A DNA stretch of 64,000 nt from Zobellia uliginosa (GTDB taxonomy: Bacteria > Bacteroidota > Bacteroidia > Flavobacteriales > Flavobacteriaceae): the NCBI RefSeq assembly GCF_900156625.1, contig NZ_FTOB01000003.1:620001-684000 (forward strand), read 5' to 3'. The notes under the pieces are model-generated. The model was given only the letters and a program-made list of their open reading frames with translations. It was not told the DNA's origin and did no database searches. The position numbers and the translations under genes were made by a program. Below, piece by piece: positions 1 through 64,000 of the stretch (positions are counted from its first letter, which is position 1; the number at the start of each line of letters is the position of its first letter).

Positions 1-285
1 CTCCGCAATCTCCTGTAAACTGTAGTAGTAGCCATTGAGGCAGATGCTATTGGCCTCACCGGCCATGACCAGGTAGATAATTTCGTACTCCTTAAAATTA
101 TGGTCGTCCAAGACCAGGGCATTTAGGCTATCTTCGAGCCCTTCAATGGTGTCGCATGTTTTGTAAATGCTGGCAACCCCATATTTCATGGCCAATTGCC
201 CCAAGCTTTCCTGTGTTTCGGTAACCTTGTCCGTTTCTATCTCTTGAACCGCTTCCAAACAATAGATGAAATAATCGGAATCCAT
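1..285 (-). CDS. Partial protein, DUF6642-like (C-terminus outside window)
   Basis: An open frame enters from the left edge on the minus strand and is intact for 95 codons from an ATG at 285. The N-terminus begins MDSDYFIYCLEAVQE and runs through a Cys residue in 'YKTCDTIEGLED' to a 'GYYYSLQEIAE' stretch at the edge. From memory this layout resembles the DUF6642 family (small CHAT/caspase-like proteins whose N-terminus ends with a 'YYTLEELAE' segment), but the catalytic half is not in the window, so this is tentative. The frame is also open upstream of the ATG for about 13 codons, including a TTG, but ATG is the more likely start. The gene is divergent from the LemA operon. Confidence 0.55.
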   Translation of the reverse strand, partial: MDSDYFIYCLEAVQEIETDKVTETQESLGQLAMKYGVASIYKTCDTIEGLEDSLNALVLDDHNFKEYEIIYLVMAGEANSICLNGYYYSLQEIAE

Positions 286-355
286 CGATTGTTTTTGGGG
301 TAACTGTCGTCTTTTCTCTAGCAAGTTTGTTTAATTATGTAAAGTGTATGAGGCA

Positions 356-363
356 CAAAATTA
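356..363 (-). promoter_or_regulatory. Candidate -7 box (TAATTTTG) for the minus-strand gene at 285
   Basis: Read on the minus strand this is TAATTTTG, a full match to the Bacteroidetes -7 consensus TAnnTTTG, about 70 nt upstream of the ATG at 285. No well-spaced -33 TTG was seen, so the call rests on one box. Confidence 0.3.
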
Positions 364-565
364 AGGGAACTCTTTTATTCCCTTTAACGTTTTCAAATAA
401 AATACATGTCAGTTATCGTTAAACCTTTAAAGCGATCCGTTGTACCTAAGATTCTGATACTCGGTAAAAACCTTCATCTAAAGCATAAGCTTAGTTTACA
501 TTATCATTTTAATTCCTATAATAATAATCAGATTTTTCTGTTAAATTAGCATAAAAACTATCCTT

Positions 566-1120
566 ATGGTTATATCTATTGTGCTAATTGGTATTGTTTG
601 TATCTTGATTTTCTATGTCATTTCGGTGTATAACGGATTGGTTCGGAAGAAAGTAGAAATGGAAGAAGGCTGGAGCAGTATCGATGTTTTTCTAAAAAAA
701 CGATATGATTTGATTCCCGGTTTGATAGAAACCGTAAAGGGGTATGCCAGTCATGAAAAAGAAACCTTTGAAAACATAACCAAGGCCCGAAATCTAGCTC
801 AAAGCGCTTCTTCGGTCGATGAGCAGGGTAAGGCGGAAAGTGTTTTAAAAAATTCTATGGTCAATCTTTTTGCCATCGCCGAGAATTACCCGGATTTAAA
901 GGCCGATCGAAATTTCCGGGAACTACAAAACGAGCTGACCTCATTGGAAGACGATATTGAAATGGCCCGTAGGTATTACAATGCCACAGTAAAGGAAAAC
1001 AATATCGCCATAGATAGTTTTCCGTCAAATATCATTGCCAATATGTTCACTTTTAAAAAGGGTGAGTTTTTTGAAGTTGAAAACGCGGCAGAAAAAGAAC
1101 CGGTTAAATTCTCTTTCTAG
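566..1120 (+). CDS. LemA family membrane protein
   Basis: The 184-residue protein has one N-terminal membrane helix (about residues 2-22) followed by a long helical domain. It carries the LemA hallmarks: 'YNGLVRKKVEMEEGWSSIDVFLKKRYDLIPGLIETVKGYASHE' is split here as YNGLVRKK, GWSSIDVFLKKRYDLIP and VKGYA, and there is a C-terminal 'RRYYNATVKENNIAIDSFPS' stretch and an 'NMFTFKKGEFFE' end. Length is normal for the family. LemA proteins are membrane-anchored with an extracytoplasmic helical bundle; their biochemical role is not settled. Only 2 nt separate it from the next gene, so it heads an operon of glycosyltransferases. This differs from the usual LemA partner, a TPM-domain protein. Confidence 0.9.
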   Translation: MVISIVLIGIVCILIFYVISVYNGLVRKKVEMEEGWSSIDVFLKKRYDLIPGLIETVKGYASHEKETFENITKARNLAQSASSVDEQGKAESVLKNSMVNLFAIAENYPDLKADRNFRELQNELTSLEDDIEMARRYYNATVKENNIAIDSFPSNIIANMFTFKKGEFFEVENAAEKEPVKFSF

Positions 1121-1122
1121 TT

Positions 1123-2277
1123 TTGGAGAAAAGAAATGTCTACGCTACCTATGATGTGTTTCCTAGCGCAAAAGGTGCTTCTACACATATCAGGGAGATG
1201 ATCTTGGTTTCGTCACAACAATGTGACCAATTACAATTGTACTGTTTACGGGGTAATAGCTCCTACCCTGCCGTACAGACGGAAGGCAATATTTTTATAA
1301 AGCGCTATTATAACGAAGAAAAGCTGAATTATCTAGAAAAGGCCTCCCTTTTTTCCCAGCAACTATTTATCGATATCCAAAAGCATAAGGAATCTATTCA
1401 AATAGGTCATTTTAGGGATGTTTGGAGCGGCATGGGATTGATCGCCGAACCGAGTATAAAAACCATCTTTGAGGTGAATGCCTTAACATCGGTAGAACTC
1501 CCCTATAGGTATCCTCATCTAACCCCTAGCTTTCTACGGAAATTAAAGGAGCTGGAGTTGCAATGTTTACAAAAATCGACCGTAATCATTACTCCTTCCG
1601 AGGTTACCAAAACCTATTTAGAGACCAATTATGCCGTCGATGCCGAGAAGATAAAAGTGATACCGAACGGGGCCCATATACCCGATTCCTTTGAAAGACC
1701 AATCGATGCCCCGGAACAATACCTAATTTATTTTGGGGCCATACAACCTTGGCAAGGTTTAGAGGTGTTGCTAAAGGCAATGACTTACTTAGAAGATTTT
1801 AAAGACCTAAAACTGGTCATTTGTTTGGCCGTAAAGGAAAAAGCCTTTAAACCCTATAGAAAACTATTAGAGAAATTAGGTTTGGAAAACCGTGTTATTC
1901 TAAAGTCTAGATTGCCTAAAAAAGAGTTGTACAACTACATCCATTATGCAGAAGCTTCCATTGCCCCGTTAAAGGCGTGTGACCGAAACATTACTCAGGG
2001 GTGTTGTCCGCTTAAGATATTAGAGAGTATGGCGTGTAAAACTATGGTGGTCGCTTCGGAATTACCAGTGGTTACCGAGTTGCTTACCGAAGAGGAAGCC
2101 CTACTTTTTGAACCCGATAGGGAACAAGATCTGGCACGGTGTATTCGGTTTATATTGGATGAACCGGAAAGAAAGGAAAGCTATATAGCCAATGCCTTTA
2201 AAAAGGTTCAAAGTGATTTTTTATGGGAGGGTCAAAAAGCCAAATTAAAAAAAGTATACCAAGATTTAATGCTCTGA
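1123..2277 (+). CDS. Glycosyltransferase, GT4 (GT-B fold)
   Basis: The predicted product has 384 residues and starts at a TTG codon two bases after the LemA stop. The start is supported because the N-terminus already carries the GT4 acceptor-loop pattern FPSAKGASTHI at residues 13-23. The C-terminal half has the GT-B donor-site region: 'YFGAIQPWQGLEVLLKAM' starts the second Rossmann domain near residue 205, and an E-x7-E-like segment ('KILESMACKTMVVASELP') lies near residue 305. It should transfer a sugar from a nucleotide donor at the cytoplasmic face; donor and acceptor cannot be read from sequence. It is the second gene of the LemA operon and is followed after 1 nt by a membrane protein gene. 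Confidence 0.88.
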   Translation: MEKRNVYATYDVFPSAKGASTHIREMILVSSQQCDQLQLYCLRGNSSYPAVQTEGNIFIKRYYNEEKLNYLEKASLFSQQLFIDIQKHKESIQIGHFRDVWSGMGLIAEPSIKTIFEVNALTSVELPYRYPHLTPSFLRKLKELELQCLQKSTVIITPSEVTKTYLETNYAVDAEKIKVIPNGAHIPDSFERPIDAPEQYLIYFGAIQPWQGLEVLLKAMTYLEDFKDLKLVICLAVKEKAFKPYRKLLEKLGLENRVILKSRLPKKELYNYIHYAEASIAPLKACDRNITQGCCPLKILESMACKTMVVASELPVVTELLTEEEALLFEPDREQDLARCIRFILDEPERKESYIANAFKKVQSDFLWEGQKAKLKKVYQDLML

Positions 2278-2278
2278 T

Positions 2279-3232
2279 ATGGACAGACAAGGCAATGAAT
2301 TAAATAAGGAACAATATATAGGGGCACCTATAGAAAGAGCCCACTTGCACAGAGGTTTTAATTCTAAAAAAACACCGGTTAAATGGATTCGGTTTTTTAG
2401 GGCTTGTGTAGTGCAAAGAGAAATAGCCGAAGAGAAAAAGAAGAAAAAAATAAAAAAGATATGGTTTATCTTTTTGGGCATTTTCATAGGTACTTTTATA
2501 ACTTCTCCGCTAACGAATATTTCCCCTGTTTTTAAAATTCTACCCACCACACTGGGGATGCTCGTGTTTCCCGGTCTGATAGTGGCGATTATCATGACCT
2601 ATAGAACGAACAAAAAGTTCAAAAAGAATTTTGCGGAAGGTTTTGACTTTTTTGCCGATTACTTTTCGGCCCTGTTTACTTTAATTGAAGAAGATTTGCA
2701 GGTAGAATCAAAGATAGCCTTAGAGGCCAACTTAAAGCACACGATAACAAAGGAAAACCTTATTAAGAACGAAGCCTACACTAGCGAGACTAGTGGATTT
2801 ATTAAAGGGGAAGAAGAACATTACGAACGGGTAATAAGTAAGGGGTCGTGTTTGTTTTATGACGAATCGTTAATCTTCTTTCAGTTTACCGAAAGAACGA
2901 GAAAACGGATTATCCTGAAAAGAGGTAGTAGCGGTAAAAGAAAAACAAAATACAAGTATAGGGCGGCATATCCGTTTACCATTAAAATGAAGATACCTAA
3001 AAACAAATATCAATTGAACCCGTCTGTCGATACGAAAGAAATAAGTTTTGTTGAAGATGATGCGTATTATGTTTTTAAAGTAAGCCGAAAATTCGATGTT
3101 AAAAAGGAAAACCCAGAGCAATACAATCCCTATAATGAAAGTAGCATTACTGCTTTTGCGGTAGATTATTTTTCCTTAGAAGTCATTAACCTCATCAACA
3201 CTTGCTACAGTTGTGTAACCCCTAGCGCTTAA
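2279..3232 (+). CDS. Two-helix membrane protein of unknown function
   Basis: A 317-residue protein that I do not recognise. A very basic segment (residues 55-63, lysine rich) precedes a pair of hydrophobic helices at about residues 64-84 and 92-112. A charged domain of about 200 residues follows and is probably cytoplasmic, judged by the positive residues flanking both helices. The architecture loosely resembles DUF3137 proteins, which often lie beside lemA, but I could not match conserved residues with confidence. It sits between two glycosyltransferase genes with 1 and 5 nt spacers, so a function linked to the LemA/glycosyltransferase unit is inferred from context only. The only odd feature is the Lys-rich stretch. 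Confidence 0.75.
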   Translation: MDRQGNELNKEQYIGAPIERAHLHRGFNSKKTPVKWIRFFRACVVQREIAEEKKKKKIKKIWFIFLGIFIGTFITSPLTNISPVFKILPTTLGMLVFPGLIVAIIMTYRTNKKFKKNFAEGFDFFADYFSALFTLIEEDLQVESKIALEANLKHTITKENLIKNEAYTSETSGFIKGEEEHYERVISKGSCLFYDESLIFFQFTERTRKRIILKRGSSGKRKTKYKYRAAYPFTIKMKIPKNKYQLNPSVDTKEISFVEDDAYYVFKVSRKFDVKKENPEQYNPYNESSITAFAVDYFSLEVINLINTCYSCVTPSA

Positions 3233-3237
3233 TCTTT

Positions 3238-3645
3238 ATGGAAGAAAAAACAACACGTTGCGAAGAATTTACAGGGCTTTTTGTGGTTCGAAATTGTGAA
3301 AACAATGCAACCATAGTTTGTGATAAATGCAAAAAAAATGTGTGTAGTACACATGCCTTTAAAGCCAACCAAATTGTCAATCCAGGAAAGGAGCATGCGG
3401 TCTATAAAAAAAATAATTCCATTTTATGCATTAGTTGCTTTGTAGAGTTCGATGCACGACTTACCAATGATATAGAACTCTATTCAAAGGACCGGTCGGT
3501 TTGGAGGAGAAAAATGATACATCGATTCCATGCTGAATATCCATATATGGTATTTCTGGCCGAAGATTACGGTAGTTTATTCGATAGGAGCTCTACTGTA
3601 TTTTTGCATGATGATTCTGATGAAGGATCTTATTTTGACAGTTAA
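3238..3645 (+). CDS. Small zinc-finger-like protein
   Basis: A 135-residue protein whose N-terminal half has regularly spaced potential zinc ligands: C8, C20, C28, C31, C36, H39, H53, C64 and C67. The C-x2-C-x4-C-x2-H core (residues 28-39) followed by C-x2-C is reminiscent of B-box or AN1-type treble-clef fingers, which bind two zinc ions. No membrane helix or signal peptide is visible, so it is probably cytoplasmic. The acidic C-terminus (DDSDEGSYFDS) lacks similarity I can name. It overlaps the next glycosyltransferase by one base (TAATG), which indicates translational coupling. It may be a scaffold or regulator of the neighbouring enzymes, which is inference. Confidence 0.75.
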   Translation: MEEKTTRCEEFTGLFVVRNCENNATIVCDKCKKNVCSTHAFKANQIVNPGKEHAVYKKNNSILCISCFVEFDARLTNDIELYSKDRSVWRRKMIHRFHAEYPYMVFLAEDYGSLFDRSSTVFLHDDSDEGSYFDS

Positions 3646-4748
3646 TGAATGTACTGCTAATCACTCAAAATTATCCACCTAATAAAGGAGGTATGGCCGT
3701 TTCCTGTGATCGGTTGGTGCGCAATTTCAAAAGAAACGGTATAAGGGTTCATATCATCCATTTTACGAACAGAAAGAAGAAATTCAGCACACAAACCGTT
3801 GTTAAAGGTACCTATTCCGCCGTACCGATTGAAAGTTCGGAGGAGTTTACCCTATCCTTAGCTGCCGAATTTGTTCAGCAACTCCCCTTTTTAGACACGC
3901 TAAGCTATATTGGTATATTTGGAGGAAACCTACCGATTAATTTAGGCCCTGTTTTATCTAAATGGATACATAAACCTTTGATTACCTTTATTAGGGGCAA
4001 TGATTTTGATGAAGGTATTTTTTCAAAAAAGAGAGGCCATGTATTATATGCCCTTGAAAACTCTAGGTATGTATTTACGGTAACTAAAGAGAAAAGGGAG
4101 AAAATAGACAGCCTTGTATCGCACAACAACACCTATTTTACTCAAAACGGAATTAATACCGCGTATTGGAAACCCGCAAAAAGTCACTTCGAAAATATTG
4201 AACAATTAAAAAAGTCGTTCAATTCTAAAATCCCGATTGCTTTTATAGGGCAGTTAAAAGCCAAAAAGGGGATTGTCAATTTTGTAGAAACCTTTGCGAA
4301 ATTCCCCTATAAAAATGATTTTGTACTGTGTTTAATAGGTGATGTAAGTGACGAAACCAAAACCTATATCCTTGATTTAGATATCAACGTTCAGTTTTTT
4401 TCTTTTGCTAACCAGAATGAACTCATATTGTTCTACAATGCCATCGATATAGTTGCCATACCCTCTTTTTATGATGGAATGCCGAACGTGTTATTGGAAG
4501 CGGCCGCCACCAAAAATATGGTAATCGGTGCCAATGTCGGGGGAATAAAGGATGTAATCAGCGATAAGAAGGACGGGTTCTTATACAATCCTTTTCAGCC
4601 AAATGAACTGTTGGACGTTTTATTGCAAATACATAAAATGTCACCTTCCGAAAAAGAACGGATGAGCGAGGCATTGTTCCAGAAAATTAAAACGGACTAT
4701 ACCGAAGAAATAGAAATATCAAACTACATAAACATTTTAAAACCATGA
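3645..4748 (+). CDS. Glycosyltransferase, GT4 (GT-B fold)
   Basis: A 367-residue enzyme whose N-terminus (LLITQNYPPNKGGMAVSCDRL) is the classic GT4 start with the glycine loop at residues 14-16. The donor-binding segment is clear near residues 270-305 (IPSFYDGMPNVLLEAAAT...VGGIKDVI), with the family Glu in 'LLEAAA'. The second Rossmann domain opens with 'IAFIGQLKAKKGIVNFVE'. The ATG overlaps the stop of the zinc-finger gene by one base, and its own TGA overlaps the next ATG (ATGA). It is therefore the fifth gene in a translationally coupled operon. The sugar substrate is unknown. Confidence 0.9.
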   Translation: MNVLLITQNYPPNKGGMAVSCDRLVRNFKRNGIRVHIIHFTNRKKKFSTQTVVKGTYSAVPIESSEEFTLSLAAEFVQQLPFLDTLSYIGIFGGNLPINLGPVLSKWIHKPLITFIRGNDFDEGIFSKKRGHVLYALENSRYVFTVTKEKREKIDSLVSHNNTYFTQNGINTAYWKPAKSHFENIEQLKKSFNSKIPIAFIGQLKAKKGIVNFVETFAKFPYKNDFVLCLIGDVSDETKTYILDLDINVQFFSFANQNELILFYNAIDIVAIPSFYDGMPNVLLEAAATKNMVIGANVGGIKDVISDKKDGFLYNPFQPNELLDVLLQIHKMSPSEKERMSEALFQKIKTDYTEEIEISNYINILKP

Positions 4749-5362
4749 GAAAGACACACATTCTTTTTGTAATGACCCTATTTTTGCTGGCAAGTTGTAA
4801 AACAGAAACCAAGAACCCACCTGAAGCGGTCATAGACAGCCCAACAAGCACTTCTGCCAGCGCTAGTACAGGCAACCTTGACGTCACCATCACGACCGCT
4901 GACGGAGCTGTTTTGGGCGGTTTTGACCTGTCTCCCATAAAAATCCTTGCGAACAATACCAACTACACTTTTAAAAGTAAACCGGACAAGCATAAGTTTT
5001 ATGCCAACGGAAGAATGAAGTATGAGGTAAAATTCAAGGAAGAAAGCTTAAAATTACGCGATGAGGATTCCGAATTACTATGGAAGGTTAAAATATACCC
5101 CGACAAGGTGAAAATTTCAGATAATGAGGAGAACGAAAATGCTTTTGAAGTAAGACCTTATGATGACAAGATCAAAATAAAGCGTGATGGAGAGGAATTA
5201 TATAGGGTGAACCTGGAAGGAAACATTGTTAAGGTAAATGACAAGGAAGCTTATCAACTTTCTTCGGCCCAAGAGAATTATGTCTATGCTATTTTGGCCA
5301 TAGAAGAGATACCCACTGATCATAAATTGTTCATCATAGCTGAATTATTAAATAAAATATAG
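4745..5362 (+). CDS. Lipoprotein of unknown function
   Basis: A 205-residue protein with a lipoprotein signal peptide: MRKTHILFVMTLFLLASC ends in the lipobox LLASC with Cys18 as the lipid-modified residue. A low-complexity Ser/Thr/Ala linker (residues 30-45) follows. The rest is a beta-rich, Lys/Glu-rich domain with repeated 'KVKI.D...E' strands (about residues 70-165) that looks like a curled sheet; I cannot assign a family. It is coupled on both sides (ATGA with the upstream glycosyltransferase, TAGTG with the downstream one), so it belongs to the LemA operon and is likely its envelope-exposed component. Confidence 0.8.
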   Translation: MRKTHILFVMTLFLLASCKTETKNPPEAVIDSPTSTSASASTGNLDVTITTADGAVLGGFDLSPIKILANNTNYTFKSKPDKHKFYANGRMKYEVKFKEESLKLRDEDSELLWKVKIYPDKVKISDNEENENAFEVRPYDDKIKIKRDGEELYRVNLEGNIVKVNDKEAYQLSSAQENYVYAILAIEEIPTDHKLFIIAELLNKI

Positions 5363-6168
5363 TGTATTTATTTTATGTGTACGGTGCCGGCTTCGGGCAT
5401 ATAAACAGGGTACTTAATTTTATATACACACAAGAAATACCCTTGAGGGAGTGTGTGCTATTGACGAATTCTGTTTTTAAGGATCAGGTGCCAAGAGCTA
5501 TAACGACCATACACAAGGAAGATGGGTTTTTTAAAAACCAGGTGAATTTCAATCTTTTTTTACTTGACTGTATAAAAGCGTATAAGATAAACACATTGGT
5601 GGTTGATGTTTTTCCTGCGGGTTTTCACGGAGAACTTGAAAAAAGCATTCCCCTTCTTAATTCAATACATACCATATTGCTGGCCCGAATTTTAGACGAG
5701 GGTTACTTTGAAGAATATTCGTGTCCGGTTTATGAAATTGTATACACACTTGAAAACGGAATTGCCTTAGCGAATTATCGCTACAAAGAGGTAATTCCGT
5801 TTACTTTCCAGATACGGCCTAGAGAAGGCACAGAAGCCTTAAAGCTTAAGCGGCCGTTTTTTTTGGTCATGCATTCTTCTCCCCTTGAAGAGGTTTTGCT
5901 ATTGTACAGACAGGCCTTGTTATATCGCACCGATGAATATATTTATATCTATTCATTTGCGGAAATCCCAAAAGATCGGATGCGTGAAAACACCAGCAGT
6001 ATAAATGGCGCGGGCATTGATGAAAAGACCCTAAAAAACGCTAGCAAAATTTTTACCGGTTGTGGTTTTAACACTATCCTAGAAACTGAAAAGTATAGAA
6101 AAAAACAACATATCCTCCCTTTTAAAAGAAGGTATGATGACCAATTCAAAAGAAAACAGCTGCTTTAA
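5362..6168 (+). CDS. MurG-like glycosyltransferase (GT28-type), possibly shortened
   Basis: The 268-residue product starts at a GTG that shares its first base with the upstream TAG stop. The N-terminus 'FYVYGAGFGHINRV' is the G-x-G-x-G-H-x-N-R type loop of MurG/GT28-like enzymes, and the C-terminal part has 'KIFTGCGFNTILETEKYRKK' followed by 'ILPFKRRYDDQF', which matches the donor-site Gly-rich loop and following Pro-Phe of that group. The protein ends abruptly at 6168. Reading one base out of phase continues as AALKNGLWAGARS and on to a TGA at 6219-6221. A late frameshift is therefore possible but unproven. It is the last gene of the operon and convergent with the fibre genes. Confidence 0.8.
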   Translation: MYLFYVYGAGFGHINRVLNFIYTQEIPLRECVLLTNSVFKDQVPRAITTIHKEDGFFKNQVNFNLFLLDCIKAYKINTLVVDVFPAGFHGELEKSIPLLNSIHTILLARILDEGYFEEYSCPVYEIVYTLENGIALANYRYKEVIPFTFQIRPREGTEALKLKRPFFLVMHSSPLEEVLLLYRQALLYRTDEYIYIYSFAEIPKDRMRENTSSINGAGIDEKTLKNASKIFTGCGFNTILETEKYRKKQHILPFKRRYDDQFKRKQLL

Positions 6169-6232
6169 AAAACGGGCTTTGGGCCGGTGCAAGATCAATT
6201 ACCTTTTTTAATTGGTCGTGAAGCCGTGTACA

Positions 6233-7564
6233 TCAAAAATCGAGTACGGTAAAATAACACGTTCGGTCTACATAGCTATACGTCAAAAAAGTACTTCCTT
6301 CCCTGATTATTGAAATACTAAACGTTGTTGTTGTCTGGGCGGTAACGTAGATATTGAGACGGTTGGATCCTGTTTCTAAAAGACTTAATTGAATAGGATA
6401 GTTTGCGCTTGTTCTGGGCGTAGACATCGTAAAAGTATATCTGCCCGTAGCATTTTTAACGATACCGGAAATACCACTTGCGGTATATGAGTTTGAATCG
6501 GGAATCAGTATTCCGTACGATTTGATCGGGCTCTTATAGTATGCCCCGCCATCTGAACCTACCGAAATACTGTTATTGGCATTGGTGCTCACCAGGTTTA
6601 CGGCTTGTGAGGTACCATCTTCGCTGTTGTGGGTTATAACCCCTGTACCTGTATTCTGGGCTATTGTCGTTTTTGTTTCCATACTGCCGATCGGTAATTT
6701 TTTCAAATTACCATTGGTATCTACCGTCACCAATTCATCTGACCCGGTACCTGTGGGCAGGGTCCGTATTCTTGTCGTGCCGTTTACATCTAATTTTGAA
6801 GATGGTGAGGCCGTTCCAATACCAATTCTGTCATCATCTCCGCTGATCACTAACGTATTGGAATCGAAATTGAGGTCGAAATTATTCTGGGTAATATCTC
6901 TATTGGTACTTAATGTTCCGTTATCGGAATATATGTTTTTATTGGGAACGGTTGCCAGTTCCGCCAAAGCGGCTTCTACATTTGTAGCCGTGTAATTTCC
7001 GGCCGTATCCTCAATGCTTACCTCTGCTGCATTCTGTAGCTCGTTGGTAGCGCTCAGATCGTCGTCGGCAGCAATATGGTTGTTGATCAAGGTGGTGTTC
7101 GCGGTGATATCGGAAGATTCTTCCAATGCGGACAGATCGGCGGAGAAATTCGTTGTTCCTTCATCTACTCTCAGATGGGTGCCATCGAAGGAAACATTGG
7201 TAATATCATCGTCGACCAATGCTGCCAATTCAGTATCAACATAGGTTTTTACGGCCAGTTCTGTTGGGAACTTGGTATTTGTTCCATCTGCCAAATTGAT
7301 ATCCGTTGATTTATTGGCACTATCTTCCTTTTTTGCCAAGGCATCAAGGTTTATCGTTAACCAAATCGTACCATTATACACCTTTGTTACTTCGGCTGCG
7401 GTATCGAACCAAATATCGTTTTGCAATGGGTCGCTTGGAGCACTAGCGGCAGTAGTAACAACGGTGTTTCTCACGCTTACTTGAGTTCCCTTATGATTAA
7501 TGGCCATGGTTTCTTGAGCATACACTGTGGTTTGTAGAACCAAAATGATGATAAGTGTACTCAA
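6233..7564 (-). CDS. Secreted fibre-like protein with lectin-like C-terminus
   Basis: A 443-residue protein with a hydrophobic N-terminal signal ending near 'TVYAQ'. The given start is TTG at 7564; no ATG is available, and the frame stays open upstream for 11 more codons with Arg residues that would make a better signal n-region, so the true start is uncertain. Next come a module 'VVTTAASAP...NDIWFDT...VYNGTIWL', Asp/Asn/Thr-rich beta repeats, and a 'RIGIGTASPSSKLDVNGTTR' segment typical of tail-fibre-like surface proteins in Bacteroidetes. The last 110 residues form a compact beta domain that could be a C1q- or lectin-type knob. It is the third gene of a minus-strand trio and is likely surface-exposed; binding or adhesion is inference. 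Confidence 0.75.
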   Translation of the reverse strand: MSTLIIILVLQTTVYAQETMAINHKGTQVSVRNTVVTTAASAPSDPLQNDIWFDTAAEVTKVYNGTIWLTINLDALAKKEDSANKSTDINLADGTNTKFPTELAVKTYVDTELAALVDDDITNVSFDGTHLRVDEGTTNFSADLSALEESSDITANTTLINNHIAADDDLSATNELQNAAEVSIEDTAGNYTATNVEAALAELATVPNKNIYSDNGTLSTNRDITQNNFDLNFDSNTLVISGDDDRIGIGTASPSSKLDVNGTTRIRTLPTGTGSDELVTVDTNGNLKKLPIGSMETKTTIAQNTGTGVITHNSEDGTSQAVNLVSTNANNSISVGSDGGAYYKSPIKSYGILIPDSNSYTASGISGIVKNATGRYTFTMSTPRTSANYPIQLSLLETGSNRLNIYVTAQTTTTFSISIIREGSTFLTYSYVDRTCYFTVLDF

Positions 7565-7641
7565 ACGATATGTAATACGTGCTATGATATCGATTTATTT
7601 ATCCGTATAGGTTGTGACGGGTTGTTATTAAGACCCTGATC

Positions 7642-8337
7642 TTATTTGACGAACTGTACCTCTACAATATCACCAGCGTAAACAGACCAATCATTGGGAG
7701 CTGTAGTGTTTGGAACCAATGTAACGGTAGATGCCGCAATGGTGTAATCTACATTGGCGATTAATTTGGCTCCGTTTCTGTATACCCATACTTGACTGAA
7801 AGAAGGCAAAACAGGACTACCTGTTAAAGGATATGCTACTTGAGCGGCTGTAGCCGTAAAACTCTCTTGCCCGCTTTGAAGTAAATCTGAAGCCAATAAC
7901 TTTTTGGTCGCACCTGTAGCTTCATCCCTTACCAAAATAGTATATCCCGTACCTGTGCCATGGTCAGATTCTGTAGTTGCGTCTGTGGAAGCGGTTTCCG
8001 TGGTAATCAATTCTATGCCATCAATGCCAAAAATAGTTCCATTGGCATCTATAAAAGTATCATCCGTAAGTGTTCCGCCCAGTTGCCAGGTTGTTGTAGT
8101 TACGTCATCTGTAGTATTGGAAAGCATGGTTATACCGTTTTTGGATTGTAGGTACTTAATGGTTCCCTTATTGTCCACTACCCGTACGGCACCGCCGGTA
8201 ACCGTAGTTCCGGGAACAATATCTCCCTGTTTGGCGGTGTCCCCCGTAGTTTGTTGTGCGTTAGTTAGTCCGAAAGTCATTAAAATAAGTGCAAACACCC
8301 CTGTTTTCAAGGCCTTGCGATACGTAGCGTTTTTCAT
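7642..8337 (-). CDS. Secreted fibre-like protein
   Basis: A 231-residue protein with a standard signal peptide (MKNATYRKALKTGVFALILM, cleavage near 'TNAQQ'). Its C-terminal third reads 'FTATAAQVAYPLT...SQVWVYRNGAKL...VDYTI...IVEVQFVK'. The upstream neighbour ends with the same kind of domain ('VYRNGIKI...DEIRIVQFF'), so the two share a terminal module known from phage tail and fibre proteins. The middle is Thr/Asp/Gly-rich. Spacing is 57 nt to the upstream gene and 77 nt to the downstream gene, consistent with one transcript. Exact role unknown; a surface filament component is the best guess. Confidence 0.72.
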   Translation of the reverse strand: MKNATYRKALKTGVFALILMTFGLTNAQQTTGDTAKQGDIVPGTTVTGGAVRVVDNKGTIKYLQSKNGITMLSNTTDDVTTTTWQLGGTLTDDTFIDANGTIFGIDGIELITTETASTDATTESDHGTGTGYTILVRDEATGATKKLLASDLLQSGQESFTATAAQVAYPLTGSPVLPSFSQVWVYRNGAKLIANVDYTIAASTVTLVPNTTAPNDWSVYAGDIVEVQFVK

Positions 8338-8394
8338 AATGTTGATTTTAAAAAGTGAATATTATTATTGGATTATAGGTGTGTAAATAAGTAT

Positions 8395-9321
8395 CTAAAA
8401 GAATTGAACGATTCTAATTTCGTCGTTTTCATAGCATATAACATTAGCTTCCAGTTTTATAAGATTGACGCCTAAGGCATCAAAATCGATTTTGATCCCG
8501 TTTCGGTAAACGGCAATCTTTTTTGAATCGGTAATCGCAAGTGGAGTGGTAAACTCTTGTTGCCCGTCGACTGCAATGATCGTTAGTTCTTCCCTTTGTA
8601 GAAACGTATTGGGCGCAGCACTATGCAATACTCCCGTTGTTTCGTCTACGGTAAGAATTCTTACGTTGTTATCGGCCGCCTCGGAAAGACCCTCAATAGC
8701 CAGGGTATTGCCCGCATTGGTCGTGATGACCGTCGGTCGCCTTAAGGTTCCGCCCAGTTCTATACTATTTGAAGAAGAAATGGTAAGGCCATTTTCAACG
8801 CTGTAGATACCATTTTCTATCCACAGGCTACCGTTATATGCAAATATATTCCCAGAGCTACGGTCTACATAAATATCCCCGGCTAAGGGGGTGTTCATGG
8901 TGACACTACTAGGTGGCCCATCCCCGCTCGTGGGGTTCGTATTGGTAAGGATCCACTCAAAACCGTTCCATATATGTACTTTATGTGACGATTCTTCGAT
9001 CCAAACATCTCCCGCAAAATTATTTATGGGGCTTGAGGAAGCGGTAGTTACCACCACTCCTGAATTACAAAGGTTCTTCCATGTGACACCGTCGAAAGCA
9101 AATATGCAATCATGATCGGTATTATAGACCAATGCCCCTTTCAGTGGGGTCATTGCATTCATTTGGGTATTGGTAATGCGTGTAGGAACGAATGCCTTGG
9201 TCTGGCTATCCAATTCTAATATAGATGCTTCATCAATGCTGCTGATATTGTCGCCAATTTTCACCTGCCCAAAAGAGAGGAACGTATAAAATACCAATGC
9301 TATGAAAAAAACATATTTCAT
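8395..9321 (-). CDS. Secreted fibre-like protein, first gene of the trio
   Basis: A 308-residue protein with signal peptide MKYVFFIALVFYTFLSFGQ. It begins with the widespread Bacteroidetes fibre motif 'ASILELDSQTKAFVPTRITNTQMNAM...LVYNTD...FAFDGVTWKNLC' and then has two further 'D-x-W/Y ... NG-x-W' units, including 'VVTTASSSP...GDVWIEE...IWNGFEWI', which matches a unit in the protein encoded at 6233-7564. It ends in the 'VYRNGIKI' module shared with the 7642-8337 product. These shared pieces indicate that the three genes arose by module shuffling. About 300 nt separate it from the divergent TetR gene. Confidence 0.75.
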   Translation of the reverse strand: MKYVFFIALVFYTFLSFGQVKIGDNISSIDEASILELDSQTKAFVPTRITNTQMNAMTPLKGALVYNTDHDCIFAFDGVTWKNLCNSGVVVTTASSSPINNFAGDVWIEESSHKVHIWNGFEWILTNTNPTSGDGPPSSVTMNTPLAGDIYVDRSSGNIFAYNGSLWIENGIYSVENGLTISSSNSIELGGTLRRPTVITTNAGNTLAIEGLSEAADNNVRILTVDETTGVLHSAAPNTFLQREELTIIAVDGQQEFTTPLAITDSKKIAVYRNGIKIDFDALGVNLIKLEANVICYENDEIRIVQFF

Positions 9322-9585
9322 AAATCGAAGTGTTCTAGGGAGTTATGTTCGGTGAAGGTATGCACAAAACCGACTGCGTAGTATTTTTTGTTGCGACTCG
9401 GTAATAAATGGAGGTTAAACAAGGTAAATATGTTGTAAGTAATGCCCTTCAAGTCTTATAGAGGCCAACTTCGACCCCGTTCAGGATGCTATCCCGGTCT
9501 ATTGAATTTCGTTCCCTTATGCCCCACTTCCCCTTCAGAACCAAAGTTTTAAGTACTTCATAGGGTGGCCTATCATATAATAATG
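9322..9585. other. Intergenic gap between fibre trio and TetR operon
   Basis: No convincing gene, RNA or minus-strand TAnnTTTG box was seen here; the only clear signals are the promoter and operator at its right end. Confidence 0.5.
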
Positions 9586-9609
9586 TAACTTTGTTAACCA
9601 AATGGTTAA
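9586..9609 (+). promoter_or_regulatory. Promoter -7 box with palindromic TetR operator
   Basis: TAACTTTG (9586-9593) is a perfect TAnnTTTG -7 box. It is followed at once by the perfect palindrome TTAACCA-aa-TGGTTAA (9594-9609), 15 nt before the TetR ATG at 9625. A TetR dimer bound here would cover the transcription start, so autoregulation of the whole exporter operon is the natural reading. Confidence 0.7.
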
Positions 9610-9624
9610 ACTATATAGTTGAAT

Positions 9625-10239
9625 ATGGCAAGGAAGAAGGATGAAAATACCGAAGCATTAATCTTAGAGGCCGCCAAAACCGTCTTCCAGGCCAAGGGAA
9701 TGGACGGAGCCCGCATGCAGGAAATAGCGGACAAGGCGGGAATCAACAAGGCCATGCTGCATTACTACTACAGAAATAAGCAACTGCTGTTCGAGGCGGT
9801 CTTTACCCATGCCTTTTCCTTGTTGGCCCCGCAATTGAAGGCCATCCTTAACGATGATTCCCCTATCGAGGAGAAGGTTAGGAACTTTACCTCCGATTAT
9901 ATTTCCTTTATCATCGACTATCCCTATATCCCCAACTTCATCATCCAGGAACTCAATAGAAATCCTGACTTTATTCTTAAACTCAAGGACAATCCGAGCT
10001 TTCCCAACATCGATAAATTTAAAAAACAGGTAGATGAGGAGGTCAAACAAGGTATCCTAAGGCCGATCCGTGCCGAACAATTGTTTATCAATATCATGGC
10101 ATTGAACGTTTTACCCTTCGTGGCCAAACCCTTGCTCAAGGCATTCACCAATACAGGGGAAGAGGCCTACCACCAACTTCTCGAAGCCCGAAAGACCGAG
10201 GTGGCGGACTTTATCATTCATTCCATTAAGACTTCGTAA
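9625..10239 (+). CDS. TetR/AcrR family repressor of the exporter operon
   Basis: A 204-residue protein. I place the start at ATG 9625; the frame extends to a TTG at 9619, but that adds only two residues and lies closer to the promoter. The N-terminal helix-turn-helix is typical of TetR: 'ILEAAKTVFQAKGMDGARMQEIADKAGINKAMLHYYYRNKQLLFEAVF' falls in residues 12-58, with the recognition helix ending in the family pattern 'LHYYYRNKQLL'. The all-helical C-terminal domain would bind the inducer. It lies directly downstream of a palindromic operator and one base before the TolC-like gene, so it probably represses its own operon. Confidence 0.9.
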   Translation: MARKKDENTEALILEAAKTVFQAKGMDGARMQEIADKAGINKAMLHYYYRNKQLLFEAVFTHAFSLLAPQLKAILNDDSPIEEKVRNFTSDYISFIIDYPYIPNFIIQELNRNPDFILKLKDNPSFPNIDKFKKQVDEEVKQGILRPIRAEQLFINIMALNVLPFVAKPLLKAFTNTGEEAYHQLLEARKTEVADFIIHSIKTS

Positions 10240-10240
10240 A

Positions 10241-11488
10241 ATGAAACAATTCCTAATCTTCCTCGCAATTTTAATGGCCATCCCTACCGTGGCCCAGCAG
10301 CGCATATCGCTTACGGAATGCTACCAATTGGTAAACGACCACTATCCCTTGGCCAAGCAAAAAGATTTGCTCGAGGCGCAAAGCACCTTGGAATCGGAGG
10401 CGGTCTCCACTTCCCAATTGCCGCAAGTCGCTTTCGATGCCTATGCAACCTACCTGTCGGACGTGATCGAGTTTCCCTTGGCCATGTCGGGCATAGAACC
10501 CCTCAACAACGACCAATACCGGGCTACGGTTTCCGTCAATCAATTGATCTACAACGGAGGGGCCACGGGGGCTTCCCTCGACCTGAAATCCGCACAGCTA
10601 AAGGCAAAACAGAAAGAAGTGGAGGTCAGCCTGTACCAACTGAAAAAGCAAATCAACCAGGTCTACTTTTCCGTTTTATTGGCGCAGGAGTCCGAGGCCT
10701 TGTTAAGCGCAAAGGAAAAGCAATTACGGGCCAAACTTAAGGAAGTGCAATCGGGAATCAAATACGGAGTGCTGTTACCGGCGTCGGACAAGGTGTTGGA
10801 GGCCGAGCTTTTAAAGATCGGTCAACAGTTTCAAGAGATCGAGAGCGATAAAAAAGCCTTGGTCGAAACGCTTTCGAGCCTCATCGGTAAGCCCTTGACC
10901 GCAGAAACGGTATTTGAAAGGCCCTTTGTACAAACGGACCTGCAAACCGATGTAAACCGGCCCGAACTCGAATGGTTCGAACTTAAAAAGGAGGAAATCG
11001 AAGGCTCGGAACACGTGCTGTCGAAACAAAATGCACCCAAACTATTGGGCTTTGCGACCGGGGGCTACGGAAATCCGGGACTGAACATGCTCGATAATTC
11101 CTTTCAGGGCTTTTATACGGTGGGAGTCAAATTGAACTGGAAGGTCTTCGATTGGAATGCCAACAAAAAGCAACGCGAGGCCTTGGCGATCAACAAGGAT
11201 ATCATTACGAAGGAGAGCGAGGCCTTTCGGTTGAATACCAACATCGAACTGAACCGCCAACAAAGGGAAATCGAAAAAATTGAAGGCTTTATAGCGTCGG
11301 ACCAAGAGATCATAAGGCTCCGAAAGGAAGTGCTGCAATCGGCCGATTCACAGCTTAAGAACGGGGTGATCACCGCATCGGCCTACATTACGGAGCTCAC
11401 CAACCTATACGAAGACGAAAACACCTTGATACGGCATAAGATCCAATTGGAACTGGCAAAGGCCAATTACAACGTAATTAAAGGATAA
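10241..11488 (+). CDS. TolC-like outer-membrane efflux protein
   Basis: A 415-residue protein with signal peptide MKQFLIFLAILMAIPTVAQQ. 'RISLTECYQLVNDHYPLAKQKDLLEAQ' is the usual first helix of the outer membrane efflux protein family, and the two long coiled-coil repeats (about residues 20-210 and 220-415) with 'AQESEALLSAKEKQLRAK' and 'KQREALAINK' match the TolC hairpin helices. 'VKLNWKVFDWNANKKQ' is the second beta-strand region leading into the channel. It would form the outer-membrane duct for the HlyD/ABC pump encoded downstream. It follows the repressor by 1 nt. Confidence 0.9.
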   Translation: MKQFLIFLAILMAIPTVAQQRISLTECYQLVNDHYPLAKQKDLLEAQSTLESEAVSTSQLPQVAFDAYATYLSDVIEFPLAMSGIEPLNNDQYRATVSVNQLIYNGGATGASLDLKSAQLKAKQKEVEVSLYQLKKQINQVYFSVLLAQESEALLSAKEKQLRAKLKEVQSGIKYGVLLPASDKVLEAELLKIGQQFQEIESDKKALVETLSSLIGKPLTAETVFERPFVQTDLQTDVNRPELEWFELKKEEIEGSEHVLSKQNAPKLLGFATGGYGNPGLNMLDNSFQGFYTVGVKLNWKVFDWNANKKQREALAINKDIITKESEAFRLNTNIELNRQQREIEKIEGFIASDQEIIRLRKEVLQSADSQLKNGVITASAYITELTNLYEDENTLIRHKIQLELAKANYNVIKG

Positions 11489-11499
11489 TACAAACAGAA

Positions 11500-12396
11500 A
11501 TGAAAAAATTCAATTATATACTCGGCCTGGGCCTTGTGGCCACTACCCTATTCTCCTGTGGCGATTCCAACGGAAAAGCCGACGGCTACGGAAATTTTGA
11601 AGCTACCGAGATCACCATTTCGGCCGAAAACAACGGAAAGCTGATGGCCTTTGATATCGATGAGGGCGATGTGCTTCAAAAAGGACAATTGATCGGTTAT
11701 ATCGATACCATTCCACTCGCCTTAAAACGCGAGCAATTGGAAGTGTCCAAGGCCGTGATCGCCTCAAAGTCCAGGGGCGTACTCTCGCAAATAGCGGTTT
11801 TGCGTTCCCGATTAAAAACCGCCCGGACCAACAAGGCCAGGGTAGAAAACCTGATCAAGGACAATGCAGGTACCCAAAAGCAGTTGGACGATGTGACCGG
11901 GGAAATCGACGTGATCCAGAACCAGATCAGAAGCATCGAGATCCAGAATGCCCCCGTGGTCAACGAACTGAAGTCCATTGACGTGCAGTTAAAGCAAATC
12001 GACGACCAAATCAGGAAAAGCAAGATCGTCAATCCCGTAAACGGAACGGTCTTGGCCAAATACGCCGAACCCAATGAAATTACGGCATTCGGGAAGCCCC
12101 TCTATAAGATTGCCGACCTAAGTACCATGCAATTGCGGGTCTATATCAGCGAGCCTCAATTGCAAAGCGTAAAGCTGGGGCAACAGGTGACCGTTAAAAT
12201 TGATGCCGAAGATACGATGAAGTCCTACGACGGTACCATTGCCTGGATCGCCTCGGAAGCGGAATTTACCCCCAAGATCATCCAGACCAAGGAAGAACGC
12301 GTAGCCTTGGTATATGCCGTAAAAGTTGATGTTGCCAATGACGGTAGCCTGAAAATAGGCATGCCGGCCGAAATGTGGATATCCGAGGAACAATGA
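11500..12396 (+). CDS. HlyD-type membrane fusion lipoprotein
   Basis: A 298-residue periplasmic adaptor with a lipoprotein signal: MKKFNYILGLGLVATTLFSC, with Cys20 as lipidation site. The biotinyl-lipoyl half ('ITISAENNGKLMAFDIDEGDVLQKGQLIGYID', residues 38-69) precedes a coiled-coil hairpin (about 75-165), and the lipoyl second half ('VNPVNGTVLAKYAEPNEITAFGKPLYKIADL') follows. It links the inner-membrane ABC-2 permeases to TolC. It corresponds to E. coli YbhG in a ybhGFSR-like operon, judged by order and architecture. Its TGA overlaps the ATG of the first ATPase gene. Confidence 0.9.
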   Translation: MKKFNYILGLGLVATTLFSCGDSNGKADGYGNFEATEITISAENNGKLMAFDIDEGDVLQKGQLIGYIDTIPLALKREQLEVSKAVIASKSRGVLSQIAVLRSRLKTARTNKARVENLIKDNAGTQKQLDDVTGEIDVIQNQIRSIEIQNAPVVNELKSIDVQLKQIDDQIRKSKIVNPVNGTVLAKYAEPNEITAFGKPLYKIADLSTMQLRVYISEPQLQSVKLGQQVTVKIDAEDTMKSYDGTIAWIASEAEFTPKIIQTKEERVALVYAVKVDVANDGSLKIGMPAEMWISEEQ

Positions 12397-13295
12397 GCAT
12401 CACTCTTGCCAACATATCAAAATCGTACAAGGGCCTAAAGGCCTTGGAGGCCATTTCCTTTGAAGTAAAGGCGGGTGAGTTGTTCGGACTCATTGGTCCC
12501 GACGGGGCCGGAAAGACGACCTTGTTCCGAATTCTGACAACCCTCCTGCTCGCCGATGAAGGCACGGCAAGGGTTACCGGTTTCGATGTGGTTTCCGATT
12601 ATAAAAAGATCAGGAACAGTGTCGGCTATATGCCGGGGAGGTTTTCGCTCTACCAAGACCTGACGGTCGAGGAAAACTTGACTTTCTTCGCGACCATCTT
12701 CGGAACAACCATAGCGGAGAACTACGATCTGATCAAGGAGATCTACGTGCAAATAGAACCCTTTAAAGACCGTAGGGCCGGAAAGCTGTCCGGGGGAATG
12801 AAACAGAAATTGGCCCTGTGCTGCGCGCTGATCCACAAACCCGAGGTGCTGTTCTTGGACGAGCCCACTACGGGGGTCGACCCGGTTTCGAGAAAGGAGT
12901 TTTGGGAGATGCTCAAACGCTTGCAGCAAAAAGGCATTACCATTCTGGTATCTACCCCGTATATGGACGAAGCGGCCTTGTGCGACCGGATCGCCCTGAT
13001 CCAAGGCGGGAAGATTCTACAGATCGACACGCCCCAGGCCATTGTAGGGCACTACCCCAAACCCATATATAACCTTAGGGCGAACAAGACCTATCAACTG
13101 ATAAAGGCCTTAAAGGCCTATGAAAACAATTACAGTGTCTACCCTTTCGGGGAGTTTGTGCATTATACGGATCAAAGAACCGATTTTGATCCCTCGGAGT
13201 TAAAAGCATACCTCGAATCAGAAGGCCTATCGGATGTGGTCATAGAAAAGACCGAGGCCACTATTGAGGACACCTTTATGGAACTGGCAAAATGA
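12393..13295 (+). CDS. ABC exporter ATPase (first of two)
   Basis: A 300-residue ABC ATPase. The open frame extends to an ATG at 12375, but the ATG at 12393 gives the ATGA coupling with the HlyD stop and a normal N-terminus (MSITLANISKSYKG). Walker A is 'GPDGAGKTT' (about residues 36-44), the signature is 'KLSGGMKQKL' (about 132-141), Walker B is 'VLFLDEPTTGVD' (about 150-161), and the switch His is replaced: 'ILVSTPYMDEA' has Pro where the H-loop normally has His. The C-terminal extension of about 80 residues is of DrrA type. It is the counterpart of the first half of YbhF, which in E. coli is one fused protein. Confidence 0.9.
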   Translation: MSITLANISKSYKGLKALEAISFEVKAGELFGLIGPDGAGKTTLFRILTTLLLADEGTARVTGFDVVSDYKKIRNSVGYMPGRFSLYQDLTVEENLTFFATIFGTTIAENYDLIKEIYVQIEPFKDRRAGKLSGGMKQKLALCCALIHKPEVLFLDEPTTGVDPVSRKEFWEMLKRLQQKGITILVSTPYMDEAALCDRIALIQGGKILQIDTPQAIVGHYPKPIYNLRANKTYQLIKALKAYENNYSVYPFGEFVHYTDQRTDFDPSELKAYLESEGLSDVVIEKTEATIEDTFMELAK

Positions 13296-14020
13296 AGCGA
13301 GAAAAAGTCATACAAGTAGCGGGCTTGACCAAGAGGTTCGGCGATTTTGCCGCGGTAGACGCCATTAGTTTTGACGTGTACAGGGGTGAAATATTCGGTT
13401 TTCTGGGGGCGAACGGTGCAGGAAAGACCACGGCCATGAAAATGTTGATCGGTATTTCCAATCCCACATCGGGCCAGGCCCAGGTGGCAGGGTTCGACGT
13501 GTTTACCCATGCCGAGGACATCAAGAAGAACATCGGCTATATGAGCCAAAAGTTTGCTTTGTACGACGATTTGACGGTTAGGGAGAACATTCGCTTTTTC
13601 GGGGGCATTTACGGCTTGTCGAGGGAGCGGATCAAAGAGAAATCGGATGCCCTGATCGAGGAATTGGGGCTGCAGGGAGCCGCCCATAAGTTGGTAGGTG
13701 CCCTGCCCTTGGGATGGAAGCAAAAACTATCCTTTTCGGTGGCCTTGATCCACGACCCTAAGATCGTGTTCTTGGATGAACCCACCGGAGGCGTAGACCC
13801 CATTACCCGACGTCAGTTTTGGGAAATGATCTACAAGGCGGCCCATCAGGGAACCACCGTTTTTGTAACCACGCATTATATGGATGAAGCCGAATACTGT
13901 GATCGGGTGTCGATTATGGTCAATGGCAAAATAGAGGCCTTGGACAGTCCAAAGCAACTAAAGGAGCAGTTTCAGGCGGCCAATATGAACGATGTGTTCT
14001 TAAAACTTGCTCGCGGATGA
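13292..14020 (+). CDS. ABC exporter ATPase (second of two)
   Basis: A 242-residue ABC ATPase coupled to the previous gene by ATGA overlap. Walker A is 'GANGAGKTT' (about residues 38-46), Walker B is 'IVFLDEPTGGVD', and the H-loop is canonical ('VFVTTHYMDEAEYCD'). The signature position reads 'ALPLGWKQKLSFS', so the usual LSGG is altered to LPLG. Together with the first ATPase, whose signature is intact but whose H-loop His is lost, this forms an asymmetric heterodimer in which only one composite site is likely fully catalytic. The permeases follow only after the GxxExxY insertion. Confidence 0.9.
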   Translation: MKREKVIQVAGLTKRFGDFAAVDAISFDVYRGEIFGFLGANGAGKTTAMKMLIGISNPTSGQAQVAGFDVFTHAEDIKKNIGYMSQKFALYDDLTVRENIRFFGGIYGLSRERIKEKSDALIEELGLQGAAHKLVGALPLGWKQKLSFSVALIHDPKIVFLDEPTGGVDPITRRQFWEMIYKAAHQGTTVFVTTHYMDEAEYCDRVSIMVNGKIEALDSPKQLKEQFQAANMNDVFLKLARG

Positions 14021-14031
14021 TACATAGCCCG

Positions 14032-14108
14032 CAGATACCGCAGAGTTTCGCAGAAAATAATTAACAAACCATCTGCAACTATCAGCGCCAATCAGCAGGA
14101 TAAAAAAT
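14032..14108. repeat. Left copy of direct repeat flanking the GxxExxY gene
   Basis: About 77 bp beginning CAGATACCGCAGAGTTTCGC and containing CATCTGC, CTATCAGCGCCAATCAGC and GGATAAAA. It matches the copy at 14569-14643 over almost its full length, with only a few substitutions and a short length difference. It lies 12 nt after the stop of the second ATPase. Confidence 0.85.
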
Positions 14109-14131
14109 GAAATATATGATACAATAGAATT

Positions 14132-14518
14132 ATGAAAGAAAAAACAGAAAATGAGATATCCTATATCATTCGAGGGGCCATTTTCAAAGTCTATAATGAA
14201 TTAGGTCCTGGGTTATTGGAATCTGTATACGAATCCGCTTTGATGCATGAGTTAAAAAAACAAGGATTATCAGTAAAAAGACAAGTACCACTACCTGTCT
14301 ATTATGATGGTATCGAATTAGAAATTGGGTTTAGATTGGATTTGTTGGTGAACAATAAAGTAATCATTGAAATCAAATCTGTTGAAACTTTATTAAATGT
14401 ACATCATAAACAAATTTTAACATATTTAAAAATTTCAGAATTGAAATTAGGTCTCTTAGTAAATTTTAACGTAGACGACATCACAAAAGGAATTTTTAGA
14501 AAAGTAAACGGATTATAG
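14132..14518 (+). CDS. GxxExxY family protein (PD-(D/E)XK nuclease-like)
   Basis: A 128-residue protein with the defining pattern G27-L-L-E30-S-V-Y33 in 'NELGPGLLESVYESALMHEL'. A PD-(D/E)XK-like core follows: 'IGFRLDLLVNNKVIIEIKSVETL' has the D...E-x-K spacing of that nuclease fold, and 'HHKQILTYLKISELKLGLLVNFN' is the usual family ending. The family is common in Bacteroidetes and other phyla within interspersed repeats; its activity is not established. Here it sits between direct repeats inside an ABC exporter operon and is more AT-rich than its neighbours, which points to insertion. The frame is intact. Confidence 0.88.
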   Translation: MKEKTENEISYIIRGAIFKVYNELGPGLLESVYESALMHELKKQGLSVKRQVPLPVYYDGIELEIGFRLDLLVNNKVIIEIKSVETLLNVHHKQILTYLKISELKLGLLVNFNVDDITKGIFRKVNGL

Positions 14519-14568
14519 ATGGTATTACATCAGCGACTATCAGCGGGGTAAAACAATAAAAATTCTTA

Positions 14569-14643
14569 CAGATACCGCAGAGTTTCGCAGAACACAATTA
14601 CAAACCATCTGCAGCTATCAGCGCCAATCAGCGGGATAAAAAT
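14569..14643. repeat. Right copy of direct repeat flanking the GxxExxY gene
   Basis: This copy again opens with CAGATACCGCAGAGTTTCGC and ends in CAGCGGGATAAAA, 37 nt before the ATG of the first permease. A short, degenerate third copy of the repeat's tail (CAGCGACTATCAGCGGGGTA) lies at 14531-14550, between the gene and this repeat. Confidence 0.85.
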
Positions 14644-14679
14644 ATATATATCTAATATCATCTGAAGGAAACAAAGAAA

Positions 14680-15786
14680 ATGAAACGGTTCATAGGCTTT
14701 ATAAAAAAGGAATTCTACCATATTTTTAGGGATAGGCGCTCCCTGTTCATCCTTTTCGGGATGCCCATTGCCCAGATCTTACTGTTCGGTTTTGCCATTA
14801 CCAATGAGATCAACAATGTGGATATTGCCATTTTGGATTCTTCCAAAGATGCCGTTACGGAAGAGATCATCCATAAAATATCCGCTTCAAAATACTTCAG
14901 TATCAAACAGTTTATTGAAAAGGAGTCGGATATTGAAGGCATTTTTAAACAGGGCAAGGTAAAGGCCATCTTGAATTTTGAAAAGGACTTTAGCAAGAAC
15001 CTGGTCAAAGACCACAAGGCCACGATACAGATCATAACCGACGCCACCGACCCCAATACGGCTAACACCATTGCCAATTTTGTGAACGCCATTCTTCAGA
15101 AATACCAAAAATCCTTGAACGAGAATCTGGTGGTCGCCTATCAAATCGTGCCCGAATCGCGAATGGTCTATAATCCGGAATTAAAAAGCGTCTACATGTT
15201 CGTGCCCGGGGTAATGACCATTATTTTGATGCTGGTTTCCGCGATGATGACGTCCATTTCCATCACTAGGGAAAAGGAAATGGGAACTATGGAAATCCTC
15301 TTGGTCTCCCCTTTAAAACCTATTCAGGTGATTGTGGGCAAGGTGTTTCCCTATATTTTCCTATCGATAATCAATGCGGTCGTAATCGTGGTATTGAGTA
15401 TTTTTATTTTTAAAATGCCGGTACAGGGAAGCCTGTTTTTATTGGCATTGGAGAGTATCTTGTTTATCGTATCGGCCTTGGCCTTGGGAATTTTGATCTC
15501 TACGGTTTCGGCCACGCAGCAAACGGCCATGATGATTTCCTTAATGGGACTCATGCTTCCGGTAATACTGTTATCGGGCTTTATCTTTCCCATTTCCAGT
15601 ATGCCCGTACCGCTTCAACTGATCAGTAATATCATTCCCGCCAAATGGTTTATCATCATCATTAAGGGCATTATGCTCAAAGGGGTCGGCCTGGAGTTTA
15701 TATGGAAGGAAACCTTGATCTTATTGGGCATGACCGTCTTCTTCATTGCCCTGAGCGTAAGGAAATATAAAATCAGGCTAGCGTAA
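14680..15786 (+). CDS. ABC-2 type permease (YbhS/YbhR-like), first
   Basis: A 368-residue membrane protein with the ABC-2 exporter layout: an N-terminal cytoplasmic elbow 'FIKKEFYHIFRDRRSLFILFGMPIAQILLFGFAI' with helix 1, an extracytoplasmic domain (about residues 45-170) and five helices in the C-terminal half. The family signature 'TREKEMGTMEILLVSPLKPIQVIVGKVFPY' lies at about residues 196-225. It should form a heterodimeric channel with the next gene product and be driven by the two upstream ATPases. It is separated from them by about 660 nt holding the GxxExxY element. Confidence 0.92.
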   Translation: MKRFIGFIKKEFYHIFRDRRSLFILFGMPIAQILLFGFAITNEINNVDIAILDSSKDAVTEEIIHKISASKYFSIKQFIEKESDIEGIFKQGKVKAILNFEKDFSKNLVKDHKATIQIITDATDPNTANTIANFVNAILQKYQKSLNENLVVAYQIVPESRMVYNPELKSVYMFVPGVMTIILMLVSAMMTSISITREKEMGTMEILLVSPLKPIQVIVGKVFPYIFLSIINAVVIVVLSIFIFKMPVQGSLFLLALESILFIVSALALGILISTVSATQQTAMMISLMGLMLPVILLSGFIFPISSMPVPLQLISNIIPAKWFIIIIKGIMLKGVGLEFIWKETLILLGMTVFFIALSVRKYKIRLA

Positions 15787-16907
15787 TGAAGACCATCCTA
15801 TACATCATACAAAAAGAGTTCAAGCAAATCTTTAGGAACAAGGGGATGCTTCCCATCATTTTTGTCTTGCCCCTCCTCCAGCTCATTATTTTATCGAATG
15901 CGGCCACATTTGAAGTCCAACACATCAAATTCGGCTATATCGATGGCGACCACAGTGCTACATCCAGGGCCTTGGTCGAAAAGTTCGATGCCTCGTCCTA
16001 TTTTGAGGTGTTGACCGATTTTCCTTCGGAGGTCCAGGCCAGTGCGGCCATGTTAAGGGGAGAGGTCGATGTTGTGCTAAACATCCCCCCCTATTTTGAA
16101 CGCGATCTACAAAAGGACAAACACCAAAGCCTAGGGGTAACCATCAATGCCATCGACGGCGCTGCGGCCGGTGTCGAGAACGTATATGTTACCCAGATCA
16201 TCCAAGGTTTCAATCAAGGGCTAAGGGTCGATTTACAACAAATTACGGACCAACAGGTACAGGCCATGGCCATTGAAACGATCCCCTTGTTCTGGTACAA
16301 CGAGACCTTGAACTATAAAACCTTTATGGTACCGGGCATATTGGTCTTACTGGTCACCATGATTACGCTCTTTCTCTCGGGAATGAACATTGTACGGGAA
16401 AAGGAAATCGGTACATTGGAGCAAATCAATGTGACCCCGATCAAAAAAAGACAGTTTATCATTGGTAAGCTCTTTCCCTTTTGGGTGATAGGCATGGGCT
16501 TGTTGACCATTGGGTTGATCATCGCCAAACTTATTTTTGATGTGCCCATTCTAGGAAGTTTGCCCCTTATGTACCTCTATACCTCCATCTATATTTTGGT
16601 GGTGCTGGGGATCGGACTGTTCATTTCAAACTATACGGATACCCAACAACAGGCCATGTTTATCGCTTGGTTTTTTACGGTGATCTTTATTTTGATGAGC
16701 GGATTGTTTACGCCCATTGAAAGCATGCCGAAATGGGCCCAGGTGCTTACGGAGTTCAATCCCATCAAATACTTTGTGGAAGTTATGCGAATGGTGATGC
16801 TGAAGGGCTCGGGATTTATGGATATTCTTCCCCAATTATCAAAAACCCTGCTCTATGCCTTAATCATGAACGGATTGGCCGTTTGGAGCTATAGGAAAAC
16901 ATCGTGA
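15786..16907 (+). CDS. ABC-2 type permease (YbhS/YbhR-like), second
   Basis: A 373-residue paralogue of the preceding gene with the same layout: 'YIIQKEFKQIFRNKGMLPIIFVLPLLQLIIL' at the N-terminus, a periplasmic domain to about residue 175, and 'VREKEIGTLEQINVTPIKKRQFIIGKLFPFW' at about 203-233 followed by five helices. Its ATG shares the A of the upstream TAA (TAATG), so the two permeases are made together. It closes the exporter operon. The substrate is unknown; related pumps export small toxic compounds. Confidence 0.92.
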   Translation: MKTILYIIQKEFKQIFRNKGMLPIIFVLPLLQLIILSNAATFEVQHIKFGYIDGDHSATSRALVEKFDASSYFEVLTDFPSEVQASAAMLRGEVDVVLNIPPYFERDLQKDKHQSLGVTINAIDGAAAGVENVYVTQIIQGFNQGLRVDLQQITDQQVQAMAIETIPLFWYNETLNYKTFMVPGILVLLVTMITLFLSGMNIVREKEIGTLEQINVTPIKKRQFIIGKLFPFWVIGMGLLTIGLIIAKLIFDVPILGSLPLMYLYTSIYILVVLGIGLFISNYTDTQQQAMFIAWFFTVIFILMSGLFTPIESMPKWAQVLTEFNPIKYFVEVMRMVMLKGSGFMDILPQLSKTLLYALIMNGLAVWSYRKTS

Positions 16908-16924
16908 ATGGCTGCATGCCCAGG

Positions 16925-17291
16925 CTACAGTACCGTCTCATCGTTCAGCCAACGTTGCAAAAGGCCTTCGTTATGCGAAATGGCAACCAAGTAAAACGTA
17001 TCGAATTTTTTAAATACCCGCGATTCTTTAAGGGGCTCCATACAGACCGATACCGGGGCCAGATAATTGGAATGGATCAGGAACAGCTCCCCTTCCTGTT
17101 TTAAGAGGTAGCCTACATGGCCCTCATCAAAACCTATAAAGTAGAGTCCCTCTTGGGTCAGGCGATTGATCTCTTCATGGGCTTCTTCCGGGGTTTCCTA
17201 TACGATCTTGTCGATGGCCGAACCGCAACTGATCATTTTGGCCTCGTCAATAGGTGATTTTTAGCGACAATGTTATGGGTTTACCCCTCAT
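16925..17291 (-). pseudogene. Decayed NlpC/P60-like (permuted amidase) gene
   Basis: Read on the minus strand, codons from about 17245 down to the TAG at 16925-16927 give a coherent protein: '...AKMISCGSAIDKIV', then an in-frame TAG at 17198-17200, then 'ETPEEAHEEINRLTQEG', 'LYFIGFDEGHVGYLLKQEGEL', 'FLIHSNY' and 'NEGLLQRWL'. The 'YFIGFDEGHVGYLL...FLIHSNY' core matches, from memory, a family of secreted permuted papain/NlpC-like proteins with a catalytic His. Upstream of about 17245 the frame needs a one-base shift in a run of five A residues to continue to 'MRGKPITLSLK', starting at 17291. The gene thus has at least a nonsense codon and a frameshift, and its signal peptide region is not recognisable. 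Confidence 0.7.
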
Positions 17292-17472
17292 TTTTCAAGA
17301 TTGTGTTCACATTGAATGGGCCGGTTTACCCCGATACTTGTTTAGCGTGACGCTATTCGACATACGAATACCTACAAAGGTAGCACAAATTAGGAATGCT
17401 TCACCCTAGTACCATCAGTGGCTAGGAGTATAAAAGCGGACACCTTATGCATGGTACCGTACTATGGAAGGA

Positions 17473-17480
17473 CAAAGATA
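17473..17480 (-). promoter_or_regulatory. Candidate -7 box (TATCTTTG) upstream of the pseudogene
   Basis: On the minus strand this reads TATCTTTG, matching TAnnTTTG, about 180 nt upstream of the pseudogene. The surrounding 30 nt closely resemble a second site at 21784-21815. Confidence 0.3.
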
Positions 17481-17520
17481 GGAAAGAGGGACGGATGTAA
17501 TCGGGGCTCCCATTCGGCGG

Positions 17521-17554
17521 TAAAAAATCCAGCCCCAGTATTCTTCGGGGCCGG
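17521..17554 (-). terminator. Rho-independent terminator of the acyltransferase gene
   Basis: On the minus strand the stem CCGGCCCC / GGGGCTGG (one G-T pair, 10-nt loop) is followed by ATTTTTTA. It lies 16 nt past the stop codon of the acyltransferase gene. Confidence 0.8.
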
Positions 17555-17569
17555 ATGTTAATAGACTTT

Positions 17570-18670
17570 TTAAATGGCTTCCTTGGCCGTAGGATGCCCT
17601 TGCAATGGTTTTTCCTTTGCCCGTTTTTCCAAGCGTAGCCCGAACAAGGGGCGTAAAACCGCAATTCTCCGGATCAAAAACTCGTATAGGATAAAACAGG
17701 TTATAAAGGTAAATACGGTAATGGCTATGAACTGTAAAAAGGGATGTATATCCAAGGGCAGTATCAGCCAAGCCCCCAAATACAGCACGAACATATGGAT
17801 GATATATACCGGGTAGGCCGCCTTGCTCAAATAGGCCAACAGTCGGCTGGGCTTGTTAAGGTATTGGAACGCGAGTCCGAAAATACCAAATATCCAACAG
17901 CTCGATTCCAAGGCCATTAAATAGCCGGGGGCTTCCATAGCATATTCGATATAGCGTAGGGCATAGAGTGCGGTCGCGATGGCCAAATAGGCCCATTTCC
18001 ATTTTTTAAGCGTAGTCCAGAACGGACCTCCGATATAAACGAACAGGTATCCGAAAAAGAAGGCCAGAGCCCCTAAAAAGAAACCGTGCCAGGTTTCGGC
18101 ATAGAGGGAGTAGATCTGCGGCTTTACCCAAATCGCCTCCAACACAAAGAAAAGGGAGACGGTCAAAGGTCCGACCGCGGTACCCATCAACTTTTCCAAT
18201 AGTTTTTTAAGTCTTGCCCCATGATGTTTCAATACAAGAAAAACAGGTAGAAAAATAAGGACATACGCAAAAATATTGCCCAAAAACCACAGGTGGCCCG
18301 TATGGGGGTAGTAAGTCAACGGCTGCTTGTAGAACGCTTGAAAAAGATACATGTGCAGGGGCGAAATGGCGATGATGCCGAACAGGAAAGGCACAAGGAT
18401 GCGCTGGCTACGTTCCCCGATCAGTTGTTTCCAGTTGCGCTTCCGCATGGCGAAAAAGAGTCCCATTCCCGATACAAAAAATAGAATCGGAATGCGCCAT
18501 ACATTTAGCATGGTCATGGGAATCCACAATCCCTCAAGTGCATTTTCGCTGCGCACGAAGCCAACGAACATGGCCCAAGGCTGAAAAACGATGGCGATAT
18601 GGTAGATCAATAGCAAGGCTATGGCAATGACCCGTAGCCAGTCTATATCGTAACGTCGAACTGTTTTCAT
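17570..18670 (-). CDS. Membrane acyltransferase (acyltransferase 3 family)
   Basis: A 366-residue protein with about ten hydrophobic helices. It opens with 'RRYDIDWLRVIAIALLLIYHIAIVFQPW', the acyltransferase-3 signature with the D-W-L-R motif and a conserved His in the first helix, and continues 'NVWRIPILFFVSGMGLFFAMRKRNW', the second family block. Proteins of this type transfer acetyl or other acyl groups to sugars or lipids across the inner membrane. The acceptor cannot be told from sequence. The gene follows the ankyrin lipoprotein gene by 27 nt on the same strand and ends at a strong terminator. Confidence 0.9.
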   Translation of the reverse strand: MKTVRRYDIDWLRVIAIALLLIYHIAIVFQPWAMFVGFVRSENALEGLWIPMTMLNVWRIPILFFVSGMGLFFAMRKRNWKQLIGERSQRILVPFLFGIIAISPLHMYLFQAFYKQPLTYYPHTGHLWFLGNIFAYVLIFLPVFLVLKHHGARLKKLLEKLMGTAVGPLTVSLFFVLEAIWVKPQIYSLYAETWHGFFLGALAFFFGYLFVYIGGPFWTTLKKWKWAYLAIATALYALRYIEYAMEAPGYLMALESSCWIFGIFGLAFQYLNKPSRLLAYLSKAAYPVYIIHMFVLYLGAWLILPLDIHPFLQFIAITVFTFITCFILYEFLIRRIAVLRPLFGLRLEKRAKEKPLQGHPTAKEAI

Positions 18671-18697
18671 GACTGTCGTTTTTTGAATTGTTATTTC

Positions 18698-19267
18698 TTA
18701 TTGTAGCATTATGGCGATAACGGGACGAGCCTTTTCAACCTCGGCCAAGTTTAAATCCAATCCAATAGGCCCCAATTGCTGTTGCATCATTTCATAGATG
18801 GGCTTCATGTCCTCAAAAGGTCCGGAGACCGTTTCCCGGGCGGTGGCCCCATAGTTGTTCTTTACCGTTTTGTCGGCCTTGGCATCTATAAGTAATTGTA
18901 CTAGTTCTACCCTGCCGAAAAATGCGGCTACATGAAGGGCGGTGGAACCGTCGTTGTTTTTTACTTCCAGATCGGCACCGGCATCGATAAGGGCCGCGGC
19001 AATCTCGGACTTATCAAAAGTTATGGCCGACATTAGAGGAGTAGCACCACTTAGGGCATCTTTTTCGTTAAGGTCGGTGCCGGCTTCAATATGCTGTTTA
19101 ACGGCTTCGAGGTTACCGGTTACCACCGCTTGTGTTAGGGGAATCTCGGGTGCGCTTACTTGATTGTCGGTCTTCTGCTTTTGTTGTCCACAGGCGGTAA
19201 AGCATAGGGCAATAATAAGGAGTACATAGCTCATTTGTTTTGCGGGACGGTTTTCTTGTTTTCTCAT
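18698..19267 (-). CDS. Ankyrin-repeat lipoprotein
   Basis: A 189-residue protein with lipoprotein signal 'MSYVLLIIALCFTAC' (the frame starts 11 residues earlier, at MRKQENRPAKQ; the lipid-modified Cys is about residue 26). Four ankyrin repeats follow, for example 'DALSGATPLMSAITFDKSEIAAALIDAGADLE' and 'NNDGSTALHVAAFFGRVELVQLLIDAKADKT' (quoted in pieces of the canonical TPLM/TALHVAA pattern). Ankyrin repeats mediate protein contacts, here presumably in the periplasm. It is the first gene of a two-gene unit with the acyltransferase. The C-terminal 50 residues lack repeats and I do not recognise them. Confidence 0.85.
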   Translation of the reverse strand: MRKQENRPAKQMSYVLLIIALCFTACGQQKQKTDNQVSAPEIPLTQAVVTGNLEAVKQHIEAGTDLNEKDALSGATPLMSAITFDKSEIAAALIDAGADLEVKNNDGSTALHVAAFFGRVELVQLLIDAKADKTVKNNYGATARETVSGPFEDMKPIYEMMQQQLGPIGLDLNLAEVEKARPVIAIMLQ

Positions 19268-19447
19268 GGTTTTACTTTTTTGTGTTTTGACTATTAATTT
19301 GATATTTCAAAGGTCCCCCGAAGGTTGACGCAGCACTAATCACCTATGGGGCAATCTATATAAGCCTTGCGGAGATGATAAAAATTATGGTGCAGGCATA
19401 TAAATTATGACGCAACTCCCCTATTTTTATCTTGGGGAGTATTCGTT

Positions 19448-19455
19448 TATATTTG
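19448..19455 (+). promoter_or_regulatory. Promoter -7 box (TATATTTG) for the AraC-type regulator
   Basis: TATATTTG matches TAnnTTTG and lies 33 nt before the ATG at 19489. It also argues against the upstream TTG at 19432 as the start, because that codon would be outside the transcript. Confidence 0.5.
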
Positions 19456-19488
19456 TTAAAACCAGTGGGCAGCCACCAAAAAAACACC

Positions 19489-21579
19489 ATGCCGAACCCG
19501 TCAAAAGGAAGTCCGTTTACCGACCAGGCCGAAGCCTTGATCCTAGCCCATTTAAGCGATGAGCATTTTGGGGTATCGGAATTGGCAGGGGCCATGCACA
19601 TGAGCCGCTCCAACCTTTTGCGGAAATGCAAAAAGCAGACCCAGCTTTCGGCGAGTCAGTTTATTCGACAGGTTCGCCTAAAACAGGCCATGGAGCTTTT
19701 AAAGGATTCCGATCTTACGGTTTCGGAGGTTTCCCACCAGGTAGGTTTTGGTAGCACCTCCTATTTTATTAAATGTTTTAGGGAACATTATGGGTATCCG
19801 CCCGGCGAAACGGGAAAACAAGTTGAGAAGGAGATGGAAGAAACTAAGCCCATTGTTCCCAAGGAAGCCACAGTAGAAACCCTTCCTTTTCCAAAACGCT
19901 ACCAATGGCCCTTGGCGGTGGTGTTTTTGTTGTTGCTAATAGGTTTTTTTATTTGGAAGCCCTTCTCCCCTACTTCAAAGGCTCCCGAGAAAGCCGATAT
20001 TGAAAAATCCATTGCGGTACTTCCCTTTAAAAATGAAAGCAACGACGCCACCAACCTCTATTTTGTAAACGGTTTGATGGAAGCGGCTTTGGGCAACCTT
20101 CAAAAAATTGAGGATTTAAGGGTCATCAGCCGTACTTCTGTAGAAAAATACAGGAACTCCGACAAGAACATACAGGAAATTGCGACCGATCTGGGTGTCA
20201 ATTATATTGTGGAGGGAAGTGGACAGAAAGTGGGCGATCAGGTGCTGTTGAACATACAGTTGATAGATGCCGCTACCGATTCGCGTATCTGGGGACAGCA
20301 ATTTAGCCACGAGGTATTGGATATCTTTGCCCTGCAAAACGAAGTGGCGAAGAAGATAGCCCATGCCGTTGAGGCCAATGTGACTCCTTCCGAATTGGAG
20401 CAAATAGACAAAAAACCTACCGATAACCTATTGGCCTATGATTACTACCTCAAGGCACAAGGGCCATTTTTGTCGAGAACGGAAGAAGGCTTGCAAGAAG
20501 CTATTCCATTATTCGAAAAAGCCCTGGAAGAGGATGCCGAATTTGCCTTGGTCTATGCCGATCTGGCCATTGCCTATTATTATTTGGACCTGTTCAAAAA
20601 GGAGAAAAAATACACGGAACAAATTAACAATTATGCCGATAAGGCCCTACTCTACGACCCTAAGCTTGCCGAGAGCCTTATGGCCAAAGCCCTTTACTAT
20701 CAACATACCGGCGATTATCGTTTGGCTGTGCCCCACCTTCAAAAAGCCTTGGAATACAACCCGAATTCTTCATCGGTCGTACAAATGCTGGCACTTTTGT
20801 ATTCCAATTTCATCCCGGATACCGGAAAGTACCTGGAGTATGCCTTAAAGGGGGTACAATTGGATATTGCCGCCAATGACTCCATAGCCAAGAGTTATAT
20901 CTATTTAAATTTGGGCAATGCCTTTGTCCAATCGGGTTTTGTGGATGAAGCCCTGGGCTATATTGACAAGTCCCTTGAACTTGATCCACAGAATTACTAC
21001 GCGCCCTACGTAAAGGCCTATATTCTGTATGCGAGGGATAAGGATTTGCAACAGACCTTGACCCGGATAAAAAGGGAATTGCAAAAAGATACTACCCGTC
21101 TTGATATCTTACAGGAAACCGCCAAATTGCATTACTTTAAAAGGGAATACGACAGTGCCTACCACTATTACAGACAATTTGATGAAATTAGAAGGACGAA
21201 GGGCTTGGAGGTCTATCCCCAAGAAGATATCAAACTTGCCTTGGTATACGAAAAGATGGGATTTTCCAAGGAGGCCGACCGCTTGTTCGCGTCGTATGCG
21301 GATTATTGCGAACGCGACCAATCCATATATAAACCGGCCAGTATGGCGGTAAAGTACGCCAATGAGGGAAAATTGGATCTGGCCATAGCACAATTAAAGG
21401 AATTTGCCACAAAGAACCATTTTCAGTATTGGATTCTCTTGTTCATGAAATTGGATCCGGCCATGGAGCCTTTGCAAAAACACCCTGAATTTGAGTCCGT
21501 GACACAAAAAATCGAGGACCGGTTTTGGGAAAACCACCACCGACTACAAGAAACCTTGGAGGAGAAGGATTTGCTTTAG
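19489..21579 (+). CDS. AraC-type regulator with TolB-like domain and TPRs
   Basis: A 696-residue membrane-spanning regulator (start at ATG 19489; the frame is open to a TTG at 19432). Domains in order: AraC DNA-binding domain at residues 14-108 ('ELAGAMHMSRSNLLRKCKK' and 'VSEVSHQVGFGSTSYFIKCFREHYGYPP'); one membrane helix at about 133-151; a TolB/FlgO-like domain at about 165-290 ('KSIAVLPFKNESND', 'IATDLGVNYIVEGS', 'DSRIWGQQF'); then TPR repeats to the end. Placing the DNA-binding domain before the membrane helix means it is cytoplasmic while the sensor and TPRs are periplasmic. Such one-component regulators are frequent in Flavobacteria. It is monocistronic and the target is unknown. Confidence 0.9.
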   Translation: MPNPSKGSPFTDQAEALILAHLSDEHFGVSELAGAMHMSRSNLLRKCKKQTQLSASQFIRQVRLKQAMELLKDSDLTVSEVSHQVGFGSTSYFIKCFREHYGYPPGETGKQVEKEMEETKPIVPKEATVETLPFPKRYQWPLAVVFLLLLIGFFIWKPFSPTSKAPEKADIEKSIAVLPFKNESNDATNLYFVNGLMEAALGNLQKIEDLRVISRTSVEKYRNSDKNIQEIATDLGVNYIVEGSGQKVGDQVLLNIQLIDAATDSRIWGQQFSHEVLDIFALQNEVAKKIAHAVEANVTPSELEQIDKKPTDNLLAYDYYLKAQGPFLSRTEEGLQEAIPLFEKALEEDAEFALVYADLAIAYYYLDLFKKEKKYTEQINNYADKALLYDPKLAESLMAKALYYQHTGDYRLAVPHLQKALEYNPNSSSVVQMLALLYSNFIPDTGKYLEYALKGVQLDIAANDSIAKSYIYLNLGNAFVQSGFVDEALGYIDKSLELDPQNYYAPYVKAYILYARDKDLQQTLTRIKRELQKDTTRLDILQETAKLHYFKREYDSAYHYYRQFDEIRRTKGLEVYPQEDIKLALVYEKMGFSKEADRLFASYADYCERDQSIYKPASMAVKYANEGKLDLAIAQLKEFATKNHFQYWILLFMKLDPAMEPLQKHPEFESVTQKIEDRFWENHHRLQETLEEKDLL

Positions 21580-21933
21580 GCCATAATTAGGATTTCCCAT
21601 CGTGCCAATCATTAACCTTTAATGAAAAAAGATCGCAAAAAAGGATAGCAACTTGGTCTCTCAATCCGCCCTTGTTTGCTTTTAAGAGGATATTTTTTTC
21701 TACGGAGATCTTAAATTGCTAGGTAAGGAAGAAAAAAAATGAGACCGATGAAAGAAGGATCAAAACGGGTACTTTACACATTGAGCCGTACTATAAAGTA
21801 CAAAGATAGGCAAGACCGAGGGTTTTTATTAGGGATGCTTTTTTGTGTTTAGTAAATAGGAACTTTTTAAAGTGGGATAAAACTGTTGGGTAAGTCAACA
21901 TAGTTTTTTTATAGACTGCTCATTTTGGGATAA
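21580..21933. other. Intergenic gap after the AraC-type regulator
   Basis: No gene was seen. It contains, at 21784-21815, a minus-strand TATCTTTG box embedded in a sequence that nearly repeats 17455-17490, with the small inverted repeat GTACT-ATAA-AGTAC. No minus-strand gene starts nearby, so its role is unclear. Confidence 0.4.
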
Positions 21934-21961
21934 ACGTAGAGCCCCTCATGGGGCTCTACGT
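21934..21961 (-). terminator. Perfect 12-bp hairpin after the 21985 gene
   Basis: ACGTAGAGCCCC - TCAT - GGGGCTCTACGT is a perfect 12-bp stem with a 4-nt loop, 24 nt past the stop of the minus-strand gene. The T-run on the minus side is short (TTTATCCC), so termination may be moderate. Confidence 0.75.
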
Positions 21962-21984
21962 TACTAATATACTTATAGTTTAGG

Positions 21985-22725
21985 TTAGATGGAAAAAGTT
22001 ACCCTAATGTTGTATCTACTTAGGGCTTCTTCTGAATTATAGGTCATCGAAGCCAATAAACGGTTTGCTGCAGGTCTACTGAAGTCAACACGACGGGTCA
22101 ATTTGATAGGGACTCTACGGACGCCGGTTACAGGAACGGTCTCGCCTGAGGCCGATATAGTGGTTCCGCCTTCCGAAAAGACCCTTGCAAATGGGGACGC
22201 CTCCTCGCTTATATTGTTAATAGGTCTAGCCCCCGAGATTTGCTCTCGATTTACAATAACCTCATCGTAGGCCAAAAGATCGGCATCGGCGATATGCCTA
22301 AAGGCCGCAATCAAAAAAGGAGATACGAAACCTAAGCCAATCGCAGTGTTGTCTTGGTTACCTTCACTATGAAAAGCAATGGATTGATTGCTTTCCCACG
22401 TCTTGTAATTTTTATCCGTGATTTTTTTCAATTGACGGACTCCATCTATTTCTAAAAGCATGATTCGGAGTTTTACCTCAGAGGAACTACTTTCCGTGGT
22501 ACTTAAAAACAACTCATCGGGACGGAATACATCTCCACTATCAACTTCGCCCCTTACGTAATTAAAGGTGTCGATTAATTCTCCGGAAGCATTATCTATC
22601 ACCGCAATTAGTAATTGAATCTCGTCTGAGTGACGCTTTCTTCTTAGCCTTCTCCTCCTTTTTGAAAATCCGGAAGTACTTTCTTCCTCACATCGTAATT
22701 CGCTTAATCTGATTCCAATTCCCAT
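21985..22725 (-). CDS. Unknown protein with L-x-x-L-x-C-x-x-E ... SDE pattern
   Basis: A 246-residue protein without signal peptide or membrane helix. The N-terminus 'IRLSELRCEEE...HSDEIQLLIAVID' follows a pattern (beta strand with L-x-x-L-x-C-x-x-E, then S-D-E and another strand, then a 'DSGD' turn) that I recall from a diffuse family of uncharacterised bacterial proteins; no function is known to me. Between the two halves sits an extremely basic insert, RRRRLRRKR, at about residues 23-31. The rest alternates beta-strand-like and polar segments. It is isolated, ends at a perfect hairpin, and has no partner gene on its strand. Confidence 0.65.
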   Translation of the reverse strand: MGIGIRLSELRCEEESTSGFSKRRRRLRRKRHSDEIQLLIAVIDNASGELIDTFNYVRGEVDSGDVFRPDELFLSTTESSSSEVKLRIMLLEIDGVRQLKKITDKNYKTWESNQSIAFHSEGNQDNTAIGLGFVSPFLIAAFRHIADADLLAYDEVIVNREQISGARPINNISEEASPFARVFSEGGTTISASGETVPVTGVRRVPIKLTRRVDFSRPAANRLLASMTYNSEEALSRYNIRVTFSI

Positions 22726-23016
22726 AACATATGATTTAGTTAAACATTATTTAGAGGTTTTATGGGAGGAAAGAAGAAAGGTTAACGTTGTTTTGTAAGA
22801 ATATTCTTTTTTATTTAAAAGATAAAACTATTGTCTTAGGGAATGGGCTTCAAAGAAGGTAAGCTTCGATATTACGGGCTGTATGGTAATTTGTCTGTGT
22901 AATGGGCCTTGACGTGGCCCGCTTCTCCGTAGAAATAAGTAGTCGAGGCATTCCTTTCGTTTATGTAAAAGTCTATATGTTTTTCCCATATCTTCTTCAT
23001 AGTCTATAATATTATT

Positions 23017-23024
23017 TATTTTTG
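23017..23024 (+). promoter_or_regulatory. Weak candidate -7 box (TATTTTTG)
   Basis: TATTTTTG matches TAnnTTTG but ends only 9 nt before the ATG at 23034, which would give an almost leaderless transcript. It is the only such box before this operon. Confidence 0.25.
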
Positions 23025-23033
23025 CGGCTTGCA

Positions 23034-23333
23034 ATGAAAAACATTAAGCACATTATTGCCCTATTTTATGTGGCCTTGATTCTTCTGTTCAAGGTAGCGG
23101 GCTTGCATGCGCTTACCCATCATATTGATGATTCCGATGCCCAACATTGTGAGGTGTGTCATATCACCTCAGCGGTCAATTTTACGCCTCTTATAGAAGC
23201 TGAACCTCCCGTTTTACCGCAGACGGAATTCTATCTGTTTGAAAAGAAACTTACGAACAAGGCACCAGACCTTGTTTTTAAAGACAGGCTCTTAGCCAGT
23301 AATCGCTTTACCAGGCCTCCTCCACGATTCTAG
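23034..23333 (+). CDS. Small His/Cys-rich exported or membrane protein
   Basis: A 99-residue protein (ATG 23034; a TTG four codons upstream is less likely). An N-terminal hydrophobic helix (residues 6-24) works as a signal or anchor. It is followed by a dense set of possible metal ligands: H25, H29, H30, D32, D33, H38, C39, C42 and H43, that is, 'HALTHHIDDSD..HCEVCH'. The remainder is Pro-rich and ends 'RFTRPPPRF'. Similar small His/Cys proteins (DUF2946-like in spirit) occur next to TonB-dependent metal receptors. It is about 250 nt upstream of the ABC ATPase and probably the first gene of this locus. Metal binding is inferred from the residues only. Confidence 0.7.
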   Translation: MKNIKHIIALFYVALILLFKVAGLHALTHHIDDSDAQHCEVCHITSAVNFTPLIEAEPPVLPQTEFYLFEKKLTNKAPDLVFKDRLLASNRFTRPPPRF

Positions 23334-23585
23334 TCGTCCTTATTTTAACACTATTAGGTTTATAGGATACTTATGTCCTGTTGCTATATCGTTTCCGTTT
23401 TTTGCAATACGTCATTTGCAAAGGAAGATGGTACATAAGCTCATAATAGGAATTTAAAAATAGGGACTCCCCCCTATTCTAGGGTGGTTCTTCAACTATT
23501 GTAACAATGTCTGTTCTCTGTATCGATTACGGTAGAATACGCACGTGCGATAAATTTCAGCATCAATTTTTAATTCATATTACTT

Positions 23586-24275
23586 ATGTTAAAAGCATTG
23601 AACATTACCAAATCCTACAACGAAAAAATGGCTTTAAAAGACGTTTCTTTTGAAGTTTCCAAAGGAGAAATATTCTGTCTCTTAGGTCAAAATGGCGCAG
23701 GGAAGACCACGACCATCAATATCTTTTTGGGCTTTATTAAAAAGGATGGTGGCAAGGCCTTTGTGGCCGATAAGGAGGTCGGCAAGGACGACACCAACCA
23801 ACTCACGGCCTATATCCCCGAAACGGTACAGTTGTACGGTAACCTCAGCGGGGTAGAAAACCTGGATTTCTTTAGTCGTTTGGCCGGTTTTGAGTATACC
23901 ACGGCCGAATTGGAAGCCTTTTTGTCCAAAACGGGATTGCAAGAAGATGCACAGCATAAACGGCTATCGTCTTACTCCAAAGGAATGCGGCAAAAAGTGG
24001 GTATTGCCATTGCACTGGCCAAAAATGCAGAGGTCATTTTTATGGACGAACCCACTTCGGGCCTAGACCCCAAAGCCACTGCGGAATTCACCAAAATCTG
24101 TAAGGAACTTGCCGCTATGGGCAAGGTCATCTTTATGGCGACCCACGATATTTTTAATGCCGTCGAATTGGGTAACACCATTGGCATTATGAAAGAAGGG
24201 GTCTTGGCCCAGCAACTAAAGGCCAGTGAAATCGACGCGAACGAATTAAAACAACTTTACCTAGAAACAATTTAG
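23586..24275 (+). CDS. ABC transporter ATPase
   Basis: A 229-residue ABC ATPase with all motifs intact: Walker A 'GQNGAGKTT' (about residues 36-44), signature 'SSYSKGMRQKVG' (an S-K-G variant of LSGG, about 130-141), Walker B 'VIFMDEPTSGLD' (about 150-161) and H-loop 'IFMATHDIF'. The Y-S-K-G-M signature is characteristic of CcmA/NosF-like exporters, which pair with NosY-type permeases. It is followed after 5 nt by the TonB receptor and then by two permeases with DUF3526-like architecture, so it should power those. Confidence 0.9.
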   Translation: MLKALNITKSYNEKMALKDVSFEVSKGEIFCLLGQNGAGKTTTINIFLGFIKKDGGKAFVADKEVGKDDTNQLTAYIPETVQLYGNLSGVENLDFFSRLAGFEYTTAELEAFLSKTGLQEDAQHKRLSSYSKGMRQKVGIAIALAKNAEVIFMDEPTSGLDPKATAEFTKICKELAAMGKVIFMATHDIFNAVELGNTIGIMKEGVLAQQLKASEIDANELKQLYLETI

Positions 24276-24280
24276 AATAG

Positions 24281-26788
24281 ATGAACCACTATATAAAAAT
24301 TATACTAACACTCTTACTGTGTAACACAACATTTGCCCAAATCTCCGTAAAGGGCAAAGTTGTTGATAGCCAGGGGATACCCGTTTACGGGGCCTCCATT
24401 TTATATTCCAATAGCACCGCGGCCAACAAGGATGGTGTTATCACCGAAGAAGAAGGGAATTTTACTTTAGAACTAGAGGAAACCGGCAACTATCAATTTA
24501 CGGTAAGTTATATTGGTATGGAATCCATCACGTTTCAGAAATCCCTCGATCAGATAAAAGACTATGATTTAGGCGTGCTAAAACTGCAAGAGAAAGTAGA
24601 ACGCCTGCAATCGGTCGAAGTTGTTGGTAGGGCGAGAACCGATTACACTAGCGACTATTCCTTTTCCGCAACTAAAATTGCTATTCTGAACAAGGATTTG
24701 CCCCAGGCTATTTCTTCGGTAACCAAAGAGCTTATTGCCGATAGGCAGGCTTTTAAACTAGCTGACGCCGTTAAAGTAGTGAGCGGGGTAACCCCTTCCA
24801 GTATTTACAACCAATACAATATTAGGGGGATTAGTCAGAATGAAGAAGGGCAGATCATTAACGGACTCCGGACTCGGCAGTTCTATTTTTTACAACCATT
24901 AACTTCAAATATTGAAAAGGTAGAGGTCATAAAAGGGCCCGCAAGTGCCAGTTTTGCCAGTGTAGACCCCGGCGGAAGTATAAATATGGTAACTAAAAAA
25001 CCATTGAAAGAAAACAAAAAAGAGGTGTCTTTTGCCGTAAGCAGTTTTAGTACCCTTCGTGGAGCCTTAGATTTTACAGGACCGTTAAATGAAGACAAGA
25101 CATTACTCTACCGCTTTAATGCGGCTTATGAAGAGGCCGGTTCTTACAGGGACTTGATAAAGAACAAGTCTATTTTAATTTCACCTTCTTTTAGCTATTT
25201 GCCCAATGATAAGACCGCCATTAACGTAGAGATGATCTACAATGATATGAACGGCTTTTTAGATCGTGGACAACCTATTTTTGGTGCTATTGATGGTGTT
25301 ACTTCCTTGACCAGTACCCCTATTGGCCTCAACCTTGGGGCTACCAATGATTTTTTCAATTCGAAAGAATTGATCCTTACCGGAAATCTATCCCATAAAT
25401 TCTCCGAAGCCATTAGTTTCAATACTTCCTATATGAAACAGACGTGGAAGGAAGATTTGGAGGAACACCGTACGATTTCAACCTTTGCCGTAGATATCGA
25501 CAATAATACCATTCCTAGTTTGGCCGCCATGCGCTTTGTACAGCGAAAACAAGATTGGATGGTAGATAACCTGAACGCTTATTTCAATTTTGACTTTAAG
25601 ACAGGGGATTTATCGCACAAATTGTTAGTGGGATACGATTTACATTACTGGAAAAAACAAGTGGGAGGGGGACAAAATTCCGCAAGGGGCTACCTCCTGA
25701 AAGACGGTACGATTACCAATTCTTTTGATGTAGGCAATGCCGAAGCCTACCAAACCATTACCTATAACGGACTGACCTTGCCAAAACCTAACGTAGCCCA
25801 TTTTAACTTGGAAAATCCCGATTATGCTATCAAAATCACCGAGGATTACACGTTCAATTCCCGCTTTGCCATTCCTCCTGCGCTGACTACCAGCAACGCC
25901 GTTTATATTCAAGAGCAGCTAAAATGGAAAAGAATCAGCCTGATTCTTGGCTTACGGAACGAGTGGTTCGAAGATATTACCAATTACAATACGAATAAGG
26001 AACTGTCTTTTACCAATAATAAAGTGATTCCGAGAATAGGACTGACATACGAAGTAAACGATAATGTGAATGTTTACGGGACCTATTTGGAGGGGTTTCA
26101 GCCGCAATCCAATACAGTTACCCTACTGCCCAGTACGGGGCAGTTCTTTTGGGCGGATGAATCCGCTTCCCAATTCGACCCATTACTTTCCGACCTGACC
26201 GAATTTGGGATAAAGGCAGATTTATTCAAAAAGCGGATAAAGGTAAATATGGCGGTGTATGAAATCAACCAAAAGAATATTTTAATGAGCGCCAACGATC
26301 CTGAAAACCCGGATTTACTTACCCAACGTGGTGCGGACCGTAGCCGGGGATTTGAAATGGATATTGCGGGATATCTTTTGCCCAATTGGCAGATAAATGC
26401 TTCATACAGCTATATAGATGCTGAAATTGTTAGTGATGCCAATGCGGCGTTAATTGGTGAACGAAAAGAAAATACACCAAGAAACAGTGCCAACCTATGG
26501 ACGCGTTACAACTTTGATCAAGGTAGTTTTTTTAATGATTGGGGCGTCGGTTTTGGCCTACAGTCCCAAGGCAGTAAAATACCTTGGTTTACTAGGGCTT
26601 TTGAAGTTCCGGGCTTTACCATTTTTGATGCGGCCATTTACTACACTCCTGCGGCCAGCAACCTACAGATCGCCTTGAATGCAGGAAATATTCTTGATAA
26701 GACCTATTGGCTGGGGGCGCAAACCTACTTAAGGTTGTTTCCCGGGGCTCCCCGTAATTTCACTTTGTCGGCAACTTATAAATTTTAA
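24281..26788 (+). CDS. TonB-dependent receptor (siderophore/metal type)
   Basis: An 835-residue outer-membrane receptor. Signal peptide about residues 1-20 ('LCNTTFAQ'), then a CarboxypepD_reg-like beta-sandwich (about 22-105, 'SVKGKVVDSQGIPVYGASIL'), then the plug (about 130-240, 'VVSGVTPSSIYNQYNIRGIS' and 'VEVIKGPASASFASVDPGGSINMVTKKP') and a 22-strand barrel ending in 'APRNFTLSATYKF' with a terminal Phe. The plug text, especially 'IKGPASASFASVDPGG', is typical of FhuA/siderophore-type receptors rather than SusC. It imports a ligand, perhaps a metal chelate, with energy from TonB. It sits inside an ABC-2 operon, between the ATPase and the permeases. Confidence 0.93.
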   Translation: MNHYIKIILTLLLCNTTFAQISVKGKVVDSQGIPVYGASILYSNSTAANKDGVITEEEGNFTLELEETGNYQFTVSYIGMESITFQKSLDQIKDYDLGVLKLQEKVERLQSVEVVGRARTDYTSDYSFSATKIAILNKDLPQAISSVTKELIADRQAFKLADAVKVVSGVTPSSIYNQYNIRGISQNEEGQIINGLRTRQFYFLQPLTSNIEKVEVIKGPASASFASVDPGGSINMVTKKPLKENKKEVSFAVSSFSTLRGALDFTGPLNEDKTLLYRFNAAYEEAGSYRDLIKNKSILISPSFSYLPNDKTAINVEMIYNDMNGFLDRGQPIFGAIDGVTSLTSTPIGLNLGATNDFFNSKELILTGNLSHKFSEAISFNTSYMKQTWKEDLEEHRTISTFAVDIDNNTIPSLAAMRFVQRKQDWMVDNLNAYFNFDFKTGDLSHKLLVGYDLHYWKKQVGGGQNSARGYLLKDGTITNSFDVGNAEAYQTITYNGLTLPKPNVAHFNLENPDYAIKITEDYTFNSRFAIPPALTTSNAVYIQEQLKWKRISLILGLRNEWFEDITNYNTNKELSFTNNKVIPRIGLTYEVNDNVNVYGTYLEGFQPQSNTVTLLPSTGQFFWADESASQFDPLLSDLTEFGIKADLFKKRIKVNMAVYEINQKNILMSANDPENPDLLTQRGADRSRGFEMDIAGYLLPNWQINASYSYIDAEIVSDANAALIGERKENTPRNSANLWTRYNFDQGSFFNDWGVGFGLQSQGSKIPWFTRAFEVPGFTIFDAAIYYTPAASNLQIALNAGNILDKTYWLGAQTYLRLFPGAPRNFTLSATYKF

Positions 26789-26790
26789 GT

Positions 26791-28230
26791 ATGAGAAAAA
26801 ATGTAATCTATTTATTGGCAGGCCAATTATGGAAAAATGCCTTTAGGTCAAAAGTGATGTTGATAGCATCGGTTTTAATAGGGATTCTGTTATTTTTTTC
26901 GGCCTATAGCGGTGGGGAAAATTATCACGACCAAAACGATACACGCGGATCGATGCAACACGAGGTTCAAGAGAGCTGGGAAAACAATCCCGACAAGCAT
27001 CCGCACAGAATGGCCCATTACGGTTCTTTTGCCTTTAGGGTCAAACATATACTTAGTGTTTTCGACCTAGGCATGGAGAATTTTGTGGGCAATGCTGTTT
27101 TCTTGGAGGCCCATAAGCAAAACACCGTAAACTTTTCAGAGGCTAGTATGTCTACGGGTTTGTTACGGTTTGGAGAAGTCAGCTTGGCCATGTTGTTAAA
27201 AGTAATCGTACCGCTTTTGATTTTTTATTTGGGTTTTCATACCATAGCCCAAGAACGCGAAAACGGCACCTTAAAATTACTGATCGGCCAAGGTATTCGC
27301 AGAAAGGAAATTGTCTTTGGCAAATGGTTGGGCCTTTGGAGTTTGTCCATGATTTTTCTCATGGCTGTTTTTCTGGTATTGTTGTTTTTCGTCGTATTGG
27401 AATCGCACGATGGTCTTTCGGGCAATAGTTTGTACCGGTATCTCGTGCTCTTAATTTCCTATTCGTTGTTTTTTGCCATATTGTGCGCTATTACCATTTT
27501 GGTTTCCGCCTTTAGCAAGACGGCCAAGGGGGCATTGGTAAAACTCTTGGGCATTTGGTTGCTTTTTGTGATCATTGTTCCCAAATCTTTACAGGCCATG
27601 GGCTACTACCTCTACCCCACTCCTTCTAAAATAGAAATGGAAACGGCCGTAGAACAGGATTTAATAGAACTAGGGGATAGTCATAATCCTGACGACCCAC
27701 ATTTTAAGGCCTTAAAAGATTCTGTGCTCTTGGCCAATAAGGTAGACGATGTAGCGGATCTTCCCTTTAACTATGGCGGTTTTGTAATGGCCAAGGGTGA
27801 GGCTTTGAGTGCTGCAGTATATCAAAAGCATCAAAGACAACTGTATCGGGTGTACGGAAAACAGAACAACGTAGAACGATATTCCGCTTTCGTAAACCCG
27901 TACACCGCTATAAAAAACTTGTCCATGGCCTTTTCGGGAACCGATTTTCAATCCTTTCTTCATTTTAAAGGGCAAGCGGAAGCATATCGATACAAATTGG
28001 CCCAAGAGATGAACCGTTTGCAGATGGATCTAATTCCTAATAAAGGTAAAGCAGGGCCTGATACCATTTCCAGCGATTATTGGAAAAGTTTCCCCCCTTT
28101 CGAATACGATTTCTTAAGTATTCCCGAAGTGTTCAATAATGAATTGATTTCCTTGATGGCGCTACTATTGTGGGGTGTCTTGGCCATTTTCGGACTGTTG
28201 AGATTATCCACTAACTTAAAAGCCATCTAG
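26791..28230 (+). CDS. ABC-2 permease with large loop (DUF3526-like), first
   Basis: A 479-residue membrane protein. After a first helix (about residues 21-41) comes an extracytoplasmic loop with His-rich stretches (such as 'DKHPHRMAHYGSFAF'), then helices at about 145-165, 195-215, 225-245 and 255-275, a second loop of about 150 residues and a final helix (455-475). 'IAQERENGTLKLLIGQGIRRKEIVFGKWLG' is the ABC-2 cytoplasmic signature. The layout fits NosY/DUF3526 permeases. It starts 2 nt after the receptor stop and ends directly before the next permease. Confidence 0.85.
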   Translation: MRKNVIYLLAGQLWKNAFRSKVMLIASVLIGILLFFSAYSGGENYHDQNDTRGSMQHEVQESWENNPDKHPHRMAHYGSFAFRVKHILSVFDLGMENFVGNAVFLEAHKQNTVNFSEASMSTGLLRFGEVSLAMLLKVIVPLLIFYLGFHTIAQERENGTLKLLIGQGIRRKEIVFGKWLGLWSLSMIFLMAVFLVLLFFVVLESHDGLSGNSLYRYLVLLISYSLFFAILCAITILVSAFSKTAKGALVKLLGIWLLFVIIVPKSLQAMGYYLYPTPSKIEMETAVEQDLIELGDSHNPDDPHFKALKDSVLLANKVDDVADLPFNYGGFVMAKGEALSAAVYQKHQRQLYRVYGKQNNVERYSAFVNPYTAIKNLSMAFSGTDFQSFLHFKGQAEAYRYKLAQEMNRLQMDLIPNKGKAGPDTISSDYWKSFPPFEYDFLSIPEVFNNELISLMALLLWGVLAIFGLLRLSTNLKAI

Positions 28231-29571
28231 ATGTATAGTTTATTGTTTAAATCATTCTTTCGAACGAAAATATTCTTGGTAAGTCTGGTTTTGTTGATGA
28301 CCGTAGGGCTCATTGGCATTTTAATAGGCAAGCAGTACTTGGTAAAACAAGAAAAAAGTATTGTTGCCGCCCAAAAATTTCAAGAAGAAAGTATTGCGAA
28401 AAATGTAGCTTACCATAGTGATGACCTTGGATTACTCTTGTATTACTTGCGGTTTACCTTGGTGAAGAAACCCGAGAATATAAACGCCATTTCCATTGGG
28501 CAGAGCGATGTAAACCCACTTTTACAGGCGGTAACCATTCGTGCTTTGGAAGGGCAGAAATACGACACCGATTTTGAAAACCCGTCTTTATTGATGTCGG
28601 GTAACCTGGATCTGGGATTTGTTATTATTTACCTCTTCCCCTTGGTTTTGATCGCTATGACCTTCAATTTGTATTCGGAAGAAAAAGAATTGGGGACATG
28701 GCGTATTTTAGCGGCACAAACTTCCGGGAAAGCGAGTTTTCTATTTAAAAAGCTCTTTGTAAGGGTGCTCTTTGTTTTTGCTATTTTAATACTTCTTATG
28801 TTTATGGCAAGCGCTATCTTACAAATACCAATGGACCAATATTTTTGGGCCCTATTTCTACAAAGTACCTTGTATTTGTTATTTTGGAGTGCGTTGTGTT
28901 TTTGGATGGTTTCCCTTTTAAAAAACTCTAGCTTCAACGCCCTGGCCTTGGTTTCCATTTGGGTGGTGCTTACCATTTTGTTTCCCGCGGTGGTCAACAA
29001 CTATGTCATCAATAAATATCAGGTGCCGGAAGCATTGGATGCCATGGTGGAACAGCGGGATGGATATCATGAAAAATGGGATTTGGAAAAAAGCGCTACT
29101 ATGGACGGTTTTTTTGAAGCCTATCCGCAGTTTAAGAAATACCCCGTTCCCGAAGATGAATTTTCGTGGCTTTGGTATTATGGCATGCAGCATATGGGCG
29201 ATATGGCCGCAGGGGAAACTAGCAAGGAAATGACGGAAAAGGTGATGCTCCGAAACACTGTGAGCGAGAAAGTGGCCCTGTTCGTACCCACCATGCATGC
29301 CCAGTTAAGTTTTAATACTTTGGCAGGAACGGATATGGTTAGCCATTTGGGCTTCTTAAAAAAGCTTACGGAATTTCACGAAGATTTACGCTTGGATTTT
29401 TACCCCAAAATCTTTGGGAATAAACCCGCGGATCAGGTCGACTGGAAGAATTATCAGGTGAAGTTTTACACCTTGGAACGGGAAGTGGATTGGACCTACC
29501 TAATGCTTCCTACCCTGCTGATTACCTTGGTAATCGGGGGCTTTGGCGTTTTGAACCTTCGAAAACTTTAA
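28231..29571 (+). CDS. ABC-2 permease with large loop (DUF3526-like), second
   Basis: A 446-residue paralogue of the preceding permease; its ATG follows the TAG of that gene without a gap. The ABC-2 signature is 'YSEEKELGTWRILAAQTSGKASFLFKKLFVR' (about residues 149-179). It has the same helix-loop-helices-loop-helix order and a long C-terminal extracytoplasmic part. With the ATPase it should form a heterodimeric transporter. The operon ends at a strong terminator 8 nt downstream. Confidence 0.87.
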   Translation: MYSLLFKSFFRTKIFLVSLVLLMTVGLIGILIGKQYLVKQEKSIVAAQKFQEESIAKNVAYHSDDLGLLLYYLRFTLVKKPENINAISIGQSDVNPLLQAVTIRALEGQKYDTDFENPSLLMSGNLDLGFVIIYLFPLVLIAMTFNLYSEEKELGTWRILAAQTSGKASFLFKKLFVRVLFVFAILILLMFMASAILQIPMDQYFWALFLQSTLYLLFWSALCFWMVSLLKNSSFNALALVSIWVVLTILFPAVVNNYVINKYQVPEALDAMVEQRDGYHEKWDLEKSATMDGFFEAYPQFKKYPVPEDEFSWLWYYGMQHMGDMAAGETSKEMTEKVMLRNTVSEKVALFVPTMHAQLSFNTLAGTDMVSHLGFLKKLTEFHEDLRLDFYPKIFGNKPADQVDWKNYQVKFYTLEREVDWTYLMLPTLLITLVIGGFGVLNLRKL

Positions 29572-29575
29572 AAAA

Positions 29576-29612
29576 AAAGGGCTGGAATTCACTTCCGGCC
29601 CTTCTTTTTTTA
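29576..29612 (+). terminator. Rho-independent terminator of the ABC/TonB operon
   Basis: AGGGCTGGA - attcact - TCCGGCCCT (one G-T pair) is followed by TCTTTTTTT and preceded by a run of A residues. It lies immediately after the last permease stop. Confidence 0.88.
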
Positions 29613-29662
29613 CAGAGGTCTATTTCCTTATGAAAAGGCATTGTAGCCAACACTTTATAAGG

Positions 29663-30835
29663 TCAAACTTTATAAATCATCTTGGTAATCTTCCTCTTGT
29701 TCGATTCAATGACCATGATGTATGTTCCCGTATCGAGTTGGCCTAGGTCAATGCTCGGTGTTTTTGTACTGGTATCCGGCACCCAACTTTTAACGCGATA
29801 TCCCATCATACTGTATATGGAAATGTTCTTGGTGCCAGCATCAATTCCTTCGAGGTACAAAATGTCGTCTAGCACCGGATTCGGATATACTTTAACCTCG
29901 GTATCACGGCTATCACTAGGGTTTTGAAGGCTTAGTTGTGCTTCGTTCGCCGAGGTACCGACCTGTTGGTGGTTTCCTGTTCCGGATGGGGTGCCTATTC
30001 GTTGGCTTGATACTTTAAAATCGTCAAAATAGGCGTAGACATCCTTTGTGGGCTGAAAGCTTTCATCAGAGCCCCCAAAGAAAGAAGACAAATAAAAGGA
30101 GTTTAAGCCTATATCGCCTTCCCCTACTTGTCGGAAATCTTCAACATTGGTTATCTCTAAAGCTAACTGTCCGTTTAACCAGCCTCGCATAATACCATCT
30201 TGCTTTCCGGGCGTGTTTAATTTGTAATACATTTCTATATGCTGCCAAGCGCCCTTCGTAAACCTGACCTGATCGGCTTGTGGCCCTCCATTAGGTTCCT
30301 CTATAGGGTCTGTTAGGCTCCAGTTAATGGAAGCCTTGTAGTCAGGTCGCGTCGGTTTTGTATTGTAGTGCACATAGGTTTCAACGAGTCCGTTTTTACG
30401 CCACATCAGTCGTAGGGACATATTCCTGTCTTTGGTTTGATATGATAGTCCCGGTAACTTCCCCCCGGCCCTAAATTCAAAATCCGACGGAAAATAGACC
30501 TTGTAACTCATATACAGTTCATCGTGAAACTGTCCGTCGTTGAAGTAGACCTTGGTATGGATACCGCTTTCACCGGTCTTTACCTGTCCTTTAGGGTATT
30601 TGACCTTTAGCGTTTTTCCCTGGTCGGGAAAACTTTCTATGGAAACACGACCTTCATCTGCGCCTTTGCAAAACGAAACCCCTAAGGCATCCTTCATTTG
30701 GTTTTTGTCATATGGCCCGGTGGGCAGTTCGTCAAAATTGAAATGATATACATCTGCTGTTTGGGCTTTTGTTTTTGTCACCGTGAATAGCACAAAAACA
30801 AAACATAGTGATACTATTGATAATTTTCTTTTCAT
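29663..30835 (-). CDS. Secreted alginate lyase, PL14-type, with T9SS sorting domain
   Basis: A 390-residue protein with signal peptide (about residues 1-24, 'VTKTKAQ'). The catalytic part (about 27-280) has the jelly-roll pattern of PL14 alginate lyases: 'GESGIHTKVYFNDGQFHDELYMSYKVYF', 'AGGKLPGLSYQ', 'RLMWRKNGLVETYVHY', 'GAWQHIEMYYKLNTPGKQDGIMRGWLNGQ' and 'DDFKVS'. Residue 310 onward is a T9SS type A sorting domain ('VYPNPVLDDILYLEGID...YIMVIESNKRKITKMIYKV'). It should cleave alginate by beta-elimination outside or on the cell. It is 31 nt downstream of the beta-helix gene, in one operon. The match to PL14 comes from memory of Zobellia-type enzymes. Confidence 0.82.
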   Translation of the reverse strand: MKRKLSIVSLCFVFVLFTVTKTKAQTADVYHFNFDELPTGPYDKNQMKDALGVSFCKGADEGRVSIESFPDQGKTLKVKYPKGQVKTGESGIHTKVYFNDGQFHDELYMSYKVYFPSDFEFRAGGKLPGLSYQTKDRNMSLRLMWRKNGLVETYVHYNTKPTRPDYKASINWSLTDPIEEPNGGPQADQVRFTKGAWQHIEMYYKLNTPGKQDGIMRGWLNGQLALEITNVEDFRQVGEGDIGLNSFYLSSFFGGSDESFQPTKDVYAYFDDFKVSSQRIGTPSGTGNHQQVGTSANEAQLSLQNPSDSRDTEVKVYPNPVLDDILYLEGIDAGTKNISIYSMMGYRVKSWVPDTSTKTPSIDLGQLDTGTYIMVIESNKRKITKMIYKV

Positions 30836-30866
30836 AAGAATGTCATTATTATTTTAAGATTTGGGC

Positions 30867-32975
30867 CTATTTAACACTGAAGGGCATGGTTCTTACGGTC
30901 GAGCCATTCTCTACACGTAAGAAATAGATCCCTTGATCAATACCGCCAACATTAAATTTAAACGTGCTTCCCTCGATGCTCGCCTCTTCCTTTTTCAGGA
31001 TAGTACCTTGGAGGTCCATTAGCGATATTACCGTTTGGTCGGAGTTTAGATTGGCAAGCGTCAATTCCCCATGGGTAACGGGGTTGGGATAGAGTTTTAT
31101 GCTAGGGTCTGCATTTACGGTCTTACTGACCTGAACCTGATTTGCCGCACCACAACTTGGGGCTTGTTCTTCATTACTACAGTATATGGTATAGCTTCCG
31201 GATTTTGAGACCATTACAAAATTGCCCTGGTCATCGGCTACCCAATATTCCCCGTCGAGTCCGGGAAATCCCGAGCCTGAAATGCTAAGCTCGGGTCGCT
31301 CGCTGTTAAAGCTTGCCTTGCTCTTGTCCCTAAGGTCGATGTAAGAGGATGGCTGCCCGTTATGGGTATTCATTGAAAAAGCATAGAGCCCGTTGGCACT
31401 GGGTATCCATTTGATCTTAAGCTTTTTAATGTTCGAGGCGTCGGGGCCGCCCGAGCCTAAAACATAGACCTTGTTAAAGGTTATACCATCGTATTGGGGC
31501 AGGACATTGGGACTAGGGGTTCCAAAAGCGCAGTCGGCAAGACCGTCGGTATCACCGTCAATCACCACGAGCCGTACCGTTGACGATCTTGTGCTATTGT
31601 TCTCGTTATCGATCGCCACGGCCGTAAGATCATAAGTTCCCACGGCTATTTGGTTTATGGTGTAGTTGTAGGGAAAGGAAGGGTCTTCCCCTAGTTTAAG
31701 GCTACCGTTGTAAAACTCCACTTTGCTAATGGAGCCATCGGGGTCATTTGCCGACGCGCTGATCTGTAGATCGCTTCCCGCATTTGCCTGGGCATTATTG
31801 TTGGGAGAAGTAATGCTTACGGAAGGAGAGGTATGGCCCCCATCATCGGAACAGGGAACAATATTCCAGCTCGGACAAGATTGGGTTACAAACGCTAAGG
31901 TGCCATCCGAAACGGGAAAATCATCCGTGTTGGGGTTTCGGGTATTATTCCATACGTGGATTTCCGAAGGGGCGCCTTGTTTCTTTCTAACGGTATTGAT
32001 ACTGTTGCCCCTACTTCCCAAATTAAAAGTATTATTAAAAACGGCGTTTCTAAAACCTGTGTTGTAGCCGGTACCTCGATCTAGAAAATCAATACAGGCA
32101 TTGATAAGCTCGGAGCCGTCTAGGTTGAAGGTGTTGTTATATACAAAGGCATAAGCGCCTTTTAAATCGATAAAGGCATCGGCACTATTACTGTCCTCCC
32201 CTGCTATTCCTTCCGCAGAAAAGGTGTTGTTTCGAATGATGGTGTTTTTTGTGCCTTCTTTTACGTCTACCCCTTCTGCCGCTACATTCGGACCTACGGT
32301 ACAGAATTCTATGGTATTGTTATTACAATCGGGACTATAGGGCTTATTGGGTTGGTCCTCGGTTTTATGTTGGCTCTTGTCCGAACCGACATAAAGACCT
32401 TCCCCGAAGCCCGGTTTGTTAAGTCCGGTATTATAGACTTGACAGCCGGTGACCAAATTATTGCTCGAGCCGTCCCTCAGGTGAATACCTTCTTCGCCGA
32501 TATCGTGTACCGAAACGTTTTCGATCCTACTATTGCTTGAGTGATCGAGGACCAATCCCTTGGAACCCTCTTCAAGTTCCAAATCCTTGATAATCCAATG
32601 GTCGCCCAAAATGCGCATGACATAGCCATCGTAAATACCGTTAGGTCCTTTGAGCACCGGCCTATTGCTGGCACTTGCCCCCCTAATGATTATAGGCTGC
32701 AAAGCCGTACCGTTGCGATCGGATGAAAACCTTGCGGCCTTTCCATCGCTACTTAAATCGAGTTTGTCTAAGGCGGTATACGTACCTGCGGCAATGACAA
32801 TTTCATCTCCGGGCGATGCATTTGTCATCGCATTGAGAATGCAGTCGACCGTATTGCAGTGTATCACTTTAGAGGCCGTTTCAGGCGAGTTAAAGGAGTA
32901 GCTTGTTTGAGCAAAGAGGGCGAGTAAAAGGCAAAGTGCTTTTAAAAAATTTGAATAAGGTACATAAGTGTTCAT
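30867..32975 (-). CDS. Secreted beta-helix protein, probable polysaccharide lyase, T9SS cargo
   Basis: A 702-residue secreted protein. Signal peptide (about 1-28), then a right-handed parallel beta-helix (about 35-370) with many 'N-N-x-I-x-x-N' turns (such as 'NSRIENVSVHDIGEEGIHLRDGSSNNLVTG' in pieces, and 'NTIIRNNTFSAEG'). An Ig-like domain (about 385-475, 'PSVSITSPNNNAQANAGSDLQISASA'), a domain of about 140 residues I do not know, and a T9SS type A sorting domain ('KLYPNPVTHGELTLANLNSDQ') follow. Beta-helices with this layout include PL6 alginate and chondroitin lyases; next to a PL14 gene a PL6-like role is likely but unproven, since the catalytic Lys/Arg pair could not be placed. First gene of the operon. 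Confidence 0.75.
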   Translation of the reverse strand: MNTYVPYSNFLKALCLLLALFAQTSYSFNSPETASKVIHCNTVDCILNAMTNASPGDEIVIAAGTYTALDKLDLSSDGKAARFSSDRNGTALQPIIIRGASASNRPVLKGPNGIYDGYVMRILGDHWIIKDLELEEGSKGLVLDHSSNSRIENVSVHDIGEEGIHLRDGSSNNLVTGCQVYNTGLNKPGFGEGLYVGSDKSQHKTEDQPNKPYSPDCNNNTIEFCTVGPNVAAEGVDVKEGTKNTIIRNNTFSAEGIAGEDSNSADAFIDLKGAYAFVYNNTFNLDGSELINACIDFLDRGTGYNTGFRNAVFNNTFNLGSRGNSINTVRKKQGAPSEIHVWNNTRNPNTDDFPVSDGTLAFVTQSCPSWNIVPCSDDGGHTSPSVSITSPNNNAQANAGSDLQISASANDPDGSISKVEFYNGSLKLGEDPSFPYNYTINQIAVGTYDLTAVAIDNENNSTRSSTVRLVVIDGDTDGLADCAFGTPSPNVLPQYDGITFNKVYVLGSGGPDASNIKKLKIKWIPSANGLYAFSMNTHNGQPSSYIDLRDKSKASFNSERPELSISGSGFPGLDGEYWVADDQGNFVMVSKSGSYTIYCSNEEQAPSCGAANQVQVSKTVNADPSIKLYPNPVTHGELTLANLNSDQTVISLMDLQGTILKKEEASIEGSTFKFNVGGIDQGIYFLRVENGSTVRTMPFSVK

Positions 32976-33279
32976 AGAGTGTAGATTTGGGATAAAAACT
33001 AGTAGTGAATTTTTACAATAAGGTTATGGGATAAAATTCATATGTAATATAAAGCCTACAAATATAAAAGTTATTTCTTGTTTGGGAATAAGGTCTTAGA
33101 AAATTGAGAAGCGTTCGTACTTGAGATATCTGTACGAGAGTATCTTAGAAAATACATGGAAGGATATCTAAGGACTTTTCGCTGATAGCTCCTATAGGGA
33201 GCTCAAGGGAATTCGGTCTTAAGGGATGGACTAGTGTAAAGCAGGGAGAATGCTTGATCTATCTGTATTTTCGACCAAC
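32976..33279. other. Upstream region of the alginate operon
   Basis: No gene was seen. It holds the -7 box listed below and an AT-rich leader; the rest shows no structure I can name. Confidence 0.5.
33059..33066 (-). promoter_or_regulatory. Candidate -7 box (TATATTTG) of the alginate operon
   Basis: Read on the minus strand this is TATATTTG, a full TAnnTTTG match, 84 nt upstream of the beta-helix ATG. No clear -33 TTG was found at the usual distance. Confidence 0.4.
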
Positions 33280-33305
33280 GAAAAAAGGCACAATAATGTG
33301 CCTTT
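33280..33305 (-). terminator. Rho-independent terminator downstream of the BNR/IPT lipoprotein gene
   Basis: AAAGGCACA - ataa - TGTGCCTTT is a perfect 9-bp stem; on the minus strand it is followed by TTTTTTCG. It lies about 55 nt beyond the stop at 33360. Confidence 0.8.
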
Positions 33306-33359
33306 GGTGTTTTTGTTTGAAGTTATCTTAGAACAGGATGGGGTTCTGATTTTACCCCA

Positions 33360-34676
33360 TTACAGAAAATAGCGTAAGATGCCGTTTTCGATTTTGGCAA
33401 CGACCACGTTGTCTTTGATATCTATTCGGTCAACACGGCTTCCGGCTTTTAGGTCTTCATTCCAGGTAAGTCCACCGTCAGTGGTCTTATAAATCGTATT
33501 TCCTGAAAACGACCATCCAATTTTAGTGTCTAAAAACACGAAGTTCGTGTTGGGCAGTAAAGTCTCTACGGTATCCCATGTAAATCCGCCATCGGTTGTT
33601 TTTCGCAAACGGAAGGGGGAATAGATATCGTAATAGGTTAACATAAATCCATTTTTAGAATCGATAAATTGAATTTTACGTACGGTGGTTTTTCCGTCTT
33701 CATCGAAAGTAAGTTCGAGGTCGTTCCATGTGGTACCACCATCGTGGGTAAACAACAATGAAGGTTTTAGTCCGTACGTAGTATTGCCGCCACCGGCCCA
33801 GAAATGCTCATCGTCTAAACGAAAACCGGTACGGATGGTCAGGTACTCATAATCGGGATCATAGACCACATCAAAGTTTTCCCCATCGGTAGTTTTATAT
33901 ACTGTTTTCGAGCCCGTTATAAACATTCCGGTCTGTAGGTCGTCGCTCACGCTTATTGCCGCTATATTGCTGTTTGATTTGTCGGTAGTGGTAAAGAGAA
34001 CCTCTTCCTTTTCATTGACACTTCCACCAGCGGGTATTTTTAAAAGACGTAGGCTTTCGGCCCAGCCTTCATCGGTAGAGGTCGCTTGAAAGACATTGGA
34101 AAAACCTTGGTAGGCCCAGCGTTTAAATGTGAGTCCCCCATCTAGACTTCGCCATGTGGTTCTTGTGTTGTTGTTAGAACCACTTATGAGTCCGTAATAT
34201 AATCTGTCGGGAGAAACCAATTGTGAGGTCCATATGGTTGCATTTGGCAAAGCTCCTTCTAATTTGGTCAGGGCCCATTCTCCGGGCACTTTGGCCAGTA
34301 CGCCAATATTCCCTTCATAGGCATTGGCTACTTCTGAAACCACCTTGCGATCTTTCATATTGATCTCTAACTTGGGAATGCCATTTTCGACCAAAGGCAA
34401 TTTGACCTGAATGGAGGTTTTACTGGTGGATACGATTTCTGAAGCTACACCATCAAAAAGAACTTCAACATCACTGCTGTTTTCAACAAAATTGCTTCCG
34501 GTGATCTCTACGATGTCGCCGTTATAACCAAAGTCTTGGGAATAAGATTGAACATTGGCAACTTCGAGCTCGGGATCGGTAGTCGGTTCATCTGTTGGCG
34601 AGTCGTTTTCAGAGCAGGCTAAAAGTGAAAGAAACAGGCTTACGGAAAAGAATAACTTGAAAGAATTATAATACAT
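33360..34676 (-). CDS. Lipoprotein with IPT/TIG domain and YCF48/BNR repeats
   Basis: A 438-residue lipoprotein. The frame is open to 34733, but the ATG at 34676 gives the lipoprotein signal 'MYYNSFKLFFSVSLFLSLLAC' (quoted as its ends; Cys at the lipobox LLAC) and is preferred. After an acidic linker, residues about 35-120 form an IPT/TIG domain ('YNGDIVEITGSNFVENSSDVEVLFDG'), followed by a beta-propeller of YCF48/BNR type with repeated 'T-D-G-G-x-T-W' blades ('FTHDGGTTWNDLEL', 'KTTDGGFTWDTVE', 'KTTDGGLTWNED'). Such propellers bind ligands at the cell surface. No catalytic residues are evident. It ends at its own terminator. Confidence 0.85.
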   Translation of the reverse strand: MYYNSFKLFFSVSLFLSLLACSENDSPTDEPTTDPELEVANVQSYSQDFGYNGDIVEITGSNFVENSSDVEVLFDGVASEIVSTSKTSIQVKLPLVENGIPKLEINMKDRKVVSEVANAYEGNIGVLAKVPGEWALTKLEGALPNATIWTSQLVSPDRLYYGLISGSNNNTRTTWRSLDGGLTFKRWAYQGFSNVFQATSTDEGWAESLRLLKIPAGGSVNEKEEVLFTTTDKSNSNIAAISVSDDLQTGMFITGSKTVYKTTDGENFDVVYDPDYEYLTIRTGFRLDDEHFWAGGGNTTYGLKPSLLFTHDGGTTWNDLELTFDEDGKTTVRKIQFIDSKNGFMLTYYDIYSPFRLRKTTDGGFTWDTVETLLPNTNFVFLDTKIGWSFSGNTIYKTTDGGLTWNEDLKAGSRVDRIDIKDNVVVAKIENGILRYFL

Positions 34677-34837
34677 AGTACGGGGTTTAAGAGGGCTTAA
34701 CGTCAAATCCAATGATTTCGTGTGCCTTCGCATTTGAAATTGCAGCCTTCCTTAAAACGAAAGAAAGGCCGCGCTAAGATTTTGATATAGGTTTTTTGAA
34801 CAGACTTGCTTTTCTAGGAACAATCCATAGAAGGCTT

Positions 34838-36424
34838 TTATTTTTTCTTTTTCTTCTTTTTCTTCTCTGGGCTCAAGGTTTCTTGGCAGAGGGCGGTATC
34901 GATCTTTTCTCCGCTAGGCTTATAACAATGAACGGGTTTTTTGCGCTTTCCATAGCTGTCATAGAAAAACAGGATTCCCTTTTGGTATCCGGCCTTGCCC
35001 ATATATTTTCCTGGAGGTATAATTGTTTTTCCTTCCATATCTATGATAGAACTGGTGCCATCGACATGACGAATCTTTCCGAATTTAGTCTCGTGTAATA
35101 CGTAATAATCCCTAAAACCGGAGGCGATCACTTTTTTATGCTTTATAGAGAATAGCGCCATATCGTCTTTGCCCTCGGCATCTTTGCGCTTTAATAAATG
35201 GTTTTGGTTTCTATTGACGCTGTTATAGGTTTTGTATCCTTCCGATGGATCTACAATAAATGATTTGTGGGTATAATCATATATTCCGACCGACCCGTTG
35301 GAAACCAATACGGCCAATTCAGGATGGTCGTTATCAAAGTTTATTTGATCATAGAAATGGTCGAAAAGTTCTGTTTGTGCGGCTATATCAAAAAGGTTCA
35401 TATGGCCATTTTCGTCATATACGATAAAGCTGGCGCCATTGTAATCTATTTTGGAATATTTAAGGGGAATAACGGTGGTGTTATTGGAATCTACGGCACC
35501 CCATTTTCCTTCTTTCTTAACAAAGAAGGTATCGGTAAACAAGATGTGTTTCGTGTGTTCTCCCAATTGCCTGAAAGTGTTGAATGGTTTTAGCGCTTCG
35601 TATGTTGCGGGGATACTCCATTTTTTGTTTGCCATATCGTAAACTCCCCATGTGTCGGTATCGGCATCGGTAGCAATGATCTTATCGTTAAAAGAGACAA
35701 AGGTGTTTACCTGTTGTACATTGGGTACTTCGTTATAGGGGAAAATACGACCGATTTTTGCGGGCAAGGTAGTCATATCCTTCACGTTCATTATTGATGT
35801 ACTTCCATCTTCCTTTTTAAGAAGAAAATAATCGTTTGCTATTTGCCTTACGCTCTTGTATTTCGCTTTGAGTACAATATCACCCTTTCCGTTTATTAAA
35901 CCTTCTTGTAAGGCGTATCCGCCACTTTTGCTGGCATCGGGCTTATCATAGTGAACGGTAAAATAGTCCGTATCGGTACTTAGGTAGTGATCGTAGACAC
36001 GGGCCATGTTCGAGGAAAAGTAGTAATCGCCCGTGGCTCCTATCTCTGTTTGAACGGGCTCACCCATGGCATTAAAGGACTTAATGTTGATATACCTTTG
36101 TTCTTCTTTTTTACCGATATCATTTGTACCGGTCACGGGTTGGCCTATAAAGAATATTTTGGACGAGGACATATCGGTCTTAAAATCGTATAGCTGATCT
36201 AAGATGTTTCCGGAGGCATCCATAAAGGTTGACTTGTCATCTTTACTGACGTTCAAATAGCCATTTATAAAATAGAGTCCGTTGTTGTCAAAATTGTTGT
36301 CCTTTGCCTTTTGAAGCAATTCATCCGACGCCGTATCATAGGTTTTGTCGATAAGCACATACTCTTCTTGTGCAAAAATCGAATTTAGGAATAGGCACGA
36401 GGCAATAAGGGGGAGTAATTTCAT
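34838..36424 (-). CDS. Secreted WG-repeat-like protein with poly-lysine tail
   Basis: A 528-residue protein with signal peptide 'MKLLPLIASCLFLNSIFAQ' starting at ATG 36424; the frame extends 26 residues further without a plausible signal. It consists of repeating blades with 'KxGxVD/YD...' turns ('KKEGKWGAVDSNNTTVIPLKYSKID' in pieces), as in WG/KWG-repeat proteins, predicted to form a beta-propeller-like fold. The C-terminus ends 'ETLSPEKKKK' with eight consecutive Lys residues, produced by an AAG/AAA-rich stretch near 34840-34862. No enzymatic motif is visible. It is on the same strand as the BNR/IPT gene, 160 nt upstream of it. Confidence 0.75.
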   Translation of the reverse strand: MKLLPLIASCLFLNSIFAQEEYVLIDKTYDTASDELLQKAKDNNFDNNGLYFINGYLNVSKDDKSTFMDASGNILDQLYDFKTDMSSSKIFFIGQPVTGTNDIGKKEEQRYINIKSFNAMGEPVQTEIGATGDYYFSSNMARVYDHYLSTDTDYFTVHYDKPDASKSGGYALQEGLINGKGDIVLKAKYKSVRQIANDYFLLKKEDGSTSIMNVKDMTTLPAKIGRIFPYNEVPNVQQVNTFVSFNDKIIATDADTDTWGVYDMANKKWSIPATYEALKPFNTFRQLGEHTKHILFTDTFFVKKEGKWGAVDSNNTTVIPLKYSKIDYNGASFIVYDENGHMNLFDIAAQTELFDHFYDQINFDNDHPELAVLVSNGSVGIYDYTHKSFIVDPSEGYKTYNSVNRNQNHLLKRKDAEGKDDMALFSIKHKKVIASGFRDYYVLHETKFGKIRHVDGTSSIIDMEGKTIIPPGKYMGKAGYQKGILFFYDSYGKRKKPVHCYKPSGEKIDTALCQETLSPEKKKKKKKK

Positions 36425-36885
36425 TTTTTGTTGTTTAAAATTGATTTTCTTGTTTTTATAATAGATCAAGGCTTTTAGTGGCATAGGCGTTTTACGAAGC
36501 ACGCCTTTTATGGCGCTGCCCTTAAATTCGTCAGGAATAAACTCGGAATTACGGTCTATATCGGTAAGCAGTGGGTGTGTTAAAAAAGGGAACGCTTGCT
36601 GTTAAAATCGCTAATTTTCTCATAATGTAAAGAGATAAAAGGTTGGGTTCCCAAGGCTGTAATTGAGAAATAGCATAACGTTAATGATACGACTATAGTA
36701 TGGTCGAATGAGCTAGGACTATCGAAGTGCTATCCATCGCATATGGGGAAAAGTTTGTAAATAATTGGTTGTCTAGGCTTTAGGAATGGTTTAGGTATTT
36801 GTGGTCGTGGTCAGAGGTTTTATAAAAACCGAACCCAAGCTCTGGAAATTAACTTTTTTTTAGGGGGGCAACAGTTTTTATGACC
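36425..36885. other. Divergent intergenic region before the riboswitch
   Basis: No gene was found in this stretch. Its right end leads into the riboswitch promoter; the rest shows no structure I can support. Confidence 0.5.
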
Positions 36886-36893
36886 TACTTTTG
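36886..36893 (+). promoter_or_regulatory. Promoter -7 box (TACTTTTG) ahead of the riboswitch
   Basis: TACTTTTG is a full TAnnTTTG match. A start about 7 nt downstream would place the RNA 5' end near 36900, just before the first riboswitch helix at 36908. Confidence 0.6.
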
Positions 36894-36904
36894 CCGGCTT
36901 AAAT

Positions 36905-37020
36905 TAATTATCAAGAATCTCAAGAACGGAGATAGCAACCTGCATTAACGAGCAAGGTGCTAAAGAGATAAGCCAATTAGTTGGAACCAATGTTACCCCA
37001 TACTTCTGCTTATCTAAAGC
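36905..37020 (+). ncRNA. SAM-I-clan riboswitch candidate without a P4 helix
   Basis: The core reads TTATC-AAGA (P1 5' strand 36908-36912), P2 hairpin ATCTC/GAGAT (36917-36921 and 36929-36933), then AGCAACC, P3 ACCTGC/GCAAGGT (36938-36943 and 36952-36958), the invariant GGTGCTAA (36956-36963), and the P1 3' strand GATAA (36967-36971). The pieces TTATCAAGA, GCAACC, AAGGTGCTAA and GATAAG are the SAM-I box core in the right order. The usual P4 helix after GCTAA is absent, as in SAM-IV and SAM-I/IV-type RNAs, and a small hairpin CCAA-ttag-TTGG follows (36973-36984). AGATAAGC (36966-36973) can pair perfectly with GCTTATCT (37008-37015), which gives an alternative to P1 and a plausible expression platform before the ATG at 37050. 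Confidence 0.65.
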
Positions 37021-37049
37021 TGTTTCCTTTTTGAAAAGAATAAAGAGAA

Positions 37050-38351
37050 ATGGCACATTCGAATAAGCTTACCCCCCAATTTTCGGCTTTGATCCCCTTG
37101 TTGGTCTTCGTTCTTACGTTTTTGGGCGTTGGCATCTACCAAAACGATTTCTATGCCTTACCGGCCCCGATAGCCGTTATTGCGGGCATTATCGTGGCGT
37201 TTCTTATGTTCGGCCCATCGATAAAATCAAAAATAGGCACCTTGTTAAAAGGCTGTGGCGATGAAAAAATACTGACCATGTGCCTGATCTATTTACTGGC
37301 CGGGGCTTTTGCCGCCCTTACTGAGCAAACCGGTAGTGTAGAGGTGATCGTAAACTTGGGATTGGATTTTATAGCCCTTCCGTATATCTATGTGGGGATT
37401 TTTATCATTGCCGGGTTTCTCTCGATCTCCACCGGTACTTCGGTCGGTTCCATCGTTGCCCTCGCCCCTATCGTGGTGGGTTTTGCCGAGGAAAGCAGTG
37501 CCGATCTGGCCCTTTTGTGCGGCGCCTTGTTAGGGGGGAGTATGTTCGGCGACAATTTATCGGTGATTTCGGATACGACCATTGCCGCTACACAATCCTT
37601 GGGCTGTAAGATGGGCGATAAGTTTAAACAGAACATTAAAATCGCCGTGCCCGCGGCCTTGTTCACTATCGGCATTTTACTCTTTCAAGGCTGGGATTTG
37701 GGGTCCGTAGAAACCGAAACGGCAGCCTACAGCTATTCGGTGGTTAAGATACTGCCCTATGTTTTGGTCATTGTCCTTTCCATTGCGGGCGTCAATGTTT
37801 TTGTGACCCTGCTTTTTGGGGCAATTGCAGCCGGATTTCTAGGGGTAGTTTATGGGGATTTTACCCTTATGGAATCGACAAAAATCGCCTACACCGGATT
37901 TACGAACATGACGGAAATTTTTCTATTGTCTTTGCTCACGGGAGGCTTGGCGGCCTTGGTCCAAAAAAACGGGGGAATCGATTTTCTATTGGTCCATATA
38001 AAACGGCGGATCAAAAACCAGAAAACGGCCCAACTGGGTATGGCGGCCCTAGTGGGTACGATCAATACGGCGATAGCCAATAATACCGTATCCATTATCA
38101 TAGCCGGGCCCATTGCCAAATCGATTACGGATGAATACGGTTTGGACAAGAAAAAGACCGCTTCCATCTTAGATATTTTTGCCTGTATCTCACAAGGCTT
38201 CCTACCTTACGGTGCACAAGTCTTGATGATTTTAAGCTTTGCAAAAGGACAGATCGATTACCTAGACTTGGTTTTCAACACGTGGTACTTGTTACTCCTG
38301 CTTATTTATACCCTACTGTTCATCGGGCTTCTGTCTACAAGGCGTGGCTAG
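37050..38351 (+). CDS. NhaC-family transporter, predicted methionine uptake (MetT-like)
   Basis: A 433-residue protein with about ten to eleven hydrophobic helices. It belongs to the NhaC Na+/H+ antiporter family, seen from 'GDEKILTMCLIYLLAGAF', 'TGTSVGSIVALAPI', 'LLGGSMFGDNLSVISDTTIAATQSLG' and 'IANNTVSIIIAGPIAKSI'. The Asp-rich 'GDNLSVISDTT' block is the ion-site motif of the family. The upstream SAM-type riboswitch suggests that the cargo is methionine rather than Na+/H+ exchange alone, as for NhaC-type transporters of the S-box regulon. The gene is monocistronic. Confidence 0.87.
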   Translation: MAHSNKLTPQFSALIPLLVFVLTFLGVGIYQNDFYALPAPIAVIAGIIVAFLMFGPSIKSKIGTLLKGCGDEKILTMCLIYLLAGAFAALTEQTGSVEVIVNLGLDFIALPYIYVGIFIIAGFLSISTGTSVGSIVALAPIVVGFAEESSADLALLCGALLGGSMFGDNLSVISDTTIAATQSLGCKMGDKFKQNIKIAVPAALFTIGILLFQGWDLGSVETETAAYSYSVVKILPYVLVIVLSIAGVNVFVTLLFGAIAAGFLGVVYGDFTLMESTKIAYTGFTNMTEIFLLSLLTGGLAALVQKNGGIDFLLVHIKRRIKNQKTAQLGMAALVGTINTAIANNTVSIIIAGPIAKSITDEYGLDKKKTASILDIFACISQGFLPYGAQVLMILSFAKGQIDYLDLVFNTWYLLLLLIYTLLFIGLLSTRRG

Positions 38352-38663
38352 GCCTAGTAGATATTGGGTGATTTCCATTGAAGATTCCCCTCCTATTTTC
38401 CATTAAACTGACGTTTCATTACCATTTTCTACGAAATCGTTAGCAATAAAGAGGTGTAGGTGTTAAAACCCGTACCCCATAGCAAGAAATTTCTTTTAAA
38501 AAAGAATCTTTGTAGTACAGTTTAACCTGTGCTCTGCATGACTATGGAATGTTTTACCGTGTCGGGAAGGGGTAATTCCCATAAGCGGTAAAGGGAGATT
38601 CCAAAATATAGCTTCTGTAAGTCGGGGTTTTATAATTCTATTTAAAAACTTAAATCATTTCGT
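38352..38663. other. Intergenic gap before the beta-barrel gene
   Basis: No gene, box or stable hairpin stood out; the region contains AT-rich sequence only. Confidence 0.4.
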
Positions 38664-39527
38664 ATGAAACATTTGATTACAGTATGTACAGCTGTTTTAA
38701 CTAGCGCCTTATCTTTTGGACAAATGGAGGTCTCCTTAAGCTCTGGGTATGCTATCGGTAGTGCCACAATGAAACTGGGGGAACGGGTGAGTATGTCGGA
38801 AACGGAAAACTCGTACGGGAGTTACGGTGAAGGTGCCAACGTTCAAATAAGGGGAACTTACTTCTTTGACGATTCCTTTGGTGTGGATCTCGGTATTGGT
38901 TACTTGCAAGGAAGCGACCAAGACATATCCGTTGTCGATGTGTCCAATTTGCAAGTAGATGCGGTTGCCAGGGCCCGTGCCTTTGGTGCATCGGCGTCGG
39001 TAGTATACAAATTCACCAATAACGTTTATGGGCGTTTTGGGGCTTTGTTGAAATTAGGGGGGAAGACCGAAGGCGTGGTGTATCAAAAATCGGTTTTTAA
39101 CAATGATGAAGCCAGTGCCCTAGGTGTACCGGAGGGTTCTTATTCCGAAACCAACTATAAAGAAGATTTTCACGGAAAATTCCCTTTAGGCTTTGTCGGT
39201 GCCCTTGGTTATAAGCATGACCTTGGCTCTAATTTCAGCATTTTTCTGGAAGCGGAGTATTACGGAATCAGTTTGAAGCGAAAGGATTCTGAAATTGCGG
39301 AATTCAATACGAACGTTGTACTTCCCGATGGTACCGTAGCGGTAGAAGGACTGTATACATTGGACAACTTGCCCGAGGGCTATAACCGTAAAACGACCTA
39401 TGTAGATAATCTATCGAACACCAATACCGATACTTCAAAAGAGTTGTCGCAAAAAGTACCCTATTCTTCATTCGGACTTAATTTTGGGATTACCTATAAA
39501 TTTAAAGGCGGTGGAAAAAAAGAATAG
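38664..39527 (+). CDS. Outer-membrane beta-barrel protein
   Basis: A 287-residue protein with signal peptide 'MKHLITVCTAVLTSALSFGQ'. The mature part alternates short hydrophobic strands and polar loops ('MEVSLSSGYAIGSATMKLG', 'FFDDSFGVDLGIGYLQG', 'GRFGALLKLGGK', 'KFPLGFVGALGYKHDLG', 'FSIFLEAEYYGISLKRKD') and ends 'SSFGLNFGITYKFKGGGKKE' with an aromatic near the terminus. This is an OmpA/porin-like barrel of about eight to ten strands with no peptidoglycan-binding domain. Function is unknown; such proteins are common in Bacteroidetes. It ends at a clear terminator. Confidence 0.82.
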   Translation: MKHLITVCTAVLTSALSFGQMEVSLSSGYAIGSATMKLGERVSMSETENSYGSYGEGANVQIRGTYFFDDSFGVDLGIGYLQGSDQDISVVDVSNLQVDAVARARAFGASASVVYKFTNNVYGRFGALLKLGGKTEGVVYQKSVFNNDEASALGVPEGSYSETNYKEDFHGKFPLGFVGALGYKHDLGSNFSIFLEAEYYGISLKRKDSEIAEFNTNVVLPDGTVAVEGLYTLDNLPEGYNRKTTYVDNLSNTNTDTSKELSQKVPYSSFGLNFGITYKFKGGGKKE

Positions 39528-39563
39528 CCTTGCGCAATCTTGATTTTACCGCATTAGAATACA

Positions 39564-39604
39564 AGGGCCTCGTTGAAATACCACTATTTCAACGGGGCTT
39601 TTTG
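39564..39604 (+). terminator. Rho-independent terminator of the beta-barrel gene
   Basis: GCCTCGTTGAAATA - ccac - TATTTCAACGGGGC forms a long stem (ten perfect inner pairs) followed by TTTTTGTTTTG, about 40 nt after the stop. Confidence 0.85.
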
Positions 39605-39751
39605 TTTTGTGGGCAAAGCACGGCGGTCAGAAAAAGAGTTGCTTCCCACTTAAAATCCCTTAACCGTCTCACGCTCCGAAACATACAAAATCAGATGTAA
39701 AATTGTGGATATCTATTCGATTTTTTGACTTTTCGGGCCGATGCTAAACCC

Positions 39752-39759
39752 TATATTTG
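39752..39759 (+). promoter_or_regulatory. Promoter -7 box (TATATTTG) of the DUF4494 gene
   Basis: TATATTTG matches TAnnTTTG, 21 nt before the ATG at 39781, with a TTTTTTGAC stretch about 25 nt further upstream. It rules out the TTG at 39757 as start. Confidence 0.55.
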
Positions 39760-39780
39760 GCCTCTTTAAAACAAAAAGAT

Positions 39781-40341
39781 ATGAGTGCAACCTGGTACGA
39801 ATGCAAGATTAAATACAAAAAAATAGATGAAGCTTCAGGCATGCTAAAGATAAAAACGGAACCGTTTTTAGTGGATGCCATTTCGTATACCGAAGCAGAA
39901 AGTAGGATAACCGAGGAAATGTCGGCCTATTTGAGCGATAGCGAAGAAATCAAGATCACGAATATCAAAGTGGCCAATTATGCCGAAATACACCCTTTCG
40001 AGAATTCAGACCGTTGGTTTAAATCCAAGGTGTCTTTGGTAGCCTTTGACGAGGAAAGCGGTAAGGAACGCAAAACCAACATGTATCTCTTGGTACAGGC
40101 CAACGATGTAAAGGAAGCCTATGACAATACCGTTACGGTAATGAAGGATACTATGGGCGATTACACCATTCCCGCTATCTCAGAATCCCCTATTATGGAC
40201 GTATTCCCCTATTTCTCTGGGGAAGAGGATGAAATGGACCGTTTGGAGAAATTTACCCAGTTGAAAAACTCCGTACCTGCGACCAATGAAATGGACGAGG
40301 AACTGGAGATGGCCGATGTGCTATCGAGCGAGGAAGAATAA
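39781..40341 (+). CDS. DUF4494 domain protein
   Basis: A 186-residue protein starting at ATG 39781. 'ATWYECKIKYKKIDEASG...TEPFLVDAISYTEAESRITEEM', 'KITNIKVANYAEIHPFENSDRWFKSKVSLVAFDEESGKERKTNMYLLVQANDVKEAYD' and 'AISESPIMDVFPYF' (read in pieces) match DUF4494, a Bacteroidetes family of unknown function, across about residues 3-145. The acidic C-terminal extension ('EEDEMDRLEKF...ELEMADVLSSEEE') is longer than in typical members. It has no signal peptide and is probably cytoplasmic. It is monocistronic, with a good promoter and terminator. Confidence 0.88.
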   Translation: MSATWYECKIKYKKIDEASGMLKIKTEPFLVDAISYTEAESRITEEMSAYLSDSEEIKITNIKVANYAEIHPFENSDRWFKSKVSLVAFDEESGKERKTNMYLLVQANDVKEAYDNTVTVMKDTMGDYTIPAISESPIMDVFPYFSGEEDEMDRLEKFTQLKNSVPATNEMDEELEMADVLSSEEE

Positions 40342-40366
40342 GCCTCTATATACAATGCAACAAAGA

Positions 40367-40396
40367 GACCGCCTAAAGCTTTAGGACGGTCTTTTT
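40367..40396 (+). terminator. Rho-independent terminator of the DUF4494 gene
   Basis: GACCGCCTAAAG / CTTTAGGACGGTC forms a stem with one bulge, followed by TTTTTGTTTTT, 25 nt past the stop. Confidence 0.88.
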
Positions 40397-40459
40397 GTTT
40401 TTATATTACCTTTCTACCATAGTGGCTAAGGTGATTGGTTGAATCCGTTTGACTAGATT

Positions 40460-42139
40460 TTAGTTTTTTAATTTTTCCATTAACCATAAAGGATTCTTGT
40501 TAAAAGCTTTCCAATGGTCATTTAGGGTATTGAACAAGGTATTTAGGTCTGTTCCATATGCATCGTATAGAACCGTATCTTCCTTAAGGGTAAGAATGTA
40601 ATCCATAAGTTCGTAGCAGAGGGTAAACTGTCCACAGGCAATAAGGGTGTCCATTCTGTTTTTTGCCACATCTTCTTTGCTCCACCATAAGGTAGTCGGC
40701 ATTTCGGAGGCCGTTAGGCTTACACTCTTTAATATATGGCTTGGTAAGGGTTTTATTTTTTTATTTAAACTTGAACAATCGTTATTATAGGGAGTTTTCT
40801 GGCCGTTTAGTTTATAGATTGTTGCGGTGATACGTTTGTTTTCTAACGAATCTTTTGAGTAGAAAAGATCATAGTTCAAACGCCGCATCTGCTTTAAGAA
40901 CACCTCGTTGATCATTTTGGATGCAGAGCTGATCCGTTCAGACAGCATACGTTGTACCAAACTGATATCTAGTTTTTGAAAAGTGAGCACATCATCCAGT
41001 AGCGATTCTGGTACGTTTTTGTTGAATAGGGCTTTCAATCTTGAAAGCGTAAAGCTTTTGATTATAAAAGCCACAACCCCCAAAATACTCAGGGTTATTC
41101 CCATACCTAGAATGATACTTCCCAGGATATACATTCCGGTCCAGGCCCTTTCTTCAATTTGAAAAAAAGAGTTGGCCATAATCATTATAAGGCCTATTAA
41201 AAGTATGATCAGATAAAGGGGCTTAACTGTAAAATATTGCAAGACTTTGTTTATGGTCCGTTGTACCGTAGAACTTTTCCCTATTTCAGAGGTCTCTTGC
41301 TGCCATGGTGGCATCTTATAACTGCCTACATCGTTTACGATAATTAGGTTCAAGCTGTTTTTCATCCTCTCGTTTATAAGCATCATACTGCCGATACCTT
41401 GATTGTCTGCAATTCCTCCATCCATAATTCCGACCCCATCAATAAAGGTGTCTAAACCTTTTAGGTTTTTATATTTGGGGGAAGCATGGTCTTGAACATA
41501 GTCATCGGGAAAAACCATAGGTTCAAAGCCTACGGGAAAACAAGAGGAAGAGGCAATAACATCACCCAATACGATTTCGTTTCTCAGGGGATTGATTTGT
41601 TTTTGATATTTTTTATAAAGAGGGGTATTGCCAAAGTAACCTTCGTTCTGAAATCGATAGGTCAGTCCGAACGAAAAATCGGTGGCATTGAAGCAGACTT
41701 GGTCTAATTGTTTGATCTCTGACTTCTTGAAGAGTTTCATTGTTCCCTCGAATACCGGCATGTTGGCATAGGTGAGGGCAAAGGAATTAATTAGGGAGCG
41801 TTTTTTGTAAGGATTGGTTTTCCAAACCGTATCGTTTTCTAATTTTGCAACGGCATTTTCAAGTAGTTTGTCATTCTCGGGAATGAAAGTTTGGTAAAAC
41901 CTGTTGAAAAAAGATTCGAACCTATAGTCGTCGTCTTGTAAGGCTTTAGAAAAACCCACACCCAATAAAGTGCCGCCACTTACCGTACTCAGAGCCTTGA
42001 CCGATTCTAAGAGAGTTTTATGATTATAGGATACCTGTTCTAGATAAGAAACTATGCCAAGGGCAAAGAAGGTGGCCCTATAACCGCCTCCGCTAAAGCA
42101 AAGTCCGATGTTTTCAAAAGGTTTCAACTGTTTCGACAT
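40460..42139 (-). CDS. Patatin-like phospholipase with membrane helices
   Basis: A 559-residue protein. The patatin core is clear: the oxyanion hole 'CFSGGGYRATFFALGIVSYLE' (GGGYR at residues 17-21), the nucleophile elbow 'STVSGGTLLG' with Ser54, and the dyad Asp in 'GVGIMDGGIADNQG'. The elbow reads S-x-V-S-G-G rather than the usual G-x-S-x-G at its first position. Two hydrophobic helices follow the core (about residues 312-332 and 342-372), so the protein is probably membrane-anchored, and a 190-residue C-terminal domain of unknown type follows. Expected activity is acyl-ester hydrolysis of phospholipids. The gene is isolated. Confidence 0.82.
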   Translation of the reverse strand: MSKQLKPFENIGLCFSGGGYRATFFALGIVSYLEQVSYNHKTLLESVKALSTVSGGTLLGVGFSKALQDDDYRFESFFNRFYQTFIPENDKLLENAVAKLENDTVWKTNPYKKRSLINSFALTYANMPVFEGTMKLFKKSEIKQLDQVCFNATDFSFGLTYRFQNEGYFGNTPLYKKYQKQINPLRNEIVLGDVIASSSCFPVGFEPMVFPDDYVQDHASPKYKNLKGLDTFIDGVGIMDGGIADNQGIGSMMLINERMKNSLNLIIVNDVGSYKMPPWQQETSEIGKSSTVQRTINKVLQYFTVKPLYLIILLIGLIMIMANSFFQIEERAWTGMYILGSIILGMGITLSILGVVAFIIKSFTLSRLKALFNKNVPESLLDDVLTFQKLDISLVQRMLSERISSASKMINEVFLKQMRRLNYDLFYSKDSLENKRITATIYKLNGQKTPYNNDCSSLNKKIKPLPSHILKSVSLTASEMPTTLWWSKEDVAKNRMDTLIACGQFTLCYELMDYILTLKEDTVLYDAYGTDLNTLFNTLNDHWKAFNKNPLWLMEKLKN

Positions 42140-42485
42140 GTCAAGTGATTTGTGTAAATGGTTTTAAGGTGGCTGAGGGAAGCTAATACCTTTGTCTTAA
42201 AATTTGTCCGTCGTTTTTAAAATTACCTCTGGGCTATTTGTTTTGGGTAAATAAATAGTAAACCGAGATGTTTACATTAGTTATTGTTCATTTTAAGGTT
42301 TAGCAAGTATATATTTAAGTTCTATACCCTAGGGAACCATAGCCAAATTGGAGGGAATAAAAGGAGGGACATAGTCTGAGCGATGGTTAAAGATATAAAA
42401 AATGAATAGTTGTAGGAAAATAATGTGACCTTTTCGTGTGGCTAAAACGGATATTAGTAAGACTTTCATCTACCTATTTTATATA
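42140..42485. other. Intergenic gap upstream of the patatin gene
   Basis: No gene and no TAnnTTTG box on the minus strand were seen. Confidence 0.4.
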
Positions 42486-42523
42486 AAAAGAGTCCGCTGT
42501 ATAAAATGAAATATACGGCGGAC
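42486..42523 (-). terminator. Rho-independent terminator of the large BNR gene
   Basis: On the minus strand GTCCGCCGTATA / TATACAGCGGAC (one G-T pair, 8-nt loop) is followed by TCTTTTTATAT. It lies just after the stop at 42546. Confidence 0.85.
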
Positions 42524-42545
42524 CCCTTAATTATGCCTGAAAGTT

Positions 42546-45467
42546 CTATTTTTTTATAAACCTACCGGAGTAACGTTGACCACCATCTTGTATGGTGTAA
42601 AAGTACACGACTTCCGATTTTAAATGCGATACATCTAACGGTGTATTTTTATAGATGGTATTCATTATTAATTGTCCATCTATGGTGTATATGGTCAAGT
42701 TATGGTTGTCATCCGAGAGATTTTTAAAAGACAAAGTCTCTTTAACGGGGTTGGGGTATACGGAAATGATATTTTCCTTACTTTCTTCTATCTGAAAAGT
42801 GGAAACGTCCGATGTTTTAGCGGAGTTGGGCTGTGGGTCTGTTGCTACATACCAACCACTACCTCGGGTAGATGCGTAATACTTTCCTGGAATGGTATAG
42901 TCTATAGCTATATCGTTAACCCGGTCCGATTGTCCATTCCCTTTGTTTATTTTTATCCACGTATTACCGCCATCTTTAGATAGGTAGGTCCCTGCATTTC
43001 TAAAGTCTACTTTTGAATTGGCCAAAGTAGAGAGCAAAATTACATCAGTGTTATATTTGGCAACCTCTACCCGGTTTACCCAAGGATAATCAAATTTTTT
43101 GGTCCAAGTCCTCATATTGTTAGTACTTACCCATAATCCTCCTTCATTGGCAGGAGAATTAATAAAACCGGCGGTTATGTATACTTTTCCATCTTTGTCA
43201 AAATGAATATCGTTTATTCCACTTGTACCTGAAATACTACTGGTAGAAGCCACTTTAGACCAAGACCTTCCTTTGTTTACGGTCTTGTAAAGCCCTCCGT
43301 TGTTACCAACTACCGTAGCATACAAGGTATTGGATGAATTAGGGTCGAACGCCAGTCTAGATACATCTAAACTCGCCGGAAGCCCATTGTTCACCTTAGA
43401 CCACGTTTTTCCTTTATCGGTAGACTTATGAACTCCCCAACCCGTCACGCTATCGCCGACCCATTCTAATTTTGTGGATGAGCGCGGTACGCAAAAATAC
43501 ATAGTGTTAGGGTCGTTGGGGTCGAACAGTAAACTTAGTTGATGTACAGATTGGTCTCCTTTGGCAGGCGGCCAAGGTTTGGGAATAGGTGTGCCCCACT
43601 CTACAAAAGTAGCACCGTTATTGGTCGACCTATAGATTTTACCCCCACCGTGTTGCCTGAAGAAAAGGGCATAATGAATGTTGGTATTGGTAGGGTGTAT
43701 GGCATAGCTACTTAAAGAAACTTCATTGGGGGGCAATAAGTTTTTGTACTTAGCAGCTTGGGCACCAGGTCTAATCGTAGCACCTCCATTGCTTGTGATC
43801 CATAAGCCGTTCTCTCCGCCGGCACAAAAGACCTTATTGGAAATCAGTGGATGTTGGTAGAATCCGTGTCCCGGAACATTACTGTTACCCGCACCGACAA
43901 AAGTGTTGGAATTCGTGCCTACTTCTTCATCGTCAATATCGACCCAAGTTTTTCCCTTATCATAAGACATTAACGATATCTTGGCGAGTTGGGTGTGCAA
44001 AATTGTGCCATTGGCATTGAACTTGATAAAATTGCACCCTTTGCGGTCGTAGGTGTCGCGGTTTTCCCAACGTTTCAAATACTTGAAATTAACATTGGTG
44101 CCCATAGGGTTTCCTCGTCTGGTCCAATAATTTACGTGGGGCCCTGAATTCCAGTTTTTACCATTCCTGAAAATCACATTCCAATTTTCTCCGCCATTGG
44201 AGGTGCTATAGATAGACCCTGGTTTAAAATTTATTTCAGAAAAGTTGGAATACTCATTGGCCAAATAGATATTATCGGGATTGTTGGGGTCTACCTCAAT
44301 TTGATTGAACCGAATGGTTATACTTGTTGGCAAATCGGGGTATTTGGAAGCGGCCTCACTGTCGGAAATCCCAAAATAATGACCTACATTATGATAGAAT
44401 TGCTTTTTTACTTGTGAATCGGAACCCAATACTTTCATATTGATAGCTAGATTTCCGTCAATATTTGTCCAGCTCTCTCCCCTATCGGTACTTTTAAAAA
44501 CACCGCCTTTAGAATCTACTATCGATTTACCCGAACCGGATACTTTCCAAGTAACATTTACCAGAGCGTACAATGTTACTTTGTTATTCGATTTATTGTG
44601 GTGGATATCAAAAGATCGGAAAACATCATGGTCAAGGCCATTTGTTTTTTGAACCCAAGTATTACCTCCGTTTGTACTTTTATAAAAACCGTAATTGGTA
44701 GTGGCGTAGACAATATTCGTATTTACTGGGTCAACTACGATAGATTCAATTTCTGCCTTAGGGTTCAAACCCGAATTTTTGAGCTTCCAAGTAGCTCCCC
44801 TATCGGTACTTCTCCAAATTTTCCCTTGGCTATTTGCATCTACTAAGATACCGTGTGGTCGGGCTTTGGTAAAACTGATCCGACCCATATCCCGCATTCG
44901 ACCACCCCCAACGTACCAAATTGCATCGTCTTTTGGGTTTACCGCAACACAGGAAAGATATGATCTTCCAAAAGTACTTAACGATGACTTTTGCTTGGTC
45001 CAGGTTTTTCCTTTGTCCCAAGTTTGAAATATTCCTAGGTTTTTCTTGTCCGTGCAAAAACCACGATTGGGTGATTGACGTGAAAAATCAAAGGAGGTAG
45101 CATCTAAAGGACCTCGCATACCCGTCTTGTGACCAGGACCGTCTTCGTCCATTATGGTTTCATAGGTAAGACCTTTATCGGTAGATCTATATGAATTACC
45201 CATATTCGGACCAATAAATAATACATTGGGATCGGTAGGGTGCCAAAAGGCTGATTTATTATTACCGCTCATACCGGGTCCAAATTGAATCCATTTGATA
45301 CTGTTGTCGGAAACAATATCTTTTGTTTTGATGTCTTCAAAAAATGTGGATGAAGCAGCTGAACTTTTAAGGGCCTGATCTTCCTTTGTGGCTAGGCCTA
45401 TTTCCTGCCCGTGGCAGAAAATGGTCGACACCAGGAATAGAACAGAATACAGATAAAATTTAATCAT
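42546..45467 (-). CDS. Large secreted sortilin-like BNR propeller protein, T9SS cargo
   Basis: A 973-residue protein with signal peptide 'MIKFYLYSVLFLVSTIFCHGQ'. Nearly the whole length is made of sortilin/BNR-type blades with 'S-T-D-x-G-x-T-W' Asp-box turns (for example 'YRSTDKGLTYE', 'WRSTDRGATWKL', 'YKSTNGGNTWVQ', 'FKSTDRGESWTN', 'HKSTDKGKTWSK', 'YLSKDGGNTWIK'), enough for two propellers. A T9SS type A sorting domain closes it ('ISVYPNPVKETLSFKNLSDD'). Proteins of this shape include xyloglucanases (GH74) and VPS10-like surface binders; the GH74 catalytic Asp pair was not recognised, so the activity is open. Monocistronic. Confidence 0.87.
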   Translation of the reverse strand: MIKFYLYSVLFLVSTIFCHGQEIGLATKEDQALKSSAASSTFFEDIKTKDIVSDNSIKWIQFGPGMSGNNKSAFWHPTDPNVLFIGPNMGNSYRSTDKGLTYETIMDEDGPGHKTGMRGPLDATSFDFSRQSPNRGFCTDKKNLGIFQTWDKGKTWTKQKSSLSTFGRSYLSCVAVNPKDDAIWYVGGGRMRDMGRISFTKARPHGILVDANSQGKIWRSTDRGATWKLKNSGLNPKAEIESIVVDPVNTNIVYATTNYGFYKSTNGGNTWVQKTNGLDHDVFRSFDIHHNKSNNKVTLYALVNVTWKVSGSGKSIVDSKGGVFKSTDRGESWTNIDGNLAINMKVLGSDSQVKKQFYHNVGHYFGISDSEAASKYPDLPTSITIRFNQIEVDPNNPDNIYLANEYSNFSEINFKPGSIYSTSNGGENWNVIFRNGKNWNSGPHVNYWTRRGNPMGTNVNFKYLKRWENRDTYDRKGCNFIKFNANGTILHTQLAKISLMSYDKGKTWVDIDDEEVGTNSNTFVGAGNSNVPGHGFYQHPLISNKVFCAGGENGLWITSNGGATIRPGAQAAKYKNLLPPNEVSLSSYAIHPTNTNIHYALFFRQHGGGKIYRSTNNGATFVEWGTPIPKPWPPAKGDQSVHQLSLLFDPNDPNTMYFCVPRSSTKLEWVGDSVTGWGVHKSTDKGKTWSKVNNGLPASLDVSRLAFDPNSSNTLYATVVGNNGGLYKTVNKGRSWSKVASTSSISGTSGINDIHFDKDGKVYITAGFINSPANEGGLWVSTNNMRTWTKKFDYPWVNRVEVAKYNTDVILLSTLANSKVDFRNAGTYLSKDGGNTWIKINKGNGQSDRVNDIAIDYTIPGKYYASTRGSGWYVATDPQPNSAKTSDVSTFQIEESKENIISVYPNPVKETLSFKNLSDDNHNLTIYTIDGQLIMNTIYKNTPLDVSHLKSEVVYFYTIQDGGQRYSGRFIKK

Positions 45468-46120
45468 AGTAGGTATTAATTTAAGTGATAAATAAATATG
45501 GGGCTATCCCAAACTTTATTTTAAAATGATTGTGCTGGTTTTGAAATGGGATTGAGTAATAAATTTATTTGTAGTAAAAAACTTATTTATAATTAGGGGT
45601 AAACTTACAAATAAGTATTTATATATGAATATTTTTAAAGAAAATTTAAATTCTTGCCGCTATTTCTGAGATTCACAAGGAGTTGAAAGGTTGCTTCTAA
45701 AGAAAGAAAATCTCCATTATGCAGGTTGAAGCCATTTCGATTCTAAGCAAAACCTTACCTTCAGGCTATAGTGAAAATATAAATCGGATAAAATTGTCCT
45801 TTTTGTTATTTTGTATTACTTTCGTTCCGTAAATGAACGATATGTGTTTAATGTTTTCTACTGGTTTTTACAGGGGTTACAGGGTTAAACATATGATAAG
45901 CAGTGTTTTGCGTTGTGGTAGCCTCCTTTGTTTGACCTGTACCTACCCTAGCCAACCCGGTATTTTGTCGATAGGTTGTATTTTTTCTTTTTTTAGGAAA
46001 CTACTAAATGTAGAATTGTGCGAATGGTATAATGCAAAAAGAGAGCATTTATCGACGGACTAGTTTGCTTGATTAAAATTTATATATAAAAAAGAGAAAA
46101 AGACCTTTTTGTAATTTTTA
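45468..46120. other. Long intergenic region before the nitric-oxide operon
   Basis: No reliable gene. A 76-codon frame at 45833-46063 is judged spurious. Near 45801-45825 there is a TTTTTG...TACTTTCG arrangement that is one base off a Bacteroidetes promoter. The rest is AT-rich without evident repeats. Confidence 0.4.
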
Positions 46121-46201
46121 ATGGAAAAAGAAGTAGATCTTTCAAATGTAAGTATCGGTATGGCAATGCAAATCGCTGATTATGAATCTCTCACAGCTTA
46201 A
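46121..46201 (+). CDS. Very short open frame (26 codons) upstream of the cupin gene
   Basis: ATG 46121 opens a frame encoding MEKEVDLSNVSIGMAMQIAD and a few more residues, ending in TAA at 46199-46201. It could be a leader peptide, the remnant of a lost gene, or chance. It has no recognisable domain and lies 60 nt before the cupin ATG. Confidence 0.25.
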   Translation: MEKEVDLSNVSIGMAMQIADYESLTA

Positions 46202-46216
46202 GAATATAAACATCGA

Positions 46217-46237
46217 AAGGCTTAGGACGCTAAGCTT
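46217..46237 (+). promoter_or_regulatory. Imperfect inverted repeat upstream of the cupin gene
   Basis: AAGGCTTAG - gacg - CTAAGCTT pairs over eight bases with one bulged G, 23 nt before the ATG at 46261. It could be an operator for a nitric-oxide-responsive regulator or a 5' leader hairpin. Confidence 0.35.
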
Positions 46238-46260
46238 ATCACCTATCAATATATAGAACT

Positions 46261-46602
46261 ATGAATAAAGCATCTTTAATCGAAAACATAAGCTATCAAG
46301 ACCACCACAGTCCTACAGTAACGGTCTTACTTAAAACCCCTAGTACCAAAGAAGTTAGGATCCTTATGAAGAAGGGACAATTCATGAAGGAGCACAAGGC
46401 CCCCTACCCCATAGTCATAGAACTGTTTGAAGGGGAAGTCGACTTTGGCATTAAAGGCGAGAGGCAGCTCCTTAAACGGGGCGATATGATCGCATTGGAC
46501 GCCAACGTACCCCATGATCTGGATTGTATTTCAGATTGCATCGTACGCTTGTCCATTTCGGTACTTGATACAGTAGAACGCGTTAATAAAGTTTCCCAAT
46601 AA
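46261..46602 (+). CDS. Cupin-domain protein of the nitric-oxide operon
   Basis: A 113-residue single-domain cupin. 'GQFMKEHKAPYPIVIELFEGEVDFGIKGERQLLKRGDMIALDANVPHDLDCISDCIVRLSI' (read in pieces) gives the two cupin motifs, with metal-ligand candidates H42 in motif 1 (one His instead of H-x-H) and H82 ('PHDL') in motif 2. Such small cupins bind metals or small molecules. It precedes the nitric-oxide reductase by 10 nt, so it is co-transcribed; a role in nitrosative stress sensing or metal handling is likely. The enzymatic activity, if any, is unknown. Confidence 0.85.
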   Translation: MNKASLIENISYQDHHSPTVTVLLKTPSTKEVRILMKKGQFMKEHKAPYPIVIELFEGEVDFGIKGERQLLKRGDMIALDANVPHDLDCISDCIVRLSISVLDTVERVNKVSQ

Positions 46603-46612
46603 AATTTACACG

Positions 46613-48841
46613 ATGAAAAAAGTTTGGATTGCATTTGCCAGTGTGGTAATACTCTCGTTTATAGTGCTTATTTGGGTAGGAACGGAAGTCTATCAAAAAC
46701 AACCTCCCATACCGGAGTTGGTACGGGTGAAAGATACGGGCGAAACCGTATATACAAAGGAGGACATTCAGATCGGACAAAATGTTTGGGAGTCCATCGG
46801 CGGTATGGAAGTTGGCTCCATTTGGGGACACGGTAGTTATGTCGCCCCCGATTGGACGGCCGATTGGATACACAAAGAGGCGGTATTTTTACTGGAATAC
46901 TGGTCCGAAACCGATTTTAACCGCCCCTATGACAGTTTGGATGTCGAGAACAAGGCGGCCATAAAAGCCCGTCTGATCAAAGATATCAAGACCAATACCT
47001 TTGATGAAGCCAACTATACCCTGACCCTATCAAAGGAGCGATGGGCGGCCATTAAGGCCAATGTGCAGCATTATACCGCTATTTTCTCCGAAGGAAAGGA
47101 AGAGTATGCCATCCCGAAAGGGGCCTTGACCGATCCGGTAAAATTGGAACAGTTGAACGCCTTTTTGTTCTGGACCTCTTGGGCGGCAAGTACCAACCGG
47201 CCGGGTAAGGATTACACTTATACCTCCAACTGGCCGCACGAACCCTTGATCGACAACCTTATTACCAAGGGCTCCCTGGTCTGGTCGGGACTATCTATTG
47301 TACTATTGCTCCTCTTCATCGGTATTCTTACCTACTACTATTTAAGAAACCATGAAAAAGGGGAGATCATCACCAAGCCCGACGGTGACCCCTTGACGGG
47401 AATGAAAATGTTTCCCTCGCAAAAGGCGGTACTCAAATACTTTATCGTGGTATCGCTCTTGATCGGCCTACAGGTGCTTCTGGGGATCTTAACCGTACAT
47501 TATACGGTAGAGGGACAGGCCTTCTTCGGTTTTGACCTGGCCCATTATCTGCCCTATTCGATTACCCGTACCTGGCATACCCAATTGGCGGTGTTCTGGA
47601 TAGCGGCCACTTGGTTGGCGACAGGATTGTTTTTGGCACCGATGATCTCGGGTAAGGAAATGAAATACCAGGTATTCGGTATCAATTTTCTGTTCATCGC
47701 CTTGCTTGTCATTGTTTTGGGGTCTATGCTGGGCGAATGGCTCGGGGTACACCAATTCCTGGACCTGACCACCAACTTCTTTTTTGGCCACCAAGGCTAC
47801 GAATACATGGATCTTGGGCGCTTTTGGCAGATATTCTTGGGGATAGGACTCGTGCTTTGGGTCATTATGGTAAGTAGGCATATCGTATATGCCATCCGTA
47901 AGAACGACGCCTCAAAACACTTGTTGATCATTCTCTTACTCTCGGTAATGGCCATAGGTATGTTCTTTTTTTCCGGACTTATGTATGGGGAAAACAGCAG
48001 CCTACCGGTAATCAATTACTGGAGATGGTGGCTGGTCCACCTTTGGGTAGAGGGTTTCTTTGAGGTCTTTGCTACGGTGGTTATCGCCTTTATCTTTTCT
48101 AAGATGAAGATCATATCGGCAAAAACGGCAGGTCGGGTATCCGTAGCCTCGGCTTCCATTTTCTTGGCGGGAGGGATTATCGGAACCCTACATCACCTCT
48201 ATTATTCGGGTACGCCTATTCAGGCCATTGCCTTGGGAGCGACCTTTAGTGCGCTTGAGGTGGTTCCCCTGACCCTAATGGGCTTTGAAATACGGGAAAA
48301 CTGGAACATTCTAAAAAGCAGGTCTTGGATGCAAAAATACAAATGGCCCATATTCTTCTTTATCGCCGTGGCCTTTTGGAACTTTATCGGGGCCGGTGTT
48401 TTCGGCTTCCTTATCAACCCGCCGATTGCCCTGTACTATATCCAAGGGCTGAATACGACGGCCGTACACGCCCATACCGCCTTGTTCGGCGTATACGGTA
48501 TGTTGGGCATGGGCTTCATCTTGATCTGCCTGCGGTTTTATTCCGACCGGGCCTGGGAAAGCAAAAAACTGACCCGCGCCTTCTGGCTCCTCAATATTGG
48601 ATTGGTGGCCATGGTGCTTTTTAGCTTGCTTCCCATAGGGGTCATTCAGGCCTACACCTCCATAACCGAGGGCTATTCCTTTGCCCGTGATTCGGAATTG
48701 TTGTACTCACCGACCGTACAGACCTTGAAATGGTTACGAATGATCGGCGATATTATTTTCTCTGGGGGAATATTCTATTTCTGTTGGTTTACCATCTCTG
48801 AAACCCTATATAGCTTTAGAAGGAAATTGAAAAGCGAATAA
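46613..48841 (+). CDS. norZ: Quinol-dependent nitric-oxide reductase (qNor, NorZ type)
   Basis: A 742-residue membrane protein of the haem-copper oxidase superfamily. It begins with the qNor-specific fused NorC-like part ('VYTKEDIQIGQNVWESIGGMEVGSIWGHGSYVAPDWTADWIHKEA') in the first 250 residues and then has about twelve helices with conserved haem and FeB histidines ('FDLAHYLPYSITRTWHTQLAVFWIAATWLATGLFLAP', 'NTTAVHAHTALFGVYGMLG'). Single-gene fusion of both parts identifies quinol-type NOR. It reduces 2 NO to N2O using quinol at the inner membrane and protects against nitrosative stress or serves denitrification. It follows the cupin by 10 nt. Confidence 0.93.
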   Translation: MKKVWIAFASVVILSFIVLIWVGTEVYQKQPPIPELVRVKDTGETVYTKEDIQIGQNVWESIGGMEVGSIWGHGSYVAPDWTADWIHKEAVFLLEYWSETDFNRPYDSLDVENKAAIKARLIKDIKTNTFDEANYTLTLSKERWAAIKANVQHYTAIFSEGKEEYAIPKGALTDPVKLEQLNAFLFWTSWAASTNRPGKDYTYTSNWPHEPLIDNLITKGSLVWSGLSIVLLLLFIGILTYYYLRNHEKGEIITKPDGDPLTGMKMFPSQKAVLKYFIVVSLLIGLQVLLGILTVHYTVEGQAFFGFDLAHYLPYSITRTWHTQLAVFWIAATWLATGLFLAPMISGKEMKYQVFGINFLFIALLVIVLGSMLGEWLGVHQFLDLTTNFFFGHQGYEYMDLGRFWQIFLGIGLVLWVIMVSRHIVYAIRKNDASKHLLIILLLSVMAIGMFFFSGLMYGENSSLPVINYWRWWLVHLWVEGFFEVFATVVIAFIFSKMKIISAKTAGRVSVASASIFLAGGIIGTLHHLYYSGTPIQAIALGATFSALEVVPLTLMGFEIRENWNILKSRSWMQKYKWPIFFFIAVAFWNFIGAGVFGFLINPPIALYYIQGLNTTAVHAHTALFGVYGMLGMGFILICLRFYSDRAWESKKLTRAFWLLNIGLVAMVLFSLLPIGVIQAYTSITEGYSFARDSELLYSPTVQTLKWLRMIGDIIFSGGIFYFCWFTISETLYSFRRKLKSE

Positions 48842-48871
48842 GTAGGCCCATATGCTATGGTAGGCGTCCCC

Positions 48872-48904
48872 AAAAAAAAGCAGAAGGTCTTATCGGCCTT
48901 CTGC
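48872..48904 (-). terminator. Rho-independent terminator, used mainly on the minus strand
   Basis: GCAGAAGG - tcttatcgg - CCTTCTGC forms a perfect 8-bp stem. The minus-strand side carries eight T residues (TTTTTTTTGGGG), and the plus-strand side TTCTCTATTTT, so it can also stop norZ transcription. Confidence 0.85.
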
Positions 48905-48946
48905 TTCTCTATTTTACGATAGTTTGGATGGTTATGGCGAAAGATT

Positions 48947-50428
48947 TCAATCTACCTTGATGATCTGTTCGGTAACGACCTTTCGGCTGGTCAGGTCACG
49001 TACCGATACCACGTAGACCCCAGAGGAGAATTGGGCCATATCGAGTTCGTAGCTGCCCTTGTCGGTAGTAAGGCTTTGTATCAGTTTCCCGCCCATATCG
49101 TTTATCTGTATGATCGATTTTGAACCGAGTCCCTCTATATAGAGTATTCCTTTGGTCGGGTTGGGGTACATTGAAATTTCGACGGCGTCAATGGGCCGGT
49201 TTTCGGTCAATACTTCGCCATTGGTATTGTAGACGACGATAACGGGAGGCCTGGCATAGGTGCCTTGCTCGGTGTCTCCGCTCTGAACGGACAGATAGAG
49301 GTTTCCGGTACTGGGGTCAAAGGCGCCCCCACCGATTTTTTTTGAGCCATTGGCCTGAAACGGGGTATTAAAAAAACCGTGATCGTAAGGTTGGGCCTCG
49401 TAGGGTTTTAAGGTGCCGTTTTTTATGGCGATCAAATCGTTCATGTCCCACAGCCAGTAATATTGGTAATTGTCCTTGGCCTCTGGGGTACAATAGCCGC
49501 CGCAAAGGTTGCCGTTGTCCTGTACGCATTTATAGCAAACACCGCTTTCGTGTCCCCCACTGCTGCCAATGGTCAAATAGGTTCGGGTGCCGGGTATGAT
49601 AAAGCCATAGGTGGCCCTAGACAGGTGCGTCCATATGTCATTGGTCTTCGATTCGTTGCTGAGGTCGCTGTGCAAGGGATTCGATAAGCTAAAATCCAAT
49701 AAGGTCGTCGTCTTGATCGTGCTGCTGGTGTTCAGGGCATCGGTTATATCAAAAGCAAAGGCGGAGGGCCCTACACTGGCCCTTGATATGATCGGAATGC
49801 CGCTCGAGTGCCCGGTAATATGGTCACCGCCCAAAGCTTCTTGGTAGTCTTCCGGGATTGGCGATATCCAGCCCGAGCTATGGGCAGGGGGGCTGCCTTC
49901 AAAGCGGTAATACCCGCTGACCGATGAGGTTTCCAAGGCATTGGCATCGTTTACGACCAAGGTACTTAGAGTATTGTCGGCAGGGGCGTCGTAATATTCG
50001 TAGGCATTGACGATCAGTTTGGCCTGGCCGCCCTGGTTTACGTAGTAAAGGCCTCCTACCCTATCTATTTTTTCGGGATTTCCTTCCGAGGCCTTCGATA
50101 GTACCGGGCTAAAAACCTGAATAGGCTGCTCTACCATGTTCAGCTCCGAAAGCGATTCGCTTTTTACGATTTCCGGAATAGCGTATTCGGCTACGGCCTG
50201 TTGGTGGGCATGACCGACGATAAAAAGGGAATGGTTTTCATAATTGTAGGCAATGGGCCCTTGGGAATAGTTGAGGTCCGATACACCATTGGTACTGGCC
50301 TTTATACGAAAAGCACCCTCATAGGTCAATTGTGAGATGTCGAATAAGGGAAGTTCTTCTAGGCTTTGTCCATAGCTAGGAAATAGAGAGGCGGCCAGAA
50401 GCACCCAAAAAAAACATATGGTCTTCAT
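48947..50428 (-). CDS. Secreted protein with T9SS sorting domain, function unknown
   Basis: A 493-residue protein with signal peptide 'MKTICFFWVLLAASLFPSYGQ'. The body (about residues 25-405) is beta-rich, with propeller-like blades such as 'TYEGAFRIKASTNGVSDLNYSQG' and 'NHSLFIVGHAHQQAVAEYAIP', and a Cys cluster 'CYKCVQDNGNLCGGYC' near residue 298 with four Cys that may be disulfide-bonded. The C-terminus is a T9SS type A domain ('EISMYPNPTKGILYIEGLGSK...YVVSVRDLTSRKVVTEQIIKVD'). I do not recognise the catalytic family. Monocistronic; it shares a terminator region with norZ. Confidence 0.8.
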   Translation of the reverse strand: MKTICFFWVLLAASLFPSYGQSLEELPLFDISQLTYEGAFRIKASTNGVSDLNYSQGPIAYNYENHSLFIVGHAHQQAVAEYAIPEIVKSESLSELNMVEQPIQVFSPVLSKASEGNPEKIDRVGGLYYVNQGGQAKLIVNAYEYYDAPADNTLSTLVVNDANALETSSVSGYYRFEGSPPAHSSGWISPIPEDYQEALGGDHITGHSSGIPIISRASVGPSAFAFDITDALNTSSTIKTTTLLDFSLSNPLHSDLSNESKTNDIWTHLSRATYGFIIPGTRTYLTIGSSGGHESGVCYKCVQDNGNLCGGYCTPEAKDNYQYYWLWDMNDLIAIKNGTLKPYEAQPYDHGFFNTPFQANGSKKIGGGAFDPSTGNLYLSVQSGDTEQGTYARPPVIVVYNTNGEVLTENRPIDAVEISMYPNPTKGILYIEGLGSKSIIQINDMGGKLIQSLTTDKGSYELDMAQFSSGVYVVSVRDLTSRKVVTEQIIKVD

Positions 50429-50610
50429 CTTTTTTATGGTTTTAATGAATTGGACTTAAAAAAGAGCCTCCAACTAGGGGAAACATTAAGATAACGCAAA
50501 GGATAACCGAATGTTGTTCGTGAGGTTAAGAGGATAGTATAGAGGGTATTGTGAAGTGGCGGAGGAAGGTCTTTCTGTAAACTATTAAGGGGCACTTCGG
50601 TCAAGGGCCT

Positions 50611-50640
50611 AAAAAAAAGCTTCCTGATATTTCAGGAAGC
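50611..50640 (-). terminator. Rho-independent terminator of the 50720 gene
   Basis: GCTTCCTGA - tatt - TCAGGAAGC is a perfect 9-bp stem; on the minus strand it is followed by TTTTTTTTAGG. It is 79 nt past the stop. Confidence 0.88.
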
Positions 50641-50719
50641 CAATGGCTGTTATAGATGGTGTATTTTTACAATTAAGTCTCTAAAAAAAACAGTCCTTTG
50701 TGGTTTTACAAGAGAAAGT

Positions 50720-51157
50720 TTATTTACCATCTTTGGGAGCATCAATACCGGTTAGTTTGCCACTATTTTGCTTCCATTCTACTTTAAAGTTTTTATTGAA
50801 CTCCATAAAGATTTCCGGTTTTACCGTGCCGTGAAACTTATGGTCCGTAATTTCTACCGCATGGGTGCCGACAGATGTTACCAACTGGGCCCTCATTTTT
50901 CCCTCAGGTTGAATGATAGTAGCCTTTATCTTTCCGTTTTCGGTTACCCTTGAACGTACGTTTTCAACTGATAGTTCCGAAGGTATAAGACTGTAATAAT
51001 GCGGTAAAAAGACCCAAGGATGTGCGGTTACGTTAACCTGTACACTTATTAAATTTACCCGGGTATAGTCGCTATGCGTAAGCCACCAGTTGTGCGTGGC
51101 CCCTACCTCTAGATAATCTCCTGAATAATCCATTTTGTGAAATTCCGTTTTTGCCAT
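50720..51157 (-). CDS. Hypothetical protein (145 residues)
   Basis: The ATG at 51157 (MAKTEFHKMDYSGDYLEVGA) is preferred over the open extension to 51241, which adds a Cys/Pro/Arg-rich stretch unlike a start. The protein is beta-rich, with 'VGATHNWWLTHSDYTRVNLISVQVNV' and 'KAHAVEITDH'-like strands, and has no signal peptide or membrane helix. I know no family for it. It is divergent from the papain-like lipoprotein gene across a region with an inverted repeat, which may mean joint regulation. Confidence 0.65.
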   Translation of the reverse strand: MAKTEFHKMDYSGDYLEVGATHNWWLTHSDYTRVNLISVQVNVTAHPWVFLPHYYSLIPSELSVENVRSRVTENGKIKATIIQPEGKMRAQLVTSVGTHAVEITDHKFHGTVKPEIFMEFNKNFKVEWKQNSGKLTGIDAPKDGK

Positions 51158-51423
51158 GATATCTTGTTTTAAGTGATTTTTAGATATAACCCATAGGGAG
51201 CGGCGGTACGGGGATGAACCTGGGCATTGTTCAAAACTCATACTGAATGTAAAAATTAATTCTTTGAAACGGACCTAGATATGTGTTAATGGTAAATTAC
51301 ACTGTATGAGAGGTTTATTGTAGGGGGCAAGGGGCGCTGAAATGCATATGAGCGTATGTGCGGCCTCTTTATGTGATTTATACATTCAAGATGTTTAGCT
51401 GTGTAATTTTTCTTACATATTAT

Positions 51424-51442
51424 ACATTAATGAACTTAATGT
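51424..51442. promoter_or_regulatory. Perfect inverted repeat between divergent genes
   Basis: ACATTAA - tgaac - TTAATGT lies in the 359-nt region between the divergent genes that start at 51157 and 51517. Its size and symmetry fit a dimeric repressor site; no regulator gene is adjacent. Confidence 0.4.
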
Positions 51443-51516
51443 GTTGTATTTCAGCATATTTTTATACCCTAATCTTTCCCTCGGCAATTATTTTATAACC
51501 TTATAAAACACGTATT

Positions 51517-52110
51517 ATGGAAAAGAATGTATTCAAACTAATTGGTGGGGTACTTTTAATGGTCATGTATCAGAGTTGTTGCACCCCTAGTGCCACAATC
51601 GGAAGTGTAAACAACACTTTAAGGCCACAAGAGACCAGAAATTGGTGTTGGGCCGCGGTAACGCAGATGATTGCGCAGAACGAAGGAAAAATCGTGAGCC
51701 AATGTGATTTGGCGAATCATAGGTTTAGTATGACCAATTGTTGCGATTTTGAAAATACTGGCGAAAGTTGCCCTAAAACAAACGATTGTAACAGGCCGGG
51801 ATGGCTTGAACTTACCTTTGCGGGAGTAAAGTATAGTGAAGACACCACCGCTTTGAGTTGGGATAAACTGAAAAAAAGTATCTATTGCAACAAAGATGTT
51901 CTTGGTTATGCCTATGGAACACCGGGTGTAGTGGGCCATGTAGTGGCCGTGCGGGGCTATGTGAGTATAGCTGGTACCAATTATGTAGTACTCAACGATC
52001 CTTGGTCACCCTGTAATGGGACAGAACGAATGATTACCTATGAAGAATATGTAAATCCTTCAGGTACGGCCACCCATTGGAGAACTTGGTACGGTATCAG
52101 TAAAATTTGA
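51517..52110 (+). CDS. Papain-like cysteine protease, AvrRpt2-type, probable lipoprotein
   Basis: A 197-residue protein. The N-terminal signal 'MEKNVFKLIGGVLLMVMYQS' ends before Cys21, a plausible but not ideal lipidation site. The protease part has Cys44 in 'RNWCWAAVTQMIAQ' (the N-W-C-W-A-A entry typical of the AvrRpt2/papain-like C70 family), His141 in 'VVGHVVAVRGY' and Asn160 or Asp161 in 'LNDPWSPC'. Four extra Cys pairs around residues 63-91 may form disulfides. It should be an active protease at the envelope or cell surface, by the triad; the substrate is unknown. It is followed after 20 nt by a small secreted protein that may be its partner. Confidence 0.82.
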   Translation: MEKNVFKLIGGVLLMVMYQSCCTPSATIGSVNNTLRPQETRNWCWAAVTQMIAQNEGKIVSQCDLANHRFSMTNCCDFENTGESCPKTNDCNRPGWLELTFAGVKYSEDTTALSWDKLKKSIYCNKDVLGYAYGTPGVVGHVVAVRGYVSIAGTNYVVLNDPWSPCNGTERMITYEEYVNPSGTATHWRTWYGISKI

Positions 52111-52130
52111 AAACATAAAATCTAGAAAGA

Positions 52131-52763
52131 ATGAAAACTTTAAGAACGATTATAGGTGTGGCACTGCTCTTTTTTATGGGGCAAGCTGTAGCCCAAAGCA
52201 ATGATAATCTTGAACAGACGCTTGAAAAAGGAAAATCCGATTTGGTGGAAGCGCTGAAGCAAACGGGCGAGCAATTCGATTTCGGAATAGATCCAGAAGC
52301 TGTGAAAAATGCCCGGGCCGCCAGGCCCTTGGCATTCCACGAGGTAAGTTTTGACCAATTGTTGGAGTATAACCAAAACGGTATTGCGAGCGTATTAAAA
52401 CCGGAACATAAAAAAATCGTTCCCTTAATGTCAAATAATATGGTAGTAACGACCATATCGATATCAAATAAGGAAGGTAAATATCAGGTAACGGATCTGA
52501 TCAACCATCAATATGAGAACGATTTGAACCAATTGCCCGCCGAATTAAGGGAGAATAATTTTGAAAATCTAAAGGTGGTTTATGTACCCAACCTGAATAC
52601 CACGGTCTATTCCATAAACGGAAAGAGCTATACCGATTATGGCGATCGTAGTTTACGGCAAGGTATGGATAGTGAAGTGCTGATGCAGGAACTTAAGGTG
52701 GATGCCAAAAAATTCCAAGAGGCATATGGTACTCCCGCCAAACAAGGTAAGTTACTGAATTAA
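52131..52763 (+). CDS. Secreted companion of the papain-like protease
   Basis: A 210-residue protein with signal peptide 'MKTLRTIIGVALLFFMGQAVAQ'. A helical segment (about 25-50) precedes an alpha/beta domain with 'HEVSFDQLLEYNQNG' and 'MVVTTISISNKEGKYQVTDLINH' strands. I do not know a family. Its 20-nt distance to the AvrRpt2-type gene and the shared terminator show co-expression. A role as propeptide-like inhibitor, chaperone or substrate of the protease is conceivable, but this is inference only. Confidence 0.7.
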   Translation: MKTLRTIIGVALLFFMGQAVAQSNDNLEQTLEKGKSDLVEALKQTGEQFDFGIDPEAVKNARAARPLAFHEVSFDQLLEYNQNGIASVLKPEHKKIVPLMSNNMVVTTISISNKEGKYQVTDLINHQYENDLNQLPAELRENNFENLKVVYVPNLNTTVYSINGKSYTDYGDRSLRQGMDSEVLMQELKVDAKKFQEAYGTPAKQGKLLN

Positions 52764-52790
52764 CTAGGGTATAAGGCCTTCATCGAATTG

Positions 52791-52822
52791 AATCCCTTGA
52801 ACGATGTTTTGAGGGATTTTTT
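52791..52822 (+). terminator. Rho-independent terminator of the protease operon
   Basis: AATCCCT - loop - AGGGATT forms a perfect 7-bp stem with further weak pairs inside, followed by TTTTTT, 27 nt past the stop at 52763. Confidence 0.75.
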
Positions 52823-52877
52823 GGTTTCAAGAAAGTCCCTAATGGAAATAAATACAAAAGCCTTTTAAAAAAACCAA

Positions 52878-52885
52878 TAACTTTG
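52878..52885 (+). promoter_or_regulatory. Promoter -7 box (TAACTTTG) of the deiodinase-like gene
   Basis: TAACTTTG is a full TAnnTTTG match, 34 nt before the ATG at 52920. Confidence 0.55.
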
Positions 52886-52919
52886 TAGGTAAAACCTAGT
52901 TCAAAAAAGCCTTCAAACC

Positions 52920-53612
52920 ATGTCGCCTAAACCCCATATTTCAGTTAACGGCCATACGCATATTCTATATCAAGAAAATGCCCTATCACAAGAAGAATTG
53001 ATAAAACAGAGCCAGGCTTTCTATTCCTATCTGAACCAGAGAAGGTCGATCAGGGAATATGCAGATACCCCTGTACCCAAGGAAGTTATAGAGACCTTGA
53101 TCAAGACGGCCTCTACGGCCCCATCGGGAGCGCATAAGCAACCGTGGACGTTTTGTGCGGTATCGAACCCCGATTTAAAAACAAAGATACGGGCAGCGGC
53201 CGAGGCGGAAGAAAAGGAGAGCTATGAGAGTCGAATGAGTGAGCGTTGGAAAAAGGACCTAGAACCTTTGGGAACGGATATGCACAAGCCTTTTTTGGAA
53301 GTAGCCCCATGGCTGATTATCGTTTTTAAAAAGGTACACGACTTAGATAAAAACGGTGGAAAAGTAAACAATTACTACGTAAACGAATCTGTGGGTATTG
53401 CCTGTGGCATGTTGATTACGGCCATACACAATGCTGGTTTGGTCACCTTGACCCACACCCCTAGCCCTATGAATTTTCTGGCCAAGTTGCTGAACCGCCC
53501 CAGTAATGAAAGGGCATTTTTATTGTTACCCGTAGGCTATCCAAAATCGCCTACCTATGTACCGGATATTGAACGGAAACCTTTGGATGAGGTGGCGGAG
53601 TTTTATGAGTAG
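52920..53612 (+). CDS. Iodotyrosine deiodinase-like flavoprotein (nitroreductase fold)
   Basis: A 230-residue FMN enzyme. FMN-binding residues are visible: 'RRSIREYADTPVP' (residues 41-53), 'STAPSGAHKQPWTF' (65-78) and the C-terminal 'LLPVGYPKSPTYVP'. The active-site lid matches iodotyrosine deiodinase: E98, Y102 and K123 stand in the exact E-x3-Y-x20-K spacing of the human E157/Y161/K182 triad that clamps the zwitterion of halotyrosine ('AEEKESYESRMSERWKKDLEPL'). Bacterial deiodinases with this triad remove halogen from iodo- or bromotyrosine by reductive dehalogenation. The gene is monocistronic, which fits a stand-alone catabolic or detoxifying role. Confidence 0.85.
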   Translation: MSPKPHISVNGHTHILYQENALSQEELIKQSQAFYSYLNQRRSIREYADTPVPKEVIETLIKTASTAPSGAHKQPWTFCAVSNPDLKTKIRAAAEAEEKESYESRMSERWKKDLEPLGTDMHKPFLEVAPWLIIVFKKVHDLDKNGGKVNNYYVNESVGIACGMLITAIHNAGLVTLTHTPSPMNFLAKLLNRPSNERAFLLLPVGYPKSPTYVPDIERKPLDEVAEFYE

Positions 53613-53658
53613 TAATTTAACACAGCATAAAAAACACTGTTAATCAGTCGCCTATGAT

Positions 53659-54037
53659 TTATGCACCACTGTTATTTAATTTTACTTTAAAAAAATCAAA
53701 AATATAATCACTTAAATTTTCAAAACTAACGCAGGGTATTTTCCCAAATACTAAGGACTTTTCTTTGAGCTCATCTACCGTAGTGCCTGCCGAATAATAT
53801 ACCATAGGAATATTTTTACATTCAGGTGTTGAATCTATTACTGCTACCATTATCAGTAATTCTGATTACAGCATCCGAAGAATTTAAGTTTTCAAACTCA
53901 ATAAGAACTTTACTGGCATGGGCATCATAAGAATTTTTAACAAGTTCAAAAATGGCAATAAAATCATCAGTTATTAGGTCACGACCTATAATATTTTTTA
54001 AGCCAGAGCTTATTCTAAATTGTAGTTCATTGTCCAT
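53659..54037 (-). pseudogene. Internally deleted GHKL ATPase gene of the RM island
   Basis: Two remnants in different frames form one gene. At 54037 a start overlaps the REase stop (TAATG) and encodes 'FRISSGLKNIIGRDLITDDFIAIFELVKNSYDAHASKVLIEF...VIRITDNG', the N-terminal half of a GHKL (HATPase) domain with the E-x-x-K-N-S-x-D-A motif and the D-N-G of the next motif. Just after this, near 53845, the frame breaks and the reading continues in another frame as 'DSTPECKNIPMVYYSAGTTVDELKEKSLVFGKIP...FENLSDYIFDFFKV' to a stop at 53659. The middle of the ATPase and whatever followed are missing, so this is a deletion product. It is the third gene of the island. Confidence 0.8.
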
Positions 54038-55116
54038 TACTTCAAAAATCTAATTTGCAAATTCAATTTGAAATAAAATTCCCCATTTTCTTGATAGATT
54101 TCACCAAATTCATGTCGAGAAGAACTTGCCGTATCAAGTTTGGTGTTATTCAGTAAATAGTCTTCAAATTCGTTTCTGTTATAAATGTGATAACACAAAA
54201 CGTCTCCATTCTCTTTTACGATCAAATAACCACCAGTTGCATCATATTGGCCGGCCCATACTTTTGATGGCATCATCCCTAGTGCAACATCAGTTAGAAA
54301 ACGCTTTATTTTATAATCGTAAAATTTATGTTCATTTTCAATATCGTAATTCAAAGGGTTTTTTCTGGAGATATTGTTTACTAAATCGGTTAAACGTGAA
54401 TGATTTCCAGAATAAAAGTCAAAAACTATTTGTGAAAGAATATCGGGTAGTAAGCTGTCGATAAGGACAAGGTTATTTGAAAATATTTGTCGTTCTGTTT
54501 TAATAAACTCAAAGAACCCACCTTTATCATTTACTTTGGCTATTCTGTCCATTATTTTACTACGACTTGAAATAGAATTGATATATTCTATTTCATGTTC
54601 GGTAAAGGAAGTTCCTTTAATTTGAAAAACAAAATTCGTTGTTTTACCTGCGTTAAGAAGGGTGGAAGGATTTCCAAGTTGAGATTTTATGCTAAACCCT
54701 AAGGTTGGTTGTTGGTTTGTTCTTTGATCATGAATTACAATAGTAATATCTGTTTTTGCAGATGAACATGCTTTTAAAGAAATACAATTTATTTTTTGCA
54801 TAAATCTCTCAATTTCAGGGACAGAAAAAGTTCTTTCTTTGTTTTCTTTAATAGCGTATAATAGATAAAGGGCTTTCTCTTTAAACTTTGAAATAGGAAT
54901 TTTCAAAGTTTCTCTATTTCCCGAAACTAAGATTATTTCATCTTGAATTGAATATTCAAATTTCGCGTTGTTTTCGAATCTTAATATTTTAATAATTGGA
55001 TAAACTAAGCCTTCTAATTTTTCAATGTCTTTGTCTCCTAAGAATAATTGTTTGTCTCCTAATAATTTAAAAAGAGCATAAATCTCGCTCCATTCTCCTT
55101 TGTTGCCAGTTATCAT
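54037..55116 (-). CDS. HpaII-family type II restriction endonuclease
   Basis: A 359-residue protein matching the HpaII restriction endonuclease family: 'GNKGEWSEIYALFKLLGDKQLFLGD' at the N-terminus, 'AKTDITIVIHD' and 'TLGFSIKSQLGNPSTLLNAGKTTNFVFQI' in the middle, and 'GMMPSKVWAGQYDATGGYLIVKENGDVLCYHIYNRNEFEDYLLNNTKLDTASSSRHEFG' near the end (read in pieces). The 'D...F-S-I-K-S' spacing gives the probable catalytic D/K pair. HpaII enzymes cut CCGG. The gene overlaps the methyltransferase by four bases (ATGA), and the truncated GHKL gene follows. Confidence 0.87.
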   Translation of the reverse strand: MITGNKGEWSEIYALFKLLGDKQLFLGDKDIEKLEGLVYPIIKILRFENNAKFEYSIQDEIILVSGNRETLKIPISKFKEKALYLLYAIKENKERTFSVPEIERFMQKINCISLKACSSAKTDITIVIHDQRTNQQPTLGFSIKSQLGNPSTLLNAGKTTNFVFQIKGTSFTEHEIEYINSISSRSKIMDRIAKVNDKGGFFEFIKTERQIFSNNLVLIDSLLPDILSQIVFDFYSGNHSRLTDLVNNISRKNPLNYDIENEHKFYDYKIKRFLTDVALGMMPSKVWAGQYDATGGYLIVKENGDVLCYHIYNRNEFEDYLLNNTKLDTASSSRHEFGEIYQENGEFYFKLNLQIRFLK

Positions 55117-56381
55117 TTGAAATTAAGTTTTTCAACGATTTTTTTCGCCGTGGCTTGTATAGCTGGCACAGCAACAGAGTTGCCGAATTGTTTGTAAGCT
55201 TGAGCATCTGAAACAACTATTTTAAATTTCTCAGGAAATCCTTGTAGTCTTGCCCATTCTCTTGGTGTCATTTTTCTGATTCCTTCACGATTAACTTCTC
55301 CTGAAATATTTGTTACGGGGGTGAAATTTGTAAGTTTGTTATCAAGAATGAGGTTTCTTTCCCTGCCCATTCCGCCACAAACTACTGCATTGGCAGTGCC
55401 GTCATGTGGAATGATTTCAAAACCAAAACCATTACCCTTGCTTTCATGCCGTGCTCTATGAGCACGCAGTGTATTCATATACACATCAGATAAATAATAT
55501 TTTACAGAGACTTCTTCTGGTTCAAGAATGTCTTTTATCACCTTCGTTTTATCCGTTGCTTTAGGATACTTAAATTCTTTAACATCTAAGTCACTTCTAA
55601 AACCTACGATGAAAATTCGTTCTCTATTTTGTGGAACGCCAAAATTCTTGGCATTTACGATTTCAGGTTCAGGTATGTAATAATTTAAGTCGTTTCTTAA
55701 AACATTTAGTATAGTAGCCAAGGTTCTACCTTTGTCATGACTTCTAAGTCCTTTTACATTTTCGAGAAAAATTGCTTTTGGCCTTTTCTTTCTAATGATT
55801 TCTGCAACATCATAAAACAAAGTTCCTCTTGTATCTTCAAAACCACCTCTTTTACCCGCTATAGAAAAAGCTTGGCAAGGAAACCCTGCACAAAGAATAT
55901 CGAAATCACCAGGTATATAATTTTTTGTTTCCTCTTTGGTTATATCCCCAAAGGGAACCTCTCCAAAGTTGGCTTCATAAGTGATTTTTGAATATCTATC
56001 CCATTCACTAGTAAAGACACATTTGCCTCCCAAATTTTGAAGAGCTAACCTAAATCCACCTATACCTGCAAACAAATCAATAAATTTAAATTTTGGTTTC
56101 TTAGGTTCAGGAAAGGGCACATCATTCTTAAAATCGAAAAGATAATATTGAAGTGCTTCTTCAGCAACTTTGTCGGTTATCTCCTCCTTGGAGGTTTTAA
56201 GTAAAAGTATATCTTTTACAAATTCGATGGCGTCATTCTTATAAAACTGCGAAACACCGTTTTTAGAATTGTGCAAATAGTGTGTAAACGCAGCTCTTTT
56301 TGGACTTTCAGACTCTACAAGTCTTATTCGGAAGCTCTTTCCATTGACGTCTTCTGTTGTAATTCGCTCTTTAAGTTTCAT
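55113..56381 (-). CDS. DNA cytosine-5 methyltransferase of the HpaII-type system
   Basis: A 422-residue m5C methyltransferase with all major motifs: I 'DLFAGIGGFRLAL' (about 102-114), IV 'GFPCQAFSIAG' with catalytic Cys169, VI 'FLENVKGL', VIII 'NFGVPQNRERIFIVG', IX 'RKMTPREWARLQGFP' and X 'QFGNSVAVPAI'. The spacing between VIII and IX holds the target recognition domain. Motif I starts only after about 100 residues, an N-terminal extension not needed for catalysis. It should methylate CCGG, matching the HpaII-type partner. It is the first gene of the island. Confidence 0.92.
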   Translation of the reverse strand: MKLKERITTEDVNGKSFRIRLVESESPKRAAFTHYLHNSKNGVSQFYKNDAIEFVKDILLLKTSKEEITDKVAEEALQYYLFDFKNDVPFPEPKKPKFKFIDLFAGIGGFRLALQNLGGKCVFTSEWDRYSKITYEANFGEVPFGDITKEETKNYIPGDFDILCAGFPCQAFSIAGKRGGFEDTRGTLFYDVAEIIRKKRPKAIFLENVKGLRSHDKGRTLATILNVLRNDLNYYIPEPEIVNAKNFGVPQNRERIFIVGFRSDLDVKEFKYPKATDKTKVIKDILEPEEVSVKYYLSDVYMNTLRAHRARHESKGNGFGFEIIPHDGTANAVVCGGMGRERNLILDNKLTNFTPVTNISGEVNREGIRKMTPREWARLQGFPEKFKIVVSDAQAYKQFGNSVAVPAIQATAKKIVEKLNFK

Positions 56382-56911
56382 TTAGAATTCAGGTATTCTT
56401 AAGTATTATGCAAATTAATAAGTTTATTATAATATATGGCAGGAGTTGGAATTTAAGTTTCAACAAAAGCATCAACAACTTCATTCTAGATATTTTTTAT
56501 AAAATATAGTAATATAGCCTTAAGAAAATGTTGTTAAAGAGATTTGGCTACAGTTTCCATCTATCATTGTTTCCTTTGTCTCAAATTTCATGAATTTTGT
56601 CTACAATAATATGTAGGCTTAGGAAGTATTTGTCCAAAGGTAAAATGTTCGGGTTGAATCATGGAAATACATCTTTGTAGTGAATATATATAATTTGATA
56701 AGGAAATGATTATGGAAAGACGTAACGGAATCTAGAAAACGAGCTCATCTCTACTTCATGGGAGACCTGAGATTTGAATGGTCCGATACTTTCCCCATAT
56801 TTAATCACCGCATCCTTTTTTTCCTTCGGTCGGAACGTTTTTTTTCTTTTTTAAATTCCCTCCCCATCCATAGAAATCAAACCCTAAAAAACCAATATCT
56901 TCGCGCGCTGT
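56382..56911. other. Intergenic region at the right edge of the RM island
   Basis: No reliable gene; a short frame at 56758-56994 overlaps the EamA gene and is rejected. AT-rich, without a TAnnTTTG match I could place. Confidence 0.4.
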
Positions 56912-57811
56912 ATGTGGATGTATCTCGGACTTTTAGCGGCCCTATTTTTAGGCTTGCACAACCTGTTGAAAAAGCATGCTGTTCAGGGCAATGAGGTTTT
57001 TCCGGTGCTCTTAGGTACCATCTCTTCGGGGTTTTTACTGCTGCTTCCTTTTTACGTGGGGTCTAAGCTGGCCCCTGGGTATATGGCCGAGATCCAATTC
57101 TTTATTACCGACATCCCTTGGAAAACCCACGGCTTTATCCTTATAAAATCCGCTATCATGGCGGCTTCATGGTTGTTGGCCTACCAAGCCTTAAAGCATT
57201 TGCCCATTACCATTGTTACGCCCATACGCTCGGCCGGTCCCTTTTTTACCTTTATCGGTGCCATTACCATTTACCAAGAAAAGCCCAACGGATGGCAATG
57301 GATCGGATTCTTTCTGATTATCTTTTCGGTATTGCTGTATTCTAGGATTGGTAAAAAGGAAGGTATCCACTTTAAAAGGAACAAATGGATATTCGCTATT
57401 ATTGGCGCTACCTTTTTAGGGGCTTCCAGCGGACTGTACGATAAGTTTCTCATTCAGAGTCTCACTTTGAATCCGCAGACCCTACAGTTCTGGTTTTGTT
57501 TTTATACCATTCTTATTCTCTTGCTCATTCTGAGTATCACTTGGTTTCCGCATGCGGAAAAACGAAAGGCTTTTAAATGGCGTTGGTCTATTCCCTTGGT
57601 CGGTATGCTCTTGCAAATAGCCGATTACTTCTATTTTAAAGCCTTACAGGACCCTGATGCCTTGATTATGTTACTTTCGGCCATCAAACGGAGTCAGATC
57701 ATCATTGCCGTGGTGGTAGGCGGACTCATCTTTAAAGAGCAAAACAAACGCAAGAAACTGGTGCCCCTAGCGGGTATTATGATCGGGGTTTTCTTGATTT
57801 TGTATTCGTAG
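56912..57811 (+). CDS. EamA/DMT-family transporter
   Basis: A 299-residue protein with ten predicted helices arranged as two five-helix EamA repeats: the first ('YLGLLAALFLGLHNLLKKHAV' to 'FFLIIFSVLLYS', about 1-150) and the second ('FAIIGATFLGASSGLYDKFLI' to the end). 'HLPITIVTPIRSAGPFFTFIGAITIYQEKPNGWQWIGFFLI' is the typical loop and helix 4-5 area. Members export or import small metabolites; the substrate is not readable. It is monocistronic and convergent with the following minus-strand pair. Confidence 0.88.
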   Translation: MWMYLGLLAALFLGLHNLLKKHAVQGNEVFPVLLGTISSGFLLLLPFYVGSKLAPGYMAEIQFFITDIPWKTHGFILIKSAIMAASWLLAYQALKHLPITIVTPIRSAGPFFTFIGAITIYQEKPNGWQWIGFFLIIFSVLLYSRIGKKEGIHFKRNKWIFAIIGATFLGASSGLYDKFLIQSLTLNPQTLQFWFCFYTILILLLILSITWFPHAEKRKAFKWRWSIPLVGMLLQIADYFYFKALQDPDALIMLLSAIKRSQIIIAVVVGGLIFKEQNKRKKLVPLAGIMIGVFLILYS

Positions 57812-57828
57812 CGGCATAAGCTATACGC

Positions 57829-58194
57829 TCAGGTGGTGGCCAAGGCCTTCCTAAGGGTCCTAAGGGTCGCCTTCAGCTTCAATTTGGCGTAAACGATACC
57901 GGCGGTTTTTCCCAAAAGGGCCGCAATGGCCAATACGGCGATTCCCTTCCACCAAGTATCGAAAAACTGTCTGTCCGTAACAAAGTAGGCGGTGGCCAAA
58001 CCTATCATACTGGCAAATACGGCCATAGAACCTTCTTGGCAACCACAGGCGTAGTAGTACTTGTTCAGTTGCTTGGAATACTGTGTTGAAAGCGGCAGGT
58101 TTTCGTCCAATTGTATTTTTCTGTAAACCTGTTTTAAATTGGGATTGGTTTTCAGTTCTTCCAAACTCGCTAAGTCTTTTACGATATAGATCAT
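57829..58194 (-). CDS. Small two-helix membrane protein next to the metalloprotease gene
   Basis: A 121-residue protein (ATG 58194, 11 nt after the metalloprotease stop; the frame is open further upstream only by overlap). A helical N-terminus ('IYIVKDLASLEELKTNPNLKQVYRKIQLDENLPLS', read in pieces) leads to 'YYACGCQEGSMAVFASMIGLATAYFV', a C-G-C pair followed by a first hydrophobic helix (about residues 57-73), then a second helix 'WWKGIAVLAIAALLGKTAGIVYAKLK' (about 82-105). No family recognised. The tight link to the protease gene makes it a candidate partner or protective protein, which is inference. Confidence 0.65.
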   Translation of the reverse strand: MIYIVKDLASLEELKTNPNLKQVYRKIQLDENLPLSTQYSKQLNKYYYACGCQEGSMAVFASMIGLATAYFVTDRQFFDTWWKGIAVLAIAALLGKTAGIVYAKLKLKATLRTLRKALATT

Positions 58195-58204
58195 CTTCTC
58201 AAGG

Positions 58205-59941
58205 TTATGGCAGTATGCTGTCTCTTGCCTGTTGGGTGGTGGTAATGTAGTTCCATGTAGCCTCGGCATCGTCAAGGGTAAAATTGGCCTCTCCAGATAA
58301 GAGCAGATATTCCGGTATGGCCTTGACAATTCCTCCGCCCTCTTTGGGAGTCCACATGATTAAGGCCGGGTTGTCATGGGCTTCATGGTTTAACCCGTAA
58401 TAGTGACCTATTTCATGAATGGGAACGAACCTTAGGGCCACTTCGGGAAAACGGGTTCTAAAAGTAACCCCGGACGGACTAAATTCTTCCAGCTCAGGCC
58501 TGTACCAAGAGGTTAGCCCGTTAAGGCTAAGATCTCGATACCCGAAGACGGCTACGGTGGGAACGGTGCTCAAATCTTCATTTTCGACGGGCCTTCCCAT
58601 TAAGGCAAATAACTCGCGTTGGGCCGTATCATCGGTGGTGTCGGATTGTAATGGAACGTGTTGCAGGGAGCTTACGACCAAATCTTTAATCGAAGGCCAT
58701 GTAAAGTTCAGGCCGATTTGATACCCTTTTCTTTTAGCCAGGTCGAGATATCTTCTAAACATAGCTTTCTTAATGGGATAAACGGTAAAGGAAGGTACCG
58801 AATTGGGCCCACGACTTATAAAGTCATCGAGATCGCTCTGGCTAACTTTGGTTGATGTGCCCGTATATACGACCTCTCCATCAAAAGCCGAATAAATAAA
58901 CTTACCGCTACAAATAGAGACCCTTCCTGCCAAGGCGTGTAAATTTAAAATGCCTTCATTGTGCAAGCGTCTTAAAAAATCGGAGCTTCTGATGGCCAAA
59001 CGACGGGGGTCTATTGTAATGGGCACCCCAATGGGGTCGCCCCCCAAACGCGCCCTTTTCTTTGAGCGTTCCAATCTTTCAGGGTCATCTGAAAAAACTT
59101 CTTCAAGGGCCGTTTCGATTATAGTTTCAATATTGGCTTTTTCTACGAGTCCCTTAGGGCCTACGTAGAACGCCTGGCCGAGTAAGCGGGTGACCGAAGG
59201 AATCAACCTGAAAATGTTTAAAATACCAAGTCCCCCTTGTATTTTACACCAATTAAAAGTTAACAGGCCAACGATTAAATCTTTTAGTCCTTCTAAGGTG
59301 TCGGCTAGAATATCGACGATATCCTCGAGCCAATCGAATAGGCCGCTGAAAAAACCGAAAATAGCGGTAAATATCGAGCACAGCACCTTCCCGAATATAC
59401 AGAACGTCCGTCCTAGCCCTTCCAATAATCGGCCTATGTCAGAAAGCATGCCTTTTAGGTCCTGCAACAATACCCCTATGAAATCAATGATATCTTCAAT
59501 GGTGTCGACAATATCGTTCCAAAGGTCCCACAAGGTTTTGAAGGCCTGAAGCGGATCGGTAAAAATACATACCAGAAAGGTCACCAATCTATGAATGATT
59601 TTAAGGACGAGTTCTATCACGATTCCTATTACATGGGTCACTATTTGGCATACCAAGGTGACCACCCATTTTGTAACGGTCACCACGACCCAAGTAACCA
59701 CCTTGACTACGACGACCACAATCCAACAAAACCACTTGTTACAACAGGCACACCACCATTTGCACTTTTGTCTTTTACATTTGCGCTCTTCTTGGCTCAC
59801 CCATTCTTCAATGGGTTGGTTCACCTGCTCCTCTACCCATTGCCCTATGTTTTCACATACTTCCTTGGCTTCGGTAATGAATCGGGAAACCGGGGTTAAA
59901 ACATTTTCGGTAATCCATGTTGATACGCTTCTACATGCCAT
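58205..59941 (-). CDS. Metzincin-like protease with Cys/Trp/Val-rich hydrophobic N-terminus
   Basis: A 578-residue protein. The C-terminal part is a zinc metalloprotease of the metzincin clan: H509-E-I-G-H-Y-Y-G-L-N-H519 with Met-turn candidate M529 in 'NPALIMWTP'. The N-terminal 250 residues are unusual: a Cys/Trp/Lys-rich knot ('KCKRQKCKWWCACCNKWFCW', Cys at 55, 60, 64, 66, 67, 72) leads into a very hydrophobic Val/Ile run (about 73-127), then amphipathic helices rich in Leu, Ile and Asp ('WDLWNDIVDTIEDIIDFIGVLL', 'GLFDWLEDIVDILADTLEGL'). No signal peptide. This suggests a membrane-inserting or pore-like region joined to a protease. Similar Cys/Trp/Val amphipathic segments occur, from memory, in putative exported effectors of contractile systems. 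Confidence 0.75.
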   Translation of the reverse strand: MACRSVSTWITENVLTPVSRFITEAKEVCENIGQWVEEQVNQPIEEWVSQEERKCKRQKCKWWCACCNKWFCWIVVVVVKVVTWVVVTVTKWVVTLVCQIVTHVIGIVIELVLKIIHRLVTFLVCIFTDPLQAFKTLWDLWNDIVDTIEDIIDFIGVLLQDLKGMLSDIGRLLEGLGRTFCIFGKVLCSIFTAIFGFFSGLFDWLEDIVDILADTLEGLKDLIVGLLTFNWCKIQGGLGILNIFRLIPSVTRLLGQAFYVGPKGLVEKANIETIIETALEEVFSDDPERLERSKKRARLGGDPIGVPITIDPRRLAIRSSDFLRRLHNEGILNLHALAGRVSICSGKFIYSAFDGEVVYTGTSTKVSQSDLDDFISRGPNSVPSFTVYPIKKAMFRRYLDLAKRKGYQIGLNFTWPSIKDLVVSSLQHVPLQSDTTDDTAQRELFALMGRPVENEDLSTVPTVAVFGYRDLSLNGLTSWYRPELEEFSPSGVTFRTRFPEVALRFVPIHEIGHYYGLNHEAHDNPALIMWTPKEGGGIVKAIPEYLLLSGEANFTLDDAEATWNYITTTQQARDSILP

Positions 59942-60268
59942 GATCTATAATTTTTTAAGATGAATAAAATCAACAAAGCGGGAACACTTTTGTCAAACTA
60001 TATGGTCAGGGGAGAAATTGGAGGGAATGGGGTGGTATCGAGCATAAACAAATCAGCTGGCCCAAACCATCAATACAAATGTATCTTGGAAGGCTATGTG
60101 GTGGTCATACAATTGTATAATCGGTAAGGTTTTGTGTCTGTTCTGTAAAATTTGGGAATTGGACGAATAGGCCACCGATAAGGGTAAATTCTATTTTAAT
60201 AAGAATGCCGAAGGGTTTGAATTACAGCCTATTTTATAAATTGGGCATGAAAGGAATTTTGTGGGCCA
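59942..60268. other. Intergenic gap upstream of the metalloprotease gene
   Basis: No gene, clear promoter box or terminator could be identified here. Confidence 0.4.
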
Positions 60269-61198
60269 TTACGCCGAAAGAGGCGAATTCGGAAGTATTA
60301 TAGAGACGCTCGTCCCTTTCTCCGGCGTACTCTCTATACTTAACCTGCCCTTGTTTTTCTTTAGGTAATCTATAGAAGCCTTTAGCCCGAACCCGGTTCC
60401 TTTTTCTTCTGATGTACCCAATTGGGTAAAGAGCTTTTCACCTTCGAATATGGTATCTATTTCTACTTTGGAAAGTCCCACTCCAGAATCTTTGATTATG
60501 GTATGTACCTCATGGCCTTCCGTTTTTAGGCAAATATTTATGCTACCTTTTTTCGGGGTGAACTTAATGGCGTTGTGCAAAACATTTCGAACAACAAAAG
60601 CATAGTTCCGCGGGTCGGCATATATGGTGCCGTTCAAATCGCCCAGGGTAAAATCTATTTGTTTTTCGAGTAGCATCGCTTCGAAGACCCCCGCGATTTG
60701 GACAATGGTTTCCTTGCCCTTGAACAGGGAAGATTTTACGGGTTTGCCTTTTATTTGGTCTTGTGACCATTGTAATAAATCGGTTAAAAATAGATCAAGG
60801 TTCGCAATGTGTTTTGACAGGCGCCCCAAATACTCTTTTTCCGTTTCCCTATCGAAGTCATTGAACGCCATAGAGTCGACCAAACCCTTTAAGGTGGCCA
60901 TGGGACTCCTAATATCATGTGATATTAACGTAAACAGCTTTTTGTTAAGGATGTCTAATTCAGCGAGTTCCTGCTTCTGTTTTTTAATCTTCTTGGTATA
61001 ACCTATAACCACCAAGGATATGGGGTAAGATATAATTATTGGCATTACCAGGGAAAGTGTAAGGCCATAGGCAAAATTGGCCACCTTAATAAAACATGCG
61101 GATAGCAAAAATAAAAAAACGGAAAAAAGTACACAGACAACAACTATTCTATGCGGCTTACTTAATAAGTTCTCTAATTTTTCTATCGGTCTTGACAT
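60269..61198 (-). CDS. Sensor histidine kinase
   Basis: A 309-residue kinase with two N-terminal membrane helices (about 18-38 and 45-67) and no obvious periplasmic sensor domain. The phosphoacceptor box is 'LFTLISHDIRSPMATLKGLVDS' with H94; the ATPase part has the N-box 'VVRNVLHNAIKFTPKKG', G1 'IIKDSGVGLS', and G2 'GTSEEKGTGFGLKASIDYL'. No response regulator gene is adjacent, so it is an orphan. With so short a loop between helices it may sense membrane or cytoplasmic cues. Confidence 0.9.
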   Translation of the reverse strand: MSRPIEKLENLLSKPHRIVVVCVLFSVFLFLLSACFIKVANFAYGLTLSLVMPIIISYPISLVVIGYTKKIKKQKQELAELDILNKKLFTLISHDIRSPMATLKGLVDSMAFNDFDRETEKEYLGRLSKHIANLDLFLTDLLQWSQDQIKGKPVKSSLFKGKETIVQIAGVFEAMLLEKQIDFTLGDLNGTIYADPRNYAFVVRNVLHNAIKFTPKKGSINICLKTEGHEVHTIIKDSGVGLSKVEIDTIFEGEKLFTQLGTSEEKGTGFGLKASIDYLKKNKGRLSIESTPEKGTSVSIILPNSPLSA

Positions 61199-61572
61199 TC
61201 TGGCATAAATTATTCACGGGCCGCTATTCTTTTATTTGGGGCTTCCCTTTTTTTTCCTCCGTCAACGAACAATTTATTCACAGGTGACCAAAGAAATATA
61301 TTGAATATATAAAACGCCAAAAATGATACAATATTGGACGAAAAAATCGCATGTCTTGTAAACGGTTCATTCCCCGATTTGTAGCACAGCTTTTATACAA
61401 ATTTAGGTTTCAATCGGAAAAAAAATGAGCGAAGACAAAAAAAACTGATGCGTTTGTCTATGGTTAGTAGGAAGTCCATTTGTGAAAACAAGCTCAAGTT
61501 GCTGCAAACGGTTATTTACTTTTGTAATACAATTAATTTGAGTGACGTATTTATATCATCATTATCTTCAAA
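61199..61572. other. AT-rich intergenic region
   Basis: No gene or hairpin of note. Together with 61573-62330 it forms an AT-rich zone with decayed genes. Confidence 0.4.
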
Positions 61573-61943
61573 CTAAATGTTTTTTGATATTTCAGCATAT
61601 TGCATTCCTCGTTTCTTTGGTCTTACATCAACCCCCATTTTTCTATAAAACCCAATTAAGACTTCTGGTGGAGAATAATAAGGGCTGTTAGTTAGCTCAC
61701 CAAATATTTTTTTAAAACCGTTTTTCTTTGAACATAATTCAAATTCAGTTAGAACATTTGTTCCTAAGCCTTCCCTTTTTCTAAATACCCTAAAATCATA
61801 AATTTTAATACTGGTTTCTTCAAAAATGCCGTAATTCAGCAAAAATGCCCTAGATCCGTCTGAAAAATATCCGCTCACCTCTATTTTTTCTTGTTTAATG
61901 AAACGTTTAAACGTTCATTGTTATGTATAATATTTTCTATCAT
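61573..61943 (-). pseudogene. GNAT-like acetyltransferase remnant with A-run frameshift
   Basis: The main frame (101 codons from a GTG at 61878) reads 'VSGYFSDGSRAFLLNYGIFEETSIKIYDFRVFRKREGLGTNVLTEFEL' and '...GFYRKMGVDV', which matches the core of a GNAT domain (R-x-x-G-L-G-T acetyl-CoA loop, then F-Y-x-K-x-G). Upstream, an ATG at 61943 opens another frame encoding MIENIIHNNERLNVSLNKKK that stops at TAG in an A-run; adding one A would join them as '...LNKKKIEVSGYFSDG'. So a single base loss at a run of six A probably split the gene, unless it is a sequencing error. The protein is short for GNAT even when joined (about 123 residues). Confidence 0.6.
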
Positions 61944-61969
61944 TTAATTGTAACCTTTTTTCTGCATAG

Positions 61970-62137
61970 TTATTTTTTCGTCTGCTTTTGGATCCAATCC
62001 ATAAGTTCATCTTTATTTATGGCATTCCAAGTTGATTGAGTATTCTTTTTTTCTGATGGATTTTCTTCGGGTTGAAAAATAATTAATTCTGTGTTTTTAT
62101 TTCCATCCAGTTCCAATTTAGCTAAAAATCCAACCAT
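61970..62137 (-). CDS. Short hypothetical protein or C-terminal fragment (55 codons)
   Basis: From ATG 62137 the frame encodes MVGFLAKLELDGNKNTELII and ends in 'WNAINKDELMDWIQKQTKK' at the TAA 61970-61972. The frame continues upstream without a stop to about 62230 ('NYRLSGACQRTPRTLYENNATD'), so it may be the C-terminal remnant of a longer gene. It shows normal coding composition and a lysine-rich end. No family known to me. Confidence 0.4.
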   Translation of the reverse strand: MVGFLAKLELDGNKNTELIIFQPEENPSEKKNTQSTWNAINKDELMDWIQKQTKK

Positions 62138-62276
62138 GTCTGTCGCATTATTCTCGTATAAGGTTCTTGGCGTTCTCTGGCATGCTCCTGAAAGACGGTA
62201 ATTACGTTTTTTTAAGGCCGATCTTCAATTTAAAATAAGTTGTCGCCCATATTTCACTTTCCCCAATGCTTGTCCC

Positions 62277-62284
62277 TATCTTTG
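62277..62284 (+). promoter_or_regulatory. Promoter -7 box (TATCTTTG) of the DEAD-like gene
   Basis: TATCTTTG fits TAnnTTTG, 51 nt upstream of the ATG at 62335. Confidence 0.5.
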
Positions 62285-62334
62285 CGTTTTGGAACACATC
62301 GGATTTAGAACCTCAATTTTAGTAGATAAAGCGT

Positions 62335-62946
62335 ATGCCCTTTAGAAAATTACATCCCCACTTGCTTGAGAATTTAGAGCGTCTGGAAATTGAAACCCCA
62401 ACGCCCTTTCAAAAAAGTAGCATTCCCGTAATCAAAAGTGGTATAAATGTCTTTGCCTTCGCCAAGGAAGGCAGCGGGAAAACGACCACCTTGGTGTTGA
62501 CCACCTTGCAGAAGCTAAAATGTGAGGCTGTAGGAGACGCCCCAAGGGCGGTGGTTATGGTAGAGAACAAAGAGAAGGTGTTGGAACTGTACCAAACCTT
62601 TATAGAATACACCAAATACAGCTCATTACGGGTGTATGCCAGTTACGAGCAGCTGCATATAGATGTGCAGAAGTCCGAAATATACTTGGGTATCGATATT
62701 TTGATTACCACGCCCAAAACACTTCACAACCTGTTTTTGACCAATGGGGTTAGTATTTCCGAATTGAAGATCATAAGTGTCGACGATGCCGAATTTCTAT
62801 CGAACAAAAAGGAAGCTACAGGCCTGATCGCCATGGCGGCAAGCATTAAGAAAAGTCAGTTTGTAATCTATGCCGAAAAAGCCCATCCGCAGTTGAAGCG
62901 CCTAGAAAATCACTTTATGGAATACTCCCGTACCGTCACGGCCTAG
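62335..62946 (+). CDS. Single-domain DEAD-box-like protein
   Basis: A 203-residue protein corresponding only to RecA domain 1 of DEAD-box helicases. The Q motif is 'ETPTPFQKSSIPVIKSG' (Gln26), Walker A is 'AKEGSGKTTTL' (about 43-53), motif Ib-like 'ITTPKTLHNLF' is present, but the DEAD box reads 'VDDAEFL' (D-D-A-E) and the S-A-T motif is not recognisable. Domain 2 is absent: the frame ends at a normal stop at 62946. Without domain 2 it cannot unwind RNA by itself; it may be a regulatory or degenerate paralogue. Such short proteins recur in Flavobacteria, to my recollection. Confidence 0.8.
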   Translation: MPFRKLHPHLLENLERLEIETPTPFQKSSIPVIKSGINVFAFAKEGSGKTTTLVLTTLQKLKCEAVGDAPRAVVMVENKEKVLELYQTFIEYTKYSSLRVYASYEQLHIDVQKSEIYLGIDILITTPKTLHNLFLTNGVSISELKIISVDDAEFLSNKKEATGLIAMAASIKKSQFVIYAEKAHPQLKRLENHFMEYSRTVTA

Positions 62947-62961
62947 ACGCCAAGCTTGTTA

Positions 62962-64000
62962 CTACCAAGAAATCGGGAAGTAGTCCTTTAGGAACTTTCC
63001 GCACCAATGCTTACCGGTATTGATACCATCAAAAAGAGGATCTACTACCCTAGCGGCGCCGTCAACAATATCCAATGGGGGTTGAAAATCATGGACTTCC
63101 TGCTTTCTTTTGGCCAATTCCGCAGGGTCTTCGTCGGTCACCCATCCCGTATCCACCGCATTCATATAAATACCGAATTTGGCCAGGTCGCCCGAAGCTG
63201 TATGGGTAAGCATGTTCAGGGCCGCTTTTGCCATATTGGTGTGGGGGTGTCGCGATTCTTTAAAAAACCGGTGGAACTTACCTTCCATGGCCGATACGTT
63301 TATAATGTGTTTTTGCCCGGTATTTTCCTTTTTCATGATTTCCGAAAGTCGGTTGCACAAGACGAAGGGCGCAACGGAATTTACCAATTGTACCTCTACC
63401 ATTTCAGTAGTTTCAATAGCTCCCAATTTTAGGCGCCAGCTATTGGTCTTACGCAGGTCTACTTGTTGTAAATCGGCATCCAGTTCACTTTCGGGGAAGA
63501 CCTCCTTGGTCACTAGGCTTGCGTCAAAACTATAGGGAATCTGCGACAATCTCGCGGAAGAGCGTAAACCGATGCCGGGTTCCGGACCGTGCCATGAAAC
63601 GGGCATGTTCTTGTTGGAGGAAGCCGCGGAAGTAAGTTCGGTAAGTTCGCCCAGGCAACTCATATGGTCGGCCAGCACATCTTGTGCAAATTGGGGCAAG
63701 CTCTCAAAGGGCCTTTCTTCATTTAGCATAAGATGGGCATAGAAACCTGCCGGACGTCGGACGGTTTGGGCCGCATTGTTGATGAGAATATCCAGTTTTT
63801 CATAGTTCTGCTCAATGTAGTTGCAGAAGATTTCCACACTGGGGATATGCCTTAGGTCGAGTCCGTGTATTTTAAGACGATGGCCCCATTCCATAAAATC
63901 GGCCTCTTTGGAAAAACGTAAAGCAGAATCCACAGGGAAACGGGTGGTAGCGATAACGGTGGCCCCTCCACGCAAGAGCATCAGGCTGATATGGTAGCCG
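62962..64000 (-). CDS. Short-chain dehydrogenase/reductase family protein (5' end outside window)
   Basis: The frame runs to the right edge ('[22 protein letters not shown]' at its start), so the N-terminus, including the first glycine loop, lies outside. It has the SDR second strand and NNAA motif ('[15 protein letters not shown]'), a long insert of about 100 residues, the catalytic-like '[32 protein letters not shown]' where the usual Y-x3-K is replaced by 'HTNMAK' (Lys kept, Tyr lost), and '[13 protein letters not shown]'. The missing Tyr and the insert suggest an atypical member. 346 residues are visible. Confidence 0.82.

Follow-up and report, generated by a model that had tools for sequence, protein, structure and literature searches.

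The 64,000-nt stretch of Zobellia uliginosa DNA analyzed here (the window; GCF_900156625.1, NZ_FTOB01000003.1, positions 620,001 to 684,000 of the forward strand) carries a SAM-I/IV riboswitch aptamer ahead of a gene for a MetT-type transporter of the NhaC superfamily, a probable methionine importer (Table 1). The aptamer is the sole Rfam match above threshold when both strands of the window are searched with all 4227 families, and it is present as a single copy in the genome. With an E value of 4.1e-7 in that search (64-kb window, both strands and all of Rfam), the match stands far above chance.

The element had originally been predicted to start at a -7 box, and such a box, matching the Bacteroidota consensus TAnnTTTG that is placed at -12 to -5 by PMC9723704, is indeed found upstream of the aptamer. 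The association is general among relatives: a box lies within 45 nt upstream of the aptamer in 41 of 43 distinct leaders, where shuffled sequences would give 2.1. With the transcription start placed from the box, the RNA has a 5' leader of about 152 nt. The distance from the end of the aptamer to the start codon is usually about 50 nt (36 to 73 nt in leaders with a clear start), and flavobacterial mRNAs are described as having no Shine-Dalgarno sequences (PMC9723704).

Table 1. Features of the riboswitch locus, with the other SAM riboswitches on contig C22
Feature	Position	Strand	Details
-7 promoter box	36886..36893	+	TACTTTTG (Bacteroidota TAnnTTTG); transcription start inferred at about 36898
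SAM-I/IV riboswitch aptamer (RF01725)	36903..37000	+	58.7 bits, cut-off 41.1, model positions 1-99
P1 5' strand	36908..36912	+	TTATC; pairs with 36967-36971; 99.1% of cells paired in 43 leaders
P2 hairpin	36917..36933	+	36917-36921 with 36929-36933; without internal loop
P3 and SAM pocket	36934..36961	+	GCAACC / GGTGC; paired letters invariant in 43/43 leaders
Pseudoknot PK-2 5' strand	36946..36950	+	TAACG, in P3 loop; leader alignment
Anti-P1 5' strand	36966..36973	+	AGATAAGC; overlaps P1 3' strand
P1 3' strand	36967..36971	+	GATAA; Rfam match, leader alignment
Hairpin after P1 (P5)	36973..36984	+	CCAA / TTGG, 36973-36976 with 36981-36984; 97.1% of cells paired
Pseudoknot PK-2 3' strand	36991..36995	+	TGTTA; leader alignment
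Anti-P1 3' strand, first part of downstream switch strand	37008..37015	+	GCTTATCT; duplex and swap tests
Downstream switch strand, second part	37018..37035	+	AGCTGTTTCCTTTTTGAA; swap tests
MetT-type transporter gene, NhaC superfamily, probable methionine importer	37050..38351	+	433 aa; PF03553, tree, riboswitches in homologs' leaders
One SAM-II and two SAM-I riboswitches (L177, L175, L174)	contig C22, 15592-15678, 17083-17197, 35046-35152		within 20 kb

Class, conservation and covariation of the aptamer

The original prediction read the element as a compact SAM-I-type riboswitch and possibly as a minimal variant class that had gone unrecognized in Bacteroidetes. Its anatomical description is borne out. 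The core pieces lie in the predicted order and places (TTATCAAGA from 36908, GCAACC at 36935-36940, AAGGTGCTAA at 36954-36963 and GATAAG at 36967-36972), P2 is short, P4 is missing, with 5 nt between P3 and P1 leaving no space for it, and a small SAM-IV-like hairpin follows the core. With respect to the class, the attribution to the SAM clan holds and that to SAM-I itself does not. Among the three covariance models, only SAM-I/IV recognizes the site (58.7 bits), as the SAM-I model (RF00162) scores 22.2 bits there, about half of its cut-off of 44.4, and the SAM-IV model (RF00634) gives no match anywhere in the genome at E <= 10. Membership of SAM-I was rejected on this score and on the missing helix P4, and membership of SAM-IV on the missing model match. 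Since the SAM-I/IV model passes its gathering threshold over its whole length where SAM-I and SAM-IV fail, the supposed variant class is a known family, and a new aptamer class was likewise rejected. The window aptamer is a member of the named class SAM-I/IV, published in 2010 as the "SAM-I-IV-variant" from "several phyla, marine" (Weinberg et al. 2010, PMC2864571), and the class recurs in the family, with matches over the cut-off in 52 of 397 family genomes.

We found no difference between the window aptamer and SAM-I/IV, with which it shares, over the full length, a P2 without internal loop, the P3 pocket, the hairpin after P1 and the pseudoknot PK-2 between the P3 loop and the 3' tail. The P2 without internal loop is the feature that PMC2864571 gives as setting the class apart from related ones, and PMC6890682 describes SAM-I/IV as having neither PK-1 nor a division into P2a and P2b; in the window, too, there is no PK-1, because P2 is undivided. 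Relative to SAM-IV, the same source gives SAM-I/IV a P4; the window has no helix in the segment from P3 to P1, and the only one is the hairpin after P1, named P5 here. SAM-IV resembles the window aptamer in its 3' hairpin, its PK-2 and the lack of P4 between P3 and P1, but differs from it in the divided P2, in PK-1 and in the model match. The SAM-I riboswitches (S-boxes) that precede metT share the pocket letters and, in Bacillota and Pontibacter, the target family, whereas the window aptamer has no P4, a P2 that is short and undivided, and a SAM-I score below the cut-off.

A total of 49 leaders were collected, 43 of them with distinct aptamers upstream of the transporter, and these 43 were aligned for all aptamer counts. 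Thirteen positions of SAM-I are within 5 A of SAM (PMC6890682). Twelve of them do not vary in the 43 distinct leaders, and the remaining one, C8, is C in 42 (one C-to-U change). The window carries all 13 letters, and SAM is the predicted ligand. P2 is a 5-bp hairpin, paired in 100% of cells and changed on both sides in four of its five pairs. The five pairs of PK-2 are kept in all leaders that have letters at both positions. Changes on both sides are seen in two of the five, namely the outer pair (U-A in 31 and C-G in 11 of 42, with one gap) and the inner pair (A-U in 17, G-U in 16 and G-C in 10 of 43). A candidate sixth, outer PK-2 pair is unsupported, being unpaired in 26 of 43 leaders.

Across the 43 leaders, standard pairs make up 97.4% of the 1246 aptamer cells, and both sides have changed in eight pairs. 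Two-sided changes are found in 41 cells, compared with 10.5 in shuffles (0 of 500 shuffles as high), while the number of standard pair types does not exceed that of shuffles (16 versus 15.0; 156 of 500). When the partners are slid out of register, pairing drops to 24 to 43%. The covariation changes are located in P2, PK-2 and P5; the P3 pairs are uninformative on covariation either way, because they never vary. Only 5 to 7 nt lie between P3 and P1 throughout the alignment, so that the P4 of SAM-I is missing here as well. The comparison of orthologous leaders that had been proposed as a check thus gives a covarying P2 and a covarying pseudoknot, and the riboswitch is genuine, well conserved, of a known class and placed on a target gene that fits.

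The transporter gene and its homologs

The NhaC-type gene that had been predicted behind the riboswitch is there, its product matching PF03553 with 93.3 bits. Homologs with at least 38% identity are present in 12 of 40 relatives (own genome included), and RF01725 lies upstream of 11 of these 12, compared with none of the eight distant NhaC paralogs scanned. In a sample of 149 genomes of the family, 14 have a homolog, and the aptamer precedes it in 11 of the 14.

We extended the comparison to several phyla with the best 80 of at least 580 confirmed homolog loci, which were scanned for riboswitches at gathering thresholds only; two of these loci (L168 and L173) have less than 130 nt of upstream sequence and could not show a riboswitch. 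Upstream of these best 80 of at least 580 loci, SAM-I/IV is found in 21, SAM-I in 11 and both in none, so that a predicted SAM sensor of one or the other class precedes 32 of them, in line with the SAM-responsive control of a MetT. Of the SAM-I carriers among these same best 80, 10 are Bacillota and the eleventh is Pontibacter, a member of the Bacteroidota. A tree of 56 proteins was built from 47 of the 80 homologs, the window protein and eight paralogs. On this tree the SAM-I/IV carriers require a single label change, counted over the labelled rows and omitting 23 rows that have no riboswitch label. Pontibacter branches just outside the SAM-I/IV clade (95/90), and the NhaC paralogs form a separate group (100/100). 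Within the tree's flavobacterial clade, four loci (L108, L109, L117 and L121) gave no riboswitch match above threshold.

Three further observations concern the surroundings of these homologs. In Pontibacter litorisediminis (L112, 1642-1744) a SAM-I riboswitch stands ahead of the transporter homolog, at the place where Flavobacteriaceae carry SAM-I/IV. In Tissierella simiarum (L128, 1844-1906) a RAGATH-18 RNA (RF03064; 57.2 bits, cut-off 44.9) lies about 95 nt before the transporter match, where others bear SAM riboswitches. In three Flavobacterium loci (L104, L105 and L106, at about 3360-3478) a Flavo-1 RNA (RF01705) directly follows the transporter gene.

In published work, MetT is a member of the NhaC superfamily that probably transports methionine; S-boxes control it in Clostridium and other Gram-positives, and MetJ does so in Vibrio and Shewanella (PMC2940859, PMC3228920). 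The window gene belongs to a family homologous to the MetT of these reports and resembles it in having a predicted SAM-responsive regulator upstream, with 44 to 46% identity to Bacillota homologs that carry SAM-I and to a homolog from Vibrio; its regulator is SAM-I/IV, as opposed to the S-box or MetJ of other MetT genes. A MetJ-box-like pair agreeing at 13 of 16 positions was found about 50 nt before the match start of the Alkalimonas homolog (L169), and none stands out in the other four of the five loci examined. By homology, the transporter probably imports methionine. From the SAM sensors of the homologs and the MetT literature together we infer methionine uptake as the likely output, in agreement with the original prediction, and regard this inference as well supported.

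A sodium/proton antiporter, or a carrier of another amino acid or sulfur compound, with a switch that does not serve methionine, seems unlikely to us. It would be in keeping with the placement by Pfam and NCBIfam, which goes only as far as the Na+/H+ antiporter superfamily, and with scores under the equivalog cut-offs for NhaC (TIGR00931; 84.5 versus 370) and ArcD (45.2 versus 650). Weighing against it are the SAM sensors of two riboswitch classes that homologs share across phyla, as seen in the best 80 of at least 580 loci, the MetJ-box-like pair ahead of the Alkalimonas homolog, and the distant NhaC paralogs, which stand apart in the tree and lack a riboswitch in all eight cases scanned.

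Alternative pairings between the aptamer and the start codon

The 8-bp perfect complement that had been predicted to replace P1 is found between the two anti-P1 strands (Table 1). The best duplex of the anti-P1 region in the window has -13.3 kcal/mol; when the stretch downstream was shuffled 300 times with dinucleotides preserved, 1.3% of the shuffles gave a duplex at least as stable. The second part of the downstream switch strand (37018-37035) has two mutually exclusive pairings, one with 36919-36936, comprising the P2 loop, the P2 3' strand and the P3 5' strand (-18.6 kcal/mol, rank 2 of 42 downstream partners), and one in which its first dozen bases pair with the start codon region at 37041-37055 (-11.6 kcal/mol, rank 4). 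Equivalent choices are seen in relatives with other letters: in Myroides the strand TTTCTGGC can take either GCCAGAAA of the aptamer or ATGTCAGAGAA of the start region as its partner, and in Flavobacterium GTCATAA pairs with TTATGAC, over the start codon.

We compared the native duplex of each leader with duplexes whose partner strand was taken from another leader (partner-swap test, 42 leaders, omitting six with identical aptamers, L028, L054, L094, L096, L100 and L107, and the near-copy L085). Because the test was devised after the leaders had been inspected, its P values are to be read with caution. For the anti-P1 pairing (P1 3' and P5 5' strands), native duplexes average -8.10 versus -7.18 kcal/mol, with 3 of 20000 permutations as low; the signal persists after collapsing relatives to 22 clusters (median P < 1 in 500, at 500 permutations per draw) and fades with coarser clustering (median P = 0.046 for 15 clusters and 0.10 for 8). 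The start-codon helix gives -9.19 versus -7.58 kcal/mol in the 42 leaders (0 of 5000 as low), with a median P < 1 in 500 for 12 clusters and of 0.034 for 5 clusters, and the P2/P3 strand gives -13.01 versus -11.21 kcal/mol in the same set (0 of 5000 as low), with P = 0.004 for 9 clusters and 0.019 for 6. Reversed-strand controls of the three tests showed no significant effect on the full sets, and the nearest of the clustered controls had a median P of 0.08 (29 clusters).

The signal is not evenly spread over the leaders. Within the ATGGC subgroup (16 leaders, the window included) the start-codon swap is empty (-10.66 versus -10.31 kcal/mol, 1109 of 5000 as low), and the signal comes from the other 26 leaders (-8.28 versus -6.39 kcal/mol, 0 of 5000). 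Dinucleotide shuffles of single leaders are mostly not significant, with P < 0.05 in 3 of 28 for anti-P1 and 2 of 28 for the start helices. No consensus structure emerged downstream of the aptamer from RNAalifold with column shuffles, and a single conserved downstream structure was rejected on that result.

With respect to folding energies, when 12 coding bases are included the window leader has a minimum-energy fold in which the anti-P1 helix forms and the AUG is open; if P1 is enforced, the AUG becomes closed. With 30 coding bases, the AUG is closed in both states (0.01 and 0.01), so that the switch is not seen in the folding energies of the window alone. Over the 42 leaders, which are not independent of each other, the openness of the start region (-3 to +6) is 0.413 in the free fold and 0.328 with the aptamer enforced (Wilcoxon, P = 0.001), and that of the AUG alone is 0.329 versus 0.268, the AUG being more open in 29 of the 42. 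Freeing only the P1/P5 strand yields 0.296 versus 0.243 for the AUG, but no more than a shuffled strand does (P = 0.77). Taken over the relatives, mutually exclusive pairings with co-varying partners suggest a masking of the start codon, on a platform with a spacing of about 50 nt in the window and a switch strand that covaries in the relatives.

Given the class of the aptamer, its conservation and covariation, the association with the transporter and the coordinated variation of the alternative pairings across the leader set, we consider it likely that the SAM-I/IV riboswitch in the leader of this metT-type gene controls methionine uptake through strand exchange that masks the start codon, and that the window behaves as the set does. 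When SAM is plentiful, its binding would keep P1, P3 and PK-2 together, and the strand downstream of the aptamer would be free to pair with the start codon region, turning translation off. When SAM is scarce, 37008-37035 would invade the aptamer by base-pairing to the 3' strand of P1 and to the P2/P3 strand, which would free the start codon and turn methionine uptake on. Control would be translational rather than transcriptional.

Two other explanations were weighed for how such a leader might act. Transcription termination by the same aptamer, in which the U-rich stretch 37022-37033 would end a terminator stem in the SAM-bound state, draws on a T-rich run (TTTCCTTTTT, 37023-37032) just upstream of the start codon, a feature that the window shares with many relatives. 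We judge it improbable: an intrinsic terminator was rejected as no terminator-like site was found in 36700-37200 (0.7 expected in shuffles), the strand containing the run covaries with the aptamer and start-codon strands in the full leader set, and translation attenuation is reported to be the commoner mode outside Firmicutes (PMC2258182). Less probable still is a leader peptide whose AUG within PK-2 (36990-36992, ATGTTA) would be masked by SAM binding, with failing re-initiation at the transporter. A frame of 14 codons on the plus strand (36990-37034) does start in PK-2 and end 15 nt before the transporter start, an ATG occupies this place in 22 of 28 leaders, and one-base differences in the frame are synonymous at 0.41 versus 0.27 in each other frame (12 leaders). 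Yet the remaining 6 of the 28 leaders have ACG, several frames are shifted, differ in length or run past the transporter start, variable states scarcely favor third positions (12:11:15), and PK-2 constrains these letters anyway; a leader peptide starting in PK-2 was rejected on this thin evidence.

Beyond start-codon masking in the window, we tentatively entertain, at somewhat less than an even chance, a broader reading in which flavobacterial SAM-I/IV riboswitches, in bacteria without Shine-Dalgarno sequences, work as a three-way strand choice: a single downstream strand would pair either with P2/P3 and P1 of the aptamer or with the start codon, its letters changing from clade to clade so as to match both partners, and the riboswitch class would have been swapped on the gene. 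Within this reading, SAM-I on the orthologous Pontibacter gene would mean that one class has replaced, or been turned into, the other. As the riboswitch on the homologous gene is SAM-I in Pontibacter and SAM-I/IV in Flavobacteriaceae, such a class conversion or replacement is testable.

Other SAM sensors and SAM-I/IV matches without the transporter

The genome also holds two SAM-I riboswitches and one SAM-II, which places three SAM riboswitch classes side by side. The SAM-I riboswitches lie before a metY-type gene and before a metH-like gene of 333 aa, whose match covers the N-terminal part of metH and scores under the full-length cut-off (NCBIfam), and SAM-II precedes metK (NCBIfam).

SAM-I/IV has been described as typical of metagenome sequences (PMC2864571), whereas here it is well defined and has a conserved target in cultured bacteria, namely Zobellia, Flavobacterium, Cellulophaga and their kin. 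In the open-access text we found no description of SAM-I/IV in Flavobacteria or before NhaC/MetT genes; PMC9723704 reports the Rfam matches of a Flavobacterium in its supplements. The new parts are modest. They are the link of the riboswitch to metT in flavobacteria, the strand-exchange platform that covariation suggests, and the class change on a homologous gene within Bacteroidota; these three were not found in the open-access literature.

In the 397 family genomes, RF01725 has 63 matches, 61 of them over the cut-off, and for 39 of the 63 the transporter gene is absent downstream (up to 1.5 kb; about 120 nt only for L010). These orphans are L005, L010, L011, L014, L015, L017-L027, L029, L031, L035, L036, L038-L042, L044, L046, L048, L080, L083, L084 and L086-L093. 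An ORF of at least 45 aa follows within 120 nt in 34 of the 39 (median 52 nt); 27 of these 34 ORFs are under 200 aa, and they belong to several unrelated families. A Pfam search with 10 representatives of the 34 downstream proteins gave no match above the curated cut-off. The pocket letters are kept in 37 of the 39 orphans, with J1/2 often different (CAGGAAC, TCGAAC), and these aptamers may be SAM sensors for uncharacterized genes, or a variant with another ligand.
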